In this document: in pieces, positions 1 through 64,000 of the stretch
How positions within the stretch are numbered: the first letter of the stretch is position 1
How the letters are laid out: every line of letters starts with the position of its first letter
NCBI RefSeq assembly: GCF_036010505.1
Contig: NZ_CP108569.1
Location: forward strand, 1,731,001 to 1,795,000
Reading direction: 5' to 3'
DNA length: 64,000 nt
DNA from: Streptomyces sp. NBC_01197
GTDB taxonomy: Bacteria > Actinomycetota > Actinomycetes > Streptomycetales > Streptomycetaceae
Program-made: the position numbers and the translations under genes
Notes under the pieces: generated by a model
Databases searched by the model: none
Seen by the model: only the letters and a program-made list of their open reading frames with translations
Told to the model about the DNA's origin: nothing

Positions 1-131
1 AACCGCAGGTCCAGGGTGTCCTCGGACTCCTCGTCGGTCCGTGGGACAGGTCCTGTCCCGCCATGGGCGCTCGCATCCGTGGAGGGCACAGCCACTCTCC
101 TCATACTCTGCTCAGCTATCGGTCGGGTCAT
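1..131 (-). CDS. N-terminal fragment of third gene of the siderophore operon (off the left edge)
   Basis: Only the first 43 codons are in the window. The ATG at 131 overlaps the TGA of the upstream siderophore synthetase by four bases (ATGA), so the two are translationally coupled. The visible protein starts MTRPIAEQSMRRVAVPSTD and ends near TLDLR. No domain can be identified in so short a piece. In rhizobactin-type NIS operons the gene after the first IucA/IucC synthetase is a GNAT acetyltransferase. A product of that kind is plausible by position, but this is inference from gene order. Confidence 0.55.
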   Translation of the reverse strand, partial: MTRPIAEQSMRRVAVPSTDASAHGGTGPVPRTDEESEDTLDLR

Positions 132-2086
132 GCCTCAGTGGAGTGAAGGGGGTTGGTAAGACGGACGTAGACGGACTGGGTGTCGACCGGGCCGACGAGC
201 TCGTCGAGGCCGTGGAGTCGGGTCAGGAGGTTGGCCTTGGTACGCAGGACGGGGGTGTCGAGGAGTTGAGCAGGCAAAGGGGAGCCGAGGGCGGTGGCTC
301 GGGTGAGGAACTGCCGGAAGGCGGCGAGCAGCAGCCGTTCGTCGGCAAGTCGCTGGGCGCCGAAGGCGCCGATCAGTCCGAAGACATTGTTGATGGCGAG
401 GTAGTAGGCGAAGCGTTCATCGGTGACGTCGTCTGCGACGAAGGTGTCGCTGACGGCTCCGACCCCGGGGAGTCGCTTCTCCAGTGCGGCACGGTGGGAC
501 TCCCGGAAGTAGTAGCCCTGGTTGTCTCGGTATCGGCCGCCGATTGGCCAGCCGCCCGGGCCGAGGATGACGATGGTGTTCTGCTGATGCGCTTCGAGGG
601 CGATGCCCGCGGTGCCGTCCAACCACAGCACCGGGCGTACGACATGGTCGAGATAGCGCAGGAACCACTCGGTGGCGACAGCTCCGGTGGGCCGCCCGGT
701 CCTGGCCGCGAGTGCGGTCACGATGTCGGCGAGACGCGAACGCATGGCACCGCCGCCGGGGCGTGGGCGGATCGCGGTGAGCCCGGCGACGCAGACGGCG
801 TCGTCGGCGGCACTGAACGGATTGTGGCGGAGGACGACGTCGAAGCCCGGAAGCGGTTCACCGGCAGGCGTGTTCACGGCCAGCCAGGCCGGATCACGGA
901 CGATGTCGAAGCCGGGGTGGGCTGCTTGCCATGCACCGCCGAGGCCGCTCCGCAGGACCCGGTGGACCTCCACGCCGCGGTGGAGTTCCTTGCGGAGGTT
1001 CTCCCGGCGGGAGTTGGTGATGCGGAGCCCGAGGGACAGCTTGAGCATCGCTGCGCCGCCCGGCCGGTGGACGGTGCGTACGGAGGAGGTGGGATACCAG
1101 GGGTCGCCGTGCGGACCGAGGTCGTGCAGCAGCCCCGCCTCGAGAAGGGCGGCCACCGCGGGGCGGTGGGCCAGGTCCCGGGCCTGCCAGGGATGGACCG
1201 GCAGAAGGGCTGTGTTGTCGGGGTGCTTGACGGCACCCGCGAAGCGGGCGGTGAGCTGGTCGGCGGGCAGCGTGCGTCCCTTCTCCGTCCACGCCGAGTC
1301 CTGCGCGAGTACGGAGCGGTCGACGGCCATCCAGTGCAGAGCGAACTCGCCACGCAACTCCGGCGAGTACAGCCGGAGTTCGGCGGCCGAGAGACTCTCG
1401 CGGCTCTTCGGTGTGGGGTGCAGCGGGTGACCGAGCAGGAGGGACTGTTCTGCGGTCAGGAAGGGATCCGCCCCACCGGTCGGCTCCGGCCTGCGACGGC
1501 GCTCCGTGATGAAGGCGGCGGTCCGGTGTACCGAATCGGCGACCCTGCCGACCAGCTCGGTGCTGTCGCTCTGACCCGCCTCCCTGCCGAGGAGGGCGGC
1601 GACGGTGACGGCGTCGGCGCGGGGCGCGCCGATCGATCCGCCTTCGAGCACCGGTTTGCCGAACCTGTGCAGGCCGGTGGCCGACCAGTACAGGACGGGG
1701 ACGAGCAGCGCGATACCGCTGGCGTTCAGAGGGATGCGCAGTGTGGGCCCGTTGGGCGCGGACAGGTCGGTCTCCCGGACCCAGCAGCGCAGCAAGTTCT
1801 CGACGGCCGCAGCCTCGGCGGCCGTGTGAGGTTCCGGTGCGTCGATGGGGTCTTCGAAGAGGCCGGGTACCGGACGCCCCCCGGGGGTACGGTCCGCCGT
1901 CATCTGGCGCGGCACCATCTCGGGGCCGGCCGAGAGCGAACCGCTCGATACCGGGCCGACGGTGAGGGAATCGGCCCGCAGCTGCTGGGCCGGGAGCGAG
2001 TGGGCCGGGAGCGGACCTGCGGTACGGCTGCTGGGGGCGGCGGAGTCACCGGTCTCGGGGACATCGGGGTCAGGCATGGGGTTCAC
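128..2086 (-). CDS. IucA/IucC family NIS siderophore synthetase
   Basis: ATP-dependent ligase that condenses citrate (or a citryl intermediate) with an amine or hydroxamate to build a hydroxamate-type siderophore; cytosolic. The family signature is clear: an HPWQ motif mid-protein, then MLKLSLGLRITNSRREN, and EAHQQN followed by the RDNQGYYF segment that lines the active site. The GTG at 2086 gives 652 residues, close to the usual 580-650. It was chosen because AAGGAAG sits six bases upstream. An in-frame ATG at 2155 would overlap the preceding aminotransferase gene and has no such site. The gene follows the diaminobutyrate aminotransferase by 46 bases and overlaps the next gene by four. The exact siderophore cannot be read from this one enzyme. 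Confidence 0.9.
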   Translation of the reverse strand: MNPMPDPDVPETGDSAAPSSRTAGPLPAHSLPAQQLRADSLTVGPVSSGSLSAGPEMVPRQMTADRTPGGRPVPGLFEDPIDAPEPHTAAEAAAVENLLRCWVRETDLSAPNGPTLRIPLNASGIALLVPVLYWSATGLHRFGKPVLEGGSIGAPRADAVTVAALLGREAGQSDSTELVGRVADSVHRTAAFITERRRRPEPTGGADPFLTAEQSLLLGHPLHPTPKSRESLSAAELRLYSPELRGEFALHWMAVDRSVLAQDSAWTEKGRTLPADQLTARFAGAVKHPDNTALLPVHPWQARDLAHRPAVAALLEAGLLHDLGPHGDPWYPTSSVRTVHRPGGAAMLKLSLGLRITNSRRENLRKELHRGVEVHRVLRSGLGGAWQAAHPGFDIVRDPAWLAVNTPAGEPLPGFDVVLRHNPFSAADDAVCVAGLTAIRPRPGGGAMRSRLADIVTALAARTGRPTGAVATEWFLRYLDHVVRPVLWLDGTAGIALEAHQQNTIVILGPGGWPIGGRYRDNQGYYFRESHRAALEKRLPGVGAVSDTFVADDVTDERFAYYLAINNVFGLIGAFGAQRLADERLLLAAFRQFLTRATALGSPLPAQLLDTPVLRTKANLLTRLHGLDELVGPVDTQSVYVRLTNPLHSTEA

Positions 2087-2132
2087 GGGGGTGCTTCCTT
2101 GCGCGGCCGGCGGGATTGGTGGGGAGGTGGCT

Positions 2133-3548
2133 TCAGTGCGGGCGCCGGGTCTCATGACGGCTGTGGACGGCACGTTCGGCAGCGGACAGGGCGTCGACCA
2201 GCCGGTCCAGAACCGCCTCCGCCTGTTCGTCGGTGAGGGTGAGGGGAGGCAGCAGACGCACGACGCTCGCGTGGCGGCCGCCGAGTCCGACGATGAGCCC
2301 CCTGGCCAGACACTCCCGCTGTACGGCGGCCGCGAGCCGGGGATCCGCCGGCGAGGGACCGACGGCACCCGTCTCCCGGCTATCCGGAGCAACTGCGGCT
2401 TGGGTGGCGTCGGCGGCTTCCGGGTCGACGAGTTCCAGGCCGATCATCAGGCCCCGGCCTCGTACGTCGCCGATGGCCGGGTGGTCGGCGGCCAGGCCCC
2501 GCAGCCTGCCGATCACGCGTGCGCCCAGGTCGGCCGCCCTCTCGGCGAGCCGGTTCTCACGGACATGCGCGAGGGTGGCAGCGCCCGCGGCCATGGCGAG
2601 CTGATTGCCGCGGAAGGTACCCATGTGAGCTCCGGGCTCCCAGCAGTCCAGATCCGACCGGTAGACGATGACAGCGAGCGGGAGGGAACCCCCAATGGCC
2701 TTGGACATCACCATCACGTCGGGAACGATCCGGCTGTGCTCGACCGCCCAGAAGGCACCGGTGCGGCCGACGCCGGACTGCACCTCGTCCGCGATGAGCG
2801 GAATGGACCGGTCGGCGGTGATCTTCCGCATACGGCGCATCCAGCTGTCCGGTCCGGGGATCACCCCGCCCTCGCCCTGCACCGGTTCGAGGATCATCGC
2901 GGCCGGGAGAGCCACCCCGCTCCTGGGGTCGTCGAGAAGGGACTCGGTCCAGTTGCCGGACAGCTCCCGGCCCCGGGCGCCGCCGACCCCGAACGGGCAG
3001 CGGTAGTCCTGCGGATACGGCAGCCGCGTCACCCGTACGTCGGGAGCGCCGCCGGACAGTGCCAGCGCCCCGGCCGTCATGCCGTGGCAGGCGCCGGTGA
3101 ACGCGAGGATTCCGCTGCGGCCGGTGGCGGTGCGGACGAGTTTGAGGGCTGCTTCGACCGCGTCCGTACCAGCAGGACCGCAGAACTGCACCCGTGCCTG
3201 GTCCGCGAATCCGGGCGGCAGGGTCTCGAACAGCTCGGTGACGAACGCGTCCTTGACCGATGTGGCGAGATCCAGGACCTGCAGGGGGGCTCCCGAATCG
3301 ATCGCCTTCCTGATCGCCTCGAGGACCACCGGGTGGTTGTGTCCGAGCGCCAGAGTCCCCGCCCCCGACAGGCAGTCGAGATACCGCCGTCCGTCCGCAC
3401 CCTCGATGGTCAGCCCGCGTGCGCGTACCGGCACGATCGGCAGCGACCGCGCGTAGGTACGGGCTGCGGATTCACGCATCGACTGGCGGCGCAGGATCCC
3501 CTCGTGCGCTGTCGTCGCCGCCGACGGTGCGGTTTCGGTCACGGCCAC
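2133..3548 (-). CDS. Diaminobutyrate--2-oxoglutarate aminotransferase (class III)
   Basis: PLP enzyme interconverting L-glutamate plus aspartate semialdehyde with 2,4-diaminobutyrate. It supplies the diamine for siderophore (RhbA-like) or ectoine-type pathways. Class III hallmarks are GHNHP near the N-terminus, the GxxGTDAVEAALK phosphate-binding segment, LIADEVQSGVGRTG with the catalytic-pocket Asp, and the PLP lysine in MSKAIGG. The GTG at 3548 gives 471 residues and has GGGAGG ten bases upstream. A longer in-frame reading to 3731 adds sequence unlike the family. It is the first gene of an operon with the IucA/IucC synthetase, which makes siderophore synthesis much more likely than ectoine, whose EctA/EctC partners are absent. 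No DmdR/IdeR-type iron box was seen upstream. Confidence 0.9.
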   Translation of the reverse strand: MAVTETAPSAATTAHEGILRRQSMRESAARTYARSLPIVPVRARGLTIEGADGRRYLDCLSGAGTLALGHNHPVVLEAIRKAIDSGAPLQVLDLATSVKDAFVTELFETLPPGFADQARVQFCGPAGTDAVEAALKLVRTATGRSGILAFTGACHGMTAGALALSGGAPDVRVTRLPYPQDYRCPFGVGGARGRELSGNWTESLLDDPRSGVALPAAMILEPVQGEGGVIPGPDSWMRRMRKITADRSIPLIADEVQSGVGRTGAFWAVEHSRIVPDVMVMSKAIGGSLPLAVIVYRSDLDCWEPGAHMGTFRGNQLAMAAGAATLAHVRENRLAERAADLGARVIGRLRGLAADHPAIGDVRGRGLMIGLELVDPEAADATQAAVAPDSRETGAVGPSPADPRLAAAVQRECLARGLIVGLGGRHASVVRLLPPLTLTDEQAEAVLDRLVDALSAAERAVHSRHETRRPH

Positions 3549-3845
3549 TGCTGTTGGTCCTCCCGCTGTACGGATCGGCCGCCGCGCCCCTCGTCCCACG
3601 ACCGTCGCCACCGGCGCTGAACGCAGCCCAAGGGCCCCCATCCGTACCAACGACGAAGTCCCCCCGGGAGCACGGGTAAGTCGGAAGATCCTTGCGGGGT
3701 CGGAACCACGGCCCTGCGTTATGCCGTCCACATCGGCACCGGCATAGTGGGGCCCGCACTTTGGTTCCGGTCAGTTCCACGTTTCCGCAGTTCCGCACCA
3801 CAGTGCCGAAATCCGTTGTTCCGGAGTCCCAGGGGGAATCACCAC
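3549..3845. promoter_or_regulatory. Divergent intergenic region, siderophore operon / protease genes
   Basis: 297 bases between oppositely transcribed genes, so it must carry both promoters. A cluster of TTCC/GTTCC words occurs at about 3765-3825. I see no convincing -10/-35 pair and no 19-bp iron box of the TTAGGTTAGGCTAACCTAA type. The leftward mRNA leader contains the GGGAGG site for the aminotransferase. The rightward one contains AGGGGGA before the protease ATG. Confidence 0.4.
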
Positions 3846-5066
3846 ATGCGACCGCTACGCCCGACTTCCACCGAACGCCACGGGAGGCGCGCGTCCCGGC
3901 GAACGCTCCCCGTCATGGCCGCTGTTGGCCTCACGGCGGCACTCGCCCTCACCGCGACCGCCTGCGGTCCCGGCGACGACAACGCCAGTGACAAGCCGGC
4001 CGCCACCACCTCGTCGTCCTCCGACGGCAAGGTCGTCATACCGGACAACGTCAGGGGCGCGCTGAAGAAGCACGGCATCGACCTGGACAAGTGGAAGCAC
4101 GGCGCGTGGAAGAACTGGAGCAAGGACAAGTGGCTGCGTGAGGCGCAGGACTTCGTCAACCCGGTCATCTCCGGGCTCTGGGACCCGTCCAGGATGCGGC
4201 ACGCGACCAAGCCCCCGGAGAAGCCGGTCGACAACGACATCTCCGGTGACAAGGGGGTGACCGACCCGACTCCGGCGCCGGTGACCGCGCAGGGCGTCAA
4301 CGCCCCGTACCACCAGAGCATTCCAGAGGCGGGCAAGGTCTTCTTCGACAGTCCTGAAGGGTCGATGGTCTGCTCGGCGACGGTCGTCGAGGACCCCGCA
4401 CACCCCGGGAAGTCCAACCTGGTATGGACCGCGGGCCACTGTGTGCATGCCGGAAAGAAGGGCGGCTGGTACCGGAACATCGCCTTTGTCCCCTCGTACA
4501 ACAACAGCGGGATGTCCGTCGCCCAGTTGCAGAACGCCAAGAAGGACGAGGTCGCTCCGTACGGCGTCTTCTGGGCGGACTGGGCCCAGACTTCCGAGCA
4601 GTGGATCAACGACGGCGGCCCCACCGGCGGGCAGGGCGCCCCGTACGACTTCGCGGTCCTGCACGTCACTCCTGAGAAGGGCAGCACCAAGTCCCTGGAG
4701 GAGACGGTCGGAGGCGCGCTTCCGGTGAACTTCAACGCGCCCGCGGTGCCGGAGATCCCGAGCCTGACGGCGACGGGCTACCCCGCGGCGCCCCCGTTCG
4801 ACGGCCAGAAGCTGTTCCAGTGCTCCGACCGTCCGGGCCGTCTCTCGCTCTCCGCGGCCGACCCGACGATGTACCGCGTCGGCTGCACCATGACCGGCGG
4901 ATCCTCCGGCGGCGGCTGGATAGCCAAGGGCGCCGACGGCAAGCCCGCGCTCGTGTCGAACACCTCCATCGGCCCGGTGACCGCAGGCTGGCTGGCCGGT
5001 CCGCGCCTCGGCAAGGTGGCCAAGGGCGTATACGACTCGGTCAGCAAGAAGTACGCGGGCCAGTAG
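3846..5066 (+). CDS. Lipoprotein trypsin-like serine protease (first tandem copy)
   Basis: Predicted cell-surface serine peptidase of 406 residues. The N-terminus has an arginine-rich n-region, a hydrophobic stretch and a lipobox ending LTATAC-G, so the mature protein should be lipid-anchored at that Cys. The trypsin-fold triad is visible: His198 in TAGHC, Asp268 in YDFAVL and Ser354 in GGSSGGG. Residues about 60-100 form a Trp/Lys-rich propeptide-like segment (KWKHGAWKNWSKDKWLR). The ATG at 3846 was chosen because AGGGGGA lies eight bases upstream and it begins the signal peptide; the frame is open further upstream. The next gene is a paralogue similar over the whole length, 76 bases downstream. 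Substrate unknown. Confidence 0.85.
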   Translation: MRPLRPTSTERHGRRASRRTLPVMAAVGLTAALALTATACGPGDDNASDKPAATTSSSSDGKVVIPDNVRGALKKHGIDLDKWKHGAWKNWSKDKWLREAQDFVNPVISGLWDPSRMRHATKPPEKPVDNDISGDKGVTDPTPAPVTAQGVNAPYHQSIPEAGKVFFDSPEGSMVCSATVVEDPAHPGKSNLVWTAGHCVHAGKKGGWYRNIAFVPSYNNSGMSVAQLQNAKKDEVAPYGVFWADWAQTSEQWINDGGPTGGQGAPYDFAVLHVTPEKGSTKSLEETVGGALPVNFNAPAVPEIPSLTATGYPAAPPFDGQKLFQCSDRPGRLSLSAADPTMYRVGCTMTGGSSGGGWIAKGADGKPALVSNTSIGPVTAGWLAGPRLGKVAKGVYDSVSKKYAGQ

Positions 5067-5089
5067 GCGCAGTTCCTGCCCCTCAAAGA

Positions 5090-5106
5090 GCTGTCCCGCG
5101 GACAGC
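5090..5106 (+). other. Small stem-loop between the tandem proteases
   Basis: A perfect 7-bp inverted repeat (GCTGTCC / GGACAGC) with a three-base loop lies 24 bases after the first protease stop and upstream of the second gene's AGGGGGA site. There is no T-run, so it may be a processing or attenuation hairpin, not a strong terminator. Confidence 0.4.
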
Positions 5107-5142
5107 GCCAACGATCATGCTCCATTCAGGGGGAACAGTTCC

Positions 5143-6312
5143 ATGCGATCCATCCGTCCGATACTGACCGCCACCGGAGTGGCCGCTGCCCTGGCGCTGA
5201 CGGCCACCGCGTGTGGCGGCGGTGACGACAAGGCTGCCGCTCCGGCCGCCGACAAGTCCACGGTATCCGCGGCGTCCGGCGCCGACGCGGCGGCCGGTGT
5301 GTCCGACGCCCTCAAGCGCCACGGTGTCGACCTGGCGAAGTGGAAGAGCGGCCAGTGGAAGAACTGGGACAAGGACAAGTGGCTCCGTGATGCCAAGGAC
5401 TTCGCCAATCCGGTGATCAAGGGGCTGTGGAAGCCCGACCGGATGAAGACGGCCAGGGATCCGCAGAAGACCATGGCTTACGGCGACAGTTCGGGCGGCC
5501 AGAACGTGACCGACCCGGAGCTCGCTCCGGTGAAGGCCCAGGAGGAGAAGCACCCGTACCACCGGTACGCGGCGCCTGTCGGGAAAGTCTTCTTCGACTC
5601 CCCCGAGGGCTCCATGGTCTGCTCGGGCACGGTCGTCAAGGACCCGAAGCACCCGGGCAAGTCCAATCTGGTGTGGACCGCGGGCCACTGCGTCCACGCG
5701 GGCGGCAAGGGCGGCTGGTACCGGAACATCATGTTCGTGCCGTCGTACAACGACCAGGGCAAGTCGATCGCCCAGCTGCGGAACGCACCGTCGCAGGAAG
5801 TCGCCCCGTACGGCAAATACTGGGCCGACTGGGCCATGACGTCCAACGCGTGGATCAAGGACGGTGGCCCCACCGGCGGGCAGGGCGCCCCATACGACTA
5901 CGCCCTGCTCCATGTGAAGCCGGAGAACGGGGGCAAGTCCCTCGAAGAGACCGTCGGCAACGCGCTGACCGTCGACTTCAACGCTCCCGCTGCCAAGAGT
6001 ATCTCCGCGATGGGCGCCTGGGGTTACCCGGCCGCCCCGCCGTTCAACGGTCAGCTGATGAACAAGTGCGTCGACCGGCCGGGACAACTGTCCGTCAGTC
6101 CCGGCACGCCGGCGATGTGGCGCATCGGCTGCACCATGACCGGTGGTTCGTCCGGTGGCGGCTGGTTCATCGCGGGCCCGGACGGCAAGTCGGAGCTGGT
6201 CTCCAACACCTCGATCGGCCCGGTCACCTCGGGCTGGCTGGCGGGGCCTCAGCTCGGCCAGGGTGCGCAGCAGCTCTACCAGGCGATGAGCGACCGGTAC
6301 GCGAACCAGTAG
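5143..6312 (+). CDS. Lipoprotein trypsin-like serine protease (second tandem copy)
   Basis: Paralogue of the preceding gene, 389 residues, with the same layout: signal sequence with lipobox LTATAC-G, Trp/Lys-rich pro-segment (KWKSGQWKNWDKDKWLR), and the triad His182 (TAGHC), Asp252 (YDYALL) and Ser337 (GGSSGGG). It lacks the ~17-residue Arg-rich N-terminal extension of copy one and starts directly MRSIRPILTATG. AGGGGGAA precedes the ATG by seven bases. Both copies keep all catalytic residues, so both are probably active. The gene ends at a very strong terminator shared with hflX on the other strand. The arrangement is a local duplication. Confidence 0.85.
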   Translation: MRSIRPILTATGVAAALALTATACGGGDDKAAAPAADKSTVSAASGADAAAGVSDALKRHGVDLAKWKSGQWKNWDKDKWLRDAKDFANPVIKGLWKPDRMKTARDPQKTMAYGDSSGGQNVTDPELAPVKAQEEKHPYHRYAAPVGKVFFDSPEGSMVCSGTVVKDPKHPGKSNLVWTAGHCVHAGGKGGWYRNIMFVPSYNDQGKSIAQLRNAPSQEVAPYGKYWADWAMTSNAWIKDGGPTGGQGAPYDYALLHVKPENGGKSLEETVGNALTVDFNAPAAKSISAMGAWGYPAAPPFNGQLMNKCVDRPGQLSVSPGTPAMWRIGCTMTGGSSGGGWFIAGPDGKSELVSNTSIGPVTSGWLAGPQLGQGAQQLYQAMSDRYANQ

Positions 6313-6338
6313 TAAGGCAGGCTGGTTTGGTTTCACCG

Positions 6339-6392
6339 GCAACGGCCGAGGCCGGTCCTCTCAGTGGAGAGAGGACCGGCCTCGGCCGTTGC
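6339..6392. terminator. Bidirectional terminator, 24-bp stem
   Basis: The arm 6339-6362 pairs perfectly with 6369-6392 around the loop AGTGGA (core AACGGCCGAGGCC...). It sits between the convergent ends of the second protease and hflX and should stop transcription from both sides. Confidence 0.85.
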
Positions 6393-6430
6393 ACCGGAAG
6401 CACCTCCCGGTGGCTGTCGTGCTGTCGGCG

Positions 6431-7948
6431 TCAGGGCGCCACGAGTACGTACGGCGCCAGATCGGCGGCCAGTTCCTCGTGCACCAGCGCCTTGAGGAGG
6501 GTGCCCTCCGGGGTGTGCTCCTCGGAGATCACTTCCCCGTCGGAGTGCGCACGGGCGACGAGCTGTCCGTGCGTGTACGGAACGAGCACCTCCACCGACA
6601 CCTGTGGCCGGGGCAGTTGCTCGTCGATCAGCGCGAGCAGTTCGACGATGCCCTGCCCCGAGCGGGCCGACACCGCGATGGCGCGCCGCTCGATGCGCAG
6701 CAGCCGCTGCAGGACGAGCGAATCGGCCGCGTCCGCCTTGTTGACCACCACGATCTCCGGGACGTCGGTGGCACCGACCTCCCGGATCACCTCACGTACG
6801 GCGGCGAGCTGCTCCTCCGGAGCCGGGTGCGAGCCGTCCACGACGTGCAGGATCAGGTCGGACTCGCCGACCTCCTCCATGGTGGACCGGAACGCCTCGA
6901 CCAGGTGGTGCGGCAGATGCCGGACGAAACCAACGGTGTCCGCCAGCGTGTAGAGCCGCCCGCTCGGTGTCTCGGCCTTGCGCACGGTCGGGTCCAGGGT
7001 GGCGAACAGGGAGTTCTCCACCAGCACCCCCGCGCCCGTCAGCCGGTTGAGCAGCGAGGACTTGCCCGCGTTGGTGTACCCGGCGATGGCGACCGACGGC
7101 ACCTTGTGGCGCTTGCGCTCCTGCCGCTTGATGTCGCGCCCGGTCTTCATCTCCACGATCTCCCGGCGCATCTTCGCCATCTTCTCGCGGATCCGGCGCC
7201 GGTCCGTCTCGATCTTGGTCTCACCGGGCCCACGGGTGGCCATCCCGCCGCCGCCACCCGCACCGGCGCCGCCCATCTGCCGGGAGAGCGACTGACCCCA
7301 GCCGCGCAGCCTCGGCAGCATGTACTGCATCTGCGCGAGCGCGACCTGCGCCTTGCCCTCCCGGGACTTGGCGTGCTGGGCGAAGATGTCCAGGATGAGC
7401 GCCGTACGGTCGACGACCTTGACCTTGACGACGTCCTCGAGGTGGATCAGCTGGCCGGGGCTGAGCTCACCGTCACAGACCACGGTGTCTGCACCGGATT
7501 CCAGGACGATGTCGCGCAGCTCCTGCGCCTTGCCCGACCCGATGTAGGTGGCCGGGTCCGGCTTGTCGCGGCGCTGGACCACACCGTCGAGAACGAGCGC
7601 GCCGGCCGTTTCGGCGAGAGCCGCCAGCTCGGCGAGGGAGTTCTCCGCGTCCTGCGCGGTACCCGAGGTCCAGACGCCGACCAGCACTACACGCTCAAGG
7701 CGCAGCTGCCGGTACTCGACCTCGGTGACGTCTTCGAGCTCGGTGGAGAGACCGGCCACCCGCCGGAGCGCGGCTCGCTCCGAGCGGTCGTACTGGTCAC
7801 CGTCCCGCTCACCGTCGATCGACTGGCTCCAGGCGACGTCCTCTTCCATCAGGGCATCGGCCCGAAGGCTCTCGTTGAAGCTCTGCGCTTCCTTCTCGTG
7901 CGCTTCCTTCTCGTGCGCGGCCTGGGAAGGGGAAGAAGAGGAGGGCAT
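6431..7948 (-). CDS. hflX: GTPase HflX (ribosome-associated)
   Basis: GTPase that binds and splits stalled or hibernating ribosomes; cytosolic, 505 residues. The HflX N-terminal domain is present (GSGKAQELRD, FDGELSPGQ-like CDGELSPGQ), followed by the coiled linker with the Gly-rich stretch and RGPGETKIETDRR. The GTPase domain shows G1 GYTNAGKS, G3 DTVGF and G4 NKAD. The ATG at 7948 was chosen because the peptide MPSSSSPSQAAHEKE is the typical variable N-terminus and the reading frame upstream is not family-like. The ribosome site (AAGGA) is weak. Last gene of the minus-strand block beginning at miaA, followed by a 24-bp-stem terminator. Confidence 0.93.
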   Translation of the reverse strand: MPSSSSPSQAAHEKEAHEKEAQSFNESLRADALMEEDVAWSQSIDGERDGDQYDRSERAALRRVAGLSTELEDVTEVEYRQLRLERVVLVGVWTSGTAQDAENSLAELAALAETAGALVLDGVVQRRDKPDPATYIGSGKAQELRDIVLESGADTVVCDGELSPGQLIHLEDVVKVKVVDRTALILDIFAQHAKSREGKAQVALAQMQYMLPRLRGWGQSLSRQMGGAGAGGGGGMATRGPGETKIETDRRRIREKMAKMRREIVEMKTGRDIKRQERKRHKVPSVAIAGYTNAGKSSLLNRLTGAGVLVENSLFATLDPTVRKAETPSGRLYTLADTVGFVRHLPHHLVEAFRSTMEEVGESDLILHVVDGSHPAPEEQLAAVREVIREVGATDVPEIVVVNKADAADSLVLQRLLRIERRAIAVSARSGQGIVELLALIDEQLPRPQVSVEVLVPYTHGQLVARAHSDGEVISEEHTPEGTLLKALVHEELAADLAPYVLVAP

Positions 7949-8096
7949 TGGATCCTTACGTCGAGAGGGCAGAAAGTTTCGTTCGCCAGTCACAACGCGT
8001 GATGGCCGCGGATGATTCCCTGAGGTCTCACCCGGTCCGGCAGCGCCGCCGACGCGTCGATAGTGACATGGTGCGCTCAGGCTCGTCACCCGGGTT

Positions 8097-9554
8097 TCAG
8101 CCCTGGTGCGCCCGCGGGGCCTGGGCGCTCCGCCAGTCGGGGTGGCCGGGCATGGGCGGGGTCTTCTTCCCGTACAGCCAGCCCTGGAAGAATCCCGAGA
8201 GGTCCCGTCCGGCGATCCGCGAGGCCAGCGCGGCGAAGTCGGCGCTGGTGGCCGACCTGTCGCGGTAGCGGCTCACCCAGCTGTGTTCGAGCGCCGAGAA
8301 GGCCGCCGCCCCCATCTCCTGGCGCAGTGCGTAGAGCACGAGCGCGCTGCCGTCGTAGACCACCGGCCGGAAGATGCTGATCTTCTGCCCGTGCACGGGG
8401 GGCTTGGGTGCCGCCGGAGGGCCACCCGCCGCCCGCCAGCCGTCGGACTGTCGGTAGGCGTCGCGCATCCGGGTGGCCAGCGGCTTCCCGTGATGCTCGT
8501 CCGCGTAGAGAGCCTCGTACCAGGTGGCGTGGCCCTCGTTCAGCCAGAGATCGGACCAGCTGTGCGGTGAGACGCTGTCGCCGAACCACTGGTGGGCGAG
8601 CTCGTGGACCATGACCGAGTCGACGTACCACTCGGGGAAGGAGTCCCCGGTGAACAGCCGCCGCTCGAAGAGGGACAGGGTCTGGGTCTCCAGCTCGAAG
8701 CCGGTGTCCGTGTCGGCGACGAGGACCCCGTACGTCTCGAAGGGGTAGTGCCCGGCCTTCGACTCCATCCAGGCCAGCTGATCGGGTGTCTTCCGCAGCC
8801 AGGGCTCCAGCTTCTTCCGGTCGGCCGCGGGTACGACATCGCGGAGCGGCAGTCCGTGCGGTCCGGTCCGGTGGACCACGGCCGAGTCGCCGATCGACAC
8901 CTGGGCCAGTTCGGTGGCCATGGGGTGACGGGTCCGGTACGTCCAGGTGGTGCGGCCGGCGCGGGCCATCCGGGGCCCGGGCAGGCCGTTGGCGACGACC
9001 GTCAGTTTCCGCGGGGCGGTGATCCTGAAGGTGAAGAACGCCTTGTCGGCGGGGTGGTCGTTACAGGGGAAGACCCGGTGGGCGGCGTCCGCCTGGTTGG
9101 CCATGGCCAGGCCGTCGGGGGTCCTGATCCAGCCGCCGTCGGCGGCGCCCCGCGGGTCGCTGGTGTGCCGCACGGTGATCCGCAGCGGGCTTCCGGCCCT
9201 GACCGCGCTGCGCGGAGTGACGACCAGGTCCTCGTCCGCTGTGGCGAACCGGGCGGGCTCACCGTTCACCTCCACCGAGTGCACGGTGCCGCGCGCGAAG
9301 TCGAGGTTGATGCGCCGCAGTGGCGCCGTGGCACGGGCGTCGATGCTGGTCACGGCCTCCAGCGGAGTGGTGTTACTGCCGGGATAGGTGAGACCGATGT
9401 CGTACGAGAGGACGTCGTACCCGGGGTTGCCCAGGTGTGGGAAGAGCGGATCGCCGATGCCGAGGGGGACGGGAGCGGGCAGCGTGGCGGCGACGAGGGC
9501 CGCCGATGCGGTCGCGAGCAGGACTCCTCGCGAGCGCCGGGAGATGAACAGCAT
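8097..9554 (-). CDS. Secreted M1-family zinc metallopeptidase
   Basis: Aminopeptidase-N type zinc protease, 485 residues. The N-terminus (RRSRGVLLATASAALVAA) is a Sec-type signal peptide, so the enzyme is exported. The zinc site is complete: HELAHQW at about residue 320, and the third ligand Glu in NEGHATW 18 residues later. The M1 N-terminal beta domain precedes it (DPRGAADGGW, then a HRVFPCNDHP segment that replaces the usual GAMEN exopeptidase loop region). It is shorter than full-length PepN because the C-terminal helical domain is reduced. It follows rshA by 83 bases on the same strand. Start ATG 9554 has no strong ribosome site. Confidence 0.85.
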   Translation of the reverse strand: MLFISRRSRGVLLATASAALVAATLPAPVPLGIGDPLFPHLGNPGYDVLSYDIGLTYPGSNTTPLEAVTSIDARATAPLRRINLDFARGTVHSVEVNGEPARFATADEDLVVTPRSAVRAGSPLRITVRHTSDPRGAADGGWIRTPDGLAMANQADAAHRVFPCNDHPADKAFFTFRITAPRKLTVVANGLPGPRMARAGRTTWTYRTRHPMATELAQVSIGDSAVVHRTGPHGLPLRDVVPAADRKKLEPWLRKTPDQLAWMESKAGHYPFETYGVLVADTDTGFELETQTLSLFERRLFTGDSFPEWYVDSVMVHELAHQWFGDSVSPHSWSDLWLNEGHATWYEALYADEHHGKPLATRMRDAYRQSDGWRAAGGPPAAPKPPVHGQKISIFRPVVYDGSALVLYALRQEMGAAAFSALEHSWVSRYRDRSATSADFAALASRIAGRDLSGFFQGWLYGKKTPPMPGHPDWRSAQAPRAHQG

Positions 9555-9637
9555 GGACTACGGCTACCAGCCCCTGCCGCGCGCGCCCCGGCCCAGGGCG
9601 CCGGGCCACCCGAACGTGTGGTCAGCCGGTCGTGCGG

Positions 9638-11785
9638 TCAGGCGGTGGCCGGATGCTGGGCGCGGCTCACGTCGTAGACGCCCGGCACGTCCCGCATGGT
9701 GCGCATCAGGGCGGGAAGCCCGGCGGCGTCCGGGAGTTGCAGTGTGTAGGTGTGGCGTACGCGTTGCTCGGACGGCGGTTCCACGGTGGCCGAGACGACC
9801 GCGACACCTGCCGTGGCGATGGCCTCGGTGAGGTCGGCGAAGAGCTGCGGCCGTCCGAAGGCCTCGGCCACCAGCGTGACCCTGCAGTCGCCTGTGGCAC
9901 CCCAGTTCACCTCGACGGGGGGCCTTCCCAGGGACAGCATCCGGGCCACCGACGGGCATCCCTCGCGGTGGACGGTGACGGCGCCGCCGCGCACGGTGAA
10001 TCCGGTGACGGCGTCGGGCGGCACCGGTGTGCAGCAGCCGGCCAGCCGTACCGTCGCGTTCGGCACGCCCACGACGGCCCCGGCGGCCGCCCTGCGCATC
10101 GCTCCGCCGGTCACCGAAGCGCTGGGCCGGGGGGCCGCCGCCGGTACCGCCGCCCCTTCGGGGTGGGCGTCGAGCCAGCCGGTGATCGCGATCCGCGCGC
10201 CGGGGGTGCGCACATGGCCGAGCCAGTCGGGTGAGGGCCCGGACGCGGTGTCCTCGGCGAGCAGCAGCTGGACGGTGTCGCCGTCGCTGAGCACCGTACT
10301 GAGGGTCGCCAGGCGCCCGTTGACGCGTGCGCCGATGCAGGAGTGCGCCTTCTCGCCGTGCTGCGCGTAGGCCGCGTCCACGCAGCTCGCCCCCGCCGGC
10401 AGGCCGAGGGTGCCGCCATCGGCCCGGAAGACGGTGATCTCCCGGTCCTCTGCGAGGTCGGCGCGGAGTGTGGACCAGAACGTGTCCGGGTCGGGCGCCG
10501 ACTCCTGCCATTCGAGGAGCCTGGAGAGCCAGCCCGGGCGGCTGGGGTCGACGCGTTCGCCGCCCTCCGCGGTGCCAACGGCGGCGTTCGCGATGGTGGC
10601 GGCGGAGTGCGGGCCGTCCAGCGGTACGTACGGATTGCCGAGCGCGACCACTCCGGCCTCGGCGACCTTGTGCATCAGGTGGGTGCGGATGAGGACTTCG
10701 GCGACGTCCCCGTTCGCGCTGGCGACGGCCGTGTGCAGCGACTGGTAGAGGTTGAACTTGGGCGAGGCGATGAAGTCCTTGAACTCGGAGATCACCGGTG
10801 TGAAACAGGTGTGCAGTTCACCCAGTACGCCGTAGCAGTCCGCGTCCTCACCGACGAGCACCAGGAGCCTGCCGAAGTCGGTGGGACACAGCTCGCCGCG
10901 TTTCGTCCTGACCCGGTGGACGGAGACGAAGTGGCGTGGCCTGATGAGGACTTCGGCGGCGATACCGGCCTCCCTCAGCACCTTTCTGACGTCCTCGGCG
11001 ATGGCGACGAGCGGGTCGGCGGTGGCGTCCTGCGCGGCGATGAGGGCACGCGTGATCTCGTACTCCTCCGGGTTCAGGATCGCGAAGACCAGGTCCTCCA
11101 GCTCGGTCTTGAGCGCCTGCACACCGAGCCGTTCGGCCAGCGGGATCAGCACATCGCGGGTGACCTTGGCGATCCTCGCCTGTTTCTCGGGGCGCATCAC
11201 TCCGAGCGTGCGCATGTTGTGCAGCCGGTCGGCGAGTTTGATCGACATGACCCGGACGTCGTCGCCGGTGGCCACGAGCATCTTGCGGAAGGTCTCGGGC
11301 TCGGCCGCCGCCCCGTAGTCGACCTTCTCCAGTTTGGTCACGCCGTCGACCAGATAGCAGACCTCGTCGCCGAACCCCTCCCGTACCTGATCGAGCGTCA
11401 CCTCGGTGTCCTCCACGGTGTCGTGGAGGAGCGAGGCGGTCAAGGTCGTGGTCTCTGCGCCCAGTTCGGCGAGGATCAAGGTCACCGCGAGCGGGTGGGT
11501 GATGTAGGGCTCGCCGCTCTTGCGCATCTGTCCGCGGTGGGACGTTTCAGCAAGGACGTACGCCCGCCGCAGCACGGCGAGATCGGCATCCGGGAAGTGC
11601 GCCCGGTGGGCCTCGGCGACGTGGCCGATGGCGTCGGGCAGACCGCCGCGCGAGGCGGGCCCGAACAGTGCGGCACGGCCCAGTCTGCGCAGATCGATTC
11701 TGGCGCGACCGCGTCTGCGGCCCGGGTTGTCCACCGGACGGATCTCCGGGGACGCGCCGTTGGGGCTGGCGGCCTCTGCACTCAT
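9638..11785 (-). CDS. rshA: RelA/SpoT family (p)ppGpp synthetase/hydrolase (RshA-type)
   Basis: Long RSH protein controlling the alarmone (p)ppGpp, 715 residues. Domains in order: HD hydrolase (HRGQMRKSGEPYITHP, LLHDTVEDT), synthetase domain (RPRHFVSVHR, then KDFIASPKFNLYQSLHT), TGS (ITVFRADGGTLGLPAG) and a C-terminal ACT-like domain. The hydrolase residues look intact. In the synthetase domain the catalytic Asp and the Glu of AEVLIRT are kept, but the conserved DLVGIRI core reads DFGRLLVLV. This is typical of the second Streptomyces RSH, not RelA. The ATG at 11785 has GGAGG four bases upstream; an in-frame GTG at 11869 would add 28 residues. It lies downstream of dapF on the same strand. Confidence 0.88.
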   Translation of the reverse strand: MSAEAASPNGASPEIRPVDNPGRRRGRARIDLRRLGRAALFGPASRGGLPDAIGHVAEAHRAHFPDADLAVLRRAYVLAETSHRGQMRKSGEPYITHPLAVTLILAELGAETTTLTASLLHDTVEDTEVTLDQVREGFGDEVCYLVDGVTKLEKVDYGAAAEPETFRKMLVATGDDVRVMSIKLADRLHNMRTLGVMRPEKQARIAKVTRDVLIPLAERLGVQALKTELEDLVFAILNPEEYEITRALIAAQDATADPLVAIAEDVRKVLREAGIAAEVLIRPRHFVSVHRVRTKRGELCPTDFGRLLVLVGEDADCYGVLGELHTCFTPVISEFKDFIASPKFNLYQSLHTAVASANGDVAEVLIRTHLMHKVAEAGVVALGNPYVPLDGPHSAATIANAAVGTAEGGERVDPSRPGWLSRLLEWQESAPDPDTFWSTLRADLAEDREITVFRADGGTLGLPAGASCVDAAYAQHGEKAHSCIGARVNGRLATLSTVLSDGDTVQLLLAEDTASGPSPDWLGHVRTPGARIAITGWLDAHPEGAAVPAAAPRPSASVTGGAMRRAAAGAVVGVPNATVRLAGCCTPVPPDAVTGFTVRGGAVTVHREGCPSVARMLSLGRPPVEVNWGATGDCRVTLVAEAFGRPQLFADLTEAIATAGVAVVSATVEPPSEQRVRHTYTLQLPDAAGLPALMRTMRDVPGVYDVSRAQHPATA

Positions 11786-11928
11786 GGCACCTCCGGCAGT
11801 GTCGACCGGCGGTGGACTGGCTGCGACTGGGCGCTCCGGGCCGGTGCTTGATGCTACCGAGCCCATCACGCGGTACTGGCCCGCTCCCGCCCACCGTGAA
11901 ACGGATCACCCATTCGAGCGAAGTCTGA

Positions 11929-12801
11929 CTAGGAGAGAGCCGTTTCCCGGAACGAGGCGTCGATCGTGCCCTCGGCGACGATCACCGCGGCACCCGTCAT
12001 CTCGATCTCACCGTCCGGCAGCTCGGTGATCACCAGCCGCCCGCCGGGAAGGTCCACGGTGTACGTCGCGGGCTCGCCGGTGAGCGCCGGGTCGATGCCG
12101 TCCCTGCGGGCCGCGGCGACGGCGACGGCACAAGCGCCCGTACCGCAGGACCGGGTCTCGCCCGAGCCGCGCTCGTGCACCCGCATGGCTACGTGGCGTT
12201 CACCGCGGTCCACGACGAACTCGATGTTGACACCGTCCGGGTAGACGGACTCCGGGGCGAACCGCGGTACGGACAGCAGGGCTCCGGCGTCCGCCAGATC
12301 ATCGACAAAGGCGACGGCGTGCGGATTGCCCATGTTCACGTTCAGCGCGGGCCAGGTCCGGTCGCCGACCGTGACGGCCACACCGTCCGGGGGAAGCACG
12401 GCCCGGCCCATGGAGACGGTGATGTCGCCGTTCTTGGCGAGATGGGCCCGCTTCACTCCGCCGCGCGTCGCGATGGCCAGGTCCCCGGCGTCCACCAGTC
12501 CGGCGCGGTGGAGGTGGCGGGCGAAGACGCGGACGCCGTTCCCGCACATCTCGGCGATGGAGCCGTCAGCGTTCCGGTAGTCCATGAACCACTCGGCCTC
12601 TCCTGCCATCGCCCGGGCCTCCGGGTGTGCGGCGGACCGCACGACGTGCAGCAGGCCGTCCCCGCCGATGCCCGCCCGACGGTCGCACAGCACGGCGACC
12701 GCGGATGCGGGCAGGTCGATGAGGTTGTCCGGGTCGGGGACGATCACGAAGTCGTTCTCGGTCCCATGGCCCTTGAGGAAGGCGATCTGCGAGGTGGTCA
12801 C
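11929..12801 (-). CDS. dapF: Diaminopimelate epimerase
   Basis: Cofactor-independent racemase converting LL- to meso-diaminopimelate for lysine synthesis. Streptomyces walls use the LL form, so here the main role should be lysine supply. 290 residues, the usual length. Both catalytic cysteines are visible in their motifs, MCGNGVR near residue 85 and SCGTGAC near 217, as is the substrate-binding NMGNPHAV. The start is GTG at 12801; the ribosome site (GGCAGG) is close and weak. It lies 43 bases after the small membrane protein gene and 143 before rshA. Confidence 0.95.
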   Translation of the reverse strand: MTTSQIAFLKGHGTENDFVIVPDPDNLIDLPASAVAVLCDRRAGIGGDGLLHVVRSAAHPEARAMAGEAEWFMDYRNADGSIAEMCGNGVRVFARHLHRAGLVDAGDLAIATRGGVKRAHLAKNGDITVSMGRAVLPPDGVAVTVGDRTWPALNVNMGNPHAVAFVDDLADAGALLSVPRFAPESVYPDGVNIEFVVDRGERHVAMRVHERGSGETRSCGTGACAVAVAAARRDGIDPALTGEPATYTVDLPGGRLVITELPDGEIEMTGAAVIVAEGTIDASFRETALS

Positions 12802-12844
12802 CCTGCCATCGTACGAGGTGGCCGCCGGTACGGGCGGGCGCGGC

Positions 12845-13303
12845 TCAGCGCAGCCGGGCCACGCGCCCCACGGCGAGCGCCACGATCACGCAGAAGGCCA
12901 GGACGTAGAGGGCGGCCATCCGCCAGTCCGGGCGCGCCCCCGAGCCTCTGGCGGGCAGCCCCGGCCACGTGTAACCGACGCGGCGGGCGGCCATCATGCC
13001 CCAGCCGGCGGCGCAGCAGCTGATCAGCAGCCCGAGCATGGCGACCACCGGGCCGCCGTCACCGAACTCGAAGGCGAGTGGGAAGGCGAACATCAGCGAT
13101 CCGACGGCAGCCAGCACCACGATCGGGGCGAGCTGCCAGATGCGGAGTCTGCGCTGCGGCCGCAGCTCGACCTCGACCTCGGGGGCCACCTCGGGGATGT
13201 CCAGTGCATCGGGTCCGTCGGGGCTGAGCCGCGGGGCGTCGGGGTGTCCCGGGCCACTGCCGCGTTCTCCGTCGCGTTCGCTGTCGCGAGGGCCGGCCTC
13301 CAT
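12845..13303 (-). CDS. Small membrane protein, acidic N-terminus and three predicted TM helices
   Basis: 152 residues, function not recognised. Residues 1-50 are polar and acidic (Asp/Glu/Pro-rich). Three hydrophobic segments follow at about 58-80 (LAPIVVLAAVGSLMFAFPLA), 85-106 and 129-147. The ATG at 13303 follows GGGGAGG with a ten-base gap; an in-frame GTG six bases earlier (13309) is equally possible. It sits between miaA and dapF on the same strand, which suggests co-transcription without telling function. Confidence 0.7.
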   Translation of the reverse strand: MEAGPRDSERDGERGSGPGHPDAPRLSPDGPDALDIPEVAPEVEVELRPQRRLRIWQLAPIVVLAAVGSLMFAFPLAFEFGDGGPVVAMLGLLISCCAAGWGMMAARRVGYTWPGLPARGSGARPDWRMAALYVLAFCVIVALAVGRVARLR

Positions 13304-13409
13304 CGCCACACGCCCTCCCCACTCGGACTCCACTGTCGATCGCAGATCGATGATGGCACGGCCTCCGGCCGCGAACTGACGGGCTGAGCGTCCCGATGCC
13401 ATCACGTGA

Positions 13410-14348
13410 TCAGGCTGTGACCGCCCGTTCGACCAAGGCCAGCGCCTGCCCGGGGAGTTCCGTCCGGTCCGCGGCCGCACCGCTGAGCCAGTGCACCCGT
13501 GGGTCACGCCGGAACCATGAATCCTGGCGGCGCGCGAAGCGTTTCGTGGCGCGTACGGTCTCGGTGCGCGCCTCGTCGTCGGTGCACTCTCCCGCGAGCG
13601 CCGCGAGAACCTGCTGGTATCCGAGGGCGCGCGACGCGGTGCGCCCCTCCCGGAGTCCCCGGGCCTCCAGCGTGCGGACCTCGTCCACCAGTCCGGCGTC
13701 CCACATCCGGTCGACGCGCACCGCGATGCGCCCGTCCAGCTCCGGGCGGGCGACGTCGACGCCGATCTGCACGGTGTCGTAGACCGGGTCGGGGCCCGGC
13801 AGGTTGGCGGTGAAGGGCTTTCCGGTGATCTCGATGACCTCCAGGGCCCGGACGATCCTGCGGCCGTTGCTGGGCAGGATCGCGACGGCGGCCTCCGGGT
13901 CGGCGGCGGCCAGCCGTTCGTGCAGCGCCCCGGGTCCTTGCCGCTCCAGCTCGTCCTCAAGGCGTGCCCGTACGCCGGCGTCGGTGCCGGGGAACTCCAG
14001 CGCGTCGATGGCCCCGCGGACGTACAGCCCGGAGCCCCCCACCAGGACTGGTGTACGGCCCGCTGCGAGGAGTCGGTCGATCTCCGCGCGGGCGAGCCGC
14101 TGGTACTCGGCGACGCTGGCCGCCTCGGTCACGCTCCAGATGTCCAGGAGGTGGTGCGGAACGCCGCCGCGCTCTTCGAGCGTCAGCTTGGCGGTTCCGA
14201 TGTCCATCCCTTCATAGAGCTGCATGGAGTCTGCGTTGACGACTTCGCCGCCGAAATGCCGGGCGATGGCGACGCCCAGATCGGACTTTCCGGCCGCGGT
14301 GGGACCGACGACGGCGATGACCCGCGCTGCGGGAGCTGCACTTCTCAC
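13410..14348 (-). CDS. miaA: tRNA dimethylallyltransferase
   Basis: Transfers a dimethylallyl group from DMAPP to N6 of adenosine 37 in tRNAs reading UNN codons. The product is the substrate of MiaB, encoded 1.7 kb away. 312 residues, normal length. P-loop GPTAAGKS is at the N-terminus, then NADSMQLYEGMDIGTAK and the RRIVRALEV region. The C-terminal arginine-rich stretch (TKRFARRQDSWFRRD) contacts tRNA. First gene of the minus-strand run miaA, membrane protein, dapF, rshA. Confidence 0.95.
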   Translation of the reverse strand: MRSAAPAARVIAVVGPTAAGKSDLGVAIARHFGGEVVNADSMQLYEGMDIGTAKLTLEERGGVPHHLLDIWSVTEAASVAEYQRLARAEIDRLLAAGRTPVLVGGSGLYVRGAIDALEFPGTDAGVRARLEDELERQGPGALHERLAAADPEAAVAILPSNGRRIVRALEVIEITGKPFTANLPGPDPVYDTVQIGVDVARPELDGRIAVRVDRMWDAGLVDEVRTLEARGLREGRTASRALGYQQVLAALAGECTDDEARTETVRATKRFARRQDSWFRRDPRVHWLSGAAADRTELPGQALALVERAVTA

Positions 14349-14531
14349 CGTCTCAGTCTCGCAAACCCGGGGGCGTGTCCCCGAATGAGTTACGTGACGG
14401 CCGGGCGCCCGGGTTCGTTTCCTCTTCCGGAGGTTCCGGCCGACGGCTTTCGACCGGTGGCCCCGGTCGGCGCAATCAGGCGCTCCGGGTGGCGAGGAAT
14501 TTCGCTCACACGAGTACGTTATGGAGTGAAT

Positions 14532-14834
14532 ATGGGTATTTTTGCAGTGTTCCGTCGGAAGGCGAAGACCGAGGAAACCGTTGCGGAGCCGGCTGTGGAC
14601 GCCCTGACCGAAGCTGCGGCGCAGGAGCCGGCAGAGGAGTCCGCCGACAAGTCCGACGAGGGGGCGGTCGAGGGCTCGGCCCCGGAGCCGGCGTCCGAGG
14701 ACCGGAGCGGAGAGTCCGTGGCGGTGCCCGCGGCGGACACTGCGGGCGGCACCGCGGAGAGCGTGGAGATTCCGCGTCAGCAGTCCGCGGCTGCGGCCGC
14801 CGACAACGAAGCCGGTGAGGGCGTTCGCAAGTAG
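14532..14834 (+). CDS. Small acidic Ala/Glu-rich protein of unknown function
   Basis: 100 residues. The short start MGIFAVFRRKAKTE is basic and hydrophobic, and the remainder is low-complexity Ala, Glu, Ser and Pro. The ATG at 14532 has GGAG five bases upstream. The reading frame continues far upstream, but that part lies antisense to miaA and is not a plausible protein. The gene ends 28 bases before the antitoxin-like gene on the same strand, so they are probably one transcript. No family recognised. Confidence 0.65.
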   Translation: MGIFAVFRRKAKTEETVAEPAVDALTEAAAQEPAEESADKSDEGAVEGSAPEPASEDRSGESVAVPAADTAGGTAESVEIPRQQSAAAAADNEAGEGVRK

Positions 14835-14862
14835 AACGCCCTACGGAGGGAAGTAGGAAGCC

Positions 14863-15108
14863 ATGGGATTCCTGGACAACGTGAAAGCCAAGCTCGGACC
14901 GGCCAAGGACAAGGTCTCCGACCTCGCGCAGCAGCACGGGGAGAAGATCGGAGAGGGTCTCGACAAGGCCGCTCACACGGTCGACGCCCGGACCAATGGC
15001 AAGTACAGCGAGAAGATCGAGACAGGCACCGGCAAGGCCAAGGAAGCCCTGGAGCGCCTCTCGCACAAGGACGGCGGCGGTACCGCCAAGCCGCCCACTG
15101 CTTCCTGA
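14863..15108 (+). CDS. Antitoxin-like small protein (Rv0909/MT0933 type)
   Basis: 81 residues, very Lys-rich, starting MGFLDNVKAKLGPAKDKV. The predicted amphipathic helix plus GEKIGEGLDKAAHTVD and the GKYSEKIETGTGKAKEAL segment match the actinobacterial family usually annotated as an antitoxin of a Rv0909-type toxin-antitoxin pair. CGGAGGGAAG precedes the ATG. No toxin-like gene is adjacent: upstream is the acidic small protein, downstream is a terminator. The antitoxin name should therefore be read as family membership, not demonstrated function. Confidence 0.75.
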   Translation: MGFLDNVKAKLGPAKDKVSDLAQQHGEKIGEGLDKAAHTVDARTNGKYSEKIETGTGKAKEALERLSHKDGGGTAKPPTAS

Positions 15109-15130
15109 TCCGGCACGGCAGATCCGGCAC

Positions 15131-15181
15131 AACACGGCGGGCGGTCGCGGAGCACCTCGCTCCACGACCGCCCGCCGTGTT
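15131..15181. terminator. Bidirectional terminator
   Basis: The 17-base arm 15131-15147 (AACACGGCGGGCGGTCG) pairs perfectly with 15165-15181. After one mismatch the stem continues inward (GGAGC/GCTCC). It lies between the convergent ends of the antitoxin-like gene and the LigB-like gene. Confidence 0.8.
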
Positions 15182-15211
15182 TCCGGGAACGCGCAGTCTG
15201 CGTTGCCGCGC

Positions 15212-15922
15212 TCAGGACCAGGTGGCGACGTAGTACCCGACGCCGTACGGAGCGTCGTCGTAGAGCAGCCGGCCGCCCGGCTCCATGCCGTCGGCCGCGC
15301 CCGCCAGGACCTGCCAGGGTGCCCGGCCCGCGGCCTTCAGTTCGTACGCCGGCCGGACATCCAGCGCCTTCAGCGCCGCCACGTCCGCCGTGCCCAGCGC
15401 CCGTGCGGCAGCGGCGTCGAAGCCGGCGGCGCGCTCGTCCAGGTACCCGGGCGCCTTCAGGGTGCGGCAGGCACTGCCATCGCCCATGACCAGCAGGGCG
15501 ACACGTTCGGCGCGGCCGGCCAGCTCCCGTCCGGCCGCCAGACAGCGTTCCGGCTCCAGCGATTCCCCGACACCCAGCCCCTCGACCGGTGCGCCGGCCC
15601 ACTCGGCACGGCCCAGCAGCCAGGCGGCGACCGACAGGGACGGCGGGAGCCGGCGTCCGGACCCGGCGTCGGACGTCCCCAGCCGTACCCTGAGGTCCAC
15701 GCCGAAGCCACTGAACGAGCCGGTGGCGCCCTCGGGGTACGCCCCCAGGTCCGCGGCACCGGCAGGCCCAACGGCGATCAGCAGATCGGGCCGGGCCGCG
15801 GCGAGCACACCGACAGCCTCGAGGCAGGCGGCCCTGGCTGCGTCGAGTTCGGACGCCGCGCCGGCGGCCACCTCGGGCACGAGCAGGGGCGGACAGGGGC
15901 AGACGGCGGCGGCTACGAGCAT
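15212..15922 (-). CDS. LigB-like (class III extradiol dioxygenase fold) protein, metal ligands not canonical
   Basis: 236 residues. The start MLVAAAVCPCPPLLVPEVA resembles the class III extradiol dioxygenase subunit B signature (HPPLLVPEV). A later MGDGSACR corresponds to the usual GDLSHR. In both places the histidine expected to bind iron is replaced, by Cys at the first and Ala/Cys at the second. A non-dioxygenase role is therefore likely for this actinobacterial subgroup. ATG 15922 was chosen because it begins the family signature; the longer open frame (to 16141) runs into miaB. It follows miaB on the same strand. Function unknown. Confidence 0.7.
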   Translation of the reverse strand: MLVAAAVCPCPPLLVPEVAAGAASELDAARAACLEAVGVLAAARPDLLIAVGPAGAADLGAYPEGATGSFSGFGVDLRVRLGTSDAGSGRRLPPSLSVAAWLLGRAEWAGAPVEGLGVGESLEPERCLAAGRELAGRAERVALLVMGDGSACRTLKAPGYLDERAAGFDAAAARALGTADVAALKALDVRPAYELKAAGRAPWQVLAGAADGMEPGGRLLYDDAPYGVGYYVATWS

Positions 15923-16070
15923 GATCCGCAGCCTACCCAGTGACGCGGCACGCGAGATCTGCCCCGTCGCGGCACCGGACCGCGCGGAGACCGGCCAGAG
16001 AGAAATCCTGGCCCTGACCGGGCAGGAGCCGGACAACCGCCTGAGTTCCCCTGAGACCGCCCGCGACCTC

Positions 16071-17567
16071 CTAGTCGCAGCCGCAGCCGCCGGCCGCGGC
16101 CGGCTCCGGCGCGCCGATGCCCGGGAGACCGAGCATGACACCGGCCGGCTTGGCCGCAGCCGTGGTGTTGCGCTTCTCCCAGGCGTCCCCGGACCGTGTG
16201 CGCCGTACCGCCACGGCCGGTCCCTCGGCGAGCAGATGGTGCGGCGCCGCGTAAGTGATCTCCACCGTCACCACGTCACCGGGGCGCACCTCGGTGTCCG
16301 GCTTGGTGAAGTGCACCAGCCGGCTGTCGGGCGCGCGTCCGGAGAGCCGGTGCGTCGCGCCGTCCTTGCGGCCTTCGCCCTCGGCCACCATGACGTCCAC
16401 CGTGCGGCCGACCTGGGTCTTGTTCTCCGCCCAGGAGATCTCCTCCTGGAGCGCCGAGAGCCGCATGTAGCGCTCCTGGACGACCTCCTTGGGAACCTGG
16501 CCCTCCATGGTCGCGGCCGGGGTGCCCGGCCGCTTGGAGTACTGGAAGGTGAAGGCCTGGGCGAAGCGGGCCTCGCGGACCGCGTGCATCGTCTGCTGGA
16601 AGTCCTCCTCGGTCTCCCCGGGGAAGCCCACGATGATGTCCGTGGAGATCGCGGCGTGCGGGATCGCGGCCCGCACCTTGTCGATGATCCCGAGGAAACG
16701 CTCCTGCCGGTAGGAACGGCGCATCGCCTTCAGGACGGTGTCCGAACCCGACTGCATCGGCATGTGCAGCTGCGGCATCACGTTCGGTGTCTCGGCCATC
16801 GCCGCGATCACGTCATCCGTGAAGTCCCGCGGGTGAGGCGAGGTGAAGCGGACCCGCTCAAGACCCTCGATCTTCCCGCAGGCGCGCAGCAACTTGGAGA
16901 AGGCCTCGCGGTCGCCGATGTCCGAGCCGTACGCGTTGACGTTCTGGCCGAGCAGCGTGATCTCCGATACGCCCTCGTCCACCAGCGCCTCGATCTCGGC
17001 GAGGATGTCGCCGGGCCTGCGGTCCTTCTCCTTGCCGCGCAGTGCGGGGACGATACAGAAGGTGCAGGTGTTGTTGCAGCCGACGGAGATCGAGACCCAC
17101 GCGGCGTACGCGCTCTCGCGCCGGGTCGGCAGCGTCGAGGGGAACGCCTCCAGTGACTCGGCGATCTCGACCTGCGCCTCGCCCTCGATACGGGAGCGCT
17201 CCAGCAGCACCGGGAGCTTGCCGATGTTGTGGGTGCCGAAGACGACGTCGACCCACGGCGCCCGCCGGACGATGGTGTCCCGGTCCTTCTGGGCCAGGCA
17301 GCCGCCGACCGCGATCTGCATACCGGGGCGCCTGGTCTTCATCGGGGCCAGCCTGCCGAGGTTGCCGTACAGCTTGTTGTCTGCGTTCTCGCGCACCGCG
17401 CAGGTGTTGAAGACGACGACATCGGCGTCCCCGTCGGCGTCCACCGGCGCACGGACGTATCCGGCGTCCTCCAGGAGTCCCGACAGCCGTTCACTGTCGT
17501 GGACGTTCATCTGGCAGCCGTAGGTGCGGATCTCGTAACTTCGGTTCAGGGCGTCCTGCGCGGTCAT
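16071..17567 (-). CDS. miaB: tRNA-2-methylthio-N6-dimethylallyladenosine synthase
   Basis: Radical-SAM methylthiotransferase that adds a methylthio group to i6A37 of tRNA, the step after MiaA. 498 residues. The N-terminal UPF0004 domain carries the three cysteines of the auxiliary cluster ([20 protein letters not shown]). The radical SAM CxxxCxxC is CNNTCTFC. The C-terminal TRAM domain covers about residues 370-440, followed by an Ala-rich tail ending in GGCGCD. ATG 17567 was selected as the start of the conserved part ([17 protein letters not shown]). An ATG at 17624 would add 19 residues. No strong ribosome site for either. Confidence 0.95.
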
Positions 17568-17620
17568 CCCACCAGGGTAGGCGGTGCCGGGCGGAGCTCT
17601 CGCCCCGGCCGTGGACGCGG

Positions 17621-18298
17621 TCATCCAGCCCGGAGGCCCTGACTCCCGCCGGCGCTGTCGTCCACGTCGTACTGCAGGCGCTCGGAGACCTCGACCACTC
17701 CGTCCACCCCGCGGCACAGCCGCACCGCCGCCGGGATCACGCTGCTGCGCTCGACCAGGCCGCTGAGCATCACATGGCCGTCGCTGACATCCACCGTGAT
17801 CGCGGAAGGTGAGAGCCCCAGAGTCCGGGTCAGTACGCCTTCCAGCACCTCCTCCTGGATGGCGCGGTCGCGGCGGAGGAAGACCTGGAGGAGATCACTG
17901 CGGCTGATCACCCCGGACAGCCTGCCGGTGTCATCCACGACCGGCAGCCGTTTGACGCTCCGCGCCTGCATCAGCCAGCCCGCCTCGACGATCGTCCAGT
18001 CCGGGCGCGCGACCACAGCCGGGCTGGTCATCAGCCCTTCCGCCGTGGTCGCTTCGGTCTTGGAGTGGTGGTCGGACTCCTGCCGGACGGCGGGCAGCAG
18101 CGCGGTCAGGCCCAGCTGCTTGCGGAGCAGATCGGCCTCGGAGACCACACCCACCGGCCGGTCGTCGTCATCCACGACGGGAACGGCCGAAATACGGTGT
18201 TCGGTGAGGAGGCGGGCGATCTCCTTGAGGAACGTCCCCCGCTGCACCCGTACGACATTCGTCGACATCATCTGTCCGACGGTTCGGCTCGACGTCAC
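17621..18298 (-). CDS. CBS-domain protein with C-terminal BON domain
   Basis: 225 residues. Two CBS modules bind adenine nucleotides: residues ~8-60 ([19 protein letters not shown]) and ~87-145 ([19 protein letters not shown]). A BON-like domain follows at ~152-215 ([29 protein letters not shown]). Proteins of this design are common stress or energy-state sensors in actinobacteria; the partner is unknown. GTG 18298 is preceded by GGAGG with a six-base gap; the longer open frame has no site. It is 53 bases upstream of miaB on the same strand, with promoter space toward the divergent TAXI gene (18299-18530). Confidence 0.85.
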
Positions 18299-18530
18299 TG
18301 CGGTCCTCCGGTGCGCGGTCCAGCGGCAATCGGCTGCCTTCGGGTGATCAAGGATCAATAGTGACATCCATGGACCGATCCGAATAATTTTGGATTCCTG
18401 AGCAAGCGCACGGCGGCCGGACTGCGACCTCACCGCGTACCGGAGCCGCACCCCGCCACGTCGCCCCGTCCGCTGCCCCACTCCCTCGCTCCCCTGTTCG
18501 CCGGGGGCGTGAACTGGCAGGATCGCGCCC

Positions 18531-19526
18531 ATGCCCAAGGCACTGCCTCGCATCAGCCGCCGCCGCGCCCTCCAGGGGACGGCGGCCGTACTGGTGGTCT
18601 CCGGACTGCTGATGTGGTGGCTGCTGCCCATCGGCCCGTCCTCCCCGCACGGGAGCGTGACCTTCAGTACCGGGGTGCGGACCGGCGTGTACCAGCTGTA
18701 CGGGAAGCTGCTCAGCCCCACACTCGCCCACGACATGCCCGGGGTGGACATACGTCTCCAGCCGAGCGAGGGCTCCCAGCAGAACCTCGCCAGGGTCGCG
18801 ACCGGCAAGGCCGACTTCACCATCGCGACGGCCGACGCCATCGCAAAGTACATCGAGGACGGCAAGCCGGGCGCGGACCGGCTGCGCGGCTGCGCCCGGC
18901 TGTACGACGACTATGTGCAGCTCGCCGTCGAGGACAGCTCCACGGTCAGACGTGCCGCCGACCTGCGCCACAAGCGGGTCGCCGTGGGCCAGCCCGGATC
19001 CGGCGTACGGCTGATAGCGGACCGCACGCTGCGGGCCGCCGGCCTCGACCCGGTCAAGGACATCACCGCCGTACCGGCGGGGATCGACACGAGTCCGGCA
19101 CTCCTCAAGGCGGGCAAGATCGACGCGTTCTTCTGGTCGGGCGGCCTGCCGACCGACGCGGTACGCGATCTGGCCGCGCGCCGGCCGATCCGGCTGATCC
19201 CGCTCGACGACCTGGTGACCCGGCTGCACGCGGCCGGCGGCACCACCCGCTACTACCGCTCGGCCGTCATGCCGGCCGATGCCTACCGCCAGGCCCGTAA
19301 CAGCGCCCCGGTGCCGACCATCGCGGTTGCGAACGTTCTGGTGACCACCGACCGCGTGGACCCGAAGCTGACCGAAGGTTTCACCCGCAGCGTGATCCGC
19401 AGCCGCGACCGCATCGGGCGGCAGGTGCACGCGGCGCAACTGGTGGACGTACGGACCGCGATCTACACGGACCCGCTGAAGCTGGACGAGGGTGCACGGC
19501 GCTACTACCGGTCGGTCAAGCCCTGA
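18531..19526 (+). CDS. TAXI-family solute-binding protein
   Basis: 331 residues. A basic N-terminus and a hydrophobic segment (ALQGTAAVLVVSGLLMWWLL) give a signal anchor or secretion signal. The rest matches TAXI (TRAP-associated extracytoplasmic immunogenic) binding proteins: FSTGVRTGVYQLYG, GSQQNLARVATGKADFTIATAD, and later KIDAFFWSGGLP. TAXI proteins often bind dicarboxylates or amino acids such as glutamate. No TRAP permease genes are adjacent. Instead the gene converges on the glutamate sensor kinase with a 43-base gap, so a role in presenting a ligand to that kinase or another carrier is possible (inference). Starts at ATG 18531. Confidence 0.8.
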   Translation: MPKALPRISRRRALQGTAAVLVVSGLLMWWLLPIGPSSPHGSVTFSTGVRTGVYQLYGKLLSPTLAHDMPGVDIRLQPSEGSQQNLARVATGKADFTIATADAIAKYIEDGKPGADRLRGCARLYDDYVQLAVEDSSTVRRAADLRHKRVAVGQPGSGVRLIADRTLRAAGLDPVKDITAVPAGIDTSPALLKAGKIDAFFWSGGLPTDAVRDLAARRPIRLIPLDDLVTRLHAAGGTTRYYRSAVMPADAYRQARNSAPVPTIAVANVLVTTDRVDPKLTEGFTRSVIRSRDRIGRQVHAAQLVDVRTAIYTDPLKLDEGARRYYRSVKP

Positions 19527-19569
19527 CCCGGGCGCCGCCGCACGCGAACGGCCGGCCGCCCGTGAAGGT

Positions 19570-20964
19570 CTATGTGTCCGGGGAAGAGCGCGGCAGCGTC
19601 ACGGTCACACGGAGCCCGTGCGGTTCGTTCTGCTCGTACGAGATCGTGCCGCGGCCCGCCGTGAGCAGGGCGCGCGAGATGGAGAGGCCGAGGCCCGAGC
19701 CCTTGATGTTCTGATGGCGGCCGCTGCGCCAGAAGCGGTCGCCGATCCGGGCGAGTTCGTCCTGGCCGAGTCCGGGACCTCCGTCGGCGACCGTGATCCG
19801 GGAGGAGGAGCCACAGGAGGCAGCCTCGACCCGCACCTCCTCGCCGCCGGGGGTGAACTTCAGCGCGTTGTCGATCACCGCGTCCAGGGCGCTGGAGAGC
19901 GCTACGGGGTCGGCCCAGGCGGTGACCGCCCCGGCGCCTCCCCCGGTGAGCCGGACGCCTTTGCCCTCCGCGACCGGGCGCCAGGCCGAGACCCGCTCGG
20001 CCGCCAGCTCGGCGATGTCGGTGAGCCGCAGCTCCGCGGCGGTGTGCTCGGCCAGCGCGAGGTCGAGGAGGTCGTCGAGGACCTGGCCGAGGCGCTTGCC
20101 CTCGGTACGCACGGAGGCGATCTCCTCGTTGCCCTCCGGGAGTTCGAAGGCGAGCAGCTCGATCCGCAGCAGCAGTGCGGCCAGCGGGTTGCGCAACTGG
20201 TGTGACGCGTCGGCGACAAAGGCGCGCTGCTGCTCAAGCACGTCCTCGACGTTGTCGGCCATCTCGTTGAACGACCGGGCCAGACGGCGCAGTTCCGGCG
20301 GACCGCTGCCGGAGGCGACACGGGACTTCATCAGCCCGGTCGCGATGCCGTGGGTGGCCGCGTCCAGGGTGCGCACCGGAAGCAGCACCCAGCCGGTGAG
20401 CCGGAAGGCGGCGCCCACCGCGAGCAGCATCGCCCCCGCCTCGCCCGCGGCGATGAGCAGCCAGCCGCGGAGGGTCCTGGAACGCATCTGGTCGGTGGGC
20501 GAGTCGGTGACCACCACCGCGATCACGTCGCCGTTCCTGACGACGGGCGACGCGACGATCAGCCGCCCGTGCTGCCAGGGCCAGATCTGCCCGGGGTCCC
20601 GGCTGCGCCGTCCCGCGAGCGCGTCCTCGAAGGCGGTCCGGCCCTCACCGCTGACCGGTACCGTCCAGGACTGCGGGGCCGCGGCCATCGCGATGCGGTC
20701 GCGGTAGAAGACACCGGCCCGGATGCCGTACACCGTCTCGTAGCGGGCGAGTTCCTCCTGGAGCGTGTCGTGCCGCTCCTGCTCGCTCGCCGGTATCTCG
20801 GTGACGAACTGCGCTTCCTCGGCCATCCGCGCGGTGTCGTCGATCCGGTCGACGACCACGTTCTGCTGCGCGGCGGCGGCCACGCTCAGGGCGAGCGGGA
20901 AGCCGAGCGCGAGCAGTACCCCGGCCATGAGGACGATGAGCAGCGGAAGCAGTCGGGCGCGCAC
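19570..20964 (-). CDS. gluK: Sensor histidine kinase of the glutamate two-component system (GluK-type)
   Basis: 464-residue membrane kinase. TM1 is near residues 5-30 (LLPLLIVLMAGVLLALGF), followed by an extracytoplasmic sensor loop of ~120 residues, TM2 near 165-185 and then HAMP. HisKA has the phospho-acceptor in ADASHQLRNPLAA. HATPase has NALKFTPGG, DGGPGLG and GSGLGLSIS. The start is GTG 20964, 15 bases after the response regulator stop. Position immediately beside gluR and opposite gluABCD matches the GluR-GluK glutamate-sensing pair known in S. coelicolor; the name rests on that synteny. Confidence 0.85.
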   Translation of the reverse strand: MRARLLPLLIVLMAGVLLALGFPLALSVAAAAQQNVVVDRIDDTARMAEEAQFVTEIPASEQERHDTLQEELARYETVYGIRAGVFYRDRIAMAAAPQSWTVPVSGEGRTAFEDALAGRRSRDPGQIWPWQHGRLIVASPVVRNGDVIAVVVTDSPTDQMRSRTLRGWLLIAAGEAGAMLLAVGAAFRLTGWVLLPVRTLDAATHGIATGLMKSRVASGSGPPELRRLARSFNEMADNVEDVLEQQRAFVADASHQLRNPLAALLLRIELLAFELPEGNEEIASVRTEGKRLGQVLDDLLDLALAEHTAAELRLTDIAELAAERVSAWRPVAEGKGVRLTGGGAGAVTAWADPVALSSALDAVIDNALKFTPGGEEVRVEAASCGSSSRITVADGGPGLGQDELARIGDRFWRSGRHQNIKGSGLGLSISRALLTAGRGTISYEQNEPHGLRVTVTLPRSSPDT

Positions 20965-20979
20965 GGGCCTGGACGCGCC

Positions 20980-21669
20980 TCAGGCCGGGACGACGAGGCG
21001 GTAGCCGACGCCGCGCACCGTCTCGATCAGTGCGGGAAGATGCAGTTTGGAGCGCAGTGACGCGACATGCACCTCAAGAGTGCGGCCGGTCCCTTCCCAA
21101 CTGGTCTGCCAGACCTCGCTGATGATCTGCTCCCGGCGGAACACGACACCGGGGCGCTGGGCGAGCAGCGCCAGCAGATCGAACTCCTTGCGGGTCAGCT
21201 GGATCTCGCTGCCCTCCACGCTGACCCGCCGGGTGGGGAGCTGGATCTCGACGGGACCGACCCGGAGCGCTGCCGCCGGGACCGCCCCGGTGTCCTCGCC
21301 GGCGCTCTTGCGCCGGCTGACTGCGTGGATCCGGGCGAGTAGTTCGCCGGTGTCGTAGGGCTTGACGACGTAGTCGTCGGCGCCGAGGTTCAGGCCGTGG
21401 ATGCGGGACCGCACATCGGCCCGGGCTGTCACCATGATCACCGGGGTCGCCGTGCGCTTGCGGATCTTGCCGCAGACCTCGTAGCCGTCCAGGTCGGGCA
21501 GGCCGAGGTCGAGAAGTATGACGCCGAAGGGCTCCTGCTCGTCCGGCAGGAGGGACCGGAGCGCCTCCTCGCCGTTACGGGCGTGCACGACTTTGAAGCC
21601 GTGCCTGGCCAGTACGGCGGACAGGGCGGCGGCCACGTGGTTGTCGTCCTCGACGAGCAGCAGTCTCAT
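20980..21669 (-). CDS. gluR: OmpR-family response regulator (GluR-type)
   Basis: 229 residues. The receiver domain has MRLLLVEDD, phospho-acceptor Asp in [11 protein letters not shown] and the Lys of VKPYD. The C-terminal winged-helix DNA-binding domain contains [20 protein letters not shown] and [10 protein letters not shown]. It is divergent from gluA with a 333-base intergenic region, and upstream of its partner kinase with a 15-base gap. In S. coelicolor the orthologous regulator activates gluABCD in response to glutamate (established). The 16-bp repeats immediately upstream of this gene are candidate binding sites (inference). Confidence 0.88.
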
Positions 21670-21705
21670 GGGCCCCTTCCGTGGTGCGCGGTTCCGTCAT
21701 CCGTA

Positions 21706-21769
21706 ACGTCTCGTGATCGGCACGTCTCGCCATCCGCGTGTCTCGCCGCGCGTACGTCTCGTCATCCAC
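21706..21769. repeat. Four 16-bp direct repeats upstream of gluR (candidate operator array)
   Basis: Units start at 21706, 21722, 21738 and 21754, an exact 16-bp period. The consensus is ACGTCTCGNCATCCGC: units 1, 2 and 4 begin ACGTCTCG and unit 3 begins GTGTCTCG. A weaker fifth copy ends just before unit 1 (about 21689-21704, TTCCGTCATCC). The array lies 37-100 bases upstream of the gluR start and 234-297 upstream of gluA, outside any gene. Confidence 0.75.
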
Positions 21770-22002
21770 GCCGATGGCTGCCGTGCCAGTCAAGAGGGTT
21801 CCGGATTCTGCTGGGTTTCCGTTACGCACCCGGTACTCCGGTCATGTTCCCGTTCACCGGGAGTGTCCGGCCCGTGCCCACATGCAATCAGATCGTGATG
21901 CTCAATTTCCGCTCAGATGTGATGACGCTGGTAGGAGCGCCTCATTACTGTCCTTCCAACCACGACCGCCCGTGCGGTCGAAGAGGACGGAGCGAACAGC
22001 CG

Positions 22003-22797
22003 ATGAGCGGAGTGCCAGTGACCAAGTCCGCCGAATCCGCCGAAAAAACCTTGCCGGTGTCGGACGACCTGGTCGTACTGAGCAACATCAACAAGCACTT
22101 CGGCGCGCTGCATGTGCTCCAGGACATCGACCTGACCATCGCCCGTGGCGAGGTCGTGGTCGTCATCGGCCCCTCGGGGTCCGGCAAGTCCACACTGTGC
22201 CGCACCATCAACCGTCTGGAGACCGTCGACTCCGGCGCGATAACGATCGACGGAAAGCCCCTGCCCGCCGAGGGCCGGGAACTGGCCAGGCTGCGCGCCG
22301 ATGTCGGCATGGTCTTCCAGTCGTTCAACCTCTTCGCGCACAAAACCGTTCTGCAGAACGTGATGCTCGGCCAGATCAAGGTGCGCAAGACCGAGAAGAA
22401 GGCCGCCGAGGAGAAGGCGCGTGCGCTGCTGGACCGGGTGGGCGTCGGCACTCAGGCCGACAAGTTCCCCGCACAGCTCTCCGGCGGCCAGCAGCAGCGC
22501 GTCGCGATCGCGCGGGCGCTGGCGATGGACCCCAAGGTCATGCTCTTCGACGAGCCGACCTCGGCGCTCGACCCCGAGATGATCAACGAGGTCCTCGAGG
22601 TCATGCAGCAGCTGGCTCGTGACGGTATGACGATGATCGTCGTCACCCACGAGATGGGCTTCGCGCGCTCCGCGGCAAACCGGGTCGTCTTCATGGCCGA
22701 CGGGAAGATCGTCGAAGAGGCCGCCCCGGACCAGTTCTTCAGCAACCCCCGCAGCGACCGCGCCAAGGACTTCCTGTCGAAGATCCTTCATCACTGA
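22003..22797 (+). CDS. gluA: Glutamate ABC importer, ATP-binding protein
   Basis: ATPase energising glutamate uptake through GluC/GluD; cytoplasmic face of the membrane. 264 residues. Walker A is [10 protein letters not shown]-loop VFQSFNLF, signature LSGGQQQR, Walker [13 protein letters not shown] and H-loop VVTHEMGF, the polar amino acid (HisP/GlnQ) subclass. ATG 22003 has GGAG ten bases upstream. An in-frame GTG at 22018 with GGAG five bases upstream is an equally good start. First gene of gluABCD, divergent from gluR. Confidence 0.92.
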
Positions 22798-22891
22798 TCT
22801 CGGGACCGATTCCGGCCAGTTGCGGCTCACCAGGCCGATTCAGGTTCCGCCGAACCAGCTGACCATTGACTTACGCGAGGAAAGTTCATCC

Positions 22892-23722
22892 ATGAAGCTA
22901 CTCAAGGCAAGTGCGGCAGCCGCCGCGGTTATGGCTCTCTCCCTGACCGCCACCGCCTGTGGTTCGGGCAAGAACGACTCGGCTGGCGGTGGCAAGAAGA
23001 TCACCATCGGCATCAAGTTCGACCAGCCCGGTGTCGGCCTGAAGACACCCGACGGCAAGTACGAGGGTTTCGACGTCGATGTCGCCCGGTATGTCGCCAA
23101 GTCGCTCGGCTACTCCGAAAAGCAGATCGAGTGGAAGGAGGCCCCAAGTGCGGAGCGCGAGAACCTGATCTCGGCCGGGGACGTCGACTTCGTCGTCGCC
23201 AGTTACTCGATCACGGACGAGCGCAAACAAAAAGTCTCCTTCGCCGGCCCCTACCTGCTGGCCCACCAGGACCTGCTGGTCCGCGCCAACGACAAGTCGA
23301 TCACCAAGGCGGCGGACCTCAACTCGAAGAAGCTGTGTTCGGTGACTGGCTCCACTTCGGCTCAGAACATCAAGGACAAGCTGGCGCCCAAGGCAGACCT
23401 GCAGAAGTTCGGCGGCTACTCGGAGTGTCTGACGGGCCTGGAGAACAAGGCTGTTGACGCACTGACCACCGACGACGACATCCTCGCAGGTTATGCCTCG
23501 CAGAAGGAGCACCAGGGCAAGTTCAAGCTCGCCGGTCTGAAGCTGAGCGACGAGAACTACGGCATCGGCCTGAAGAAGGGCGACACCGAGCTCCAGGGAA
23601 AGATCAACAAGGCGCTCGAAAAGATGGTCTCGGACGGTACCTGGGCCACCGCAGTGAAGAGGAACTTCGGTCCGGCCGGTTACAAGAACGAGCCCGCTCC
23701 GAAGATCACGGAAACCAGCTGA
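22892..23722 (+). CDS. gluB: Glutamate-binding lipoprotein of ABC importer
   Basis: 276-residue substrate-binding protein. The signal peptide has lipobox LTATAC-G, so the mature protein is anchored at Cys to the outer face of the membrane. SBP family 3 features are ITIGIKFDQPGVG, YEGFDVDVARYVAKSLG and VDFVVASYSITDERK. Binds glutamate and delivers it to GluC/GluD. ATG 22892 follows GCGAGGAAAG. A large inverted repeat follows the stop, a usual place for an mRNA-stabilising hairpin after the binding-protein gene. Confidence 0.92.
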   Translation: MKLLKASAAAAAVMALSLTATACGSGKNDSAGGGKKITIGIKFDQPGVGLKTPDGKYEGFDVDVARYVAKSLGYSEKQIEWKEAPSAERENLISAGDVDFVVASYSITDERKQKVSFAGPYLLAHQDLLVRANDKSITKAADLNSKKLCSVTGSTSAQNIKDKLAPKADLQKFGGYSECLTGLENKAVDALTTDDDILAGYASQKEHQGKFKLAGLKLSDENYGIGLKKGDTELQGKINKALEKMVSDGTWATAVKRNFGPAGYKNEPAPKITETS

Positions 23723-23730
23723 TCCTCAGT

Positions 23731-23774
23731 CGGCGCGCCGTCCGGTGAACCTACGAGGCACCAGCGGCGCGCCG
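23731..23774 (+). other. Intercistronic stem-loop gluB-gluC
   Basis: The ten-base sequence CGGCGCGCCG occurs at 23731-23740 and again at 23765-23774. Being self-complementary, the two copies can pair around a 24-base loop. With no T-run it is likely an mRNA 3'-end-protecting hairpin that raises binding-protein levels over permease levels. Confidence 0.5.
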
Positions 23775-23805
23775 CGCCATCCGACACGGGAGAGCGCGGG
23801 GCAAC

Positions 23806-24480
23806 GTGTTCGACTTTCTTGATTCCGGGCAGTACGACCTGCTCGGCGCCTTCTGGGTAACGGTGCAGCTCACCGTGTACTCAGCGATAGGTTCCCTCGT
23901 CTGGGGAACGCTCCTGGCCGGCATGCGGGTCAGTCCGGTCCCGCTGATGCGCAGCTTCGGTACCGCCTACATCAATATCGTCCGCAACATCCCGCTGACG
24001 GTGATCATCGTCGGCTGCTCTCTGGGACTCAACCAGACGCTGGGCTTCGCTCTCGGAGCCGATAACTTCAACGACATAGGCTTCCGTCTGTCCGTGCTTG
24101 GACTGGTCGCATACACCGGAACGTTCGTCTGCGAGTCGCTGCGCTCCGGTATCAACACCGTTCCGGTGGGCCAGGCAGAGGCGGCCCGCGCACTGGGACT
24201 CAGCTTCACTCAGGTCCTGACCCTGATCGTCCTCCCGCAGGCCTTCCGCTCGGTCGTCAGTCCCCTGGCGAATGTGCTGATCGCACTCACCAAGAACAGC
24301 ACGGTGGCGGCGGCGATCGGTACGGCTGAAGCTGCGAGCCTGATGAAGGACATGATCGAGAACGAGAGCGACAAGCTGATCGCCGTCTTCGCGGTCTTCG
24401 CTTTCGGCTTCATCGTTCTCACCCTCCCGACCGGCCTGATCCTCGGCTGGGTGGCCAAGCGAGTGGCGGTGAAGCGATGA
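23806..24480 (+). CDS. gluC: Glutamate ABC importer permease, first subunit
   Basis: 224-residue HisM-type inner-membrane permease with about five TM segments. The EAA loop that contacts GluA reads EAARALGLSFTQVLTLIVLPQAF. Starts at GTG 23806 (GGGAG upstream). Its TGA overlaps the next ATG by four bases, so GluC and GluD are translationally coupled, consistent with a heterodimeric channel. Confidence 0.92.
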   Translation: MFDFLDSGQYDLLGAFWVTVQLTVYSAIGSLVWGTLLAGMRVSPVPLMRSFGTAYINIVRNIPLTVIIVGCSLGLNQTLGFALGADNFNDIGFRLSVLGLVAYTGTFVCESLRSGINTVPVGQAEAARALGLSFTQVLTLIVLPQAFRSVVSPLANVLIALTKNSTVAAAIGTAEAASLMKDMIENESDKLIAVFAVFAFGFIVLTLPTGLILGWVAKRVAVKR

Positions 24481-25391
24481 CCTCGGTGCTGTACGACTCC
24501 CCCGGCCGCCGTGCCAAACAGCGGAACGTCATCTACACGATCGTCTTCCTCGTAGTGCTAGCGCTCGCCCTCTGGTGGGTTCTGGCGACCATGGCAGACA
24601 AGGACCAGCTCGCGGCCGCGAAGTGGAAGCCCTTCGTCACGGACTCCGAGGTCTGGACGACGTATCTGCTCCCCGGACTGGTCGACACTCTCAAGGCCGC
24701 AGCCCTCTCGATCGTGATCGCGCTTCCGTTCGGCGCGATGCTCGGTCTCGGGCGGCTCTCCGACCACGTGTGGGTGCGTTGGGTCTCAAGTGTCGTGGTG
24801 GAGTTCTTCCGCTCCATTCCGGTGCTACTGCTGATGATGTTCGCGAATCAGCTCTACATCCAGTACGCGGACCTCGAATCCGACATCCGGCCGCTGTATG
24901 CCGTGGTGACCGGCCTGGTCCTCTACAACGCGTCGGTCATCGCCGAGACCGTCCGAGCCGGTGTACTCACCCTGCCCGGCGGACAGACCGACGCCGCCAA
25001 GGCCATCGGGATGCGCAAGGGCCAGACAATGACGAGCGTCCTGCTGCCGCAAGCTGTCACTGCAATGCTCCCGGCCCTCGTCAGCCAGCTCGTCGTCATC
25101 GTCAAAGACACCGCACTGGGCGGTGCGATGCTCGGCTTCACCGAACTGCTTTCACGGAATCGGCAGATCACAGCGAACTACGGCGCCAATACCATCGCCA
25201 CGCTTGTCGTGATCGCGTTGATCTACATCGTGATGAACTACCTGCTCACGCTGTTCGCCAGTCGCCTCGAAGGGCGACTGCGCCGGGGCAAGAATTCCAC
25301 GGGCGCCGTCGTGGAGGCCGGACCGGGTGGCGGTCTGAAGACCATCCCTGCCCCGGCAACCCCCCTCGGCCAGGAGAACCAGCCGAGCTGA
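24477..25391 (+). CDS. gluD: Glutamate ABC importer permease, second subunit
   Basis: 304-residue permease paired with GluC. The TM start is VIYTIVFLVVLALALWWVLA. A ~30-residue periplasmic insertion follows (MADKDQLAAAKWKPF), and the EAA loop is DAAKAIGMRKGQTMTSVLLPQAV. The cytoplasmic C-terminal tail (about 260-304) is Gly/Pro-rich and longer than in many homologues. The start ATG overlaps the gluC stop. Last gene of gluABCD, followed by a terminator at 25403. Confidence 0.92.
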   Translation: MTSVLYDSPGRRAKQRNVIYTIVFLVVLALALWWVLATMADKDQLAAAKWKPFVTDSEVWTTYLLPGLVDTLKAAALSIVIALPFGAMLGLGRLSDHVWVRWVSSVVVEFFRSIPVLLLMMFANQLYIQYADLESDIRPLYAVVTGLVLYNASVIAETVRAGVLTLPGGQTDAAKAIGMRKGQTMTSVLLPQAVTAMLPALVSQLVVIVKDTALGGAMLGFTELLSRNRQITANYGANTIATLVVIALIYIVMNYLLTLFASRLEGRLRRGKNSTGAVVEAGPGGGLKTIPAPATPLGQENQPS

Positions 25392-25402
25392 CGAGGCATC
25401 GG

Positions 25403-25455
25403 TCGATGGGCAGCGGGAACCCGCTGCCCATCGACGCATTCTGCGCTAATTTTTG
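25403..25455 (+). terminator. Rho-independent terminator of gluABCD
   Basis: The 15-base arm 25403-25417 (TCGATGGGCAGCGGG) pairs perfectly with 25420-25434 around a tight AA loop. A T-run (TTTTTG) follows at about 25450. Confidence 0.75.
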
Positions 25456-25575
25456 TTCCAGATTTCAGCAGTTTTCTATTCGGTTTGATTACATCAACGA
25501 CAGCGCTACTGTAACTTATTGATAGTTCCTGGCATCGACCACGCCACGAATATGACCAAATGAGGGGGTAGTAAC

Positions 25576-25980
25576 ATGAAGAAGAAAATGCGTGTCGCAA
25601 GCATCAGTTCACTGGCACTCGCGTGCCTGCTGATATCCGGAACCGCAGCACATGCGGCCGATGGCAGCGCCAAGTACAAGGGCTGCACGAATTACGTCAA
25701 GGTCTGGCGTGATGGAAGCAAGGTAAAGGCCTTCGGGAAGATGACCTGCAAGAGGCGCACACTCATAATGCGGCCTGCAGTCGTACTTTCAGCCGACGGG
25801 GGAAAGCACGGCATGATCATCAAGGGAAAGGCCTGTAGGGCCGCCACGACATGCCAGACGGTGACGGTTTCTCTTTCAGCCAAGCACGGACAGACCTATC
25901 GGGCGTCAAACGCCGGAACCATCGACACCGACGATGTCGGTTCGAAGAGTTCCGTGGCTCACGCTACCTATAAGGCCTGA
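25576..25980 (+). CDS. Small secreted protein, four cysteines, unknown function
   Basis: 134 residues. The signal peptide is MKKKMRVASISS...SGTAAHA with a probable cleavage AHA-A. The mature part of ~105 residues is basic and has four cysteines (GCTNY, MTCKR, KACRAATTCQ) that could form two disulfides. GAGGGGGT precedes the ATG. The gene and its flanks are clearly lower in GC than the neighbouring operon (AT-rich stretch 25440-25560, many AAG and ATA codons), which suggests acquisition by transfer. It is flanked by terminators on both sides, so it is a stand-alone unit. No family recognised. Confidence 0.75.
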   Translation: MKKKMRVASISSLALACLLISGTAAHAADGSAKYKGCTNYVKVWRDGSKVKAFGKMTCKRRTLIMRPAVVLSADGGKHGMIIKGKACRAATTCQTVTVSLSAKHGQTYRASNAGTIDTDDVGSKSSVAHATYKA

Positions 25981-25993
25981 CTTCCAATCCCCT

Positions 25994-26030
25994 GTAACGG
26001 CCTATCTCCATTTGGTAGGCCGTTACTTCT
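25994..26030 (+). terminator. Terminator after the small secreted protein
   Basis: GTAACGGCCTA (25994-26004) pairs with TAGGCCGTTAC (26016-26026), extended by a G-T and a G-C pair toward the loop, and is followed by TTCTTTCC. Confidence 0.75.
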
Positions 26031-26145
26031 TTCCAAAACGGAATATAGGTGACGAATCGCACCTTCGCGCCTACTGCAGTTGAACCTGTGGGGTCGTAGA
26101 GCGGTGACGGCTACTGAGGTTGAACTCGGGATGTCGTGCTGATGG

Positions 26146-26817
26146 TCAGGCGGGGCGGATGGTCAGGCCGGTCTCGGTGAGACAGCCGTCGATGAGGTGG
26201 CTGCGGTACTGGATGTGCCGCAGGCCGCGCCGGACGGTCTGGACGAGGTGTTCGGGGGTGCTGAAGGCGACGTTCGAGAGCCATCCGCGCCGTAGGAGTG
26301 ACCAGATGCCCTCGACGGGGTTGAGGTCGGGTGCGTAGGGCGGCAGGTAGTAGATGGTCAGCCAGTCGCGGGTTTCGGCGAACTCTCTCAGGCCGGCTGC
26401 TTTGTGGACGTTGAGGTTGTCCCAGATGAGCACGATGGGGCCGTCGAGCTGCTGGTGGGCGGAGATCAGCAGGTCGCGGTAGTCGCGCCAGGAGAAGCTC
26501 TTGCGCCCGTCACGGTTGCCGTCGTCGCGGCGGGGCCGGTAGACCAGCCTCGACCGGTGGCCGGGTTTGTAGCAGGTCAGCGCTGCGATGGATATGCGCC
26601 TGCGGGAACGGCCGCGGACGCGGACCACCGGGGTGCGGCCGCGTGGCGACCATGTCTTTGCGTGCGGCGGCGTCATGGAGAAGCCGGCTTCGTCTTCGAA
26701 GACGAGCCAGGCTCCATGGGCCGCCGCGAGCCTTCCGCGCAGGGCCACACCTCCTTGACCCACCCCGCGACCGCGTCGTCGTCCCGCTCCATCGCTCTGC
26801 GGGCCGGTACCTGGCAA
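26146..26817 (-). CDS. IS630 transposase, downstream frame (DDE catalytic part)
   Basis: The coding part starts where the upstream frame shifts, at GRLAAAHGAWLVFEDEAGF. The DDE triad is present: Asp in FEDEAG, Asp in IWDNLNVH and Glu in NPVEGIWS. The nominal first residues to 26817 overlap the upstream frame and are unlikely to be a real start. It is read most likely as a fusion with the preceding frame by -1 slippage. All three catalytic acids are kept, so the element may still be mobile. Confidence 0.75.
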   Translation of the reverse strand: MPGTGPQSDGAGRRRGRGVGQGGVALRGRLAAAHGAWLVFEDEAGFSMTPPHAKTWSPRGRTPVVRVRGRSRRRISIAALTCYKPGHRSRLVYRPRRDDGNRDGRKSFSWRDYRDLLISAHQQLDGPIVLIWDNLNVHKAAGLREFAETRDWLTIYYLPPYAPDLNPVEGIWSLLRRGWLSNVAFSTPEHLVQTVRRGLRHIQYRSHLIDGCLTETGLTIRPA

Positions 26818-27212
26818 GACCAGCCGTTGCGCACCAGCAGCTTGCGCACGCCCTGGATCGTGTATGTCAGGTGAAAGCGTCGGCCGATCACCGTCGTGAC
26901 CCGGGCAAGCGTCCAGCGCTGGTCCTGCCAGCCATGCGCGGCCGGGCCTTTGGCCAGCTCCGCTTCAAGCTGCGTGAACTGCTGATCGCTCAGTTTCGGC
27001 AGCGACGCTGGCCCCTGCGACCGCAAGGATCGCGGGCCGCCCTCGGCCCACGCGTGACGCCATCGCTGGACCGAGCGGACACTGACCCGCAGATCTCTGG
27101 CGATCGCTGTACTACCCTCGCCCAGGGCGAACCGCTCGGCCGCCTTGAGCCGTAACTCTTCGCGAAACTGCTGTCGTTCGGCGGTCAGCCCGCCCCCTTG
27201 TGGATACCGCAT
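26673..27212 (-). CDS. IS630 transposase, upstream frame (helix-turn-helix part)
   Basis: 179 residues. The N-terminal HTH DNA-binding part starts MRYPQGGGLTAERQQF and includes ARDLRVSVRSVQRWRHAW. It continues into the linker (RWTLARVTTVIGRRFHLTYT, QVPARRAMERDD). The last ~25 residues (EGSRRPMEPGSSSKTKPAS) are the out-of-frame reading of the catalytic domain, so a -1 shift near 26735-26760 is needed to make the full enzyme. This two-frame layout is the common one in this IS group. Confidence 0.8.
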   Translation of the reverse strand: MRYPQGGGLTAERQQFREELRLKAAERFALGEGSTAIARDLRVSVRSVQRWRHAWAEGGPRSLRSQGPASLPKLSDQQFTQLEAELAKGPAAHGWQDQRWTLARVTTVIGRRFHLTYTIQGVRKLLVRNGWSCQVPARRAMERDDDAVAGWVKEVWPCAEGSRRPMEPGSSSKTKPASP

Positions 27213-27307
27213 GACTCCGGTGATACCGCAGCCACCGACCAGTCGTCACCCCTTACGACACCACGAGTTCAGCCTCAGTAACCGTTGACTGCGGTATCAC
27301 CGGAGGC

Positions 27308-28254
27308 ATGCGGTATCCGCAAAGGGGCGGGCTGACCGTCAAACGGCAGCAGTTCGCGAGAGTTACGGCTCCAGGCGACCGATTCGGTTTGCCCGAGGCG
27401 AGGGTAGTACAGCGATTGCCAGGGATCTGCGGGCCAGTGTCCGCCCGGTCCAGCAATGGCGTCACGCGTAGGCCGAGGACGGCCCACGGTCCTTGCGATC
27501 GCAGGGGCCGGCCTCACTGCCGAGGCTGAGCGATCGGCAGTTCACGCATCTGGAAGCGGAGCTGGCCAAAGAGTCGGCCGCGCATGCTGGGAGGACCAGC
27601 GTTGGACTCTGGGCCGTGTGAACACGGTGATCGGCCGTCGTTTCCATCTGACCTACACCATCCAGGGTGTGCGCAAGCCGTTGGTACGTAACGGCTGGTC
27701 CTGTCAGGTGCCAGCCCGCAGAGCGATGGAGCGGGACGACGAGGCGGTCGCGGTCTGGAAGGCCGAGGTCTACCCCCAGGTGTGGGTCTGCGTCGGCGGC
27801 CGGGGCCGGGTGACAGTGGCCGGCGTGGTCTGCTTCAAGCCCGGCCACCTATCGCGGTTCTTCTACAGGCTGACGTCTACCGCGCCCGCAAGGGCGAGGC
27901 GAAAGAGCTTCGCCTGGCAGGACTACCGCGACTTCCTCGATGTGACCCACCTGCAGCTCGGCGGGCCGGTGGTGTGGTGCTGGGACAACTTGAACGTCCA
28001 TCTCGCCGACGGCCTGGCCGAGTCCGCCCTCGAGTACTGCGACTGGCTGGAGATCTACCAGTTCCCCTCCTATGCGCCGGACCTCAACCCGCAGGAAGGC
28101 GTCTGGTCACTGGTCAAGCGAGGCCTGGCGAACTTCGCTGACCGCCAACCTCGACCACCTCCTGCGGGTCATGAAGAGAAAGCTCAACAAGATCCAGTAT
28201 CGCCTCCACCGATCGCTGCCGCGCCGAGACCGGACTGATCATCGAACCCGGTGA
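27308..28254 (+). pseudogene. Degenerate IS630 transposase
   Basis: Starts MRYPQRGGLTVKRQQF but loses frame within about 20 codons. It is recognisable again in a second frame (RWTLGRVNTVIGRRFHLTYT at about 27600) and a third frame at the end (LDHLLRVMKRKLNKIQYR). Between VWKAEVYPQ and VWVCVGGRGRV roughly 45 codons are missing, including the first catalytic Asp. The second Asp (WDNLNVH) and the Glu (NPQEGVWS) remain. It cannot encode an active transposase. It belongs to the older element that the intact copy invaded. Confidence 0.85.
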
Positions 28255-28287
28255 TCAACACAGCGGCCATCACACTTTCAGCCTCAG

Positions 28288-28621
28288 CACCTGGAGAGTG
28301 CCTCTCCCCTTGTAGCGGACGGACCCTTGCCAAACCTCATCGTTGCAGCCCAGCTCCACTCCTTACCGGTCTGATCAAGACCCGTACGAGTCCGCTGACG
28401 AAAGCCCTGCCACAGCATTCGGCTGCGGCGACACCGAATCAGCGAAATCCAACTCCTCAATCGGTTCGGTCGCTTGATGCCGCACCTACGAACCGCCTGA
28501 CGTGCGGCGCCGTTGCTCGCTTGACGGGGGCACCCTCAATGGGTTGCATACGTTCTGTGATCGCGCACCGGGCTCTACCTGCCATCAGTCACTTCTCCGC
28601 ACGGGTTCGAGGAGCCGCACC
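28288..28621 (+). promoter_or_regulatory. Intergenic segment with candidate promoter for the monooxygenase
   Basis: 334 bases after the IS remnant with no supported gene. TTGACG at 28521-28526 and TGCATA at 28545-28550, spaced 18 bases, is a candidate sigma-70-type promoter ~72 bases ahead of the monooxygenase GTG. Base composition is lower in GC than the genes to the right, so part may be IS-associated DNA. Confidence 0.4.
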
Positions 28622-30514
28622 GTGGACCCGGTGATCATCGTCGGCGCGGGCCCGGTCGGGCTCGCGCTGGCCCTGGCGCTCGCCGCGCTGGATGTCCCCT
28701 CCGTCGTGCTCGACGAGGGAACCGGCGAGGACGCGCCGCGCCCCGCCCGCACAGTCGTACTGCGCCCGGAGACCGCTGACTTCCTGGGCCGGCTCGGCTG
28801 CACGACAGCCCCGGGTGAGACCGCGCGCTGGGCCGCCTGGCGGTCCGTCAGGCGGAGCCGGCAGATGCAGCGGGTCGTTTTCGACGAGCCCGGCCGGAAC
28901 GCCGCCGGTTCCGTGGGGTACGGGGGCCGGGGCATCGGCGGCGCGATTGGCGGTCAGGGAGCCGGCGGCCCCGGCACGAGCGGCGGGCGGGGTGGGCCGG
29001 TCGACCTTGCGGGCATTTCTTCCCCATCCGGCTCATTCGGTCCGCACGGGTTTCGCGGGTCCGACGAGGCCGATGGGACGGGTGTGGTCAATGGAGCGGG
29101 GGTGGCCGCGGGGCCGGGCGTGGTCAATGGCTCTGACGGGCCGGACGGGCCGGGTCCGGCCGAGGGGTTCGGCGGCCCCGGTCCTGGTGGGCCCTCGCCG
29201 TTCCATCTGCCGCAGCACGCCCTGACCCGGGGCCTGCGGGCCGCGGCGGCGAAGCGGGAACAGGTGGAGCTGGTCACCCGCAGCCGGGTGGACACCATCG
29301 AACAGGACCGCGGCGGCGTCACCGTGCACACGGCAGGCCCGCAGGGCACCTGGTGGCGCGGCAGCCATCTGGTCGGCTGCGACGGAGCCCGGTCCACCGT
29401 CCGCAAACTGCTCGGCATCCGGTTTCCCGGCCGTACGGCGGTGGAACGGCACGCGGTGGCCGCGCTGCGCGCCGAACTGCCCTGGCCCGGCGAGGCGTTG
29501 CTGCACCGGCTGCCGCCCTGGCGGACCGGCGGGGAAGAGGTGACGGCCCGTCCACTGCCGGACGACGTCTGGCGGATCGACTGGCTGCTGCCGCCGCGCG
29601 CCGAACTGGTCACCCCCGAGGCACTGGTGGCGCGGGTCCGGGCCGCCCTGGCGGGCTGGTGCGGCGGCGAGACACCTCCGTACGAACTGATCGACACCGG
29701 CGTCTACACCCTGCACCACCGGCTGGCCAGGCGCTGGCGGGTGGGCCGGGCGTTCCTGGCCGGGGACGCCGCGCATCTGCTGGGCGCACTCGGCACCCAG
29801 GAGCTGGACGAGGGGCTGCGAGACGCCGGCAACCTCGCCTGGAAGCTGGCACAGACCTGGCACCACGGAGCCTCCGAGCTGTTGCTCGACAGCTACCAGG
29901 CGGAACGCCGTACTGCTGTCGCCGCCCGGCTGCGCGCCGCCGACCAGTCGCTGCCGATACTGCGCGGCGGTGGTGGGCTGCGCGCGTATCTGCCCGGCGG
30001 GGCGCGCGGGCACGACGCCCTCCTCGCGGACGGCCATCTGGGCAGCGGCGCGCTGGGCGCACCCCCGGTGTACGCCCACTCCCCCCTGGCGCCGCCACGC
30101 ACACCCTCGCAGACCGCGGTGGGAACCGCTGCCGGCGCTCAGATCGCCGATGTACGGGTCACGGCGCCGGACGGTACGACCGTACGGCTGCGCGAACGGC
30201 TCGGACGCGGGCAGCTGCTGGTCGTCCTGATCGCACCGGGTACGGGGGTGTGGGACCGGCGGCACTGGGTGAAGGCGGGCGTGATGCCGAGGCTGGCCGC
30301 CGCGGTGAGCGCGCTGCCGGTCAAGGGCGAACTCCTGGTGGCCGAGACCTATCCGGGCGCTTCGGCGCACACGGTGCTGCTGGTGCGTCCGGACGGCCAT
30401 CTGGTGGCGGCCTTCAGCGGGGTGCGCCCCGCCGAACTGTACGAAGCGGCCGACGCCGCACGGGGCGGGGCGGCGACGGCGGTCCGTGAGGAGAGCACCG
30501 CGGACGTCAATTGA
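28622..30514 (+). CDS. FAD-dependent monooxygenase with glycine-rich insertion
   Basis: 630 residues, flavoprotein hydroxylase of the PheA/UbiH/TetX type. It has the FAD dinucleotide fold VIIVGAGPVGLALALAL at the N-terminus, the DG motif CDGARSTVRKLLG near 265 and the GD motif FLAGDAAH near 380, where the usual GG-N segment reads LGALGTQELDEGLRDAGNLAWKL. A thioredoxin-like C-terminal domain follows (~510-620). Between about residues 98 and 195 an insertion of Gly/Pro/Ser repeats separates two conserved parts and is not seen in typical members. GTG 28622 has GAGGA seven bases upstream. The frame is open to 28502, but that extension is unlike the family. Substrate unknown. Confidence 0.8.
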   Translation: MDPVIIVGAGPVGLALALALAALDVPSVVLDEGTGEDAPRPARTVVLRPETADFLGRLGCTTAPGETARWAAWRSVRRSRQMQRVVFDEPGRNAAGSVGYGGRGIGGAIGGQGAGGPGTSGGRGGPVDLAGISSPSGSFGPHGFRGSDEADGTGVVNGAGVAAGPGVVNGSDGPDGPGPAEGFGGPGPGGPSPFHLPQHALTRGLRAAAAKREQVELVTRSRVDTIEQDRGGVTVHTAGPQGTWWRGSHLVGCDGARSTVRKLLGIRFPGRTAVERHAVAALRAELPWPGEALLHRLPPWRTGGEEVTARPLPDDVWRIDWLLPPRAELVTPEALVARVRAALAGWCGGETPPYELIDTGVYTLHHRLARRWRVGRAFLAGDAAHLLGALGTQELDEGLRDAGNLAWKLAQTWHHGASELLLDSYQAERRTAVAARLRAADQSLPILRGGGGLRAYLPGGARGHDALLADGHLGSGALGAPPVYAHSPLAPPRTPSQTAVGTAAGAQIADVRVTAPDGTTVRLRERLGRGQLLVVLIAPGTGVWDRRHWVKAGVMPRLAAAVSALPVKGELLVAETYPGASAHTVLLVRPDGHLVAAFSGVRPAELYEAADAARGGAATAVREESTADVN

Positions 30515-30539
30515 CCGTCCTGGACGCACATGGTGTACT
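30511..30539 (+). promoter_or_regulatory. Promoter of the leaderless leader-peptide transcript
   Basis: TTGACC at 30511-30516 and TGTACT at 30534-30539 are separated by 17 bases. A start seven bases downstream of the -10 would fall at about 30546-30547, exactly on the GTG of the leader peptide. Confidence 0.55.
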
Positions 30540-30546
30540 GCGGAGC

Positions 30547-30633
30547 GTGACCGACACCGATGTGCGCCTGTGGCGGAGGGTCCATATGGACCTCGTCCGC
30601 TATGCGGGCTGCATGTGTCGCCCGTCCCGCTGA
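30547..30633 (+). CDS. Cysteine-containing leader peptide (putative cis-regulatory attenuator)
   Basis: 28-codon frame from GTG 30547 to TGA 30631-30633. The core WRRVHMDLVRYAGCMCR fits the actinobacterial putative-leader-peptide pattern RRHVDLxRVASAxCR found ahead of sulfur-metabolism genes. A Cys-Met-Cys lies near the end, where ribosome stalling on low cysteinyl-tRNA could act. The predicted transcript begins at the GTG itself, so translation would be leaderless. It lies 147 bases ahead of the cysteine dioxygenase gene. In mycobacteria, leaderless cysteine-rich peptides of this kind act as cysteine-responsive attenuators (established); the function here is inferred from sequence and context. 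Confidence 0.65.
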   Translation: MTDTDVRLWRRVHMDLVRYAGCMCRPSR

Positions 30634-30666
30634 TTCGCCCTTTCTCTCCGTGCCTGCGCCGCCTGC

Positions 30667-30746
30667 GCTGCTCCGGACTGCCGCGTGCTGTTCCGGACTC
30701 CGGCCTGCTGTTCCGGACTGCCGCGTGCTGTTCCGGGTTGCCGCGC
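30667..30746 (+). repeat. Four 20-bp tandem repeats between leader peptide and cysteine dioxygenase
   Basis: Units start at 30667, 30687, 30707 and 30727, an exact 20-bp period. The consensus is GCTGTTCCGGACTGCCGCGT; units 1 and 3 differ by one base. They end 34 bases before the dioxygenase ATG, inside the untranslated stretch of the proposed attenuator. Confidence 0.85.
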
Positions 30747-30780
30747 CGCACGTTCCCGCGAACCAATCCGGACGGTCATC

Positions 30781-31320
30781 ATGTCTCTCTCCACACCCCT
30801 GCCCGCCCCGGCGCCCGCGCGCTCCGCTGCGCCCGCCACGAGCCGGCTCCTCGACTTCGTACGCCGTACCGCCGCCGACTCCGAACTCATCCGCTCCCTC
30901 CCGCTCGACCCCGAGGGCCGCACCTGGATCCGGCTGGACGGTCCGGGCGGGAGCGAGGCCTGGCTGATCGGCTGGCCGCCCGGCACCGGCACCGGCTGGC
31001 ACGACCACGGCGGCTCCCAGGGCGCGTTCGCCACAGCGGCAGGCCTGCTCACGGAGGACTCGCTTGCCGCGCGGCTGCCCACCGAAGGGTGGAAGACCCT
31101 CGAACTGGCCGACGGGGTCGACCGCACCCGGCAGCTGGCACGGGGCGACGGACGGGCTTTCGGCGCCCACCACGTCCACCAGGTGCTCAATGAGTCGCCC
31201 GCCGAGCACGCGGTCTCGGTGCACGCCTACTACCCGCCGCTGCCGCTGATGCGCCGCTACAGCCGCAGGGGCCCCCTCCTGCGCCTGGAGCAGGTTGAGC
31301 ACCCCGGGGAGTGGGAGTGA
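30781..31320 (+). CDS. Cysteine dioxygenase family protein
   Basis: 179-residue cupin enzyme oxidising cysteine (or a related thiol) to its sulfinate using Fe(II) and O2. Iron ligands are evident: the HxH pair in WHDHGGSQGAF near residue 79 and the third His in AHHVHQVLN near 133. The N-terminal ~20 residues are Ala/Pro-rich. ATG 30781 is the first start after the repeat array; the ribosome site is weak, consistent with regulated translation. It is followed directly by a rhodanese gene whose GTG overlaps this TGA. Together with the leader peptide the set looks like a cysteine-sulfur handling operon. Confidence 0.85.
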   Translation: MSLSTPLPAPAPARSAAPATSRLLDFVRRTAADSELIRSLPLDPEGRTWIRLDGPGGSEAWLIGWPPGTGTGWHDHGGSQGAFATAAGLLTEDSLAARLPTEGWKTLELADGVDRTRQLARGDGRAFGAHHVHQVLNESPAEHAVSVHAYYPPLPLMRRYSRRGPLLRLEQVEHPGEWE

Positions 31321-31832
31321 GCGAGCCGCGCTCCCAACCCGAGCCGGCCCCGGCGTCCGAACCAGTCCCGTCGTCCGAGCCGGTCCTGGTGTCCGAACCG
31401 GTCTCGGCGTCCGAACCACGCACCCTGTCCGAACCACCCCCCATGCCCGAACCACTCTCCGTGGACGAGCTGCTGGAGCGGGTCCGGTCCGAGCTCGACC
31501 GGATCGGGCCCCGGGAGGCTTTCGATGCCGCGGCGCACGGGGCGCTGCTGGTGGACATCCGGTACGCGGAGCTGCGAGAGCGCGACGGCCTGATCCCCGG
31601 GGCGCTGGTCGTCGAACGCAACGAACTGGAATGGCGGCTCGATCCACAGGGCAGCCACCGTGCGCCCGAGGCCACCGGCCATGGTCTGCGGACCGTGGTG
31701 ATCTGTAACGAGGGGTACGCATCGTCCCTCGCCGCGGCGTCCTTGCGACAGCTGGGCCTGCACCGGGCGACCGACCTCATCGGCGGCTTCCAGGCCTGGC
31801 GCGCGGCAGGACTCCCGGTCGCCGGGCCCTGA
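31317..31832 (+). CDS. Rhodanese-like sulfurtransferase with hexapeptide-repeat N-terminus
   Basis: 171 residues. The rhodanese domain occupies ~45-168, with VDIRYAELRERDGLIPGAL and the active-site Cys in VICNEGYASSLAA, then IGGFQAW. It probably moves sulfane sulfur, acting with the upstream cysteine dioxygenase. Residues ~7-48 are a (Ser-Glu-Pro-x-x-x) repeat encoded by an 18-bp tandem array. The GTG at 31317 overlaps the upstream TGA (GTGA); another GTG lies six bases earlier. GGGGAG is the ribosome site. Confidence 0.8.
   Translation: MSEPRSQPEPAPASEPVPSSEPVLVSEPVSASEPRTLSEPPPMPEPLSVDELLERVRSELDRIGPREAFDAAAHGALLVDIRYAELRERDGLIPGALVVERNELEWRLDPQGSHRAPEATGHGLRTVVICNEGYASSLAAASLRQLGLHRATDLIGGFQAWRAAGLPVAGP
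31337..31462 (+). repeat. 18-bp tandem repeat encoding SEPxxx hexapeptides
   Basis: Seven units of 18 bp. Five begin GTCCGA (from 31355); the first and last are diverged. They encode PEPAPA, SEPVPS, SEPVLV, SEPVSA, SEPRTL, SEPPPM and PEPLSV at the start of the rhodanese protein. The in-frame period means copy number can change without a frameshift. Confidence 0.85.
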
Positions 31833-31939
31833 ACGCCCCGGGCGGCGGCGCGAGCCGTCGCCCGGCTACCGACCACACCTACCGACCTGCGGCTACCGAC
31901 CCCAGCTACCCACCGCACGGCTATCCGTCTACCGCACAG

Positions 31940-32620
31940 CTACCCGTCGCCCTGGAACCCCCCGTGTTCCAGGTCCGCCAGGTCCTCGCCCTCCGCCTCC
32001 AGCGCCTGCCGCACTGCCCTCAGGGCCATGCCCTCCGGGTACCCCTTGCGGGCGAGCATGCCCGCAAGACGGCGCAGCCGTTTGTCGCGGTCCAGCCCCC
32101 GTGTCGAGCGGAGCCTGCGGGTAACCAGCTCCCGGGCAGTCTCCTCCTCCTGCTCGGAGTCCAGCTGTCCGACGGCCTCCTCGATGAGCTCGGAGTCCAC
32201 ACCTTTCGTACGGAGCTCCCGCGCGAGCGCCCGTTTGGCGAGCCCCCGTCCATGGTGGCGGGTCTCCACCCAGGCATCCGCGAAAGCCGCGTCGTTGATG
32301 AGTCCGACCTCTTCGAAGCGGGACAGCACCTCCTCGGAGACCTCTTCGGGGATGTCCCGCTTCCGCAGTGCTTCAGCCAGTTGCTTACGGGTGCGTGCGG
32401 TCCCGGTGAGCAGGCGCAGGCAGATGGCCCGCGCCTGCTCCGCCGGATCCTGAGGTTTCCGCGGTCCCTGGTCCTGGGACCGCTTCTGCTGGGACCGCTG
32501 CCGCCGCGGTCCCACTCCTCCGTCCCCCTGGCCGACCTCGCCCCCGGAGACCCCGGAGGCCGTGGAGCCCCCGGAGTCCGTAGCGCCTGTGTCCTCCGGC
32601 CATTCGGTTCTCCGGACCAC
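31940..32620 (-). CDS. recX: RecA regulatory protein RecX
   Basis: 226 residues. RecX binds RecA filaments and limits their growth. The ~60-residue N-terminus is Gly/Ser/Gln-rich and disordered. The three-helix repeats follow from CLRLLTGTARTRKQLAEALRKRDIP, through the LINDAAFADAWVETRHHGRGLAKRALARELR motif typical of the family, and a C-terminal repeat with GYPEGMALRAVRQAL. GTG 32620 begins three bases after the recA stop, so the pair is co-transcribed and probably coupled. Confidence 0.92.
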   Translation of the reverse strand: MVRRTEWPEDTGATDSGGSTASGVSGGEVGQGDGGVGPRRQRSQQKRSQDQGPRKPQDPAEQARAICLRLLTGTARTRKQLAEALRKRDIPEEVSEEVLSRFEEVGLINDAAFADAWVETRHHGRGLAKRALARELRTKGVDSELIEEAVGQLDSEQEEETARELVTRRLRSTRGLDRDKRLRRLAGMLARKGYPEGMALRAVRQALEAEGEDLADLEHGGFQGDG

Positions 32621-32623
32621 GGG

Positions 32624-33757
32624 TCAGCTCTTGGCCGCGGCGGCCTTGGCCGTCTTGGCCTTGCCGGCGGCCGGAGCGGGAACCGTCTTCGCTGCCTCGT
32701 CGGCCACGACGGCGCCTGCGGCGTCCGCGCCCGGCTCGGCTCCGAGTTCGGCCTCTCGCCTGACACCGATGCCCAGCTTCTCCAGGATCTTCTTCTCGAT
32801 CTCATTGGCGAGATCGGGGTTGTCCTTCAGGAAGTTCCGGGCGTTCTCCTTGCCCTGCCCGAGCTGGTCGCCCTCGTACGTGTACCAGGCGCCCGCCTTC
32901 CGTACGAAGCCGTTCTCCACGCCCATGTCGATCAGGCCGCCCTCGCGGCTGATGCCCTGGCCGTAGAGGATGTCGAACTCGGCCTGCTTGAAGGGCGGCG
33001 AGACCTTGTTCTTGACGACCTTCACCCGGGTGCGGTTGCCGACCGCGTCGGTACCGTCCTTCAGGGTCTCGATCCGGCGGATGTCGAGCCGTACGGACGC
33101 GTAGAACTTCAGCGCCCGGCCACCGGTGGTGGTCTCCGGGGAGCCGAACATGACGCCGATCTTCTCGCGGAGCTGGTTGATGAAGATCGCGGTGGTCTTG
33201 GACTGGTTCATCGCGCCGGTGATCTTGCGGAGCGCCTGACTCATCAGCCGGGCCTGCAGACCCACGTGCGAGTCGCCCATCTCACCCTCGATCTCCGCAC
33301 GCGGCACCAGCGCCGCGACGGAGTCGATGACGACCAGGTCGAGCGCGCCGGAGCGGATCAGCATGTCGACGATTTCCAGCGCCTGCTCGCCGTTGTCCGG
33401 CTGGGACAGGATGAGGTTGTCGATGTCGACGCCGAGCTTCCTCGCGTACTCGGGGTCGAGTGCGTGCTCGGCGTCGATGAAGGCCACCTGGCCGCCGAGC
33501 CGCTGCGCGTTCGCCACCGCGTGCAGCGTCAGCGTCGTCTTGCCTGAGGACTCCGGCCCGTACACCTCGACCACCCGGCCGCGCGGCAGGCCGCCGACAC
33601 CGAGCGCGACGTCAAGGGCGGTCGACCCGGTGGGGATGACCTCGATGGGCTCGTTGGGCCGCTCACCCAGGCGCATCACCGCGCCCTTGCCGAATTGCCG
33701 TTCAATCTGGGCGAGAGCGGCGTCCAGCGCCTTCTCGCGGTCGTTGCCTGCTGCCAT
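32624..33757 (-). CDS. recA: Recombinase RecA
   Basis: 377 residues. Strand-exchange recombinase and co-protease of LexA. Walker A is GPESSGKTT, Walker [11 protein letters not shown], with L1/L2 loops near [19 protein letters not shown] and [14 protein letters not shown]. The C-terminal tail is Ala/Lys-rich as in other Streptomyces. ATG 33757 ([17 protein letters not shown]) is the family start; the open frame upstream is not coding. The promoter with an SOS box is ~180 bases upstream. First gene of recA-recX. Confidence 0.98.
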
Positions 33758-33929
33758 GGGTTCCACCCGATTTGCTTGAGTCGATCGCTTCACGTCAATG
33801 ACGCTAACCCCTGCCACTGACAATGGGCTCCGAAGCCCGTCCCACCTGTGGATAACCTGGCGGACAACTCGGTGGACAACGCAGTGGACAACCGGTCGAC
33901 GGTTCGTCCGAGTACCGGGCCAGAACCCC

Positions 33930-33959
33930 ATAAGAACGGCTGTTCGATTTTACTGTCAA
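33930..33959 (-). promoter_or_regulatory. recA promoter with LexA (SOS) box
   Basis: On the minus strand TTGACA (33959-33954) and TCTTAT (33935-33930) are separated by 18 bases. Within the spacer and touching the -10 is GAACAGCCGTTC (33945-33934), the GAAC-N4-GTTC palindrome bound by LexA in Gram-positive bacteria. LexA there would block RNA polymerase directly. Confidence 0.8.
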
Positions 33960-33976
33960 GCGCACCACGCGGATGT

Positions 33977-35326
33977 TCAGCCGTCGGTGTCCTCGGCGCC
34001 GTTCCCCGGTCGCGGGACCCGCCCCTGGAACAGGGAGCCCCTGGGCCGCACAGGCACCGTGGCCGCGTCCCGGCGCCCCGCTGCGTCACGGAGTCCGCGC
34101 CTGCCCTGGACACGCGGATCGTCCGTCACGTCGTACCGCTTCACATAGGCGCCCAGGAACGCCTGGAGGGTCGCCACCGCCGGAATGGCGATCAGCGCAC
34201 CGACCGCCCCCAGCAGCGCGGTACCCACGATGACCGAACCGAAGGCCACCGCGGGGTGGATGTCGACGGCTTTCGCCGTGAGCTTCGGCTGGAGCCCGTA
34301 GTTCTCGAACTGCTGGTAGATCACCACGAAGACCAGCACCCACAGCGCGTACCAGGGGTTCACCGTGAAGGCGAGCAGCATGGGCAGGGCGCCCGCCAGA
34401 TATGTGCCGATGGTCGGGATGAACTGGGAGACGAGTCCGACCCACACGGCGAGCGCGGGGGCGTACGGCACATTCAGCGCGATCAGCAGGATGTAGTGCG
34501 CGACGCCGGAGATCAGCGCCATCACACCGCGCGAGTAGAGGTAACCGCCGGTCTTGTCGACCGCGATCTCCCAGGCCCGCAGCACCTCGGTCTGCTTCGA
34601 CGGCGGCAGTACGGAGCACAGTGCGCGCCGCAGCCGTGGCCCGTCGGCCGCGAAGTAGAAGGCGAACAGGAAGATCGTCAGAAGCCGGAAGAGACCGCCC
34701 AGCACGGTGGTCGACACGTCGAGCACACCGCTCGCGCTGTTCTGGACGTACTTCTGCAGCCAGTCCGAGTGGAGCAGGCTGTCCTGGACCTGTACCCGCG
34801 ACAGCTCGCTGTGGAAGGTGTGGTTGGTCCAGTTGATCAGCAGGTCCAGGTACTTGGGGAACTCCTCGACCATGTCCACGATCTGCCCGGCCAGCATCGA
34901 GCCGAGCAGGAAGACGAAGCCGGCCGCCGCGAGCGCCACCCCGGAGAAGACCAGGAAGGTGGCGAGACCGCGGCGCATTCCGCGCGCCGCCATGCGCCCC
35001 ACCGCCGGCTCGATCGCGAGAGCCAGGAAGAACGCGATGAGGATGTTGGTCAGCAACCCGATGAGCTGGTAGAACGCCCAGCTGCCCAGCTGGAAGCAGG
35101 CGACGAGGGCGAGGGCGAGCACCATGGCCCTGGGCAGCCAGCGTGGCATCGACGCGCGGCCCGGCGCGTCACGCCCGGCGGCGGGAGGGGGCGGCGCGGC
35201 GCCCGGAGTCCGGTCCTCAGTCGTCCCGCCCGCGGTCGTCCGGTCCGCGGCGGTCCGGTCGGTGGTCGTCCGGTCCGCGGCGGTCTCGTCCCGGGTCATC
35301 TGGTCCTCGGCAGTCTCATCGGTCAT
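33977..35326 (-). CDS. AI-2E family transporter (PerM type) with repetitive N-terminus
   Basis: 449-residue polytopic membrane protein, about eight TM helices from residue ~68 (AMVLALALVACFQLGSWAFY). Family motifs include FIPTIGTYLAGALPMLLAF and the C-terminal LGAVGALIAIPAVATLQAFL. Family members export autoinducer-like or lipid-like molecules or ions; the substrate is not predictable. The first ~50 residues are Thr/Asp/Arg-rich imperfect repeats (DRTTTDRTAADRTT) encoded by a ~30-bp duplicated DNA unit near 35230-35290. It lies upstream of recA on the same strand with the recA promoter between them. Confidence 0.85.
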   Translation of the reverse strand: MTDETAEDQMTRDETAADRTTTDRTAADRTTAGGTTEDRTPGAAPPPPAAGRDAPGRASMPRWLPRAMVLALALVACFQLGSWAFYQLIGLLTNILIAFFLALAIEPAVGRMAARGMRRGLATFLVFSGVALAAAGFVFLLGSMLAGQIVDMVEEFPKYLDLLINWTNHTFHSELSRVQVQDSLLHSDWLQKYVQNSASGVLDVSTTVLGGLFRLLTIFLFAFYFAADGPRLRRALCSVLPPSKQTEVLRAWEIAVDKTGGYLYSRGVMALISGVAHYILLIALNVPYAPALAVWVGLVSQFIPTIGTYLAGALPMLLAFTVNPWYALWVLVFVVIYQQFENYGLQPKLTAKAVDIHPAVAFGSVIVGTALLGAVGALIAIPAVATLQAFLGAYVKRYDVTDDPRVQGRRGLRDAAGRRDAATVPVRPRGSLFQGRVPRPGNGAEDTDG

Positions 35327-35414
35327 CGGTCGGTGGCACAGGCGGTCGGAGGCACAGGCCCAGTCTCGCGTACCCGTGTGACACCCCGGCCGCCCGCCCC
35401 GGGCCCAGCCGCGC

Positions 35415-35609
35415 TCAGCGCCGGTCCTCGGGGATGCCCGCCGCCTCGCAGACGCCCCGCCAGACGTCCTTCGTCTCCCAGCCGGCGGCCAGTGCCTCGT
35501 GCACCGTACGGCCGCCCAGCTCCGCCATCACATGGTCGCGAGCGAACGAGTCGGCGTACCCCTCGCCGAAGTGCTCCGCCATCCGCTCCCAGAAAATCGT
35601 CAACCGCAT
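35415..35609 (-). CDS. DUF3046 family protein
   Basis: 64 residues, starting MRLTIFWERMAEHFGEGYADSFARDH, the characteristic start of the DUF3046 family found next to recA in actinobacteria. Small, helical and soluble; function unknown. It lies 88 bases upstream of the AI-2E transporter on the same strand. Confidence 0.88.
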   Translation of the reverse strand: MRLTIFWERMAEHFGEGYADSFARDHVMAELGGRTVHEALAAGWETKDVWRGVCEAAGIPEDRR

Positions 35610-35688
35610 GACTTCAGTATCCAGCCCCTGAGAGTGCAGCCTCGCCCGCCGCCCTTGCCCTGGGCTCTTTCCGCTCTACCTTCGGAAC

Positions 35689-36603
35689 ATGGCTGGAACA
35701 GGAGCATCTCCTCTCGCACGCGCCGAGCACTTCATCTGGCTGACGGCCCGGGTGCTGGAACAGCGGCGGTTCGCGTACCACTTCCTCGACGGACGCGCCG
35801 ACGCGGTGGAAGCCGCCCTCGCCGCCCATCTCAACGAGGACGGCGGCTACGGACACGCGCTCGAACCCGATCTGCGCGGCCCGATGAGCCAGCCGCTGCA
35901 CACGGCGCACGCCCTGCACGTACTCGACTCCGTGGGGCGCTGCGGCGGTATGCGGGTGGAGCGGGTGTGCCGGTATCTGACCGAGGTGTCCACCAGGGAC
36001 GGCGCACTCCCCGCGGTCCACCCCTCACAGCGCGGCTACCCGTGCGCGCCCTTCATCCCGGTCGTCGACGACCCGCCCAGCGAGTTGCTGGCCACCGGGC
36101 CCGTGGTGGGCGTGCTGCACCGTAACGAGGTCTGGCACGCCTGGCTCTTCCGGGCGACCGACTTCTGCTGGAACGCGGTCGACGCGCTGGAGCACTCCCA
36201 CCCGTACGAGATCCAGGCGGCGGTCGCCTTCCTGGACGGCGTCCCCGACCGGTCACGGGCCGAGGCGGCGGCCGACCGGCTGGGCCGGCTGGTGCGGGAG
36301 CAGCGGCTGGCCGTGCTGGACCCGGCGGACCGTGCGTCGTATCCGGTCGCGCCCGGGTACGCGCCGGGGGAACAGCATTTTCCGTACGACTACGCGCGGG
36401 TGCCCGGCTCCCTGGCGCGCGGCTGGTTCACCGACGAGGAGATGGCCCGTTCGCTGGACTTCCTGGCGGGCGAGCAGCGCGAGGACGGCGGCTGGCCGGT
36501 CAACTGGCGTTCCTGGGCGCCGGGCCCGCAGATCGAGGCGCGGCCCATGGTGACGGTCCAGGCACTGCTGACGCTGCGGGCCCACGGCCGCGACATCGCC
36601 TGA
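35689..36603 (+). CDS. Terpenoid-cyclase-like alpha/alpha toroid protein
   Basis: 304 residues. Repeated QW-like motifs (LNEDGGYGHALEPDL near 45 and REDGGWPVNW near 265) indicate the six-hairpin alpha/alpha toroid seen in squalene cyclases and prenyltransferases. The catalytic DxDD of cyclases is not seen, and the protein is half the size of a cyclase, so it is not expected to be a terpene synthase. Conserved in Streptomyces beside recA; function unknown. It is divergent from DUF3046 and ends 92 bases before the helicase gene. Confidence 0.7.
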   Translation: MAGTGASPLARAEHFIWLTARVLEQRRFAYHFLDGRADAVEAALAAHLNEDGGYGHALEPDLRGPMSQPLHTAHALHVLDSVGRCGGMRVERVCRYLTEVSTRDGALPAVHPSQRGYPCAPFIPVVDDPPSELLATGPVVGVLHRNEVWHAWLFRATDFCWNAVDALEHSHPYEIQAAVAFLDGVPDRSRAEAAADRLGRLVREQRLAVLDPADRASYPVAPGYAPGEQHFPYDYARVPGSLARGWFTDEEMARSLDFLAGEQREDGGWPVNWRSWAPGPQIEARPMVTVQALLTLRAHGRDIA

Positions 36604-36695
36604 CCGCTCGCCCGCCGCTGTTCCCCATGACTCCGTGACTTCCGTTGTTTCCCCAGGTCCGGGCGGTTGTCAGTGGCGGGGTGCACGATGGGGAC

Positions 36696-39600
36696 ATGGT
36701 GAGGTCAGCGCTCGACTCCTTCTCCCCCGCGACCCGTAGCTGGTTCACGGGGGCCTTCTCCGCGCCCACCCCGGCCCAGGACGGCGCGTGGCGGGCGATC
36801 GGTGCGGGGTCCGACGTGCTGGTCGTGGCCCCGACCGGCTCCGGCAAGACGCTCGCGGCGTTCCTGGCCGCCCTCGACCAGCTGGCGTCAGCGCCACCGC
36901 CCGCCGAAGCCAGGAAGCGCTGCCGGGTCCTGTATGTCTCCCCGCTCAAGGCACTCGCCGTCGACGTCGAGCGCAATCTCCGCAGCCCGCTCACCGGCAT
37001 CCGCCAGGAGTCGGTGCGGCTCGGGCTGCCGGAGCCCGACCTGCGTGTCGGTATCCGCTCCGGCGACACCCCCGCCGCCGAGCGGCGGTCGATGGCGCTC
37101 CGGCCACCGGACATCCTGATCACCACCCCCGAGTCGCTGTTCCTGATGCTCACGTCGTCCGCGCGTGACGCGCTGGCGGGCGTCGAGACGGTGATTCTCG
37201 ACGAGGTCCACGCGGTGGCCGGTACGAAGCGGGGGGCGCATCTCGCCGTCTCCCTGGAGCGGCTGGACGAGCTGCTGCCGCGCCCGGCCCGCCGTATCGG
37301 GCTGTCCGCGACGGTCAGGCCGGTGGACGAGATCGCCCGCTATCTCTCACCGCAGCGCAAGGCCGAGATCGTGCAGCCACCCTCCGGCAAGGAGTTCGAC
37401 CTCTCGGTGGTCGTCCCCGTTGAGGACCTCGGTGAGCTGGGCGGCTCCCCGGCGTCCGACACGGACCCGGACAAGGCGGAGAAGCCCTCCATCTGGCCGC
37501 ATGTCGAGGAGCGCATCGCGGATCTGGTCCAGGCACACCGCTCGACGATCGTCTTCGCCAACTCCCGCCGGCTGGCGGAGCGCCTGTGCAACAGGCTGAA
37601 CGAGATCGCGTACGAGCGGGCCACCGGCGAGATCATGCCGGAGGCCCACTCCCCCGCCGAGGTGATGGCCGAGTCGGGCGCCGCCAAGGGCGCGCCGGCG
37701 CTGCTCGCCCGCGCCCACCACGGCTCGGTGTCCAAGGAGCAGCGGGCCCAGGTCGAGGAGGATCTCAAGGCGGGCCGGCTGCCTGCCGTGGTGGCCACCT
37801 CAAGTCTTGAGCTCGGGATCGATATGGGGGCGGTCGATCTGGTCATCCAGGTCGAGTCACCGCCGTCGGTGGCCTCCGGCCTCCAGCGGGTGGGGCGCGC
37901 GGGGCACCAGGTGGGCGCCGTCTCCACGGGCGTCGTCTTCCCCAAGTACCGGGGGGACCTGGTGCAGGCCGCCGTGGTGACCGAGCGGATGCGGACCGGC
38001 TCGATCGAGGCGCTGCGGGTCCCGTCGAACCCGCTGGACGTACTGGCTCAGCAGCTGGTCGCCATGGTGGCTCTCGACAGCTGGCAGGCCGACGACCTGC
38101 TGGCGGTGGTGCGCCGCGCGGCACCGTTCGCCGCGCTTCCCGAGTCCGCCTTCACGGCGGTCCTGGACATGCTCGCCGGACGCTATCCGTCGGACGCCTT
38201 CGCGGAGTTGCGTCCGCGCGTGGTGTGGGACCGGATCGCCGGTACGGTCACGGGCCGCCCAGGGGCGCAGCGCCTCGCTGTCACCTCCGGCGGCACCATC
38301 CCCGACCGCGGCCTCTTCGGAGTCTTCCTCGCCGGTGCCGACCCCAAGAAGGGCGGCGGGCGGGTCGGCGAACTGGACGAGGAGATGGTCTACGAGTCCA
38401 GGGTGGGCGACGTCTTCACCCTCGGCACCACGTCCTGGCGTATCGAGGACATCACCCGCGACCGGGTGCTGGTCACCCCGGCCCCGGGCGTGCCGGGCCG
38501 GCTGCCGTTCTGGAAGGGCGACCAGCTGGGCCGCCCGCTCGAACTGGGCCGCGCCGTGGGCGCGTTCCTCCGTGAGGTGGGCGGCCTCGCCCCGGACGAC
38601 GCCCGGCTGCGGCTGCTCGCTGCCGGACTCGATGCCTGGGCCGCTGACAACGTCCTCTCCTACCTGGACGAGCAGCGCCGCGCCTGCGGCCATGTGCCGG
38701 ACGACCGGACCATCGTCGTGGAGCGGTTCCGGGACGAGCTGGGCGACTGGCGGGTGGTCGTCCACTCCCCGTTCGGCGCGCAGGTGCACGCACCCTGGGC
38801 GCTCGCACTCGGCGCCAAGCTCTCCGAGCGGTACGGGATGGATGCCCAGGTCATGCACGCCGACGACGGGATCGTGCTGCGGCTCCCCGACGCCGATCTG
38901 ATGGGCCTCGACCTGCTGGACGGCGATCCGGCCGCACCGGGCGTCGAGTACGACACCGAGCAGGCCCCGCTCGGAGCGGCCGACGTGGCCTTCGACAAGG
39001 GCGAGATCAATCAGATCGTCACCGACCAGGTCGGCAGCTCGGCCCTCTTCGCCTCCCGTTTCCGTGAGTGCGCCGCCCGCGCCCTCCTCCTGCCGCGCCG
39101 CAGCCCCGGCAAGCGGACACCACTGTGGCAGCAGCGCCAGCGGGCCTCTCAACTCCTCCAGGTCGCGAGCGAGTTCGGCTCGTTTCCCATCGTCCTGGAA
39201 GCCGTACGTGAATGCCTTCAGGACGTGTTCGACGTACCGGGTCTCACCGAGCTGATGGGCGACATCGAGTCGCGCCGCGTCCGCCTCGTCGAGGTCACCA
39301 CGGCCGAGCCCTCACCGTTCGCCCGCTCGCTGCTCTTCGGCTATGTCGCCCAGTTCCTGTACGAGGGCGACTCCCCGCTCGCCGAGCGCCGGGCGGCGGC
39401 CCTCTCGCTGGACTCCCGGCTCCTTGCCGAGCTGCTCGGACGGGCCGAGCTGCGCGAGCTGCTGGACGCCGACGTGCTGGACGAGCTGGAGCGCGAGCTC
39501 CAGTGGCTGACGGATGACCGGCGGATCAAGGACGCCGAGGGGGTCGCGGACCGGCTGCGGCTGCTCGGCCCGCTGACCGACGCCGAGCTGGCCGAGCGCG

Positions 39601-41321
39601 GGGCGGAGCCGCACTGGGCATCCGGCCTCGCGGCCTCCCGCCGGGCCATCCGGGTCCGTATCGCGGGCACCGGCCACTGGGCGGCGATCGAGGACGCGGG
39701 CAGACTGCGTGACGCGCTCGGCACCGCCCTCCCGGTGGGCGTCCCCGAGGCCTTCACCGAGCCGGTCAAGGATCCACTCGGCGATCTGCTCTCCCGCTTC
39801 GCACGGACACACGGCCCGTTCACCTCGTCGACGGCGGCGGCCCGCTTCGGCCTGGGCAGCGCGGTCACGGACGGCGCGCTGCAGCGGCTCGCCTCGGCGG
39901 GCCGGGTCGTCCAGGGCGAGTTCCACCCGTCCGGCATCGGCCAGGAGTGGTGCGACGCCACGGTGCTGCGCAGGCTCCGCCGCCGCTCCCTCGCGGCACT
40001 GCGCGAGGAGCTCGAACCGGTACCGCCCGAGGCGCTCGCCTCGTTCCTGCCGCAGTGGCAGCACCTCGGGGCCGGCAGTCTGCGGGGCATCGACGGCCTG
40101 GCGCGCGCCGTCGAGCAGCTCCAGGGGGCGCCCGTCCCCGCCTCCGCCCTGGAGAGACTGATCCTGCCGTCACGGGTCTCCGGTTACACACCGGCGCTCC
40201 TGGACGAACTCACCACCACCGGGGAGGTCCTCTGGGCCGGTGCGGGCGCTCTCCCCGGCAAGGACGGCTGGATCTCCCTCTTCCTCGCGGACAGCGCACC
40301 GCTGCTCGTTCCACCACCCCACCCACTGGAACTGAGCGCACTGCACGAGTCCGTTCTCCAGGCCCTGGCCCCCGGCTACGGACTCTTCTTCCGCCAGCTC
40401 AAGGACCACGTCCGCGCCACCACCCACCCGGACTGCACCGATCCCCAACTGGCCGACGCCATCTGGGACCTGGCCTGGTCGGGGAGGCTGACCAACGACA
40501 CCCTGGCTCCGCTCCGCTCCCTGCTCGGCTCGGGCCGGACGGCCGGCTCCACCGCCCACCGGGCCCGCCGCATGGTCCCGCGGGGGCGGTACGGCACCCT
40601 CACCGCGGCGGCGCGCCCCGTCTCGCGGACCGGCCCGCCGACCGTGGCGGGCCGGTGGTCCCTGCTCCCGGCCGCCGAGCCGGAGGCGACCCACCGCGCG
40701 CACGCCCTGGCCCGTACGCTCCTGGACCGGCACGGTGTCGTCACCCGCGGCGCGGTATCGGCCGAGGGGGTCGAGGGCGGCTTCTCCGCGGTCTACCGCA
40801 TCCTCTCCGCGTTCGAGGACAGCGGGCAGGCACGGCGGGGCTATGTCGTGGAGGGCCTGGGCGCGGCCCAGTTCGCGATGGACGGCGCGGTCGACCGGCT
40901 GCGCGCGGCGGCCACCGCCCGCGACCGTACGGATTCAGGGGCGCCGGGCCGGGCACTGGTGCTCGCCGCGGCGGATCCGGCGAACGCGTACGGAGCGGCG
41001 CTGCCCTGGCCGGAGTCCCCGGGCGGGGTGGGCCACAAGCCCGGACGCAAGGCGGGCGCTCTGGTCGTCCTGGTGGACGGAGAGCTGATCCTCTACATGG
41101 AGCGCGGTGGCAAGAGCCTGCTGGCCTGGCCCACCGAGCCCGACCACCCCGGACTGCTGGCCGCCGGACAGGCACTTGCCGCGGCGGCGGCTTCGGGCGC
41201 GCTGGGCACCGTGACCGTGGAGCGCACCAACGGCGCGTCCGCCCTCACCTCCGACCTGGGCCGGACCCTGGAGGCAGCCGGTTTCGTCGCCACGCCGAGG
41301 GGGCTGCGGCTGAGAGGCTGA
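36696..41321 (+). CDS. lhr: Lhr-family ATP-dependent DNA helicase
   Basis: 1541 residues, superfamily 2 helicase of the Lhr (large helicase related) type, acting in DNA repair. Domain 1 has Walker A APTGSGKT and DEVH box ILDEVHAVAG; TTPESLFLML and LSATVRP are motifs Ib and III. Domain 2 has STIVFANSRRLAERL and VGRAGHQVGA (motif VI). The Lhr core winged helix and the long C-terminal extension of about 650 residues distinguish it from short Lhr-like helicases. ATG 36696 follows GATGGGGAC. It is immediately upstream of a Nei/Fpg glycosylase gene (57-base gap), suggesting a joint role in base-damage repair. Confidence 0.92.
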   Translation: MVRSALDSFSPATRSWFTGAFSAPTPAQDGAWRAIGAGSDVLVVAPTGSGKTLAAFLAALDQLASAPPPAEARKRCRVLYVSPLKALAVDVERNLRSPLTGIRQESVRLGLPEPDLRVGIRSGDTPAAERRSMALRPPDILITTPESLFLMLTSSARDALAGVETVILDEVHAVAGTKRGAHLAVSLERLDELLPRPARRIGLSATVRPVDEIARYLSPQRKAEIVQPPSGKEFDLSVVVPVEDLGELGGSPASDTDPDKAEKPSIWPHVEERIADLVQAHRSTIVFANSRRLAERLCNRLNEIAYERATGEIMPEAHSPAEVMAESGAAKGAPALLARAHHGSVSKEQRAQVEEDLKAGRLPAVVATSSLELGIDMGAVDLVIQVESPPSVASGLQRVGRAGHQVGAVSTGVVFPKYRGDLVQAAVVTERMRTGSIEALRVPSNPLDVLAQQLVAMVALDSWQADDLLAVVRRAAPFAALPESAFTAVLDMLAGRYPSDAFAELRPRVVWDRIAGTVTGRPGAQRLAVTSGGTIPDRGLFGVFLAGADPKKGGGRVGELDEEMVYESRVGDVFTLGTTSWRIEDITRDRVLVTPAPGVPGRLPFWKGDQLGRPLELGRAVGAFLREVGGLAPDDARLRLLAAGLDAWAADNVLSYLDEQRRACGHVPDDRTIVVERFRDELGDWRVVVHSPFGAQVHAPWALALGAKLSERYGMDAQVMHADDGIVLRLPDADLMGLDLLDGDPAAPGVEYDTEQAPLGAADVAFDKGEINQIVTDQVGSSALFASRFRECAARALLLPRRSPGKRTPLWQQRQRASQLLQVASEFGSFPIVLEAVRECLQDVFDVPGLTELMGDIESRRVRLVEVTTAEPSPFARSLLFGYVAQFLYEGDSPLAERRAAALSLDSRLLAELLGRAELRELLDADVLDELERELQWLTDDRRIKDAEGVADRLRLLGPLTDAELAERGAEPHWASGLAASRRAIRVRIAGTGHWAAIEDAGRLRDALGTALPVGVPEAFTEPVKDPLGDLLSRFARTHGPFTSSTAAARFGLGSAVTDGALQRLASAGRVVQGEFHPSGIGQEWCDATVLRRLRRRSLAALREELEPVPPEALASFLPQWQHLGAGSLRGIDGLARAVEQLQGAPVPASALERLILPSRVSGYTPALLDELTTTGEVLWAGAGALPGKDGWISLFLADSAPLLVPPPHPLELSALHESVLQALAPGYGLFFRQLKDHVRATTHPDCTDPQLADAIWDLAWSGRLTNDTLAPLRSLLGSGRTAGSTAHRARRMVPRGRYGTLTAAARPVSRTGPPTVAGRWSLLPAAEPEATHRAHALARTLLDRHGVVTRGAVSAEGVEGGFSAVYRILSAFEDSGQARRGYVVEGLGAAQFAMDGAVDRLRAAATARDRTDSGAPGRALVLAAADPANAYGAALPWPESPGGVGHKPGRKAGALVVLVDGELILYMERGGKSLLAWPTEPDHPGLLAAGQALAAAAASGALGTVTVERTNGASALTSDLGRTLEAAGFVATPRGLRLRG

Positions 41322-41378
41322 CGGTGGCGGCCCCGAATCAGTGAGGAGCCCGCACCGAATGGCCCGCATCATGGAGAC

Positions 41379-42242
41379 ATGCCCGAAGGAGACAGCGTCC
41401 ACCAGGCCGCCCGGCGGCTGCACACGGCGCTCGCCGGCCACACCGTCACCCGGTTCGACCTGCGCGTTCCGCGATTCGCCACCGCCGACCTCACCGGGCG
41501 GACCATCCTCGACGTCACCCCGCGCGGCAAACATCTGCTGATGCGCATCGAGGGCGGCCTCACCCTGCACAGCCATCTGCGGATGGACGGCGCCTGGAAG
41601 GTCTACGCACCGGGCGAGCGCTGGCGCGGCGGCCCCTCGTACGAGATCCGCGCCGTGATCGGAACGGCCGGGCACACCGCCGTCGGCTACCGCCTCCCCG
41701 TGCTGGAACTGCTACGGACCGCCGAGGAGAGCACGGTCGTGGGCCACCTCGGCCCGGATCTCCTGGGCCCCGACTGGGAGCCGGGCAGAGCGCTCACCAA
41801 CCTGCTGGCAGATCCCGGCCGACCGCTCGTCGAAGCCCTTCTCGACCAGCGCAACCTCGCCGGTATCGGCAATGTCTTCGCTGCGGAGATCTGCTTCGTA
41901 CTGCGCGCCACGCCCTGGCTGCCCGTTGGCGAACTGCCCCGGCCGGAAAGAGCGGTGACCGTCGCGAAGAAACTCCTGGAGGCCAACCGCGACCGCCCGG
42001 TCCGCACCACGACGGGCCGGCCGAACCAACGTCTGTACGTCTACGGACGCGCGCCCCGCCCCTGTCTGCGCTGCGGCACCTCCGTACGCCGGGCCAACCG
42101 GACCGACAGCGGCAACGCCAGCCGTGAACGCCCGACGTACTGGTGCCCCACCTGCCAAACGGGCCCCACCAGCCTCGCCGCCCCCGGCAGTCCCACCGAC
42201 CCCGCCGTCCCCACCAAGCCCCAGCCCCCGCCCACCCTCTAG
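41379..42242 (+). CDS. Fpg/Nei family DNA glycosylase (Nei2-like)
   Basis: 287 residues. Bifunctional base-excision enzyme. The mature N-terminus MPEGDSVHQAA gives the catalytic Pro2 and Glu3 (PEGD rather than PELP places it in the Nei group). The H2TH domain has NLAGIGNVFAAEICF, and the zinc finger CLRCG-x~25-CPTC is at ~230-265. A Pro-rich tail follows. Removes oxidised pyrimidines. Co-directional with the Lhr helicase. Confidence 0.92.
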   Translation: MPEGDSVHQAARRLHTALAGHTVTRFDLRVPRFATADLTGRTILDVTPRGKHLLMRIEGGLTLHSHLRMDGAWKVYAPGERWRGGPSYEIRAVIGTAGHTAVGYRLPVLELLRTAEESTVVGHLGPDLLGPDWEPGRALTNLLADPGRPLVEALLDQRNLAGIGNVFAAEICFVLRATPWLPVGELPRPERAVTVAKKLLEANRDRPVRTTTGRPNQRLYVYGRAPRPCLRCGTSVRRANRTDSGNASRERPTYWCPTCQTGPTSLAAPGSPTDPAVPTKPQPPPTL

Positions 42243-42272
42243 TTGACGGGCCGTCAGTTTCAGTCGTACGGT
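42243..42272 (+). promoter_or_regulatory. Leaderless promoter with palindromic operator for the SDR gene
   Basis: TTGACG at 42243-42248 and TACGGT at 42267-42272 are 18 bases apart, and the ATG is seven bases after the -10, so the mRNA probably starts on the ATG. The -35 overlaps a 13-base palindrome TGACGG-G-CCGTCA (42244-42256), the type bound by TetR-family repressors. No ribosome site precedes the gene. The -35 begins inside the stop codon region of the glycosylase gene. Confidence 0.55.
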
Positions 42273-42278
42273 CCCGTC

Positions 42279-43058
42279 ATGCCCGTCACGGCGTACGAAC
42301 TCACCGGCCGCACCGCGTTCATCACCGGCGCCGCGAGCGGCATCGGCCGCGCCAGCGCGGTACTTCTGGCGGAAGCAGGCGCGACCGTCCACTGCGCGGA
42401 CCGCGACGAAGCGGGCCTGCGCGAGACCGTGTCCACGATCGCCCGAGCGGGCGGCGCCGCACATCCGCATCCGCTGGACGTCTCCGACCGCAGCAGCGTG
42501 GAGGCAGCCGTCGAGGCGGCCGCCGCGGCCTCGGGCCGGCTGGACGTTCTGGCGGCCGTCGCGGGGATCATGCACAGCAGTCCGGTACTGGAGACACGGG
42601 ACGAGGATCTGGACCGCGTCCTCGCCGTCAACTTCAAGGGCGTGCTGTACGCCTGCCAGGCCACGGCCCGCAGCATGATCGCGACCGGTACGGCGGGAAG
42701 CATCGTCACGATGGCGTCGGGCGCCGTGGACACCGGCGGGCCGGGGCTGCTCTGCTACGGCGTGACGAAAGCGGCCGTCTTCCAGCTGACGAAGACACTC
42801 GCGACCGAGGTCGGCCCGCACGGAATCCGGGTCAACGCGGTCGCCCCCGGCTGGATCCGTACCCCCATGACGGAGCGGCACAACAACAGCGAAGCCCAGG
42901 CACACACCGCGGCCCTGATGTCCCGGATGTCGCCGCTGGGCCGGGTGGGCGCACCCGAGGAGATCGCGCATGCCGTACTGCACCTGGCATCCGACGCCGC
43001 CGCGTTCACGACGGGTCAGATCCTGCGCCCGAACGGCGGCGTCGCCATGCCCTGGTAG
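42279..43058 (+). CDS. Short-chain dehydrogenase/reductase
   Basis: 259 residues, classical SDR. The cofactor motif TGAASGIG is at ~17, and CADRDE after the second strand suggests NAD preference. Next come NFKG and the catalytic Ser-Tyr-Lys: Ser in VTMASGAV and the YGVTK tetrad. The PGWIRTPM segment follows. Oxidises or reduces an alcohol/ketone; substrate unknown. Probably translated from a leaderless mRNA under a TetR-type operator, with no repressor gene nearby. Confidence 0.88.
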   Translation: MPVTAYELTGRTAFITGAASGIGRASAVLLAEAGATVHCADRDEAGLRETVSTIARAGGAAHPHPLDVSDRSSVEAAVEAAAAASGRLDVLAAVAGIMHSSPVLETRDEDLDRVLAVNFKGVLYACQATARSMIATGTAGSIVTMASGAVDTGGPGLLCYGVTKAAVFQLTKTLATEVGPHGIRVNAVAPGWIRTPMTERHNNSEAQAHTAALMSRMSPLGRVGAPEEIAHAVLHLASDAAAFTTGQILRPNGGVAMPW

Positions 43059-43389
43059 AACGGCGCACAGCAGACCGAAGCAGCGCAGGCCGAGACAGAG
43101 CGGATAGGCGCAGAGCAGCCCGGGGCGCAGCAGAACGAGACACAGCAGACCGGCGCCGCCACGCCCCGGCGGAGCGCCGGGAACCTACTCGCCGCCACGC
43201 CGGGGAGCGGCCGCCCGGAAGCTCGACCACATGCACCGGCAGCAGGCTCAGCCCCCACCCTCCGACTGCGACAGCGCCTTCCAGCGGCCCGGACTCACCG
43301 GGCGCCAGCACCAGTCGCAGGACGGCCCACCACCACATACCGCCCGCTATTAAAGCCAGCATCACCGCCGGCACCCACCGCTGGACCAC
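43006..43389 (-). CDS. Possible small membrane protein with Arg/Ser/Ala low-complexity tail
   Basis: 127 residues from GTG 43389, which has GGAGG eight bases upstream. A hydrophobic segment VPAVMLALIAGGMWWWAVLRLVL and a second weaker one (VAVGGWGLSLLPVHVV) suggest two TM helices. The C-terminal half is repetitive Arg/Ser/Ala (RRSAGAWRRRSAVSRS), coded by a degenerate GCAG-rich DNA repeat, and it overlaps the end of the SDR gene by 53 bases. The start and TM part look genuine; the tail may reflect repeat expansion. Function unknown. Confidence 0.4.
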   Translation of the reverse strand: MVQRWVPAVMLALIAGGMWWWAVLRLVLAPGESGPLEGAVAVGGWGLSLLPVHVVELPGGRSPAWRRVGSRRSAGAWRRRSAVSRSAAPRAALRLSALSRPALLRSAVRRSTRAWRRRRSGAGSDPS

Positions 43390-43530
43390 GGCCGCTTCCT
43401 CCGGCTGACGCCGGTGCCGCACCCGGAAAGGCGCACCGATGCCTAGCACGGCCCAGCACCCGGGAGCCCTTTCCGACCGCGCCACCGCCGGTGACACCGA
43501 CCGGCGCACCGACCGGGCCTCATCACCCGG

Positions 43531-43557
43531 CGGGAGGGCGCCCAAGGCGCCCGCCCG
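43531..43557 (-). terminator. Terminator after dps
   Basis: GGGCGCC (43536-43542) pairs with GGCGCCC (43546-43552) around a three-base loop, extended by four more pairs after one mismatch. It starts 17 bases beyond the dps stop on the minus strand. Confidence 0.5.
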
Positions 43558-43573
43558 GCGCGTATCCGCACGG

Positions 43574-44044
43574 TTACGCGTTCTCCGCCTGGTACATCCA
43601 GGCGTGCTTCTCCAGGGCGGCGGTGACCCCGATGAGCAGATCCTGCGTCACCGGGTCCGGAGCATCGGTCGCCGCGATCCGCTCCCGCATCCGCGTGATG
43701 ACGGCGCCGAGCGCTGCCACCAGCGTCCGTACGGCGTCGGTGTCGCTGATCCGCCCCTCGGCGACCTCCCGGATCGCGCTGGTCTTGGAAACCGTCGAGG
43801 CCCGGCCGTCCGGCGTCACACCGATCGCCGAGGCCCGCTCGGCCACCGTGTCCGTGTACTGCCTCGCGGTGTCGACCACCTCGTCGAGCTGGAGATGGAC
43901 CGACCGGAAGCGCGGCCCGACCACGTTCCAGTGCACCTGCTTGGCGACCAGCGACAGATCCACCAGATCCGCGAGCGCGCCCTGCAGCGCGTCTCCGACC
44001 ACCTTCAGGTCGGCTTCGGGCAGAGAGCTCTTCACGCCTGACAT
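43574..44044 (-). CDS. dps: Dps-family ferritin-like DNA-binding protein
   Basis: 156 residues. Forms dodecamers that bind DNA and store iron, protecting against oxidative damage. The ferroxidase ligands are in KQVHWNVVGPRFRSVHLQLDE, including the family His and the HLxLDE segment. The C-terminus is KHAWMYQAEN. It lacks the long Lys-rich N-tail, so DNA binding would depend on other surfaces. GGGAGG sits seven bases before ATG 44044. Several Dps paralogues exist in Streptomyces, and this position matches a conserved one. Confidence 0.9.
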   Translation of the reverse strand: MSGVKSSLPEADLKVVGDALQGALADLVDLSLVAKQVHWNVVGPRFRSVHLQLDEVVDTARQYTDTVAERASAIGVTPDGRASTVSKTSAIREVAEGRISDTDAVRTLVAALGAVITRMRERIAATDAPDPVTQDLLIGVTAALEKHAWMYQAENA

Positions 44045-44168
44045 GCGAGGCCTCCCATGTGTTCGTACGTTTCCATCACCATGGCACAAATATCCATAAA
44101 GCGGACACCCAGGGCGGAAAAATGGCTCCGTCCGGCCCCTGAGGACCGGCCGGAGCCGTAAGCACGTA

Positions 44169-44552
44169 CTAGGCCGCTACTACATTCACGGCTTCGGCGG
44201 GCGCCTTGATCGTGACCCGCTCGGCAGGAACACCCGCGACCGACGTCACGGAAACGGAATTGAGCATCGAGCGTACCGGCACCGGTACGGGCTCAGTCGA
44301 CGCTGCCGACTCGGCCAGCTCCGCGAGCGACAGCTCGTCACTCACTTCCCGCATGAGCTCGGACATCCGTACGTCAAGCGCGTCGCAGATAGCGGAGAGC
44401 AGCTCGGAGGATGCCTCCTTCTGCCCCCGCTCCACCTCGGACAGATAACCGAGAGAGACTCGGGCGGACGAGGAGACTTCGCGCAGAGTACGGCCCTGGC
44501 GCTGGCGCTGCCGACGCAGCACGTCACCCAACAGGCGACGGAGCAGAATCAT
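44169..44552 (-). CDS. clgR: ClgR-type XRE transcriptional regulator
   Basis: 127 residues. The N-terminal HTH ([29 protein letters not shown]) is of the XRE/Cro class. The C-terminus ends in Val-Ala-Ala, the degron that makes ClgR/PopR substrates of ClpP protease in Streptomyces (known in the family). Activates clp and lon protease genes after stress. GGAGGG lies ten bases before ATG 44552. Downstream of cinA on the same strand in the conserved actinobacterial order rimO-pgsA-cinA-clgR. Confidence 0.9.
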
Positions 44553-44661
44553 CGGTGGCTCCCTCCTCGGACCGCGTAGCCGCATCCTTCACGCCCCACC
44601 GTACCGCCTTGCGCCGCGGCCGTGCGGGGAGCGATGTCGTGTTCACTCAGGGCTGCAAACA

Positions 44662-45171
44662 TCAATTCCCCCCGTTCTCTTCCGTATCCTGTGTCCGCGC
44701 ATTCGCGCGGAGTTCATCGCAGAGCAGTCCGAGAACACCCAGCACGCTCTCCCTACGGATTTCCGCCCGGTCCCCGTTCAACCGCAGCGGGGCCATATTC
44801 TCTGCCCCGCCGGGTCCGCAAACCGCGACGTACACCGTCCCGACCGGCTGCCCGTCCTGCATGTCAGGACCGGCGACTCCGGTGGTGGCCATCCCCCAGT
44901 CCGCGCCCAGCACCCTTCGCACCCCGGCCGCCATCTGCCGGGCGACCCCGGGGTCCACCGCGCCGCGCTCGGCCAGCAGAGCCCCGTCGACGCCGAGGAC
45001 TTCCTGCTTGAGGGGCGTTGCGTACGCCGTGACGGACCCGCGGAAGACCCGGGAGGCGCCAGAGACGGAAGTGAGCTCGGCGGCCAGCAGACCACCGGTC
45101 AGCGACTCGGCGACGGCGAGGGTCTCGCCCCGGGCCGCCAGGAGCTCCAGCACCCGGGCCGCCGAACTCAC
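44662..45171 (-). CDS. cinA: CinA C-terminal domain protein (NMN amidohydrolase type)
   Basis: 169 residues comprising only the CinA C-terminal deamidase domain, which hydrolyses nicotinamide mononucleotide to NaMN. Motifs are AVAESLTGGLLAAELTSVSGAS, then SVTAYA and ATTGVAGPD. The N-terminal MoCF-like domain of full-length CinA is absent, as usual in Streptomyces. GTG 45171 overlaps the pgsA TGA by four bases. Upstream of clgR. Confidence 0.9.
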   Translation of the reverse strand: MSSAARVLELLAARGETLAVAESLTGGLLAAELTSVSGASRVFRGSVTAYATPLKQEVLGVDGALLAERGAVDPGVARQMAAGVRRVLGADWGMATTGVAGPDMQDGQPVGTVYVAVCGPGGAENMAPLRLNGDRAEIRRESVLGVLGLLCDELRANARTQDTEENGGN

Positions 45172-45824
45172 CGGGCGGCCCGCTCGGCCGCGAGCCCCTT
45201 GCGGCGTGCGGTCACGGCCTGCTGCACGTAGTCGAGCCCGGTCACCACGGTCAGTACCACGGCGACCGCCATCACCCAGAACCGCATGGTCGCCAGCGGT
45301 CCGGTCAGGGCCAGCACGTACATCCCGACCGCCGCGCCTTGCGCGAGTGTCTTGATCTTGCCGCCGCGGCTGGCCGGAATGACCGCGTGCCTGATCACCC
45401 AGAACCGCATCAGGGTGATCCCGAGCTCCCGGAACAGAATCACGCCGGTCACCCACCAGGGCAGATCCCCGAGGTACGAGAGACAGATCAGCGCTGCTCC
45501 CATGATCGCCTTGTCGGCGATGGGGTCGGCGATCTTCCCGAAGTCGGTGACCAGGTTGTACGTACGTGCCAGATGGCCGTCGAAGACATCGGTGATCATC
45601 GCGACGGCGAAGGCCGCCCAGGCCCAGGCCCGCCAGACCGGGTCGTAGCCCCCGTCATGGAGCAGCAGCAGCACGAACCCCGGCACGAGCACCAGCCGCA
45701 CCATGGTCAGCAGATTCGCGACGTTCCACAGACTGACCTGGTTGACCACCGCAGCGCCCAGCTTTCCGGCGGGCGCCGGCTTGGCACCGGTACCGCCCGT
45801 AGCGGATGCCGGGACTCCGGTCAT
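45168..45824 (-). CDS. pgsA: CDP-diacylglycerol--glycerol-3-phosphate 3-phosphatidyltransferase
   Basis: 218-residue membrane enzyme making phosphatidylglycerophosphate from CDP-diacylglycerol. The CDP-alcohol phosphotransferase signature DG-x2-AR-x8-G-x3-D-x3-D is read in [26 protein letters not shown]. There are about five TM helices. The ATG at 45824 overlaps the rimO stop by four bases, and the 3' end overlaps cinA, so three genes are translationally coupled. The N-terminal ~20 residues are Ala/Gly-rich. Confidence 0.92.
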
Positions 45825-47284
45825 CTGGCTGCCTCCTCACCAAGACATTCGGCCACCAGGTCGACACCTTCGGTCCCGACCACCTTCGCCACGACCATAC
45901 GGCCGGGGACCAGGCCCTCGCTTGCCGTGAACACGACCTGCCCGTCCGTCTCGGGCGCCTGGTGCGCGGCCCGGCCCACGGCGCCGTCCTCGCCGTCCAC
46001 GGACTCCACCAGCACCGAGAGGGTCTCTCCCAGCCGCTCCTCGGCCCGCTGCGCGGTCAGCTCATCGGCGAGCCGCGAGATGTGTTCGAGCCGTTCGGCG
46101 ATGACCTCCGCGTCCAGCTTGTTCTCGTAGCCGACCGCCTCGGTGCCGTCCTCGTCGGAGTAGCCGAAGACCCCGATGGCGTCGAGCCGCGCGCCGGTGA
46201 GGAAGCGCTCCAGTTCGGCCAGGTCGCTCTCGGTCTCGCCGGGGAAGCCCACAATGAAGTTGGAGCGCGCACCGGCCTGAGGCGCCTTGCCGCGGATCGT
46301 GTCGAGCAGTTCCAGGAACCGGTCGGTGTCCCCGAAGCGGCGCATCGCGCGGAGCACTCCGGGCGCCGAGTGCTGGAAGGAGAGGTCGAAGTACGGGGCG
46401 ACCTTCGGCGTCGACGTCAGGACGTCGATGAGCCCGGGCCGCATCTCGGCGGGCTGCAGATAGCTGACCCGGATCCGCTCGATGCCCTCGACCTCGGCGA
46501 GCTCGGGCAGCAGCGTCTCCAGGAGCCGGATGTCGCCGAGGTCCTTGCCGTACGAGGTGTTGTTCTCGGAGACCAGCATGACCTCCTTGACACCCTGTTC
46601 GGCAAGCCAGCGCGTCTCCCCGAGCACATCGGACGGGCGCCGCGAGATGAAGGAGCCGCGGAAGGACGGGATGGCACAGAAGGAGCACCGCCGGTCGCAG
46701 CCTGAGGCCAGCTTCACGGAGGCCACCGGGCTGTCGCCGAGTCTGCGGCGCAGCGGTGCCCGCGGCCCGGAGACCGGCGCGACACCCTCCGGCAGGTCGT
46801 CCGGCGGGGTGTCCTGCGCATGGCCGGGAAGCGCCACACCGGCCGTCCCCTGGCGCTCGGCCGGGCTGATCGGCAGCAGCTTACGGCGGTCCCGCGGGGT
46901 GTGCGAGGCGTGGATCCCGCCGTTCAGAATGGTCTGGAGGCGGTCGGAGATATCGGCGTAGTCGTCGAATCCGAGGATCCCGTCGGCCTCGGGCAGCGCT
47001 TCGGCGAGATCCTTGCCGTACCGCTCGGCCATACAGCCGACGGCTACGACGGCCTGCGTCCTGCCGTGATCCTTGAGATCGTTGGCTTCGAGCAGGGCGT
47101 CGACGGAGTCCTTCTTGGCGGCTTCGACGAATCCACAGGTGTTGACGACGGCCACGTCCGCGGCGGCGGCGTCCTCGACGAGGTCCCAGCCGTCCGCTGC
47201 CAAGCGGCCTGCGAGCTCCTCCGAGTCCACCTCGTTACGGGCGCAGCCAAGAGTGACAAGGGCGACGGTACGGCGTTCGGGCAT
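45821..47284 (-). CDS. rimO: Ribosomal protein S12 methylthiotransferase RimO
   Basis: 487 residues, radical-SAM enzyme modifying Asp88 of S12, paralogue of MiaB. UPF0004 cysteines lie in [23 protein letters not shown] and VGCMAERYG. The radical SAM motif is CDRRCSFC and the TRAM domain lies at ~390-455. GFVEAAK identifies RimO rather than MiaB. An insert of ~50 residues between the two domains (about 120-170) is Pro/Arg-rich. First gene of rimO-pgsA-cinA-clgR, with 48 bases to the upstream RodZ-like gene. Confidence 0.93.
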
Positions 47285-47332
47285 GGGCTCAAGACTACTT
47301 TGTCCCGGCCCACGCCCGTTCCGCGAGGGTGA

Positions 47333-48142
47333 TCAGCCCGCCTCGGGGTCGCCCTTGGTGTACGAGAGACGCTCGACCTGGCCGGTCTGGAAGTCGTTGT
47401 GGACGTCCTTGCCGTTGACGAACAACTGGATCGCGCCGGCGTTGCCGAGGATCAGATCGACCTGCTGCGCGTCCGTGAAGGTCTTGGACTCGCCCTTGGC
47501 CAGCACACCGTCGAAGAGCAGCTTTCCGTTGTGTGCCTTCGCGGAGATCCAGCTCTTGTCGTCGACGGCGGACAGCTTCACCGTCACCTTGTCCTTCGGC
47601 ACGGCCGCGATGGCGCTGTCCGAAGCGGCGGGAGTGCTGGGCTTGGGATCGGCCGGCTTGCTGGGCTTGGGGCTGGCCCCCTTCGTGGCGGTCGTGGGGC
47701 CTTCGGCGACCTGCTTGCCGCCCTTGGTGCTGCTGCCGCCGCTGAACGCGGTGAACCCGACGAAGCCGACCACGACGACGATCGCCGCGACCATGGCCGC
47801 CGTCCAGTTCGGGCGGCGGCGCTCCGGCTTGATGCGTTCCGCTTCGAAGAGCGGTGCGACCGGGGTGGGTTCGGGACGGCCGCCGTGCTCCGCGTCGTAC
47901 TGGTCGACCAGAGCCGCCGGGTCGACGGCGACGGCGCGCGCCAGCGTGCGGATGTGACCGCGGGCGTACACATCGCCGCCGCAGCGGGAGAAGTCGTCCT
48001 GCTCGATCGCGTGCACGATGGGGATGCGCACCCGTGTCACCGAGCTGACTTCCTCAACCGTCAGACCTGCGGCGATCCGTGCCTGGTGGAGGGTGTGACC
48101 GATGGAAGGGCGGTCGTCTTCGGGGGAGTTGCCGATGGACAC
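47333..48142 (-). CDS. RodZ-like membrane helix-turn-helix protein (DUF4115)
   Basis: 269 residues. The N-terminal XRE-type HTH at ~12-70 (SIGHTLHQARIAAGLTVEEVSSVTRV, DVYARGHIRTLA) is followed by a single TM at ~115-135 (AAMVAAIVVVVGFVGFTAF). A Pro/Lys/Ser-rich linker and a C-terminal extracytoplasmic DUF4115 beta domain (WISAKAHNGKLLFDGVL) complete it. The layout is that of RodZ, which links MreB or division proteins to the wall. Conserved next to rimO and ftsK in actinobacteria. A ribosome site AAAGG lies before ATG 48142. Confidence 0.85.
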   Translation of the reverse strand: MSIGNSPEDDRPSIGHTLHQARIAAGLTVEEVSSVTRVRIPIVHAIEQDDFSRCGGDVYARGHIRTLARAVAVDPAALVDQYDAEHGGRPEPTPVAPLFEAERIKPERRRPNWTAAMVAAIVVVVGFVGFTAFSGGSSTKGGKQVAEGPTTATKGASPKPSKPADPKPSTPAASDSAIAAVPKDKVTVKLSAVDDKSWISAKAHNGKLLFDGVLAKGESKTFTDAQQVDLILGNAGAIQLFVNGKDVHNDFQTGQVERLSYTKGDPEAG

Positions 48143-48372
48143 GTGGGCGCCTTTCGAGCGTGAGCCACCTGCTGGATGTTCAGTCTAGGGGGGCGGTGAA
48201 AGGGTGGAGCAACCTGAGCGCGCACTTTGTACGCCATCAGGTCGGCGGATCATCGGACGACCCGCCGGACGGGCCGGGAGACAACCCGGGTGCGGGACAT
48301 CCCCGGTCCTTTTCTCTCCGGTTCCTGTCCAAATTGACGTACGGCCGGGGGAAACGGTTGCCCTCCGATGGG

Positions 48373-51150
48373 CTACGGCTCGGTCTCTCCGCGGATGACC
48401 GCTAGCACACCGTCGACTTCGTCCGGTTTCACCAGCACATCGCGGGCCTTCGAGCCCTCGCTGGGCCCGACGATGTTCCGCGATTCCATAAGATCCATCA
48501 GCCGGCCCGCCTTCGCGAAGCCGACGCGCAGCTTGCGCTGGAGCATCGACGTCGAGCCGAACTGAGTGGAGACGACCAGTTCGGCCGCCTGGCAGAGCAG
48601 ATCGAGATCGTCGCCGATGTCTCCGTCGATCTCCTTCTTCTTGGCCGTCCCGACCATCACGTCGTCGCGGAAGACCGGTGCCATCTGGTCCTTGCAGTGC
48701 TGGACGATCTCACCGACCTCCTCCTCGGTGACGAAGGCGCCCTGCATACGGGTCGGTTTGTTCGCCCCCATCGGGAGGAAGAGCCCGTCGCCCTTGCCGA
48801 TCAGCTTCTCGGCCCCCGGCTGGTCGAGAATGACCCGGCTGTCGGCGAGCGAGGAGGTGGCGAAGGCGAGGCGCGAGGGCACGTTGGCCTTGATCAGACC
48901 GGTGACGACGTCGACCGACGGCCGCTGGGTGGCCAGAACCAGGTGGATGCCGGCGGCCCGCGCGAGCTGGGTGATCCGGACGATGGAGTCCTCGACGTCA
49001 CGCGGCGCGACCATCATCAGGTCGGCGAGCTCGTCGACGATGACCAGCAGATACGGATACGGGGAGAGCTCGCGCTCGCTGCCCTCGGGTGCTTTGGCCT
49101 TGCCGCTGCGCACGGCCTGGTTGAAGTCGTCGATGTGCCGGTAGCCGTACGCCGCGAGGTCGTCGTACCGCAGGTCCATCTCGCGCACGACCCACTGGAG
49201 CGCCTCGGCGGCCTTCTTGGGGTTGGTGATGATCGGGGTGATCAGGTGCGGGATGCCCTCGTACGCGGTCAGCTCGACGCGCTTGGGGTCGACCAGCACC
49301 ATCCGTACGTCCTCGGGTGTGGCCCGCACCATCACCGAGGTGATCAGGCAGTTGATGCAGGAGGACTTCCCGGAGCCGGTCGCGCCCGCGACCAGGACGT
49401 GCGGCATCTTCGCCAGGTTGGCCATCACGTAGCCGCCCTCGACGTCCTTGCCGAGCGCCACCAGCATCGGGTGGTCGTCCTCGGCCGCGTCCGCGAGGCG
49501 CAGCACATCGCCGAGGTTGACCATCTCGCGGTCGGTGTTGGGGATCTCGATACCGACCGCGGACTTTCCCGGGATCGGAGAGATGATCCGCACGTCCGGG
49601 CTGGCCACCGCGTAGGCGATGTTCTTGGTGAGCGCGGTGATCCGCTCGACCTTCACGGCCGGGCCCAGCTCCACCTCGTAGCGGGTGACGGTCGGGCCAC
49701 GGGTGAAGCCGGTGACGGCCGCGTCGACCTTGAACTCCATGAAGACGTTCGACAGCGAGGCGACGACCGCGTCGTTGGCGGCGCTGCGGGTCTTGCCCGG
49801 GCCACCGCGCACCAGCAGGTCCAGCGAGGGCAGCGAGTAGGTGATGTCGCCGGAGAGCTGGAGCTGTTCGGCGCGGGAGGGCAGCGGCTGGGACTCGGGC
49901 GGCTTCGGGGACTTCTTGGTCAGGTCGGGTACGGCGGCCCCCGGCCCCCCGGACTTCGCGGCTCCCGCCGACTCGCGGGCCGACGGCACGGGCGCTGCGG
50001 CCGGCGTGCCGGACGGGGTGGCCTCGGGGCGTTCGACGGAGACGCCCTGGGTCAGATCCGCGACGAGCGGGGAGGGCGGCAGCCCGTGCAGCACGGCTCC
50101 GTCCAGCGCGGCGGCAGCCGCGGCCGCGACATCCACGGCGTCCATCGGCCGGCCGGGCGCGGGCTGTACGGAGGGCCTGCGCGGCTTGCCGCGGCGCTTG
50201 GTGAGCGCCTGCTCCTCGGCGGCTTCGGCGTCGTAGAACTCGGAGGTACGGCCGCGCGGTGCGGCCGGGCGGCGCCCGGCCGGCAGCGACTCGCGCCACT
50301 GCTCCTCGTACCGCTCGTCGTCTTCCTCGTGCGCCCCGCCAGTGGCCGGCTCGGGGTCGACGATGCCCAGCCGGGCCCCGAGCGCCCTGAGCCGGTGCGG
50401 AATGGCGGTGACGGGGGTGGCTGTGACGACCAGCAGCCCGAAGACGGTCAGCAGCAGGAGGAGCGGTACCGCGAGGACGTCGCCCATCAGGAAGATCAGC
50501 GGCTTGGACGCGGCCCAGCCGATCAGGCCGCCGGCGTCCTGCATGGCCGATGTGCCGTCCCCGCGGCCGGGAGCGCCGCAGGCGATGTGGACCTGGCCGA
50601 GCACCCCGAGGACCAGTGCGGAGAGCCCGATGACGATCCGGCCGTTCGCCTCCGGCTTCTCCGGGTGGAGGATCAGCCGTACGGCGATGGCGCCCAGCAG
50701 TATCGGGACCAGCAGGTCGAGCCTGCCGAACGCACCGGTGATCAGCATCTCGACCAGATCGCCGACCGGGCCGTGCAGATTCGACCAGGTGCCGGCCGCG
50801 ATGACGAGCGCCAGACCGAGGAGGAGCAGGGCGACCCCGTCCTTGCGGTGGGCCGGGTCGAGGCCCTTCGCGCCCCGTCCTATGCCGCGGAACATCGCCC
50901 CCACGCCGTGGGCGGCTCCGAGCCAGACGGCCCGTACGAGCCGGTACACGCCGCCGGTAGGGGACGGCGCCGGTTTCGGTGCGGGCTTCGCCGCCGCCTT
51001 CTTGGCGGGTGCGCGCTTCGCGGGGGCGGTCTTCTTGGCAGCGGTCTTCTTCACCGGAGCCGCCTTCTTGGCTGGGCCGGTACGGCCGGCACGCGGCTTG
51101 GCGGTGCCCGCCGCCCCTGGGGAACCCTTGCCGGACGTACGTGAGGCCAT
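48373..51150 (-). CDS. ftsK: DNA translocase FtsK/SpoIIIE
   Basis: 925 residues. ATP-driven DNA pump that clears chromosomes from closing septa, important in sporulation septation. The N-terminus (1-50) is a Lys/Ala/Pro repeat ([18 protein letters not shown]). Four TM helices lie at ~75-245, then a Pro/Ala-rich linker and the motor with Walker [10 protein letters not shown] (~595) and Walker [13 protein letters not shown] (~705). The gamma winged-helix domain (~850-915, [19 protein letters not shown]) reads polarity sequences. ATG 51150 was chosen as the start of the basic tail; no clear ribosome site. Confidence 0.93.
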
Positions 51151-51294
51151 GGAGCCGAGGTTACCTGTGTCCGCCGCGACGGACACGTGTGCTGACCGCT
51201 TCACCCGTTCGTGTCGCCAAGGTGAACACACCTTCTTGACGCGCGGCAACGCGTGGTGACACGCCCTCAGCAGCGGCCACTGACGGACAGGCCG

Positions 51295-51974
51295 TCAACT
51301 CTGCGAGGGGAGCGCGGCAGCCGGGCCACCCGTGCCCGGCTCCAGCGCGTCCAGTGCCCTGCGGAGACCGGTGAGTTTGCGCTCCAGATGGGCCGCGGTC
51401 GCGACCGCGGCAGCGTCAGCCGACTCCTCGTCGAGCTGCTTGGAGAGCGCCTCGGCCTGCTCCTCAACTGCCGCGAGCCGTGCGGACAGTTCGGCCAGCA
51501 GCCCGGCGGGCTCCTTGGTGTCGCCGACGGCGGGAGTGCTGCCGTCGAGCTGGAGGCGCAGCAGCGCCGCCTGCTCACGCAGTTGGCAGTTCTTCATGTA
51601 GAGCTCGACGAAGACCGACACCTTCGCGCGCAGCACCCACGGGTCGAAGGGCTTCGAGATGTAATCCACAGCCCCCGCGGCGTACCCCGGAACGTGTGGT
51701 GCGGCCCGTGGTTGATCGCGGTGAGGAAGATGATCGGGATGTCCCGGGTCCGCTCCCGCCGCTTGATGTGCGCTGCGGTCTCGAAACCGTCCATCCCCGG
51801 CATCTGGACGTCCAGCAGAATCACTGCGAAATCATCCGTCAGCAGCGCTTTCAGCGCTTCCTCCCCGGACGATGCCCGCACCAGTGTCTGATCGAGCGCG
51901 GAGAGAATGGCCTCCAGCGCCAGCAGATTCTCCGGCCGGTCATCGACCAGGAGGATCTTGGCCTTCTGCACCAT
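51295..51974 (-). pseudogene. osaB: Response regulator OsaB, reading frame interrupted by a 1-base deletion
   Basis: The first frame, from ATG 51974 (GAGGAGG site), is a normal receiver domain: KILLVDDRPEN, phospho-acceptor in LLDVQMPGMDG and IPIIFLTAINHGPHHTFRG. The protein then leaves frame. The expected continuation (YAAGAVDYISKPFDPWVLRAKV, with the conserved Lys) is intact in the next frame and runs to 51295 through a coiled-coil, Ala/Glu-rich C-terminal region. One extra G in the run at 51685-51688 would restore a 226-residue protein. OsaB with OsaA controls osmoadaptation in S. coelicolor. Either a true mutation or an assembly error. Confidence 0.85.
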
Positions 51975-52229
51975 GGCCCGTCCTCCTCGTCCCGGCAGTG
52001 CACCGGGCGCCGCCCCAGGGGACAGCTCCGTAACGCCGTCCGTCCTTGTGCCGGTCATGGTAACCGCACCCCGCCCGTCGCCACACCCTGTCACCGCTAT
52101 GTCACCGCGATGTCACGGCACATGTAGCAGGAACGCGCCGGGAGACCAGAAGGTTCCCCGAATATGCGCGCCTCACACGCCTCCGGCCACAGCCAGTCAG
52201 CAACTCATAGAGATTTACCCATCAACCGA

Positions 52230-55200
52230 TCACTCACCGCTCATCCACTGTTCCATTACCGTGAGCAAATGATCAGGATCCACAGGCTTGGTGACATAGT
52301 CGGAAGCGCCGGATTCGATGGCCTTCTCCCGGTCGCCCTTCATCGCCTTCGCGGTGAGCGCGATGATCGGCAGCCCGGCGAACTGCGGCATCCTGCGGAT
52401 GGCCGTCGTCGTCGCATAGCCGTCCATCTCCGGCATCATGATGTCCATCAGTACGAGCGTCACATCGTCGTGCTGCTCCAGGACTTCGATGCCCTCACGC
52501 CCGTTCTCCGCGTACAGCACCGCGAGGCCGTGCTGTTCGAGAACGCTGGTGAGCGCGAAAACGTTGCGGATGTCGTCGTCGACGATCAGTACCTTCTCGC
52601 CGCTGAACTGGAAGACGCGGCGCGGCTTCGCCGCCTCCCCGGTCTCCTCCCCCCACGTCTCGGGCTCCGAGGTCGCCGCCTGCACACCTGAACTGGCGGG
52701 CAGCGCCGTCTGTCCGCCGGACGGCCCCAGCGACCTGCGGCGCCGCCGGCGGAAGAGCTCCGCGGGGCCGCCCTGGCCGTCCGTGGGCGCCATGCCGGGC
52801 GCCTGGCCCGCCTCGTCCCGCACCCCTTCGTCGGTCCCGCCGGGCATCCGCTCCCGGCTGCCCGGCGTCAGCTGCGGATACCCCTGGGGAGGCAGCTCGC
52901 TGGCGTGCAGCGGCAGATAGAGCGTGAACGTCGAACCGCGCCCCGGTTCGCTCGCCGCGTGGATCTCACCGCCGAGCAGCCGTGCGATCTCCCGGCTGAT
53001 GGACAGGCCGAGGCCCGTACCGCCGTACTTGCGGCTGGTGGTCCCGTCCGCCTGCTTGAACGCCTCGAAGATCACCCGCATCTTGCTCGACGCGATACCG
53101 ATCCCCGTGTCGGTGACCGAGAAGGCGATCAGATCCGCGTCCGCGTCGCGCAGCGAGCCCGCTTCGAGCAGCTGCTCACGGATGGCGTTCGGCACGTTGG
53201 CGTTGGCGGGCCTGATGACCAGCTCCACCGCCCCGGTGTCGGTGAACTTCACCGCGTTGGAGAGGAGGTTGCGCAGCACCTGCAGCAGCCGCTGCTCGTC
53301 CGTGTGCAGCGTCGCGGGCAGTTCGGGCGAGACCCGTACGGAGAAGTCCAGGCCCTTCTCGGCCGTGAGCGGCCGGAAGGTGGCCTCGACATAGTCGACC
53401 AGCTGGACCAGCGCGATCCGGGTCGGGCTGACATCCATCTTGCCCGCCTCGACCTTGGACAGGTCCAGAATGTCGTTGATCAGCTGGAGCAGATCCGAAC
53501 CCGCACCGTGAATCGTCTCCGCGAACTCCACCTGCTTCGGGGAGAGATTCCCCTCGGCGTTGTCGGCGAGCAGCTTGGCGAGAATCAGCAGCGAATTGAG
53601 CGGTGTCCGCAGCTCGTGAGACATGTTGGCCAGGAACTCGGACTTGTAGCGCATCGAGACCGCGAGCTGCTCGGCACGCTCCTCCAGCACCTGCCTGGCT
53701 TCCTCGATCTCGGTGTTCTTCACCTCGATATCGCGGTTCTGCTGGGCCAGCAGCTCGGCCTTCTCCTCCAGTTCGGCATTGGACGCCTGAAGTGCCTTCT
53801 GCCGGTTCTCCAGTTCGGCCGAACGCTCCCGCAGCTGCTCGGTCAGCTCCTGCGACTGCTTGAGCAGCACCTCGGTCTTCGAATTGACGCTGATGGTGTT
53901 GACGCTCGTCGCGATCATTTCGGCGATCTGGTTGAGGAAGTCCTTCTGGATGTGCGTGAAGGGCTGGAAGGAGGCCAGCTCGATCACCCCGAGCACATTC
54001 CCGTCGAAGAGCACCGGCAGCACGATCACGTGGGCGGGCGGCGCCTCGCCGAGACCGGACGAGATCTTCAGGTATCCCGGCGGCACGTTCTCCACCAGGA
54101 TCGTGCGCTTCTCCTCGGCGGCTGTGCCGATGAGCGTCTCCCCCGGCCGGAACGTCGTCGGCATGGAGCCGGCGGAGTATCCGTAACTGCCGTGCATCCG
54201 CAGCTCGTACGCGTCCTCGGCGCCCGCGCCGCTCTCCGCGGCCGACCCGGTCGGCACCGCAAGGAAGAACGCGCCGTGCTGGGCCGAGACCACCGGCGTG
54301 AGCTCGCTCATGATGAGCGACGCCACGTCCACCAGTTCCCGGCGCCCCTGCATCAGACCGGAGATACGGGCCAGGTTGCCCTTGAGCCAGTCCTGCTCCT
54401 TGTTGGCGACCGTGGTGTCACGCAGGTTGGCGATCATCGTGTTGATGTTGTCCTGCAGCGCCTGGATCTCGCCGGCGGCGTCCACATCGATCTTGAGATT
54501 GAGATCGCCGCGGGTCACCGCGGTGGCAACGGCCGCGATGGCGCGCACCTGACGGGTCAGGTTCCCGGCCATCTCGTTCACCGACTCGGTCAGGTCGCGC
54601 CAGGTGCCGTCCACATCGCGCACCCGCGCCTGACCGCCCAGCTGGCCCTCGGTGCCCACCTCACGGGCCACCCTGGTCACCTGCTCGGCGAAGCTCGACA
54701 GCTGGTCGACCATCGTGTTGATGGTGGTCTTCAGCTCCAGGATCTCGCCCTGGGCGTCGATGTCGATCTTCTTCGTCAGGTCGCCCTTGGCGATGGCCGT
54801 GGTGACCGTGGCGATCTGGCGCACCTGCCCGGTCAGATTGGACGCCATCGAGTTCACCGACTCGGTGAGGTCCTTCCACGTACCGGCGACTCCCGGCACC
54901 CGGGCCTGACCGCCGAGCGAACCGTCCGTACCCACCTCACGCGCCACCCGCGTCACTTCGTCCGCGAACGAGGACAGCGTCGTCACCATGGTGTTGACCG
55001 TGTCCGCGAGCTGCGCGACCTCGCCGCGTGCCTCCACGGTGACCTTCTTGGTCAGATCACCGTTGGCGACCGCCGTGGCGACCTGGGAGATGTTCCGCAC
55101 CTGACTGGTCAGGTTGTTGGCCATCAGGTTCACGTTGTCGCTGAGGTCTTCCCAGATGCCGGTGACCCCGCGCACCCGCGCCTGGCCGCCGAGGATGCCC

Positions 55201-57716
55201 TCGGTGCCGACCTCCCGGGCCACCCGCGTCACCTGCTCCGCGAACGACGACAGCTGGTCGACCATCGTGTTGACGGTCGTGACCAGCTCCAGGATCTCGC
55301 CCTTGGCGTCGACAGTGATCTTCTTCGACAGATCGCCCTTGGCGACCGCCGTGGTCACCTCTGCGATGTTCCGTACCTGCGAGGTCAGGTTGTTCGCCAT
55401 GAAGTTGACGGACTGGGTGAGGTCCTTCCAGGTACCGGAGACCCCCTGGACCTCGGCCTGACCACCCAGGATCCCCTCGGTGCCCACCTCGCGCGCGACC
55501 CGCGTCACCTGCTCCGCGAACGACGACAGCTGGTCGACCATGGTGTTCAGGGTGTTCTTGAGCTCCAGGATCTCGCCGCGCGCGTCCACGTCGATCTTCT
55601 GCGACAGGTCACCCCGGGCCACCGCGGTCGCGACCTGCGCGATGTTGCGGACCTGTGCGGTGAGGTTGCCCGCCATCCCGTTCACGGAGTCGGTCAGATC
55701 GCGCCACACCCCGGCCACACCGGGCACCTGCGCCTGACCGCCGAGCCGGCCGTCCGTACCGACCTCGCGGGCGACCCTGGTCACCTGCTCGGCGAAGGCG
55801 GAGAGCTGGTCGACCATCGTGTTGATGGTGTTCTTCAGTTCAAGGATCTCGCCACGGGCGTCCACGTCGATCTTCTGCGACAGATCACCACGGGCCACCG
55901 CGGTGGTCACCTGGGCGATCTGGCGCACCTGAGACGTGAGGTTCCCCGCCATGAAGTTGACGGAGTCGGTGAGTTCCTTCCAGGTACCGCTGACGCCGTC
56001 CACCCGGGCCTGCCCGCCGAGCCGGCCCTCCGTACCGACGTCACGCGCCATCCGCGTGACCTGATCGGCGAACGAGGAGAGCTGCGCCACCATCGTGTTG
56101 ACGGTGTTCTTCAGCTCCAGCATCTCCCCGGCCACGTCCACGGTGACCTTCTGCGACAGATCGCCGTTGGCGACCGCCGTCGTGACCTGCGCGATGTCCC
56201 GCACCTGGCCGGTGAGGTTACGGAAGGCCGTGTTCACCGAGTCGGTGAGGTCCTTCCAGGTACCCGCCGCGCCCGGCACCTCGGCCTGCCCGCCGAGACG
56301 GCCCTCGACCCCGACCTCACGGGCCACCCGGGTCACTTCGGAACCGAAGGACTGCAGCTGGTCCACCATCGTGTTGACGGTGTTCTTCAGCTCCAGCATC
56401 TCCCCGGCCACGTTCACCGTGACCTTCTGCGTCATGTCACCGTTGGCGACCGCCGTCGTCACCTGGGCGATGTCCCGCACCTGCGTCGTGAGGTTGCGGA
56501 AGACGGTGTTGACGGAGTCCGTGAGGTCCTTCCAGGTGCCCGCGGCGCCCGGCACCTGCGCCTGGCCGCCCAGCAGCCCCTCGGCGCCGACCTCGCTGGC
56601 CACCCGGGTCACTTCGTCCGCGAAGGTACGCAGCGTCTCCGTCATCTGGTTGATGGTCTCGGCGAGCTGGGCGACCTCGCCGCGCGCGCTCACCGTGACC
56701 TTCTGCGAGAGATCGCCGTTGGCGACCGCGGTGGTGACCTCCGCGATGCCGCGCACCTGCGACGTCAGGTTCCCGGCCATCGTGTTCACCGAGTCGGTGA
56801 GGTCCTTCCACACGCCGGCCACACCGGGCACAGCCGCCTGACCGCCGAGCTCGCCCTCCGTACCCACCTCACGCGCGACGCGTGTCACCTCGGACGAGAA
56901 CGAGGACAGCTGATCGACCATCGTGTTGACGGTGTTCTTCAGCTGGAGCATCTCTCCAGCCACATGGACGGTGACCTTGCGTGACAGATCGCCTCGGGCG
57001 ACAGCGGTCGTGACGAGAGCAATGTCACGCACCTGCGCGGTCAGCCGGTACGCCATGGTGTTCACCGAATCCGTGAGACCCTTCCACGAACCGGACATAC
57101 CGCGCACCTGAGCCTGACCGCCGAGCTTGCCCTCGGTACCGACCTCCAGTGCGACGCGCGTCACCTCGTCGGTGAACGCCGACAACTGGTCGACCAGGTT
57201 GTTGACGGTACGGGCGACCTTCAGGAACTCACCGCGCAGCGGCCGCTCCACCCCGTCCATGGCCTGCGAGCGCAGGTCCATCCGCTGTTCGAGGTCACCC
57301 TCGGCCACCGCAGACAGCACCCTGCCGACCTCGGACACCGGCCGCGCGAGATCGTCCACCAGCTCGTTCGACGCATCGATCGCGACGGCCCAGGAGCCCT
57401 CCAGGGCCCCGGTCTCCAGCCGCTCGGTGAGCTTCCCCTCGCGGCCCACCATCCTGCGCACCCGGGCGATCTCACCCGTCAGATGGAGATTCCGGTCGGC
57501 GACCTCGTTGAAGACGGCCGCGATCTCGGCCATCGTGCCCTCGCCCGAGACCGTCAGCCGCCGCCGGAAGTTCCCGTCACGCATCGCGGCCAGAGCCGTC
57601 AGAAGTCTGTCCAGGGCGGCGGTATCCACTTCAGTTGTCCCGTGGTGTCGCTTTTTTGGCGACTGTCCGCTTTTTGCGCGCGTGTTCTTGTCACGCGCCG
57701 CCGTGCCAGACTCCAC
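52230..57716 (-). CDS. osaA: Giant hybrid histidine kinase OsaA with HAMP-repeat array
   Basis: 1828 residues, no clear TM helix, probably cytosolic. Ten ~92-residue HAMP-type repeats span ~196-1115 (each with LGGQAxVPG...WKDLTDSVN). Then come a GAF domain (~1130-1280), a coiled coil ([20 protein letters not shown]), HisKA with phospho-His in [12 protein letters not shown] (~1365), HATPase (~1480-1590, GTGLGLSIS) and a C-terminal receiver domain with [13 protein letters not shown] (~1759). GTG 57716 has GGGAGG six bases upstream. It lies upstream of osaB on the same strand. In S. coelicolor it is needed for osmotic adaptation. Named by domain layout and pairing with osaB. Confidence 0.92.
54372..57131 (-). 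repeat. Ten ~276-bp coding repeats within osaA
   Basis: Ten successive copies of a 92-codon unit, recognised by the LGGQA motif and by [10 protein letters not shown] and VTRVAREVG in each, with high DNA similarity between neighbouring units. These are HAMP-type signalling modules, not a CRISPR array; they stay in frame throughout. Confidence 0.85.
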
Positions 57717-57983
57717 CGTGTCCCTCCCGCAGGGGTTGGCCGTACTGCCCGGGCTGTAATCGAGAAGCTAGCCCAGTGTTTCACCATGGCAGGACCAGGC
57801 CATAACAGTTCGGCAGCTTTGGATACCCGTCCCCGCAGACTCGGAGCGGAAACCCAGTAACCGGCACCCAAACGGACAGCGAAGGTAAGTAACCTGGCAT
57901 CCGGCTGTCCAACCGTCCCGGTCCGCCCGGCGGGGGCGGAGGCACCAGCACTACCACCGGGCAGCGAGGGGCGGGCCGACAAC

Positions 57984-60641
57984 ATGGCAGAGCCGGGCGT
58001 CGAGACGCGTACGAGGAGTTCTGTGATCACCGCGCGGGCGGCTGCCAGTTTCGAACCGGTCGGACGGTCGGTCGCGACCGCCCGTACTTTTGTACGTGAC
58101 ACCCTCCAGGGGTGGGGTTATTCCGACGTCGTCGACGACGCGGTCGTCCTCACCAGCGAACTGGTCACCAACGCGGTCGTCCACGCGGGCACCACCGCCG
58201 ACGTCCTGTGCCTGCGCACCGATGACGGCATCCGGGTGGAGGTCGCCGACCACTATCCGGAGCGTGAGGTCCCGCTCCAGGGCAGCGGCCAGTCCTTCGG
58301 CAGCCCGGACCGGGAGGGCGGCCGGGGGCTGCTTCTCTGCGCGGCGCTCGCCTCCCGCTGGGGCGTCGACTACACGCCCACCCAGAAGCAGGTGTGGTTC
58401 CAACTCGACCTGCCGCAGCGCCCGGTGGGCGCCCGCTCGGCGGGCCCGCTGCTCCCCGCGGAGCTTCTCCCGGTGGCCGACGGACGGGTCCGCGTGGCAG
58501 TGGTCCAGATCGACAGGACCGGTTCCGTCTCCTCCTGGAACGAGGATGCGACGGAGCTCTTCGGCCACCCCGCCGACCAGGTCGTCGGCAAGCAGCTCAC
58601 CGACTTCGCCGCCTGGCCGCACACCCCGGGCACCAACACCGGTATCGCCGACGCCCTCCAGCTCTCCCGCTGGGAGGGCAGCTACGGCATCCGCGCCGCC
58701 GACGGCAAGGTCGTCCCCGTCTACGCCTCACACCTGCGGGTGCGGGACGGGCAGGGCGAACCGAGCACCGTCTGCCTCCTGGTCAACGACTACGAGCGCG
58801 CGGTCCTCCAGACTCCGGCCCGCACCCCGCAGAACGACTCGAACTCCTTCTCCGACCACCGCACCACCGACCCGTTCGAAGTCTTCATCGGCTCCCCCGC
58901 CCCCGACGACCTCGACGGCCTCCTCCAGCGCACCGTCGAGCGCGCCCGCGACATGCTCGACGCCGACGCCGCGTTCCTGCTGCTCGCGACGGACGACGAG
59001 ACGGAACTCGAAGTACGGGCCACGACGGGGCTGCCGTCCGCCCGCCAGCGCTTCGCCCGGGTCCCGGTCGAAGCGGGCACCGGACGGTACGGATCGGCGC
59101 GGATGCCTGCCGTCCACGAGGATCTGGCGGCCGTACCCGGCGCCGTACCGCTGCTGAACGGCACCGGCATGCGCTCGGTCGTCACCGTCCCGCTCAAGGT
59201 CGAGGGCCGCCTCACCGGCTCCCTCGGCGTCTCCACGGAGGCCCCGGGCCGGTACTCCAACGAGCAGGCACTGCGCCTCCAGTTCGCCGCCGACCGCATC
59301 GCACTCGCCGTCGAGTCGGCCCGGCTGGGCGAGCTGGAGAAGCTGCGCCGCGGCTCGCTGTCGTTCCTCGTCGAGGCGTCCGATCTGCTGGCGGGCACCC
59401 TGGACCGCGACCAGACCCTGGCGCTGATGGCGCAGATGACCGTGCCCACGCTGGCTGCCTGGTGCGCCGTCTACACGATCGCCGACCAGGCGTCGGAGCC
59501 GTACCTCTCCTATGTTCTGCACGAGGACGAGGAGCGCATCGACGGCCTCAAGGCCCTGCTCTCCCGGATCAGCCCGCCCGAGCCGGTCCCGACCCCGGGC
59601 GCCCGGAGCTGGGCCGCTCCCGGTGAGGCGGCGCACCAGGCGGCGCTGACGTCGTCCATGCGCAGCCTCGGTCTCGGATCGAGCCCGGCGCTCGGTTCGG
59701 GCATCGGCACCACGCTCGCCACGGCCGCCGCGGTCGGCGGTGAGACCGTCGTACTGCCGCTGGTCGCCCGGAACCGCGTCATCGGCATGCTCACCCTCGG
59801 CAAACCGTCCGACGACCACTTCCGCCAGGAGATCCTGGAGCTCGCCGAAGACCTCTCGCGCCGGGCGGCACTCGCGCTCGACAACGCCCGCCTGTACTCG
59901 GAACGCACCGCCATCAGCCAGGCCCTGCAGCGCAGCCTGCTTCCGCCGGGCCTGCCGGACGTGCCCAATGTCGAGGTGGAGGTCATCTACCGGGCCGCGG
60001 GCGAGGGCAACGAGGTCGGCGGCGACTTCTACGACCTCTTTCCCATCCGGGACGGGGCGTACGGCTTCGCCATCGGAGACGTCTGCGGTACGGGCCCGGA
60101 GGCTGCCGCCGTCACCGGCCTGGCCCGCCACGCCCTGCGACTGCTCGCCCGGGAGGGCTTCGGAGGCCCCGCCGTCCTGGAACGGCTCAACGCCGCGATC
60201 CTGGACGAGGGCGCCCGCAGCCGCTTCCTCACGCTCCTCTACGGCGAGCTGTGGCCCCAGAAGGACGGCAGCGCTCTCCTCAAGGTCGTCTGCGCCGGGC
60301 ATCCGCTCCCCCTGCGACTGCGGCAGGACGGCACGGTGGAGCCCGCGGCCGAACCGCAGCCGCTGCTGGGCGTGATGGAGGACCTGGAGCTGTACGAGCA
60401 GAGCGTGACCCTCGAACCGGGCGACGTACTGCTCTGCGTCACGGACGGCGTCACGGAGCGCCGCGAGGGCACCCGGATGCTCGGCGACGACGGCCTGGCC
60501 GACGTACTCAGCACCTGCACCGGCCTGACGGCGGGCGCGGTGGCCGGCCGTATCCTGCGCGCGGTGGAGCGGTTCGCCGCCGAGCCCGCATCGGACGACA
60601 TGGCGATCCTGGCCATGCGCGTGCCCGAGCCGCCCAAGTAG
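57984..60641 (+). CDS. SpoIIE-type PP2C phosphatase with ATPase, PAS and GAF domains
   Basis: 885 residues. An N-terminal anti-sigma-factor-like HATPase (~15-140, DDAVVLTSELVTNAVVHAG, REGGRGLLLC) is followed by a PAS domain (~165-265, GSVSSWNEDATELFGHPADQVVG), two GAF domains (~300-435 and ~455-640) and a C-terminal SpoIIE/PP2C phosphatase (~665-880, EVGGDFYDLF, IGDVCGTG, CVTDGVTERR, SDDMAILAMRV). This puts a kinase-like and a phosphatase module of a partner-switching sigma-control pathway in one protein. Divergent from osaA with a 267-base gap, suggesting shared osmotic-stress control. ATG 57984 follows GAGGGGCGGG. Confidence 0.9.
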   Translation: MAEPGVETRTRSSVITARAAASFEPVGRSVATARTFVRDTLQGWGYSDVVDDAVVLTSELVTNAVVHAGTTADVLCLRTDDGIRVEVADHYPEREVPLQGSGQSFGSPDREGGRGLLLCAALASRWGVDYTPTQKQVWFQLDLPQRPVGARSAGPLLPAELLPVADGRVRVAVVQIDRTGSVSSWNEDATELFGHPADQVVGKQLTDFAAWPHTPGTNTGIADALQLSRWEGSYGIRAADGKVVPVYASHLRVRDGQGEPSTVCLLVNDYERAVLQTPARTPQNDSNSFSDHRTTDPFEVFIGSPAPDDLDGLLQRTVERARDMLDADAAFLLLATDDETELEVRATTGLPSARQRFARVPVEAGTGRYGSARMPAVHEDLAAVPGAVPLLNGTGMRSVVTVPLKVEGRLTGSLGVSTEAPGRYSNEQALRLQFAADRIALAVESARLGELEKLRRGSLSFLVEASDLLAGTLDRDQTLALMAQMTVPTLAAWCAVYTIADQASEPYLSYVLHEDEERIDGLKALLSRISPPEPVPTPGARSWAAPGEAAHQAALTSSMRSLGLGSSPALGSGIGTTLATAAAVGGETVVLPLVARNRVIGMLTLGKPSDDHFRQEILELAEDLSRRAALALDNARLYSERTAISQALQRSLLPPGLPDVPNVEVEVIYRAAGEGNEVGGDFYDLFPIRDGAYGFAIGDVCGTGPEAAAVTGLARHALRLLAREGFGGPAVLERLNAAILDEGARSRFLTLLYGELWPQKDGSALLKVVCAGHPLPLRLRQDGTVEPAAEPQPLLGVMEDLELYEQSVTLEPGDVLLCVTDGVTERREGTRMLGDDGLADVLSTCTGLTAGAVAGRILRAVERFAAEPASDDMAILAMRVPEPPK

Positions 60642-60661
60642 CCGCTATACGAGCGGATACG

Positions 60662-60695
60662 CGAAAGGCCCCCGCCGGACGGCGGGGGCCTTTCG
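60662..60695. terminator. Bidirectional terminator between phosphatase gene and tRNA-Thr
   Basis: CGAAAGGCCCCCGCC (60662-60676) pairs perfectly with 60681-60695 around the loop GGAC. In either direction the distal arm ends in TTTC(G), giving a termination signal for the converging phosphatase gene and tRNA. Confidence 0.85.
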
Positions 60696-60702
60696 GTGTG
60701 AG

Positions 60703-60775
60703 AGCCCCAATACGGAATCGAACCGTAGACCTTCTCCTTACCATGGAGACGCTCTACCGACTGAGCTATTGGGGC
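60703..60775 (-). tRNA. tRNA-Thr (anticodon GGT)
   Basis: A complete cloverleaf on the minus strand. The acceptor GCCCCAA pairs with TTGGGGC. The D-stem is GCTC/GAGC, and the anticodon stem TCTCC/GGAGA holds loop ATGGTAA with GGT at 34-36, reading ACC. The T-arm is TACGG-TTCGATT-CCGTA. 73 bases without encoded CCA. Confidence 0.95.
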
Positions 60776-60790
60776 GCAACAACAAGATAG

Positions 60791-60796
60791 ATCATA
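60791..60796 (-). promoter_or_regulatory. -10 element of the tRNA-Thr promoter
   Basis: TATGAT on the minus strand, 15 bases before the tRNA 5' end. No clear TTGACA-like -35 is seen at 17 bases. Confidence 0.45.
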
Positions 60797-60870
60797 CCCG
60801 AAGTCGACGGTGCTTCCCGCCACCACATTCTCATCACTCCGCCACCACTCGCCGGATCCAAGCCACGTGC

Positions 60871-61602
60871 TCAGAAAGCCGGTTGAAGGAGGCCGCCGAG
60901 CGCGTTGCAGGAGGAGACGATGCGCTGCAGCTCGCGCCGGCGCAGCGAACCGTGCACGGGAAGCGCGAGGGTCTCGTCGGCGGCCCGCTCGGTCTCGGGC
61001 AGCCGCACATCCCGGCGGAAGGCCGGCATACGGTGAACGGGCGTCGTCACGGGCACCTCGCACCCCACACCCCTGCGCCGCAGGGCCTGGGCGAAGGCGT
61101 CACGGTCTGGCCGCCCGTTGCCCGGCACACGTACGACGTAACGCTGGTATGTGTGGCCCGCGTTCGGCACCGGCGTCCGCACACCGGTCAGGCGATCGCC
61201 CAAGTAGGCCGCGTAGGAACGGCGTTGCTCGACTTCGTCCACGGCGGCAGTCTCTCCGGAGGGTTCCCCGGGCCCGATGACCAGGAGTCCGTGGATACGC
61301 CCGAGTTCACCGATCCGCGCCAGGTCCGGCGGGTGCCCGAAGGCGGCGACGGCCACCACTGCGGCGGTACGTGGGGTGAGTACGGCAGCGACCGCGTCCG
61401 GGTCGAGGCAGTAACTCCCGGGATCTATGTCAGCGAAGACAGGCCTGGCCCCGGCCATCACCACGGCCGCGGCCGCTTCGGCGTCCCCGTACGCCGGCAC
61501 GACTACCTCGTCGCCGACTCGGACGCCTGCGGACTTCAGGAACCTCGCGGTACTCATGACTGCATGCTGCTCGCCGCACGTGAACACCAAGTAACAGGGC
61601 AC
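60871..61602 (-). CDS. DegT/DnrJ/EryC1-type aminotransferase-like protein, shortened
   Basis: At most 243 residues against ~370 for the family. Recognisable parts are HAVMSTARFLKSAGVRVGDEVVVPAYG (family: HAVxxxSGTxAL...GVGPGDEVIVPA), then GARPVFADIDPGSYCLDPDAV, and a C-terminal part (HTYQRYVVRVPG, RRRGVGCEVPVTTPVHRMPAF). Missing are the N-terminal ~45 residues and the central segment bearing the PLP-binding Lys, so aminotransferase activity is unlikely. The start is unclear; GTG 61602 lies in the rRNA terminator's flank and ATG 61557 is alternative, neither with a ribosome site. It may be a decayed gene or a small non-catalytic relative. Directly downstream of the rRNA operon on the same strand. 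Confidence 0.6.
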   Translation of the reverse strand: MPCYLVFTCGEQHAVMSTARFLKSAGVRVGDEVVVPAYGDAEAAAAVVMAGARPVFADIDPGSYCLDPDAVAAVLTPRTAAVVAVAAFGHPPDLARIGELGRIHGLLVIGPGEPSGETAAVDEVEQRRSYAAYLGDRLTGVRTPVPNAGHTYQRYVVRVPGNGRPDRDAFAQALRRRGVGCEVPVTTPVHRMPAFRRDVRLPETERAADETLALPVHGSLRRRELQRIVSSCNALGGLLQPAF

Positions 61603-61645
61603 AAAAAAACGTCGGCCCCTGAACCGAAGTTCAGGGGCCGACGTT
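61603..61645 (-). terminator. rRNA operon terminator
   Basis: The 17-bp perfect stem AACGTCGGCCCCTGAAC (61608-61624) / 61629-61645 has the tetraloop TTCG when read on the minus strand. A seven-base T-tract (plus-strand A 61603-61609) follows. A textbook intrinsic terminator after 5S. Confidence 0.93.
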
Positions 61646-61653
61646 GAAAAATT

Positions 61654-61772
61654 GTTCGGCGGCGTCCTACTCTCCCACAGGGTCCCCCCTGCAGTACCAT
61701 CGGCGCTGAAAGGCTTAGCTTCCGGGTTCGGAATGTAACCGGGCGTTTCCCTAACGCAATGACCACCGAAAC
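61654..61772 (-). rRNA. rrf: 5S ribosomal RNA
   Basis: On the minus strand it begins GTTTCGGTGGTCATTGCG and ends GTAGGACGCCGCCGAAC, the actinobacterial 5S sequence, about 119 bases. It contains the conserved CCGAACCCGGAAGCTAAG. Located 8 bases before the terminator stem. Confidence 0.95.
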
Positions 61773-61849
61773 ACTATGAAATCAACCAACACCGGTAACT
61801 ACACGGTCGTTCGTTATTTCAGAACTAACACAGTGGACGCGAGCAACTG

Positions 61850-64000
<2,151 letters not shown>

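Follow-up and report, generated by a model that had tools for sequence, protein, structure and literature searches.

A leader peptide before the cysteine dioxygenase gene of Streptomyces has final codons complementary to the downstream ribosome-binding site

Cysteine leaders have so far been discussed for genes of cysteine synthesis and sulfur acquisition; the one described here stands before a gene for a cysteine-degrading enzyme. The locus lies in a 64,000-nucleotide stretch of Streptomyces sp. NBC_01197 (contig NZ_CP108569.1, positions 1,731,001 to 1,795,000), here called the window, and its features are collected in Table 1. An earlier note on this DNA had drawn a 28-codon GTG frame ahead of a cysteine dioxygenase (CDO)-rhodanese gene pair. 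The pair is borne out by the domain matches of both products, and the frame by its match to a known leader family and its recurrence in other loci.

Table 1. Coordinates of the leader and CDO features within the window
Feature	Position	Strand	Basis
-35-like box TTGACC	30511..30516	+	sequence; conserved at fixed register
-10-like box TGTACT, imperfect vs TAnnnT, 7 nt 5' of GTG	30534..30539	+	sequence
Leader ORF, 28 codons (GTG at 30547, TGA at 30631-30633), peptide VTDTDVRLWRRVHMDLVRYAGCMCRPSR	30547..30633	+	frame, NF042934, 77/77 loci
Inverted repeat GGTCC-ATAT-GGACC within leader ORF, possible small hairpin	30579..30592	+	sequence
First Cys codon TGC, core position 14	30610..30612	+	Cys in 77/78 rows
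Conserved Cys codon TGT, core position 16	30616..30618	+	TGT in 78/78 rows
Anti-Shine-Dalgarno segment CCGTCC (commonest in relatives: CCGTCCTG)	30622..30627	+	
CDO ribosome-binding segment GGACGG (commonest in relatives: CAGGACGG)	30770..30775	+	
Cysteine dioxygenase type I (CDO) gene	30781..31320	+	PF05995 E 1.3e-44
Rhodanese-domain gene, start 31311 or 31317, overlaps CDO stop	31311..31832	+	PF00581 E 3.1e-11, ORF list

The leader peptide is a member of NF042934 ("putative leader peptide", cis_reg_atten), which it matches with E = 4.6e-10 and 38.8 bits (curated cut-off 27 bits), residues 6-24 covering profile positions 1-19 of 19; against NF042933 Ms5788A it scores 19.2 bits, the curated cut-off being 45. 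Among the best 80 of 211 CDO matches in genome_contigs, all Streptomyces by title, three have too little upstream DNA and the peptide is found upstream of CDO in all 77 others. It also stands in all of the 30 Streptomyces loci that scored best in a class-wide search, the window's own copy included, a second set that may have species in common with the first. Because of the family score and this presence at 77/77 and 30/30 loci a chance frame is ruled out, and the proposal that an actinobacterial leader of the RRxHxDL...C family, with cis-regulatory anatomy, precedes the CDO-rhodanese pair holds for both sets. An Rfam scan of 28000-34000 gave nothing above threshold; two sub-threshold matches there were regarded as chance.

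All 78 aligned rows share nine leader residues (W, R, R, V, H, D, L, R and Y) despite synonymous codons at all of them except the single-codon W, a pattern suggestive of selection on the peptide. The codons are more constrained in the leader, at 0.45 bits over 15 of its 20 columns, than in 82 invariant CDO columns, at 0.89 bits (Mann-Whitney p = 9e-4), and the rare codons AGG and CAT at the inverted repeat are conserved among the aligned loci. Cys codons cluster near the leader end, with C-x-C in 77/78 rows and a third Cys in 66/78. Here the frame drawn in the earlier note stands, but its ending is atypical: the window's leader ends in PSR, with two Cys codons only, where most relatives end in PSC.

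The promoter proposed in the same note, TTGACC-17-TGTACT with transcription beginning at the GTG, stands in part. Both boxes and their 17-nt spacing are present, and the upstream box is conserved in a register anchored on the start codon (TTGAC from -36 in 56/78 loci, TGAC in 21, neither in 1), but TGTACT is imperfect and a strict promoter scan at the leader region returned no site. TGTACT lacks the A at position 2 that, according to PMC8079986, is found in 94.5% of the -10 boxes of leaderless transcripts in S. lividans. Columns -13 to -8 are partly conserved, and the start codon is ATG or GTG in every aligned row. The fixed TTGAC/TGAC box in 77/78 loci fits a leader that is probably transcribed without a 5' leader of its own.

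What is new here, and had been missed by the earlier note, is that the leader end is complementary to the CDO ribosome site. In Streptomyces the leader's final codons, commonly CCG TCC TGC, read as the reverse complement of the Shine-Dalgarno region of CDO; all 78 loci have a single GGA[CT]GG at 8-14 nt upstream of an in-frame start of this gene. Over eight pairs, 599 of 624 cells (96%) are complementary in register and at most 320 when the strands are slid; a nine-pair count on 77 joined rows gives 86.4% paired, against 55.1% for the best slide. This complementarity is conserved, one pair being lost in the five of 78 loci in which Pro codon 18 is CCT or CCC. The window's own copy is weak, with two Cys codons and six contiguous pairs as against eight in the commonest relative type. 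Covariation is unconvincing as proof of pairing: the 77 distinct joined rows hold a single both-sided change, which 194 of 500 shuffles reach. The open-licence literature matches listed, up to 20 per search, included no account of a CDO leader or of anti-Shine-Dalgarno pairing in Streptomyces.

Folding predictions indicate that the position of a leader ribosome would alter access to the CDO site. The mean opening energy at the AGGA position (n=78) was 9.7 kcal/mol for naked RNA and 8.7 when the first Cys codon occupied the A site, states in which the site is predicted shut, and fell to 3.4 at the UGU codon and 2.9 at both the last Cys and the stop, where it is predicted open. The first-Cys and stop states lie more than 1 kcal/mol apart in 68/78 loci; the window's own copy is outside these (4.7 vs 4.2 kcal/mol) and shows little contrast, with 6.8 when naked and 3.3-4.7 from first Cys to stop. 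Leaders of the cysO type (28 of 30 loci used, L243 having no leader by regex) and the cysI type (30 loci, start and ribosome site assigned by a simple rule) are predicted flat at about 4 kcal/mol, with no effect of ribosome position. In the 31 loci whose spacer can accommodate it, a 29-nt mask placed there changed the energy little (8.9 vs 9.6). The outcome is sensitive to the footprint edge, since at +17 the first-Cys state becomes half open (4.6) and at +11 the UGU state half closed (5.7). An occupancy model predicts more CDO initiation in 71/78 loci when the ribosome is slowed at core positions 14, 16 and 20, in 48/78 when slowing is confined to the two Cys positions that the window's leader has, and in only 9/78 when the first Cys codon acts alone.

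Taken with this folding contrast to the cysO and cysI types, the complementarity suggests a translational attenuator read by the leader ribosome. Transcription would start at or next to the GTG, and ribosomes would begin on the leader at the 5' end of the transcript. By default the CDO Shine-Dalgarno region would be closed through pairing with the last sense codons. A ribosome with the conserved UGU codon in its A site, or farther along, would cover the anti-Shine-Dalgarno codons and free the site, permitting translation of CDO and the overlapping rhodanese gene. The leader, its conservation, the complementarity and the predicted position-dependent accessibility draw support from comparison and modelling; the leaderless start, ribosome pausing and the direction of the response we infer. 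Slow cysteine decoding would most likely turn CDO on, because the UGU and, in most species, the third Cys codon would delay the ribosome while it covers the anti-Shine-Dalgarno segment, and the evidence inclines, if slightly, towards a leader that senses in this way and induces CDO as the biosynthesis genes are induced.

In H2O2-treated S. coelicolor the mRNA, as distinct from the translation, of the presumed CDO orthologue SCO5772 rises 8.0-fold, and cysI, cysA and cysM rise 9.3, 8.3 and 8.5 (PMC4991794 Table 1). This joint rise leaves unsupported the suggestion of the earlier note that the logic could be opposite to that of biosynthetic operons, and raises the question of why a catabolic CDO appears to track biosynthetic genes. 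A decoding switch leaves the rise of a cysteine-degrading enzyme on cysteine lack without explanation. More tentatively, and less likely than not, one cysteine-sensing nascent-peptide module (RxHxDLxR...C, fixed UGU) may serve different expression platforms, acting in Streptomyces CDO as a translation switch through its own last codons as anti-Shine-Dalgarno, CDO being induced with the cysteine-making genes on slow cysteine decoding, for example under peroxide. If so, the peroxide response of S. coelicolor sulfur genes would be largely a leader-peptide response.

A reverse-logic version in line with the earlier note appears rather unlikely. In it the pairing is the same, but a ribosome arrested at the first Cys codon would leave the anti-Shine-Dalgarno segment free and CDO shut, and a run to the stop would open the site, so that CDO is on with plentiful cysteine. 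It suits a cysteine-degrading enzyme, and the first-Cys footprint is predicted to end just 5' of the pairing segment; slowing there alone lowers predicted initiation or leaves it unchanged in 69/78 loci, but the UGU (78/78) and last Cys (66/78) act oppositely in the model, and the first-Cys closure is halved with a footprint 3 nt longer. The extra (first) Cys is missing in L191-L193 and L210 of sister genera, which favours this logic, whereas L198-L200 and L202 carry it without pairing. In favour of the reverse logic, the leader stop of L132, 7 nt 5' of the CDO start, suggests stop-start coupling. A 50-fold rise of cdo1 on feather keratin relative to LB (PMC7181669) points the same way, although the two media differ in many nutrients; the rise of SCO5772 together with cysteine-biosynthesis genes tells against it.

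Control could instead be transcriptional. Transcripts might terminate past the leader through Rho or pausing, in which case the pairing would be of secondary importance or fortuitous, or the promoter alone might be responsible. The published peroxide response was measured as mRNA, PMC3087709 Table 2 gives the CDO orthologue as induced by nitrogen starvation and dependent on GlnR, and the pairing covaries weakly; Rho was moreover suspected at mycobacterial cys leaders by Seliverstov et al. (PMC1262725), who termed the prediction weak. A pattern scan of 30400-30900 found no intrinsic terminator-like site of the kind that marks a classical transcription attenuator, which says nothing on Rho, but register-specific pairing in 96% of cells and the sharp predicted difference in folding from cysO- and cysI-type leaders make such control distinctly improbable. 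Least probable, by a wide distance, is an arrest peptide, in which the WRRVHxDLxRYAGCxC chain would sense free or oxidised cysteine in the exit tunnel and pause the ribosome over the anti-Shine-Dalgarno codons. Its residues are invariant, with synonymous codons, at a fixed distance from the UGU codon, and a similar core recurs in leaders before other genes, but the C-terminal residues vary and tRNA charging is the simpler explanation of the Cys codons. TnaC (PMC10941005) is likewise a short (arrest) leader of a catabolic amino-acid operon, for tryptophan transport and catabolism; free-ligand sensing is demonstrated for TnaC and would be hypothetical for the CDO leader.

The decoding switch can also be set beside other leaders. 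An RRxHxDL/RxVDL...C core is common to the CDO leader and two other leaders in the window's genome; those before a nitrite/sulfite reductase and a rhodanese-type sulfurtransferase both exceed the NF042934 threshold, and the sulfurtransferase leader (L003) also passes the Ms5788A cut-off (45.7 vs 45). The CDO leader differs from the family in preceding cysteine dioxygenase, in an additional Cys placed two codons upstream of the conserved Cys, and in an end that would pair with the downstream ribosome site, an effect missing in the cysO and cysI types. Its proposed RNA mechanism is concrete and testable and is missing from two kinds of biosynthetic leader in the same genus; precise mutations could probe how actinobacteria might sense cysteine status via a leaderless ribosome. 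Canestrari et al. in 2020 reportedly described mycobacterial polycysteine leaderless ORFs (NCBIfam Ms5788A, Ms4527A) ahead of sulfur genes; the CDO leader, probably leaderless too, is likewise short and Cys-containing before sulfur genes, but has no run of adjacent Cys codons and a catabolic target. In ermC-type translational attenuators, leader ribosome position decides Shine-Dalgarno sequestration, as is proposed for CDO, but arrest is by drug instead of cysteine decoding, and the CDO anti-Shine-Dalgarno is the leader's own last codons. In M. smegmatis, genes for making cysteine are under translation attenuation according to PMC13236596. In the LEU element before actinobacterial leuA, described by Seliverstov et al. 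2005 (PMC1262725), leader ORF codons also pair with a downstream Shine-Dalgarno box; LEU differs in its biosynthetic target and the leucine codons of its pairing stem, and a conserved pseudoknot is described for it.

In genera other than Streptomyces, and in keeping with the pairing, a U-A to C-G change occurs in L206 and L207 (the same row), L203 extends the pairing by two pairs, and L210 has a different yet complementary leader and site; no pairing was found in L198-L200, L202 or L191-L193. The ribosome-mask effect fails in L197 and L210, folding here giving naked and stop values only for L208 and L209 and leaving out L201. A 9 x 9 duplex matrix was rejected as support for pairing, as own pairs are not best in general: only three of nine leaders (L203, L209, with a tail shortened by a mis-set codon, and L210) score best with their own ribosome site, and the L210 site also scores -9.8 to -23.4 with other leaders. 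In sister genus g145, sought for replaced helices, the gene is in one of two genomes. Among 49 loci of distant families, a regex also gave uncertain leaders, some with frames that overrun the likely CDO start, and it recovered credible leaders in L297, L302, L314, L315, L316, L321, L330 and L338.

The leader frame proposed in the earlier note upstream of the type I cysteine dioxygenase (CDO) gene was recovered in full, as was its promoter-like layout, in which 17 nt separate the two boxes and a further 7 nt precede the GTG. The product scores 38.8 bits against the NCBIfam model NF042934, "putative leader peptide" (cut-off 27), and is one of three matches above the cut-off in this genome. Each of the 61 sampled Streptomyces genomes holds 3 to 16 family matches at E <= 0.01. 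The related leaders of this genome (handles L002, 1484-1566, L003 and L004) are named here from their neighbouring genes, no equivalog cut-off having been reached; by eye, a frame resembling cysteine synthase follows the ThiS-family gene. In the monooxygenase-like frame upstream of the CDO leader, a long Gly-rich stretch separates, again by eye, the N-terminal part from the matched FAD domain.

Features of the CDO locus and related leaders of the same genome
Feature	Position	Remarks
FAD-dependent monooxygenase-like frame (PF01494)	28502-30514	upstream of leader
TTGACC box	30511-30516	
TGTACT box	30534-30539	
CDO leader	30547-30633	GTG to TGA; product VTDTDVRLWRRVHMDLVRYAGCMCRPSR
Imperfect tandem repeats	30669-30737	part of leader-CDO spacer; GCTGTTCCGGACT-GCCGCGT type (by eye)
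CDO gene	30781-31320	downstream of leader
Rhodanese-domain protein gene	ends 31832	overlaps CDO gene
cysI-type leader		upstream of nitrite/sulfite reductase (PF01077, PF03460); NF042934 above cut-off
Sulfurtransferase leader, L003		upstream of two-stretch rhodanese protein (PF00581); NF042934 above cut-off
cysO-type leader		upstream of ThiS-family protein (PF02597); NF042934 below cut-off

The best 80 of 211 CDO relatives were kept, all Streptomyces by title; three had too little upstream DNA, and the leader is present at 77/77 of the others. A class-wide search supplied a second set, in which the leader again precedes CDO at each of the 30 top-scoring loci (all Streptomyces, the window copy among them); the two sets may have species in common. 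This CDO is not universal in the genus, since in the same search CDO had no match at E 1e-10 in three genomes of the genus, and some others gave a distant match only. By regular expression, 32 of 40 further loci of the same bacterial family (39 from other genera and one Streptomyces) have a related leader at a distance of up to 500 nt. Forty loci with distant CDO matches were also inspected, including certain second copies from Streptomyces; two gave no CDO match, and a credible leader was seen in 5 of the remaining 38. At one locus (L132, the same place as L302) the leader stops 7 nt upstream of the likely CDO start, which suggests stop-start translational coupling, and at another (L124, L321) the leader frame seemingly extends across that start. 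In genus g150 (L217-L225, L227-L229) the CDO is more distant and its conserved leader belongs to a different type, LVCRLHVDLRRQAS[SD][IM]CA[CR].

In all 78 Streptomyces leaders, the window's included, the start codon is ATG or GTG and lies 8 or 9 codons ahead of an invariant W. Anchored on that codon, a box beginning at -36 reads TTGAC in 56 rows, TGAC in 21 and neither in one; its fixed position leaves little space for a 5' UTR and suggests that the CDO leader transcript would be leaderless. The -10-like TGTACT of the window is atypical. Counting from W as 1, Cys14 is found in 77/78 leaders, a TGT codon at position 16 in 78/78 and Cys20 in 66/78. No variation is seen at the residues W, R, R, V, H, D, L, R and Y, each of which except the single-codon W is written with more than one codon; this argues that selection acts on the peptide. 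Codon choice is also narrow: mean codon entropy is 0.45 bits over 15 leader columns versus 0.89 over 82 invariant CDO columns, with p = 9e-4 being rough because the sequences are related. The conserved codons include AGG and CAT, which make up 4% of Arg and 15% of His codons in these CDO genes. The TGT codon recurs in the cysI-type leaders (30/30) and in 28 of 29 printed cysO-type rows, the codon of the 29th lying beyond the printed stretch.

The end of the leader is complementary to the CDO ribosome site. Every one of the 78 loci has exactly one GGA[CT]GG at 8-14 nt upstream of an in-frame CDO start. The sequence CCG TCC TG, in leader codons 18-20, is the reverse complement of the form seen most often, CAGGACGG. 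Over eight positions 599 of 624 cells form standard pairs in register, and at most 320 when the strands are slid by one to six. Three loci (L024, L054, L084) with the codons CGC CGT TCT CGC (peptide RRSR) still present CCGUUCU to AGGACGG, the pairing being shifted by one base relative to the reading frame (aligned by eye; duplex computed for L024). Five of the 78 leaders speak against the pairing, their codon 18 being CCT or CCC, which keeps the residue but costs one pair. In the covariation test (113 loci, giving 77 distinct joined rows) 86.4% of cells were paired over nine pairs, versus 55.1% for the best slide, and the single both-sided change was equalled in 194 of 500 shuffles; conservation and complementarity are thus strong and statistical covariation weak. 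Among other genera, L206 and L207 have a double change from U-A to C-G, L203 a helix lengthened by matching G-G and C-C, and L208 and L209 a G-U pair. L210 has a different leader sequence that is again complementary to its own site (-24.9 kcal/mol, versus -6.5 to -16.3 with eight other sites), but its site also scores -9.8 to -23.4 with the other leaders, and the own site is the best duplex partner for only 3/9 leaders. Pairing was not found in L198-L200, L202 and L191-L193 (L201 was left out of the duplex computation). In the sister genus g143 (L198-L202) the leader ends TGT ACG GCC GCG CGC TGA, followed in 3/5 loci by CGCGCGCC, so the stop codon may sit in a GC-rich hairpin, perhaps another expression platform for the same leader.

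When a 29-nt ribosome footprint is masked, the predicted mean energy required to open the CDO site at its AGGA position (78 loci) falls from 9.7 kcal/mol for the naked RNA to 8.7 with the A site at Cys14, 3.4 at UGU16, 2.9 at Cys20 and 2.9 at the stop. The cysO-type (28) and cysI-type (30) leaders of the genus, the latter with start and ribosome site placed by a simple rule, are by contrast flat at about 4. Moving the mask to the spacer gave 8.9 versus 9.6 (31 loci with room). The values depend on the footprint edge, +17 lowering the Cys14 state to 4.6 and +11 raising the UGU state to 5.7. The window copy itself shows little contrast (naked 6.8, first Cys 4.7, UGU 4.5, stop 4.2); its contiguous pairs number six, a third Cys is missing and the spacer holds TTCCGGACT-like repeats. 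The CCGGAC copies within the imperfect tandem repeats at 30669-30737 look like the CDO ribosome site CCGGACGG and may weaken the leader-CDO site pairing in this species. Outside Streptomyces the site is closed at Cys14 and open later in L203, L206 and L207; the pattern fails in L197 and L210.

Conserved Cys-rich leaderless ORFs have been described in mycobacteria (PMC4633059), related work including Canestrari et al. 2020, as cited in PMC13236596. The accessible portion of an S. lividans survey gives eight leader peptides, none upstream of CDO (PMC8079986). The present analysis adds CDO as a leader target across the examined Streptomyces loci, a putative pairing between the end of the leader and the CDO ribosome site, and a contrast to the cysO- and cysI-type leaders.

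The direction of the response was predicted at all 78 loci with a simple model of ribosome occupancy, which assumes one initiation every 3 s, decoding at 0.1 s per codon, termination in 0.5 s and equilibrium folding. Modelled CDO initiation rises in 71/78 when codons 14, 16 and 20 are slow, in 48/78 when 14 and 16 are slow (the window type), in 55/78 with 16 alone and in only 9/78 with 14 alone, so the sign hinges on the dominant Cys codon; when 14 and 16 are slow in the profile of the window copy, the rise amounts to 0.1 to 0.6 log2 units. SCO5772 of S. coelicolor presumably adjoins recX and recA, as CDO does in the window. After 2 h in 0.15 mM H2O2 that gene, labelled hypothetical, was up 8.0-fold, with cysI up 9.3-, cysA 8.3- and cysM 8.5-fold (PMC4991794, Table 1). 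In PMC3087709, SCO5772 is matched to a putative cysteine dioxygenase, an orthologue that appears there among the genes induced via GlnR under nitrogen starvation. The favoured reading is therefore a switch in which slow cysteine decoding turns CDO on. The main rival is the reverse logic of the earlier note, by which CDO control would be opposite to that of biosynthetic operons and CDO would be on when cysteine is plentiful; the 50-fold higher cdo1 of a feather-degrading Streptomyces on feather versus LB (PMC7181669) is compatible with either direction.

Many of the H2O2-induced S. coelicolor genes (PMC4991794, Table 1) either have likely counterparts with Cys leaders in this genome (cysI, cysA, cysM) or belong to metNIQ, for which the S. 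lividans leader has Cys codons (PMC8079986). The S. coelicolor H2O2 response could work largely via leaders.
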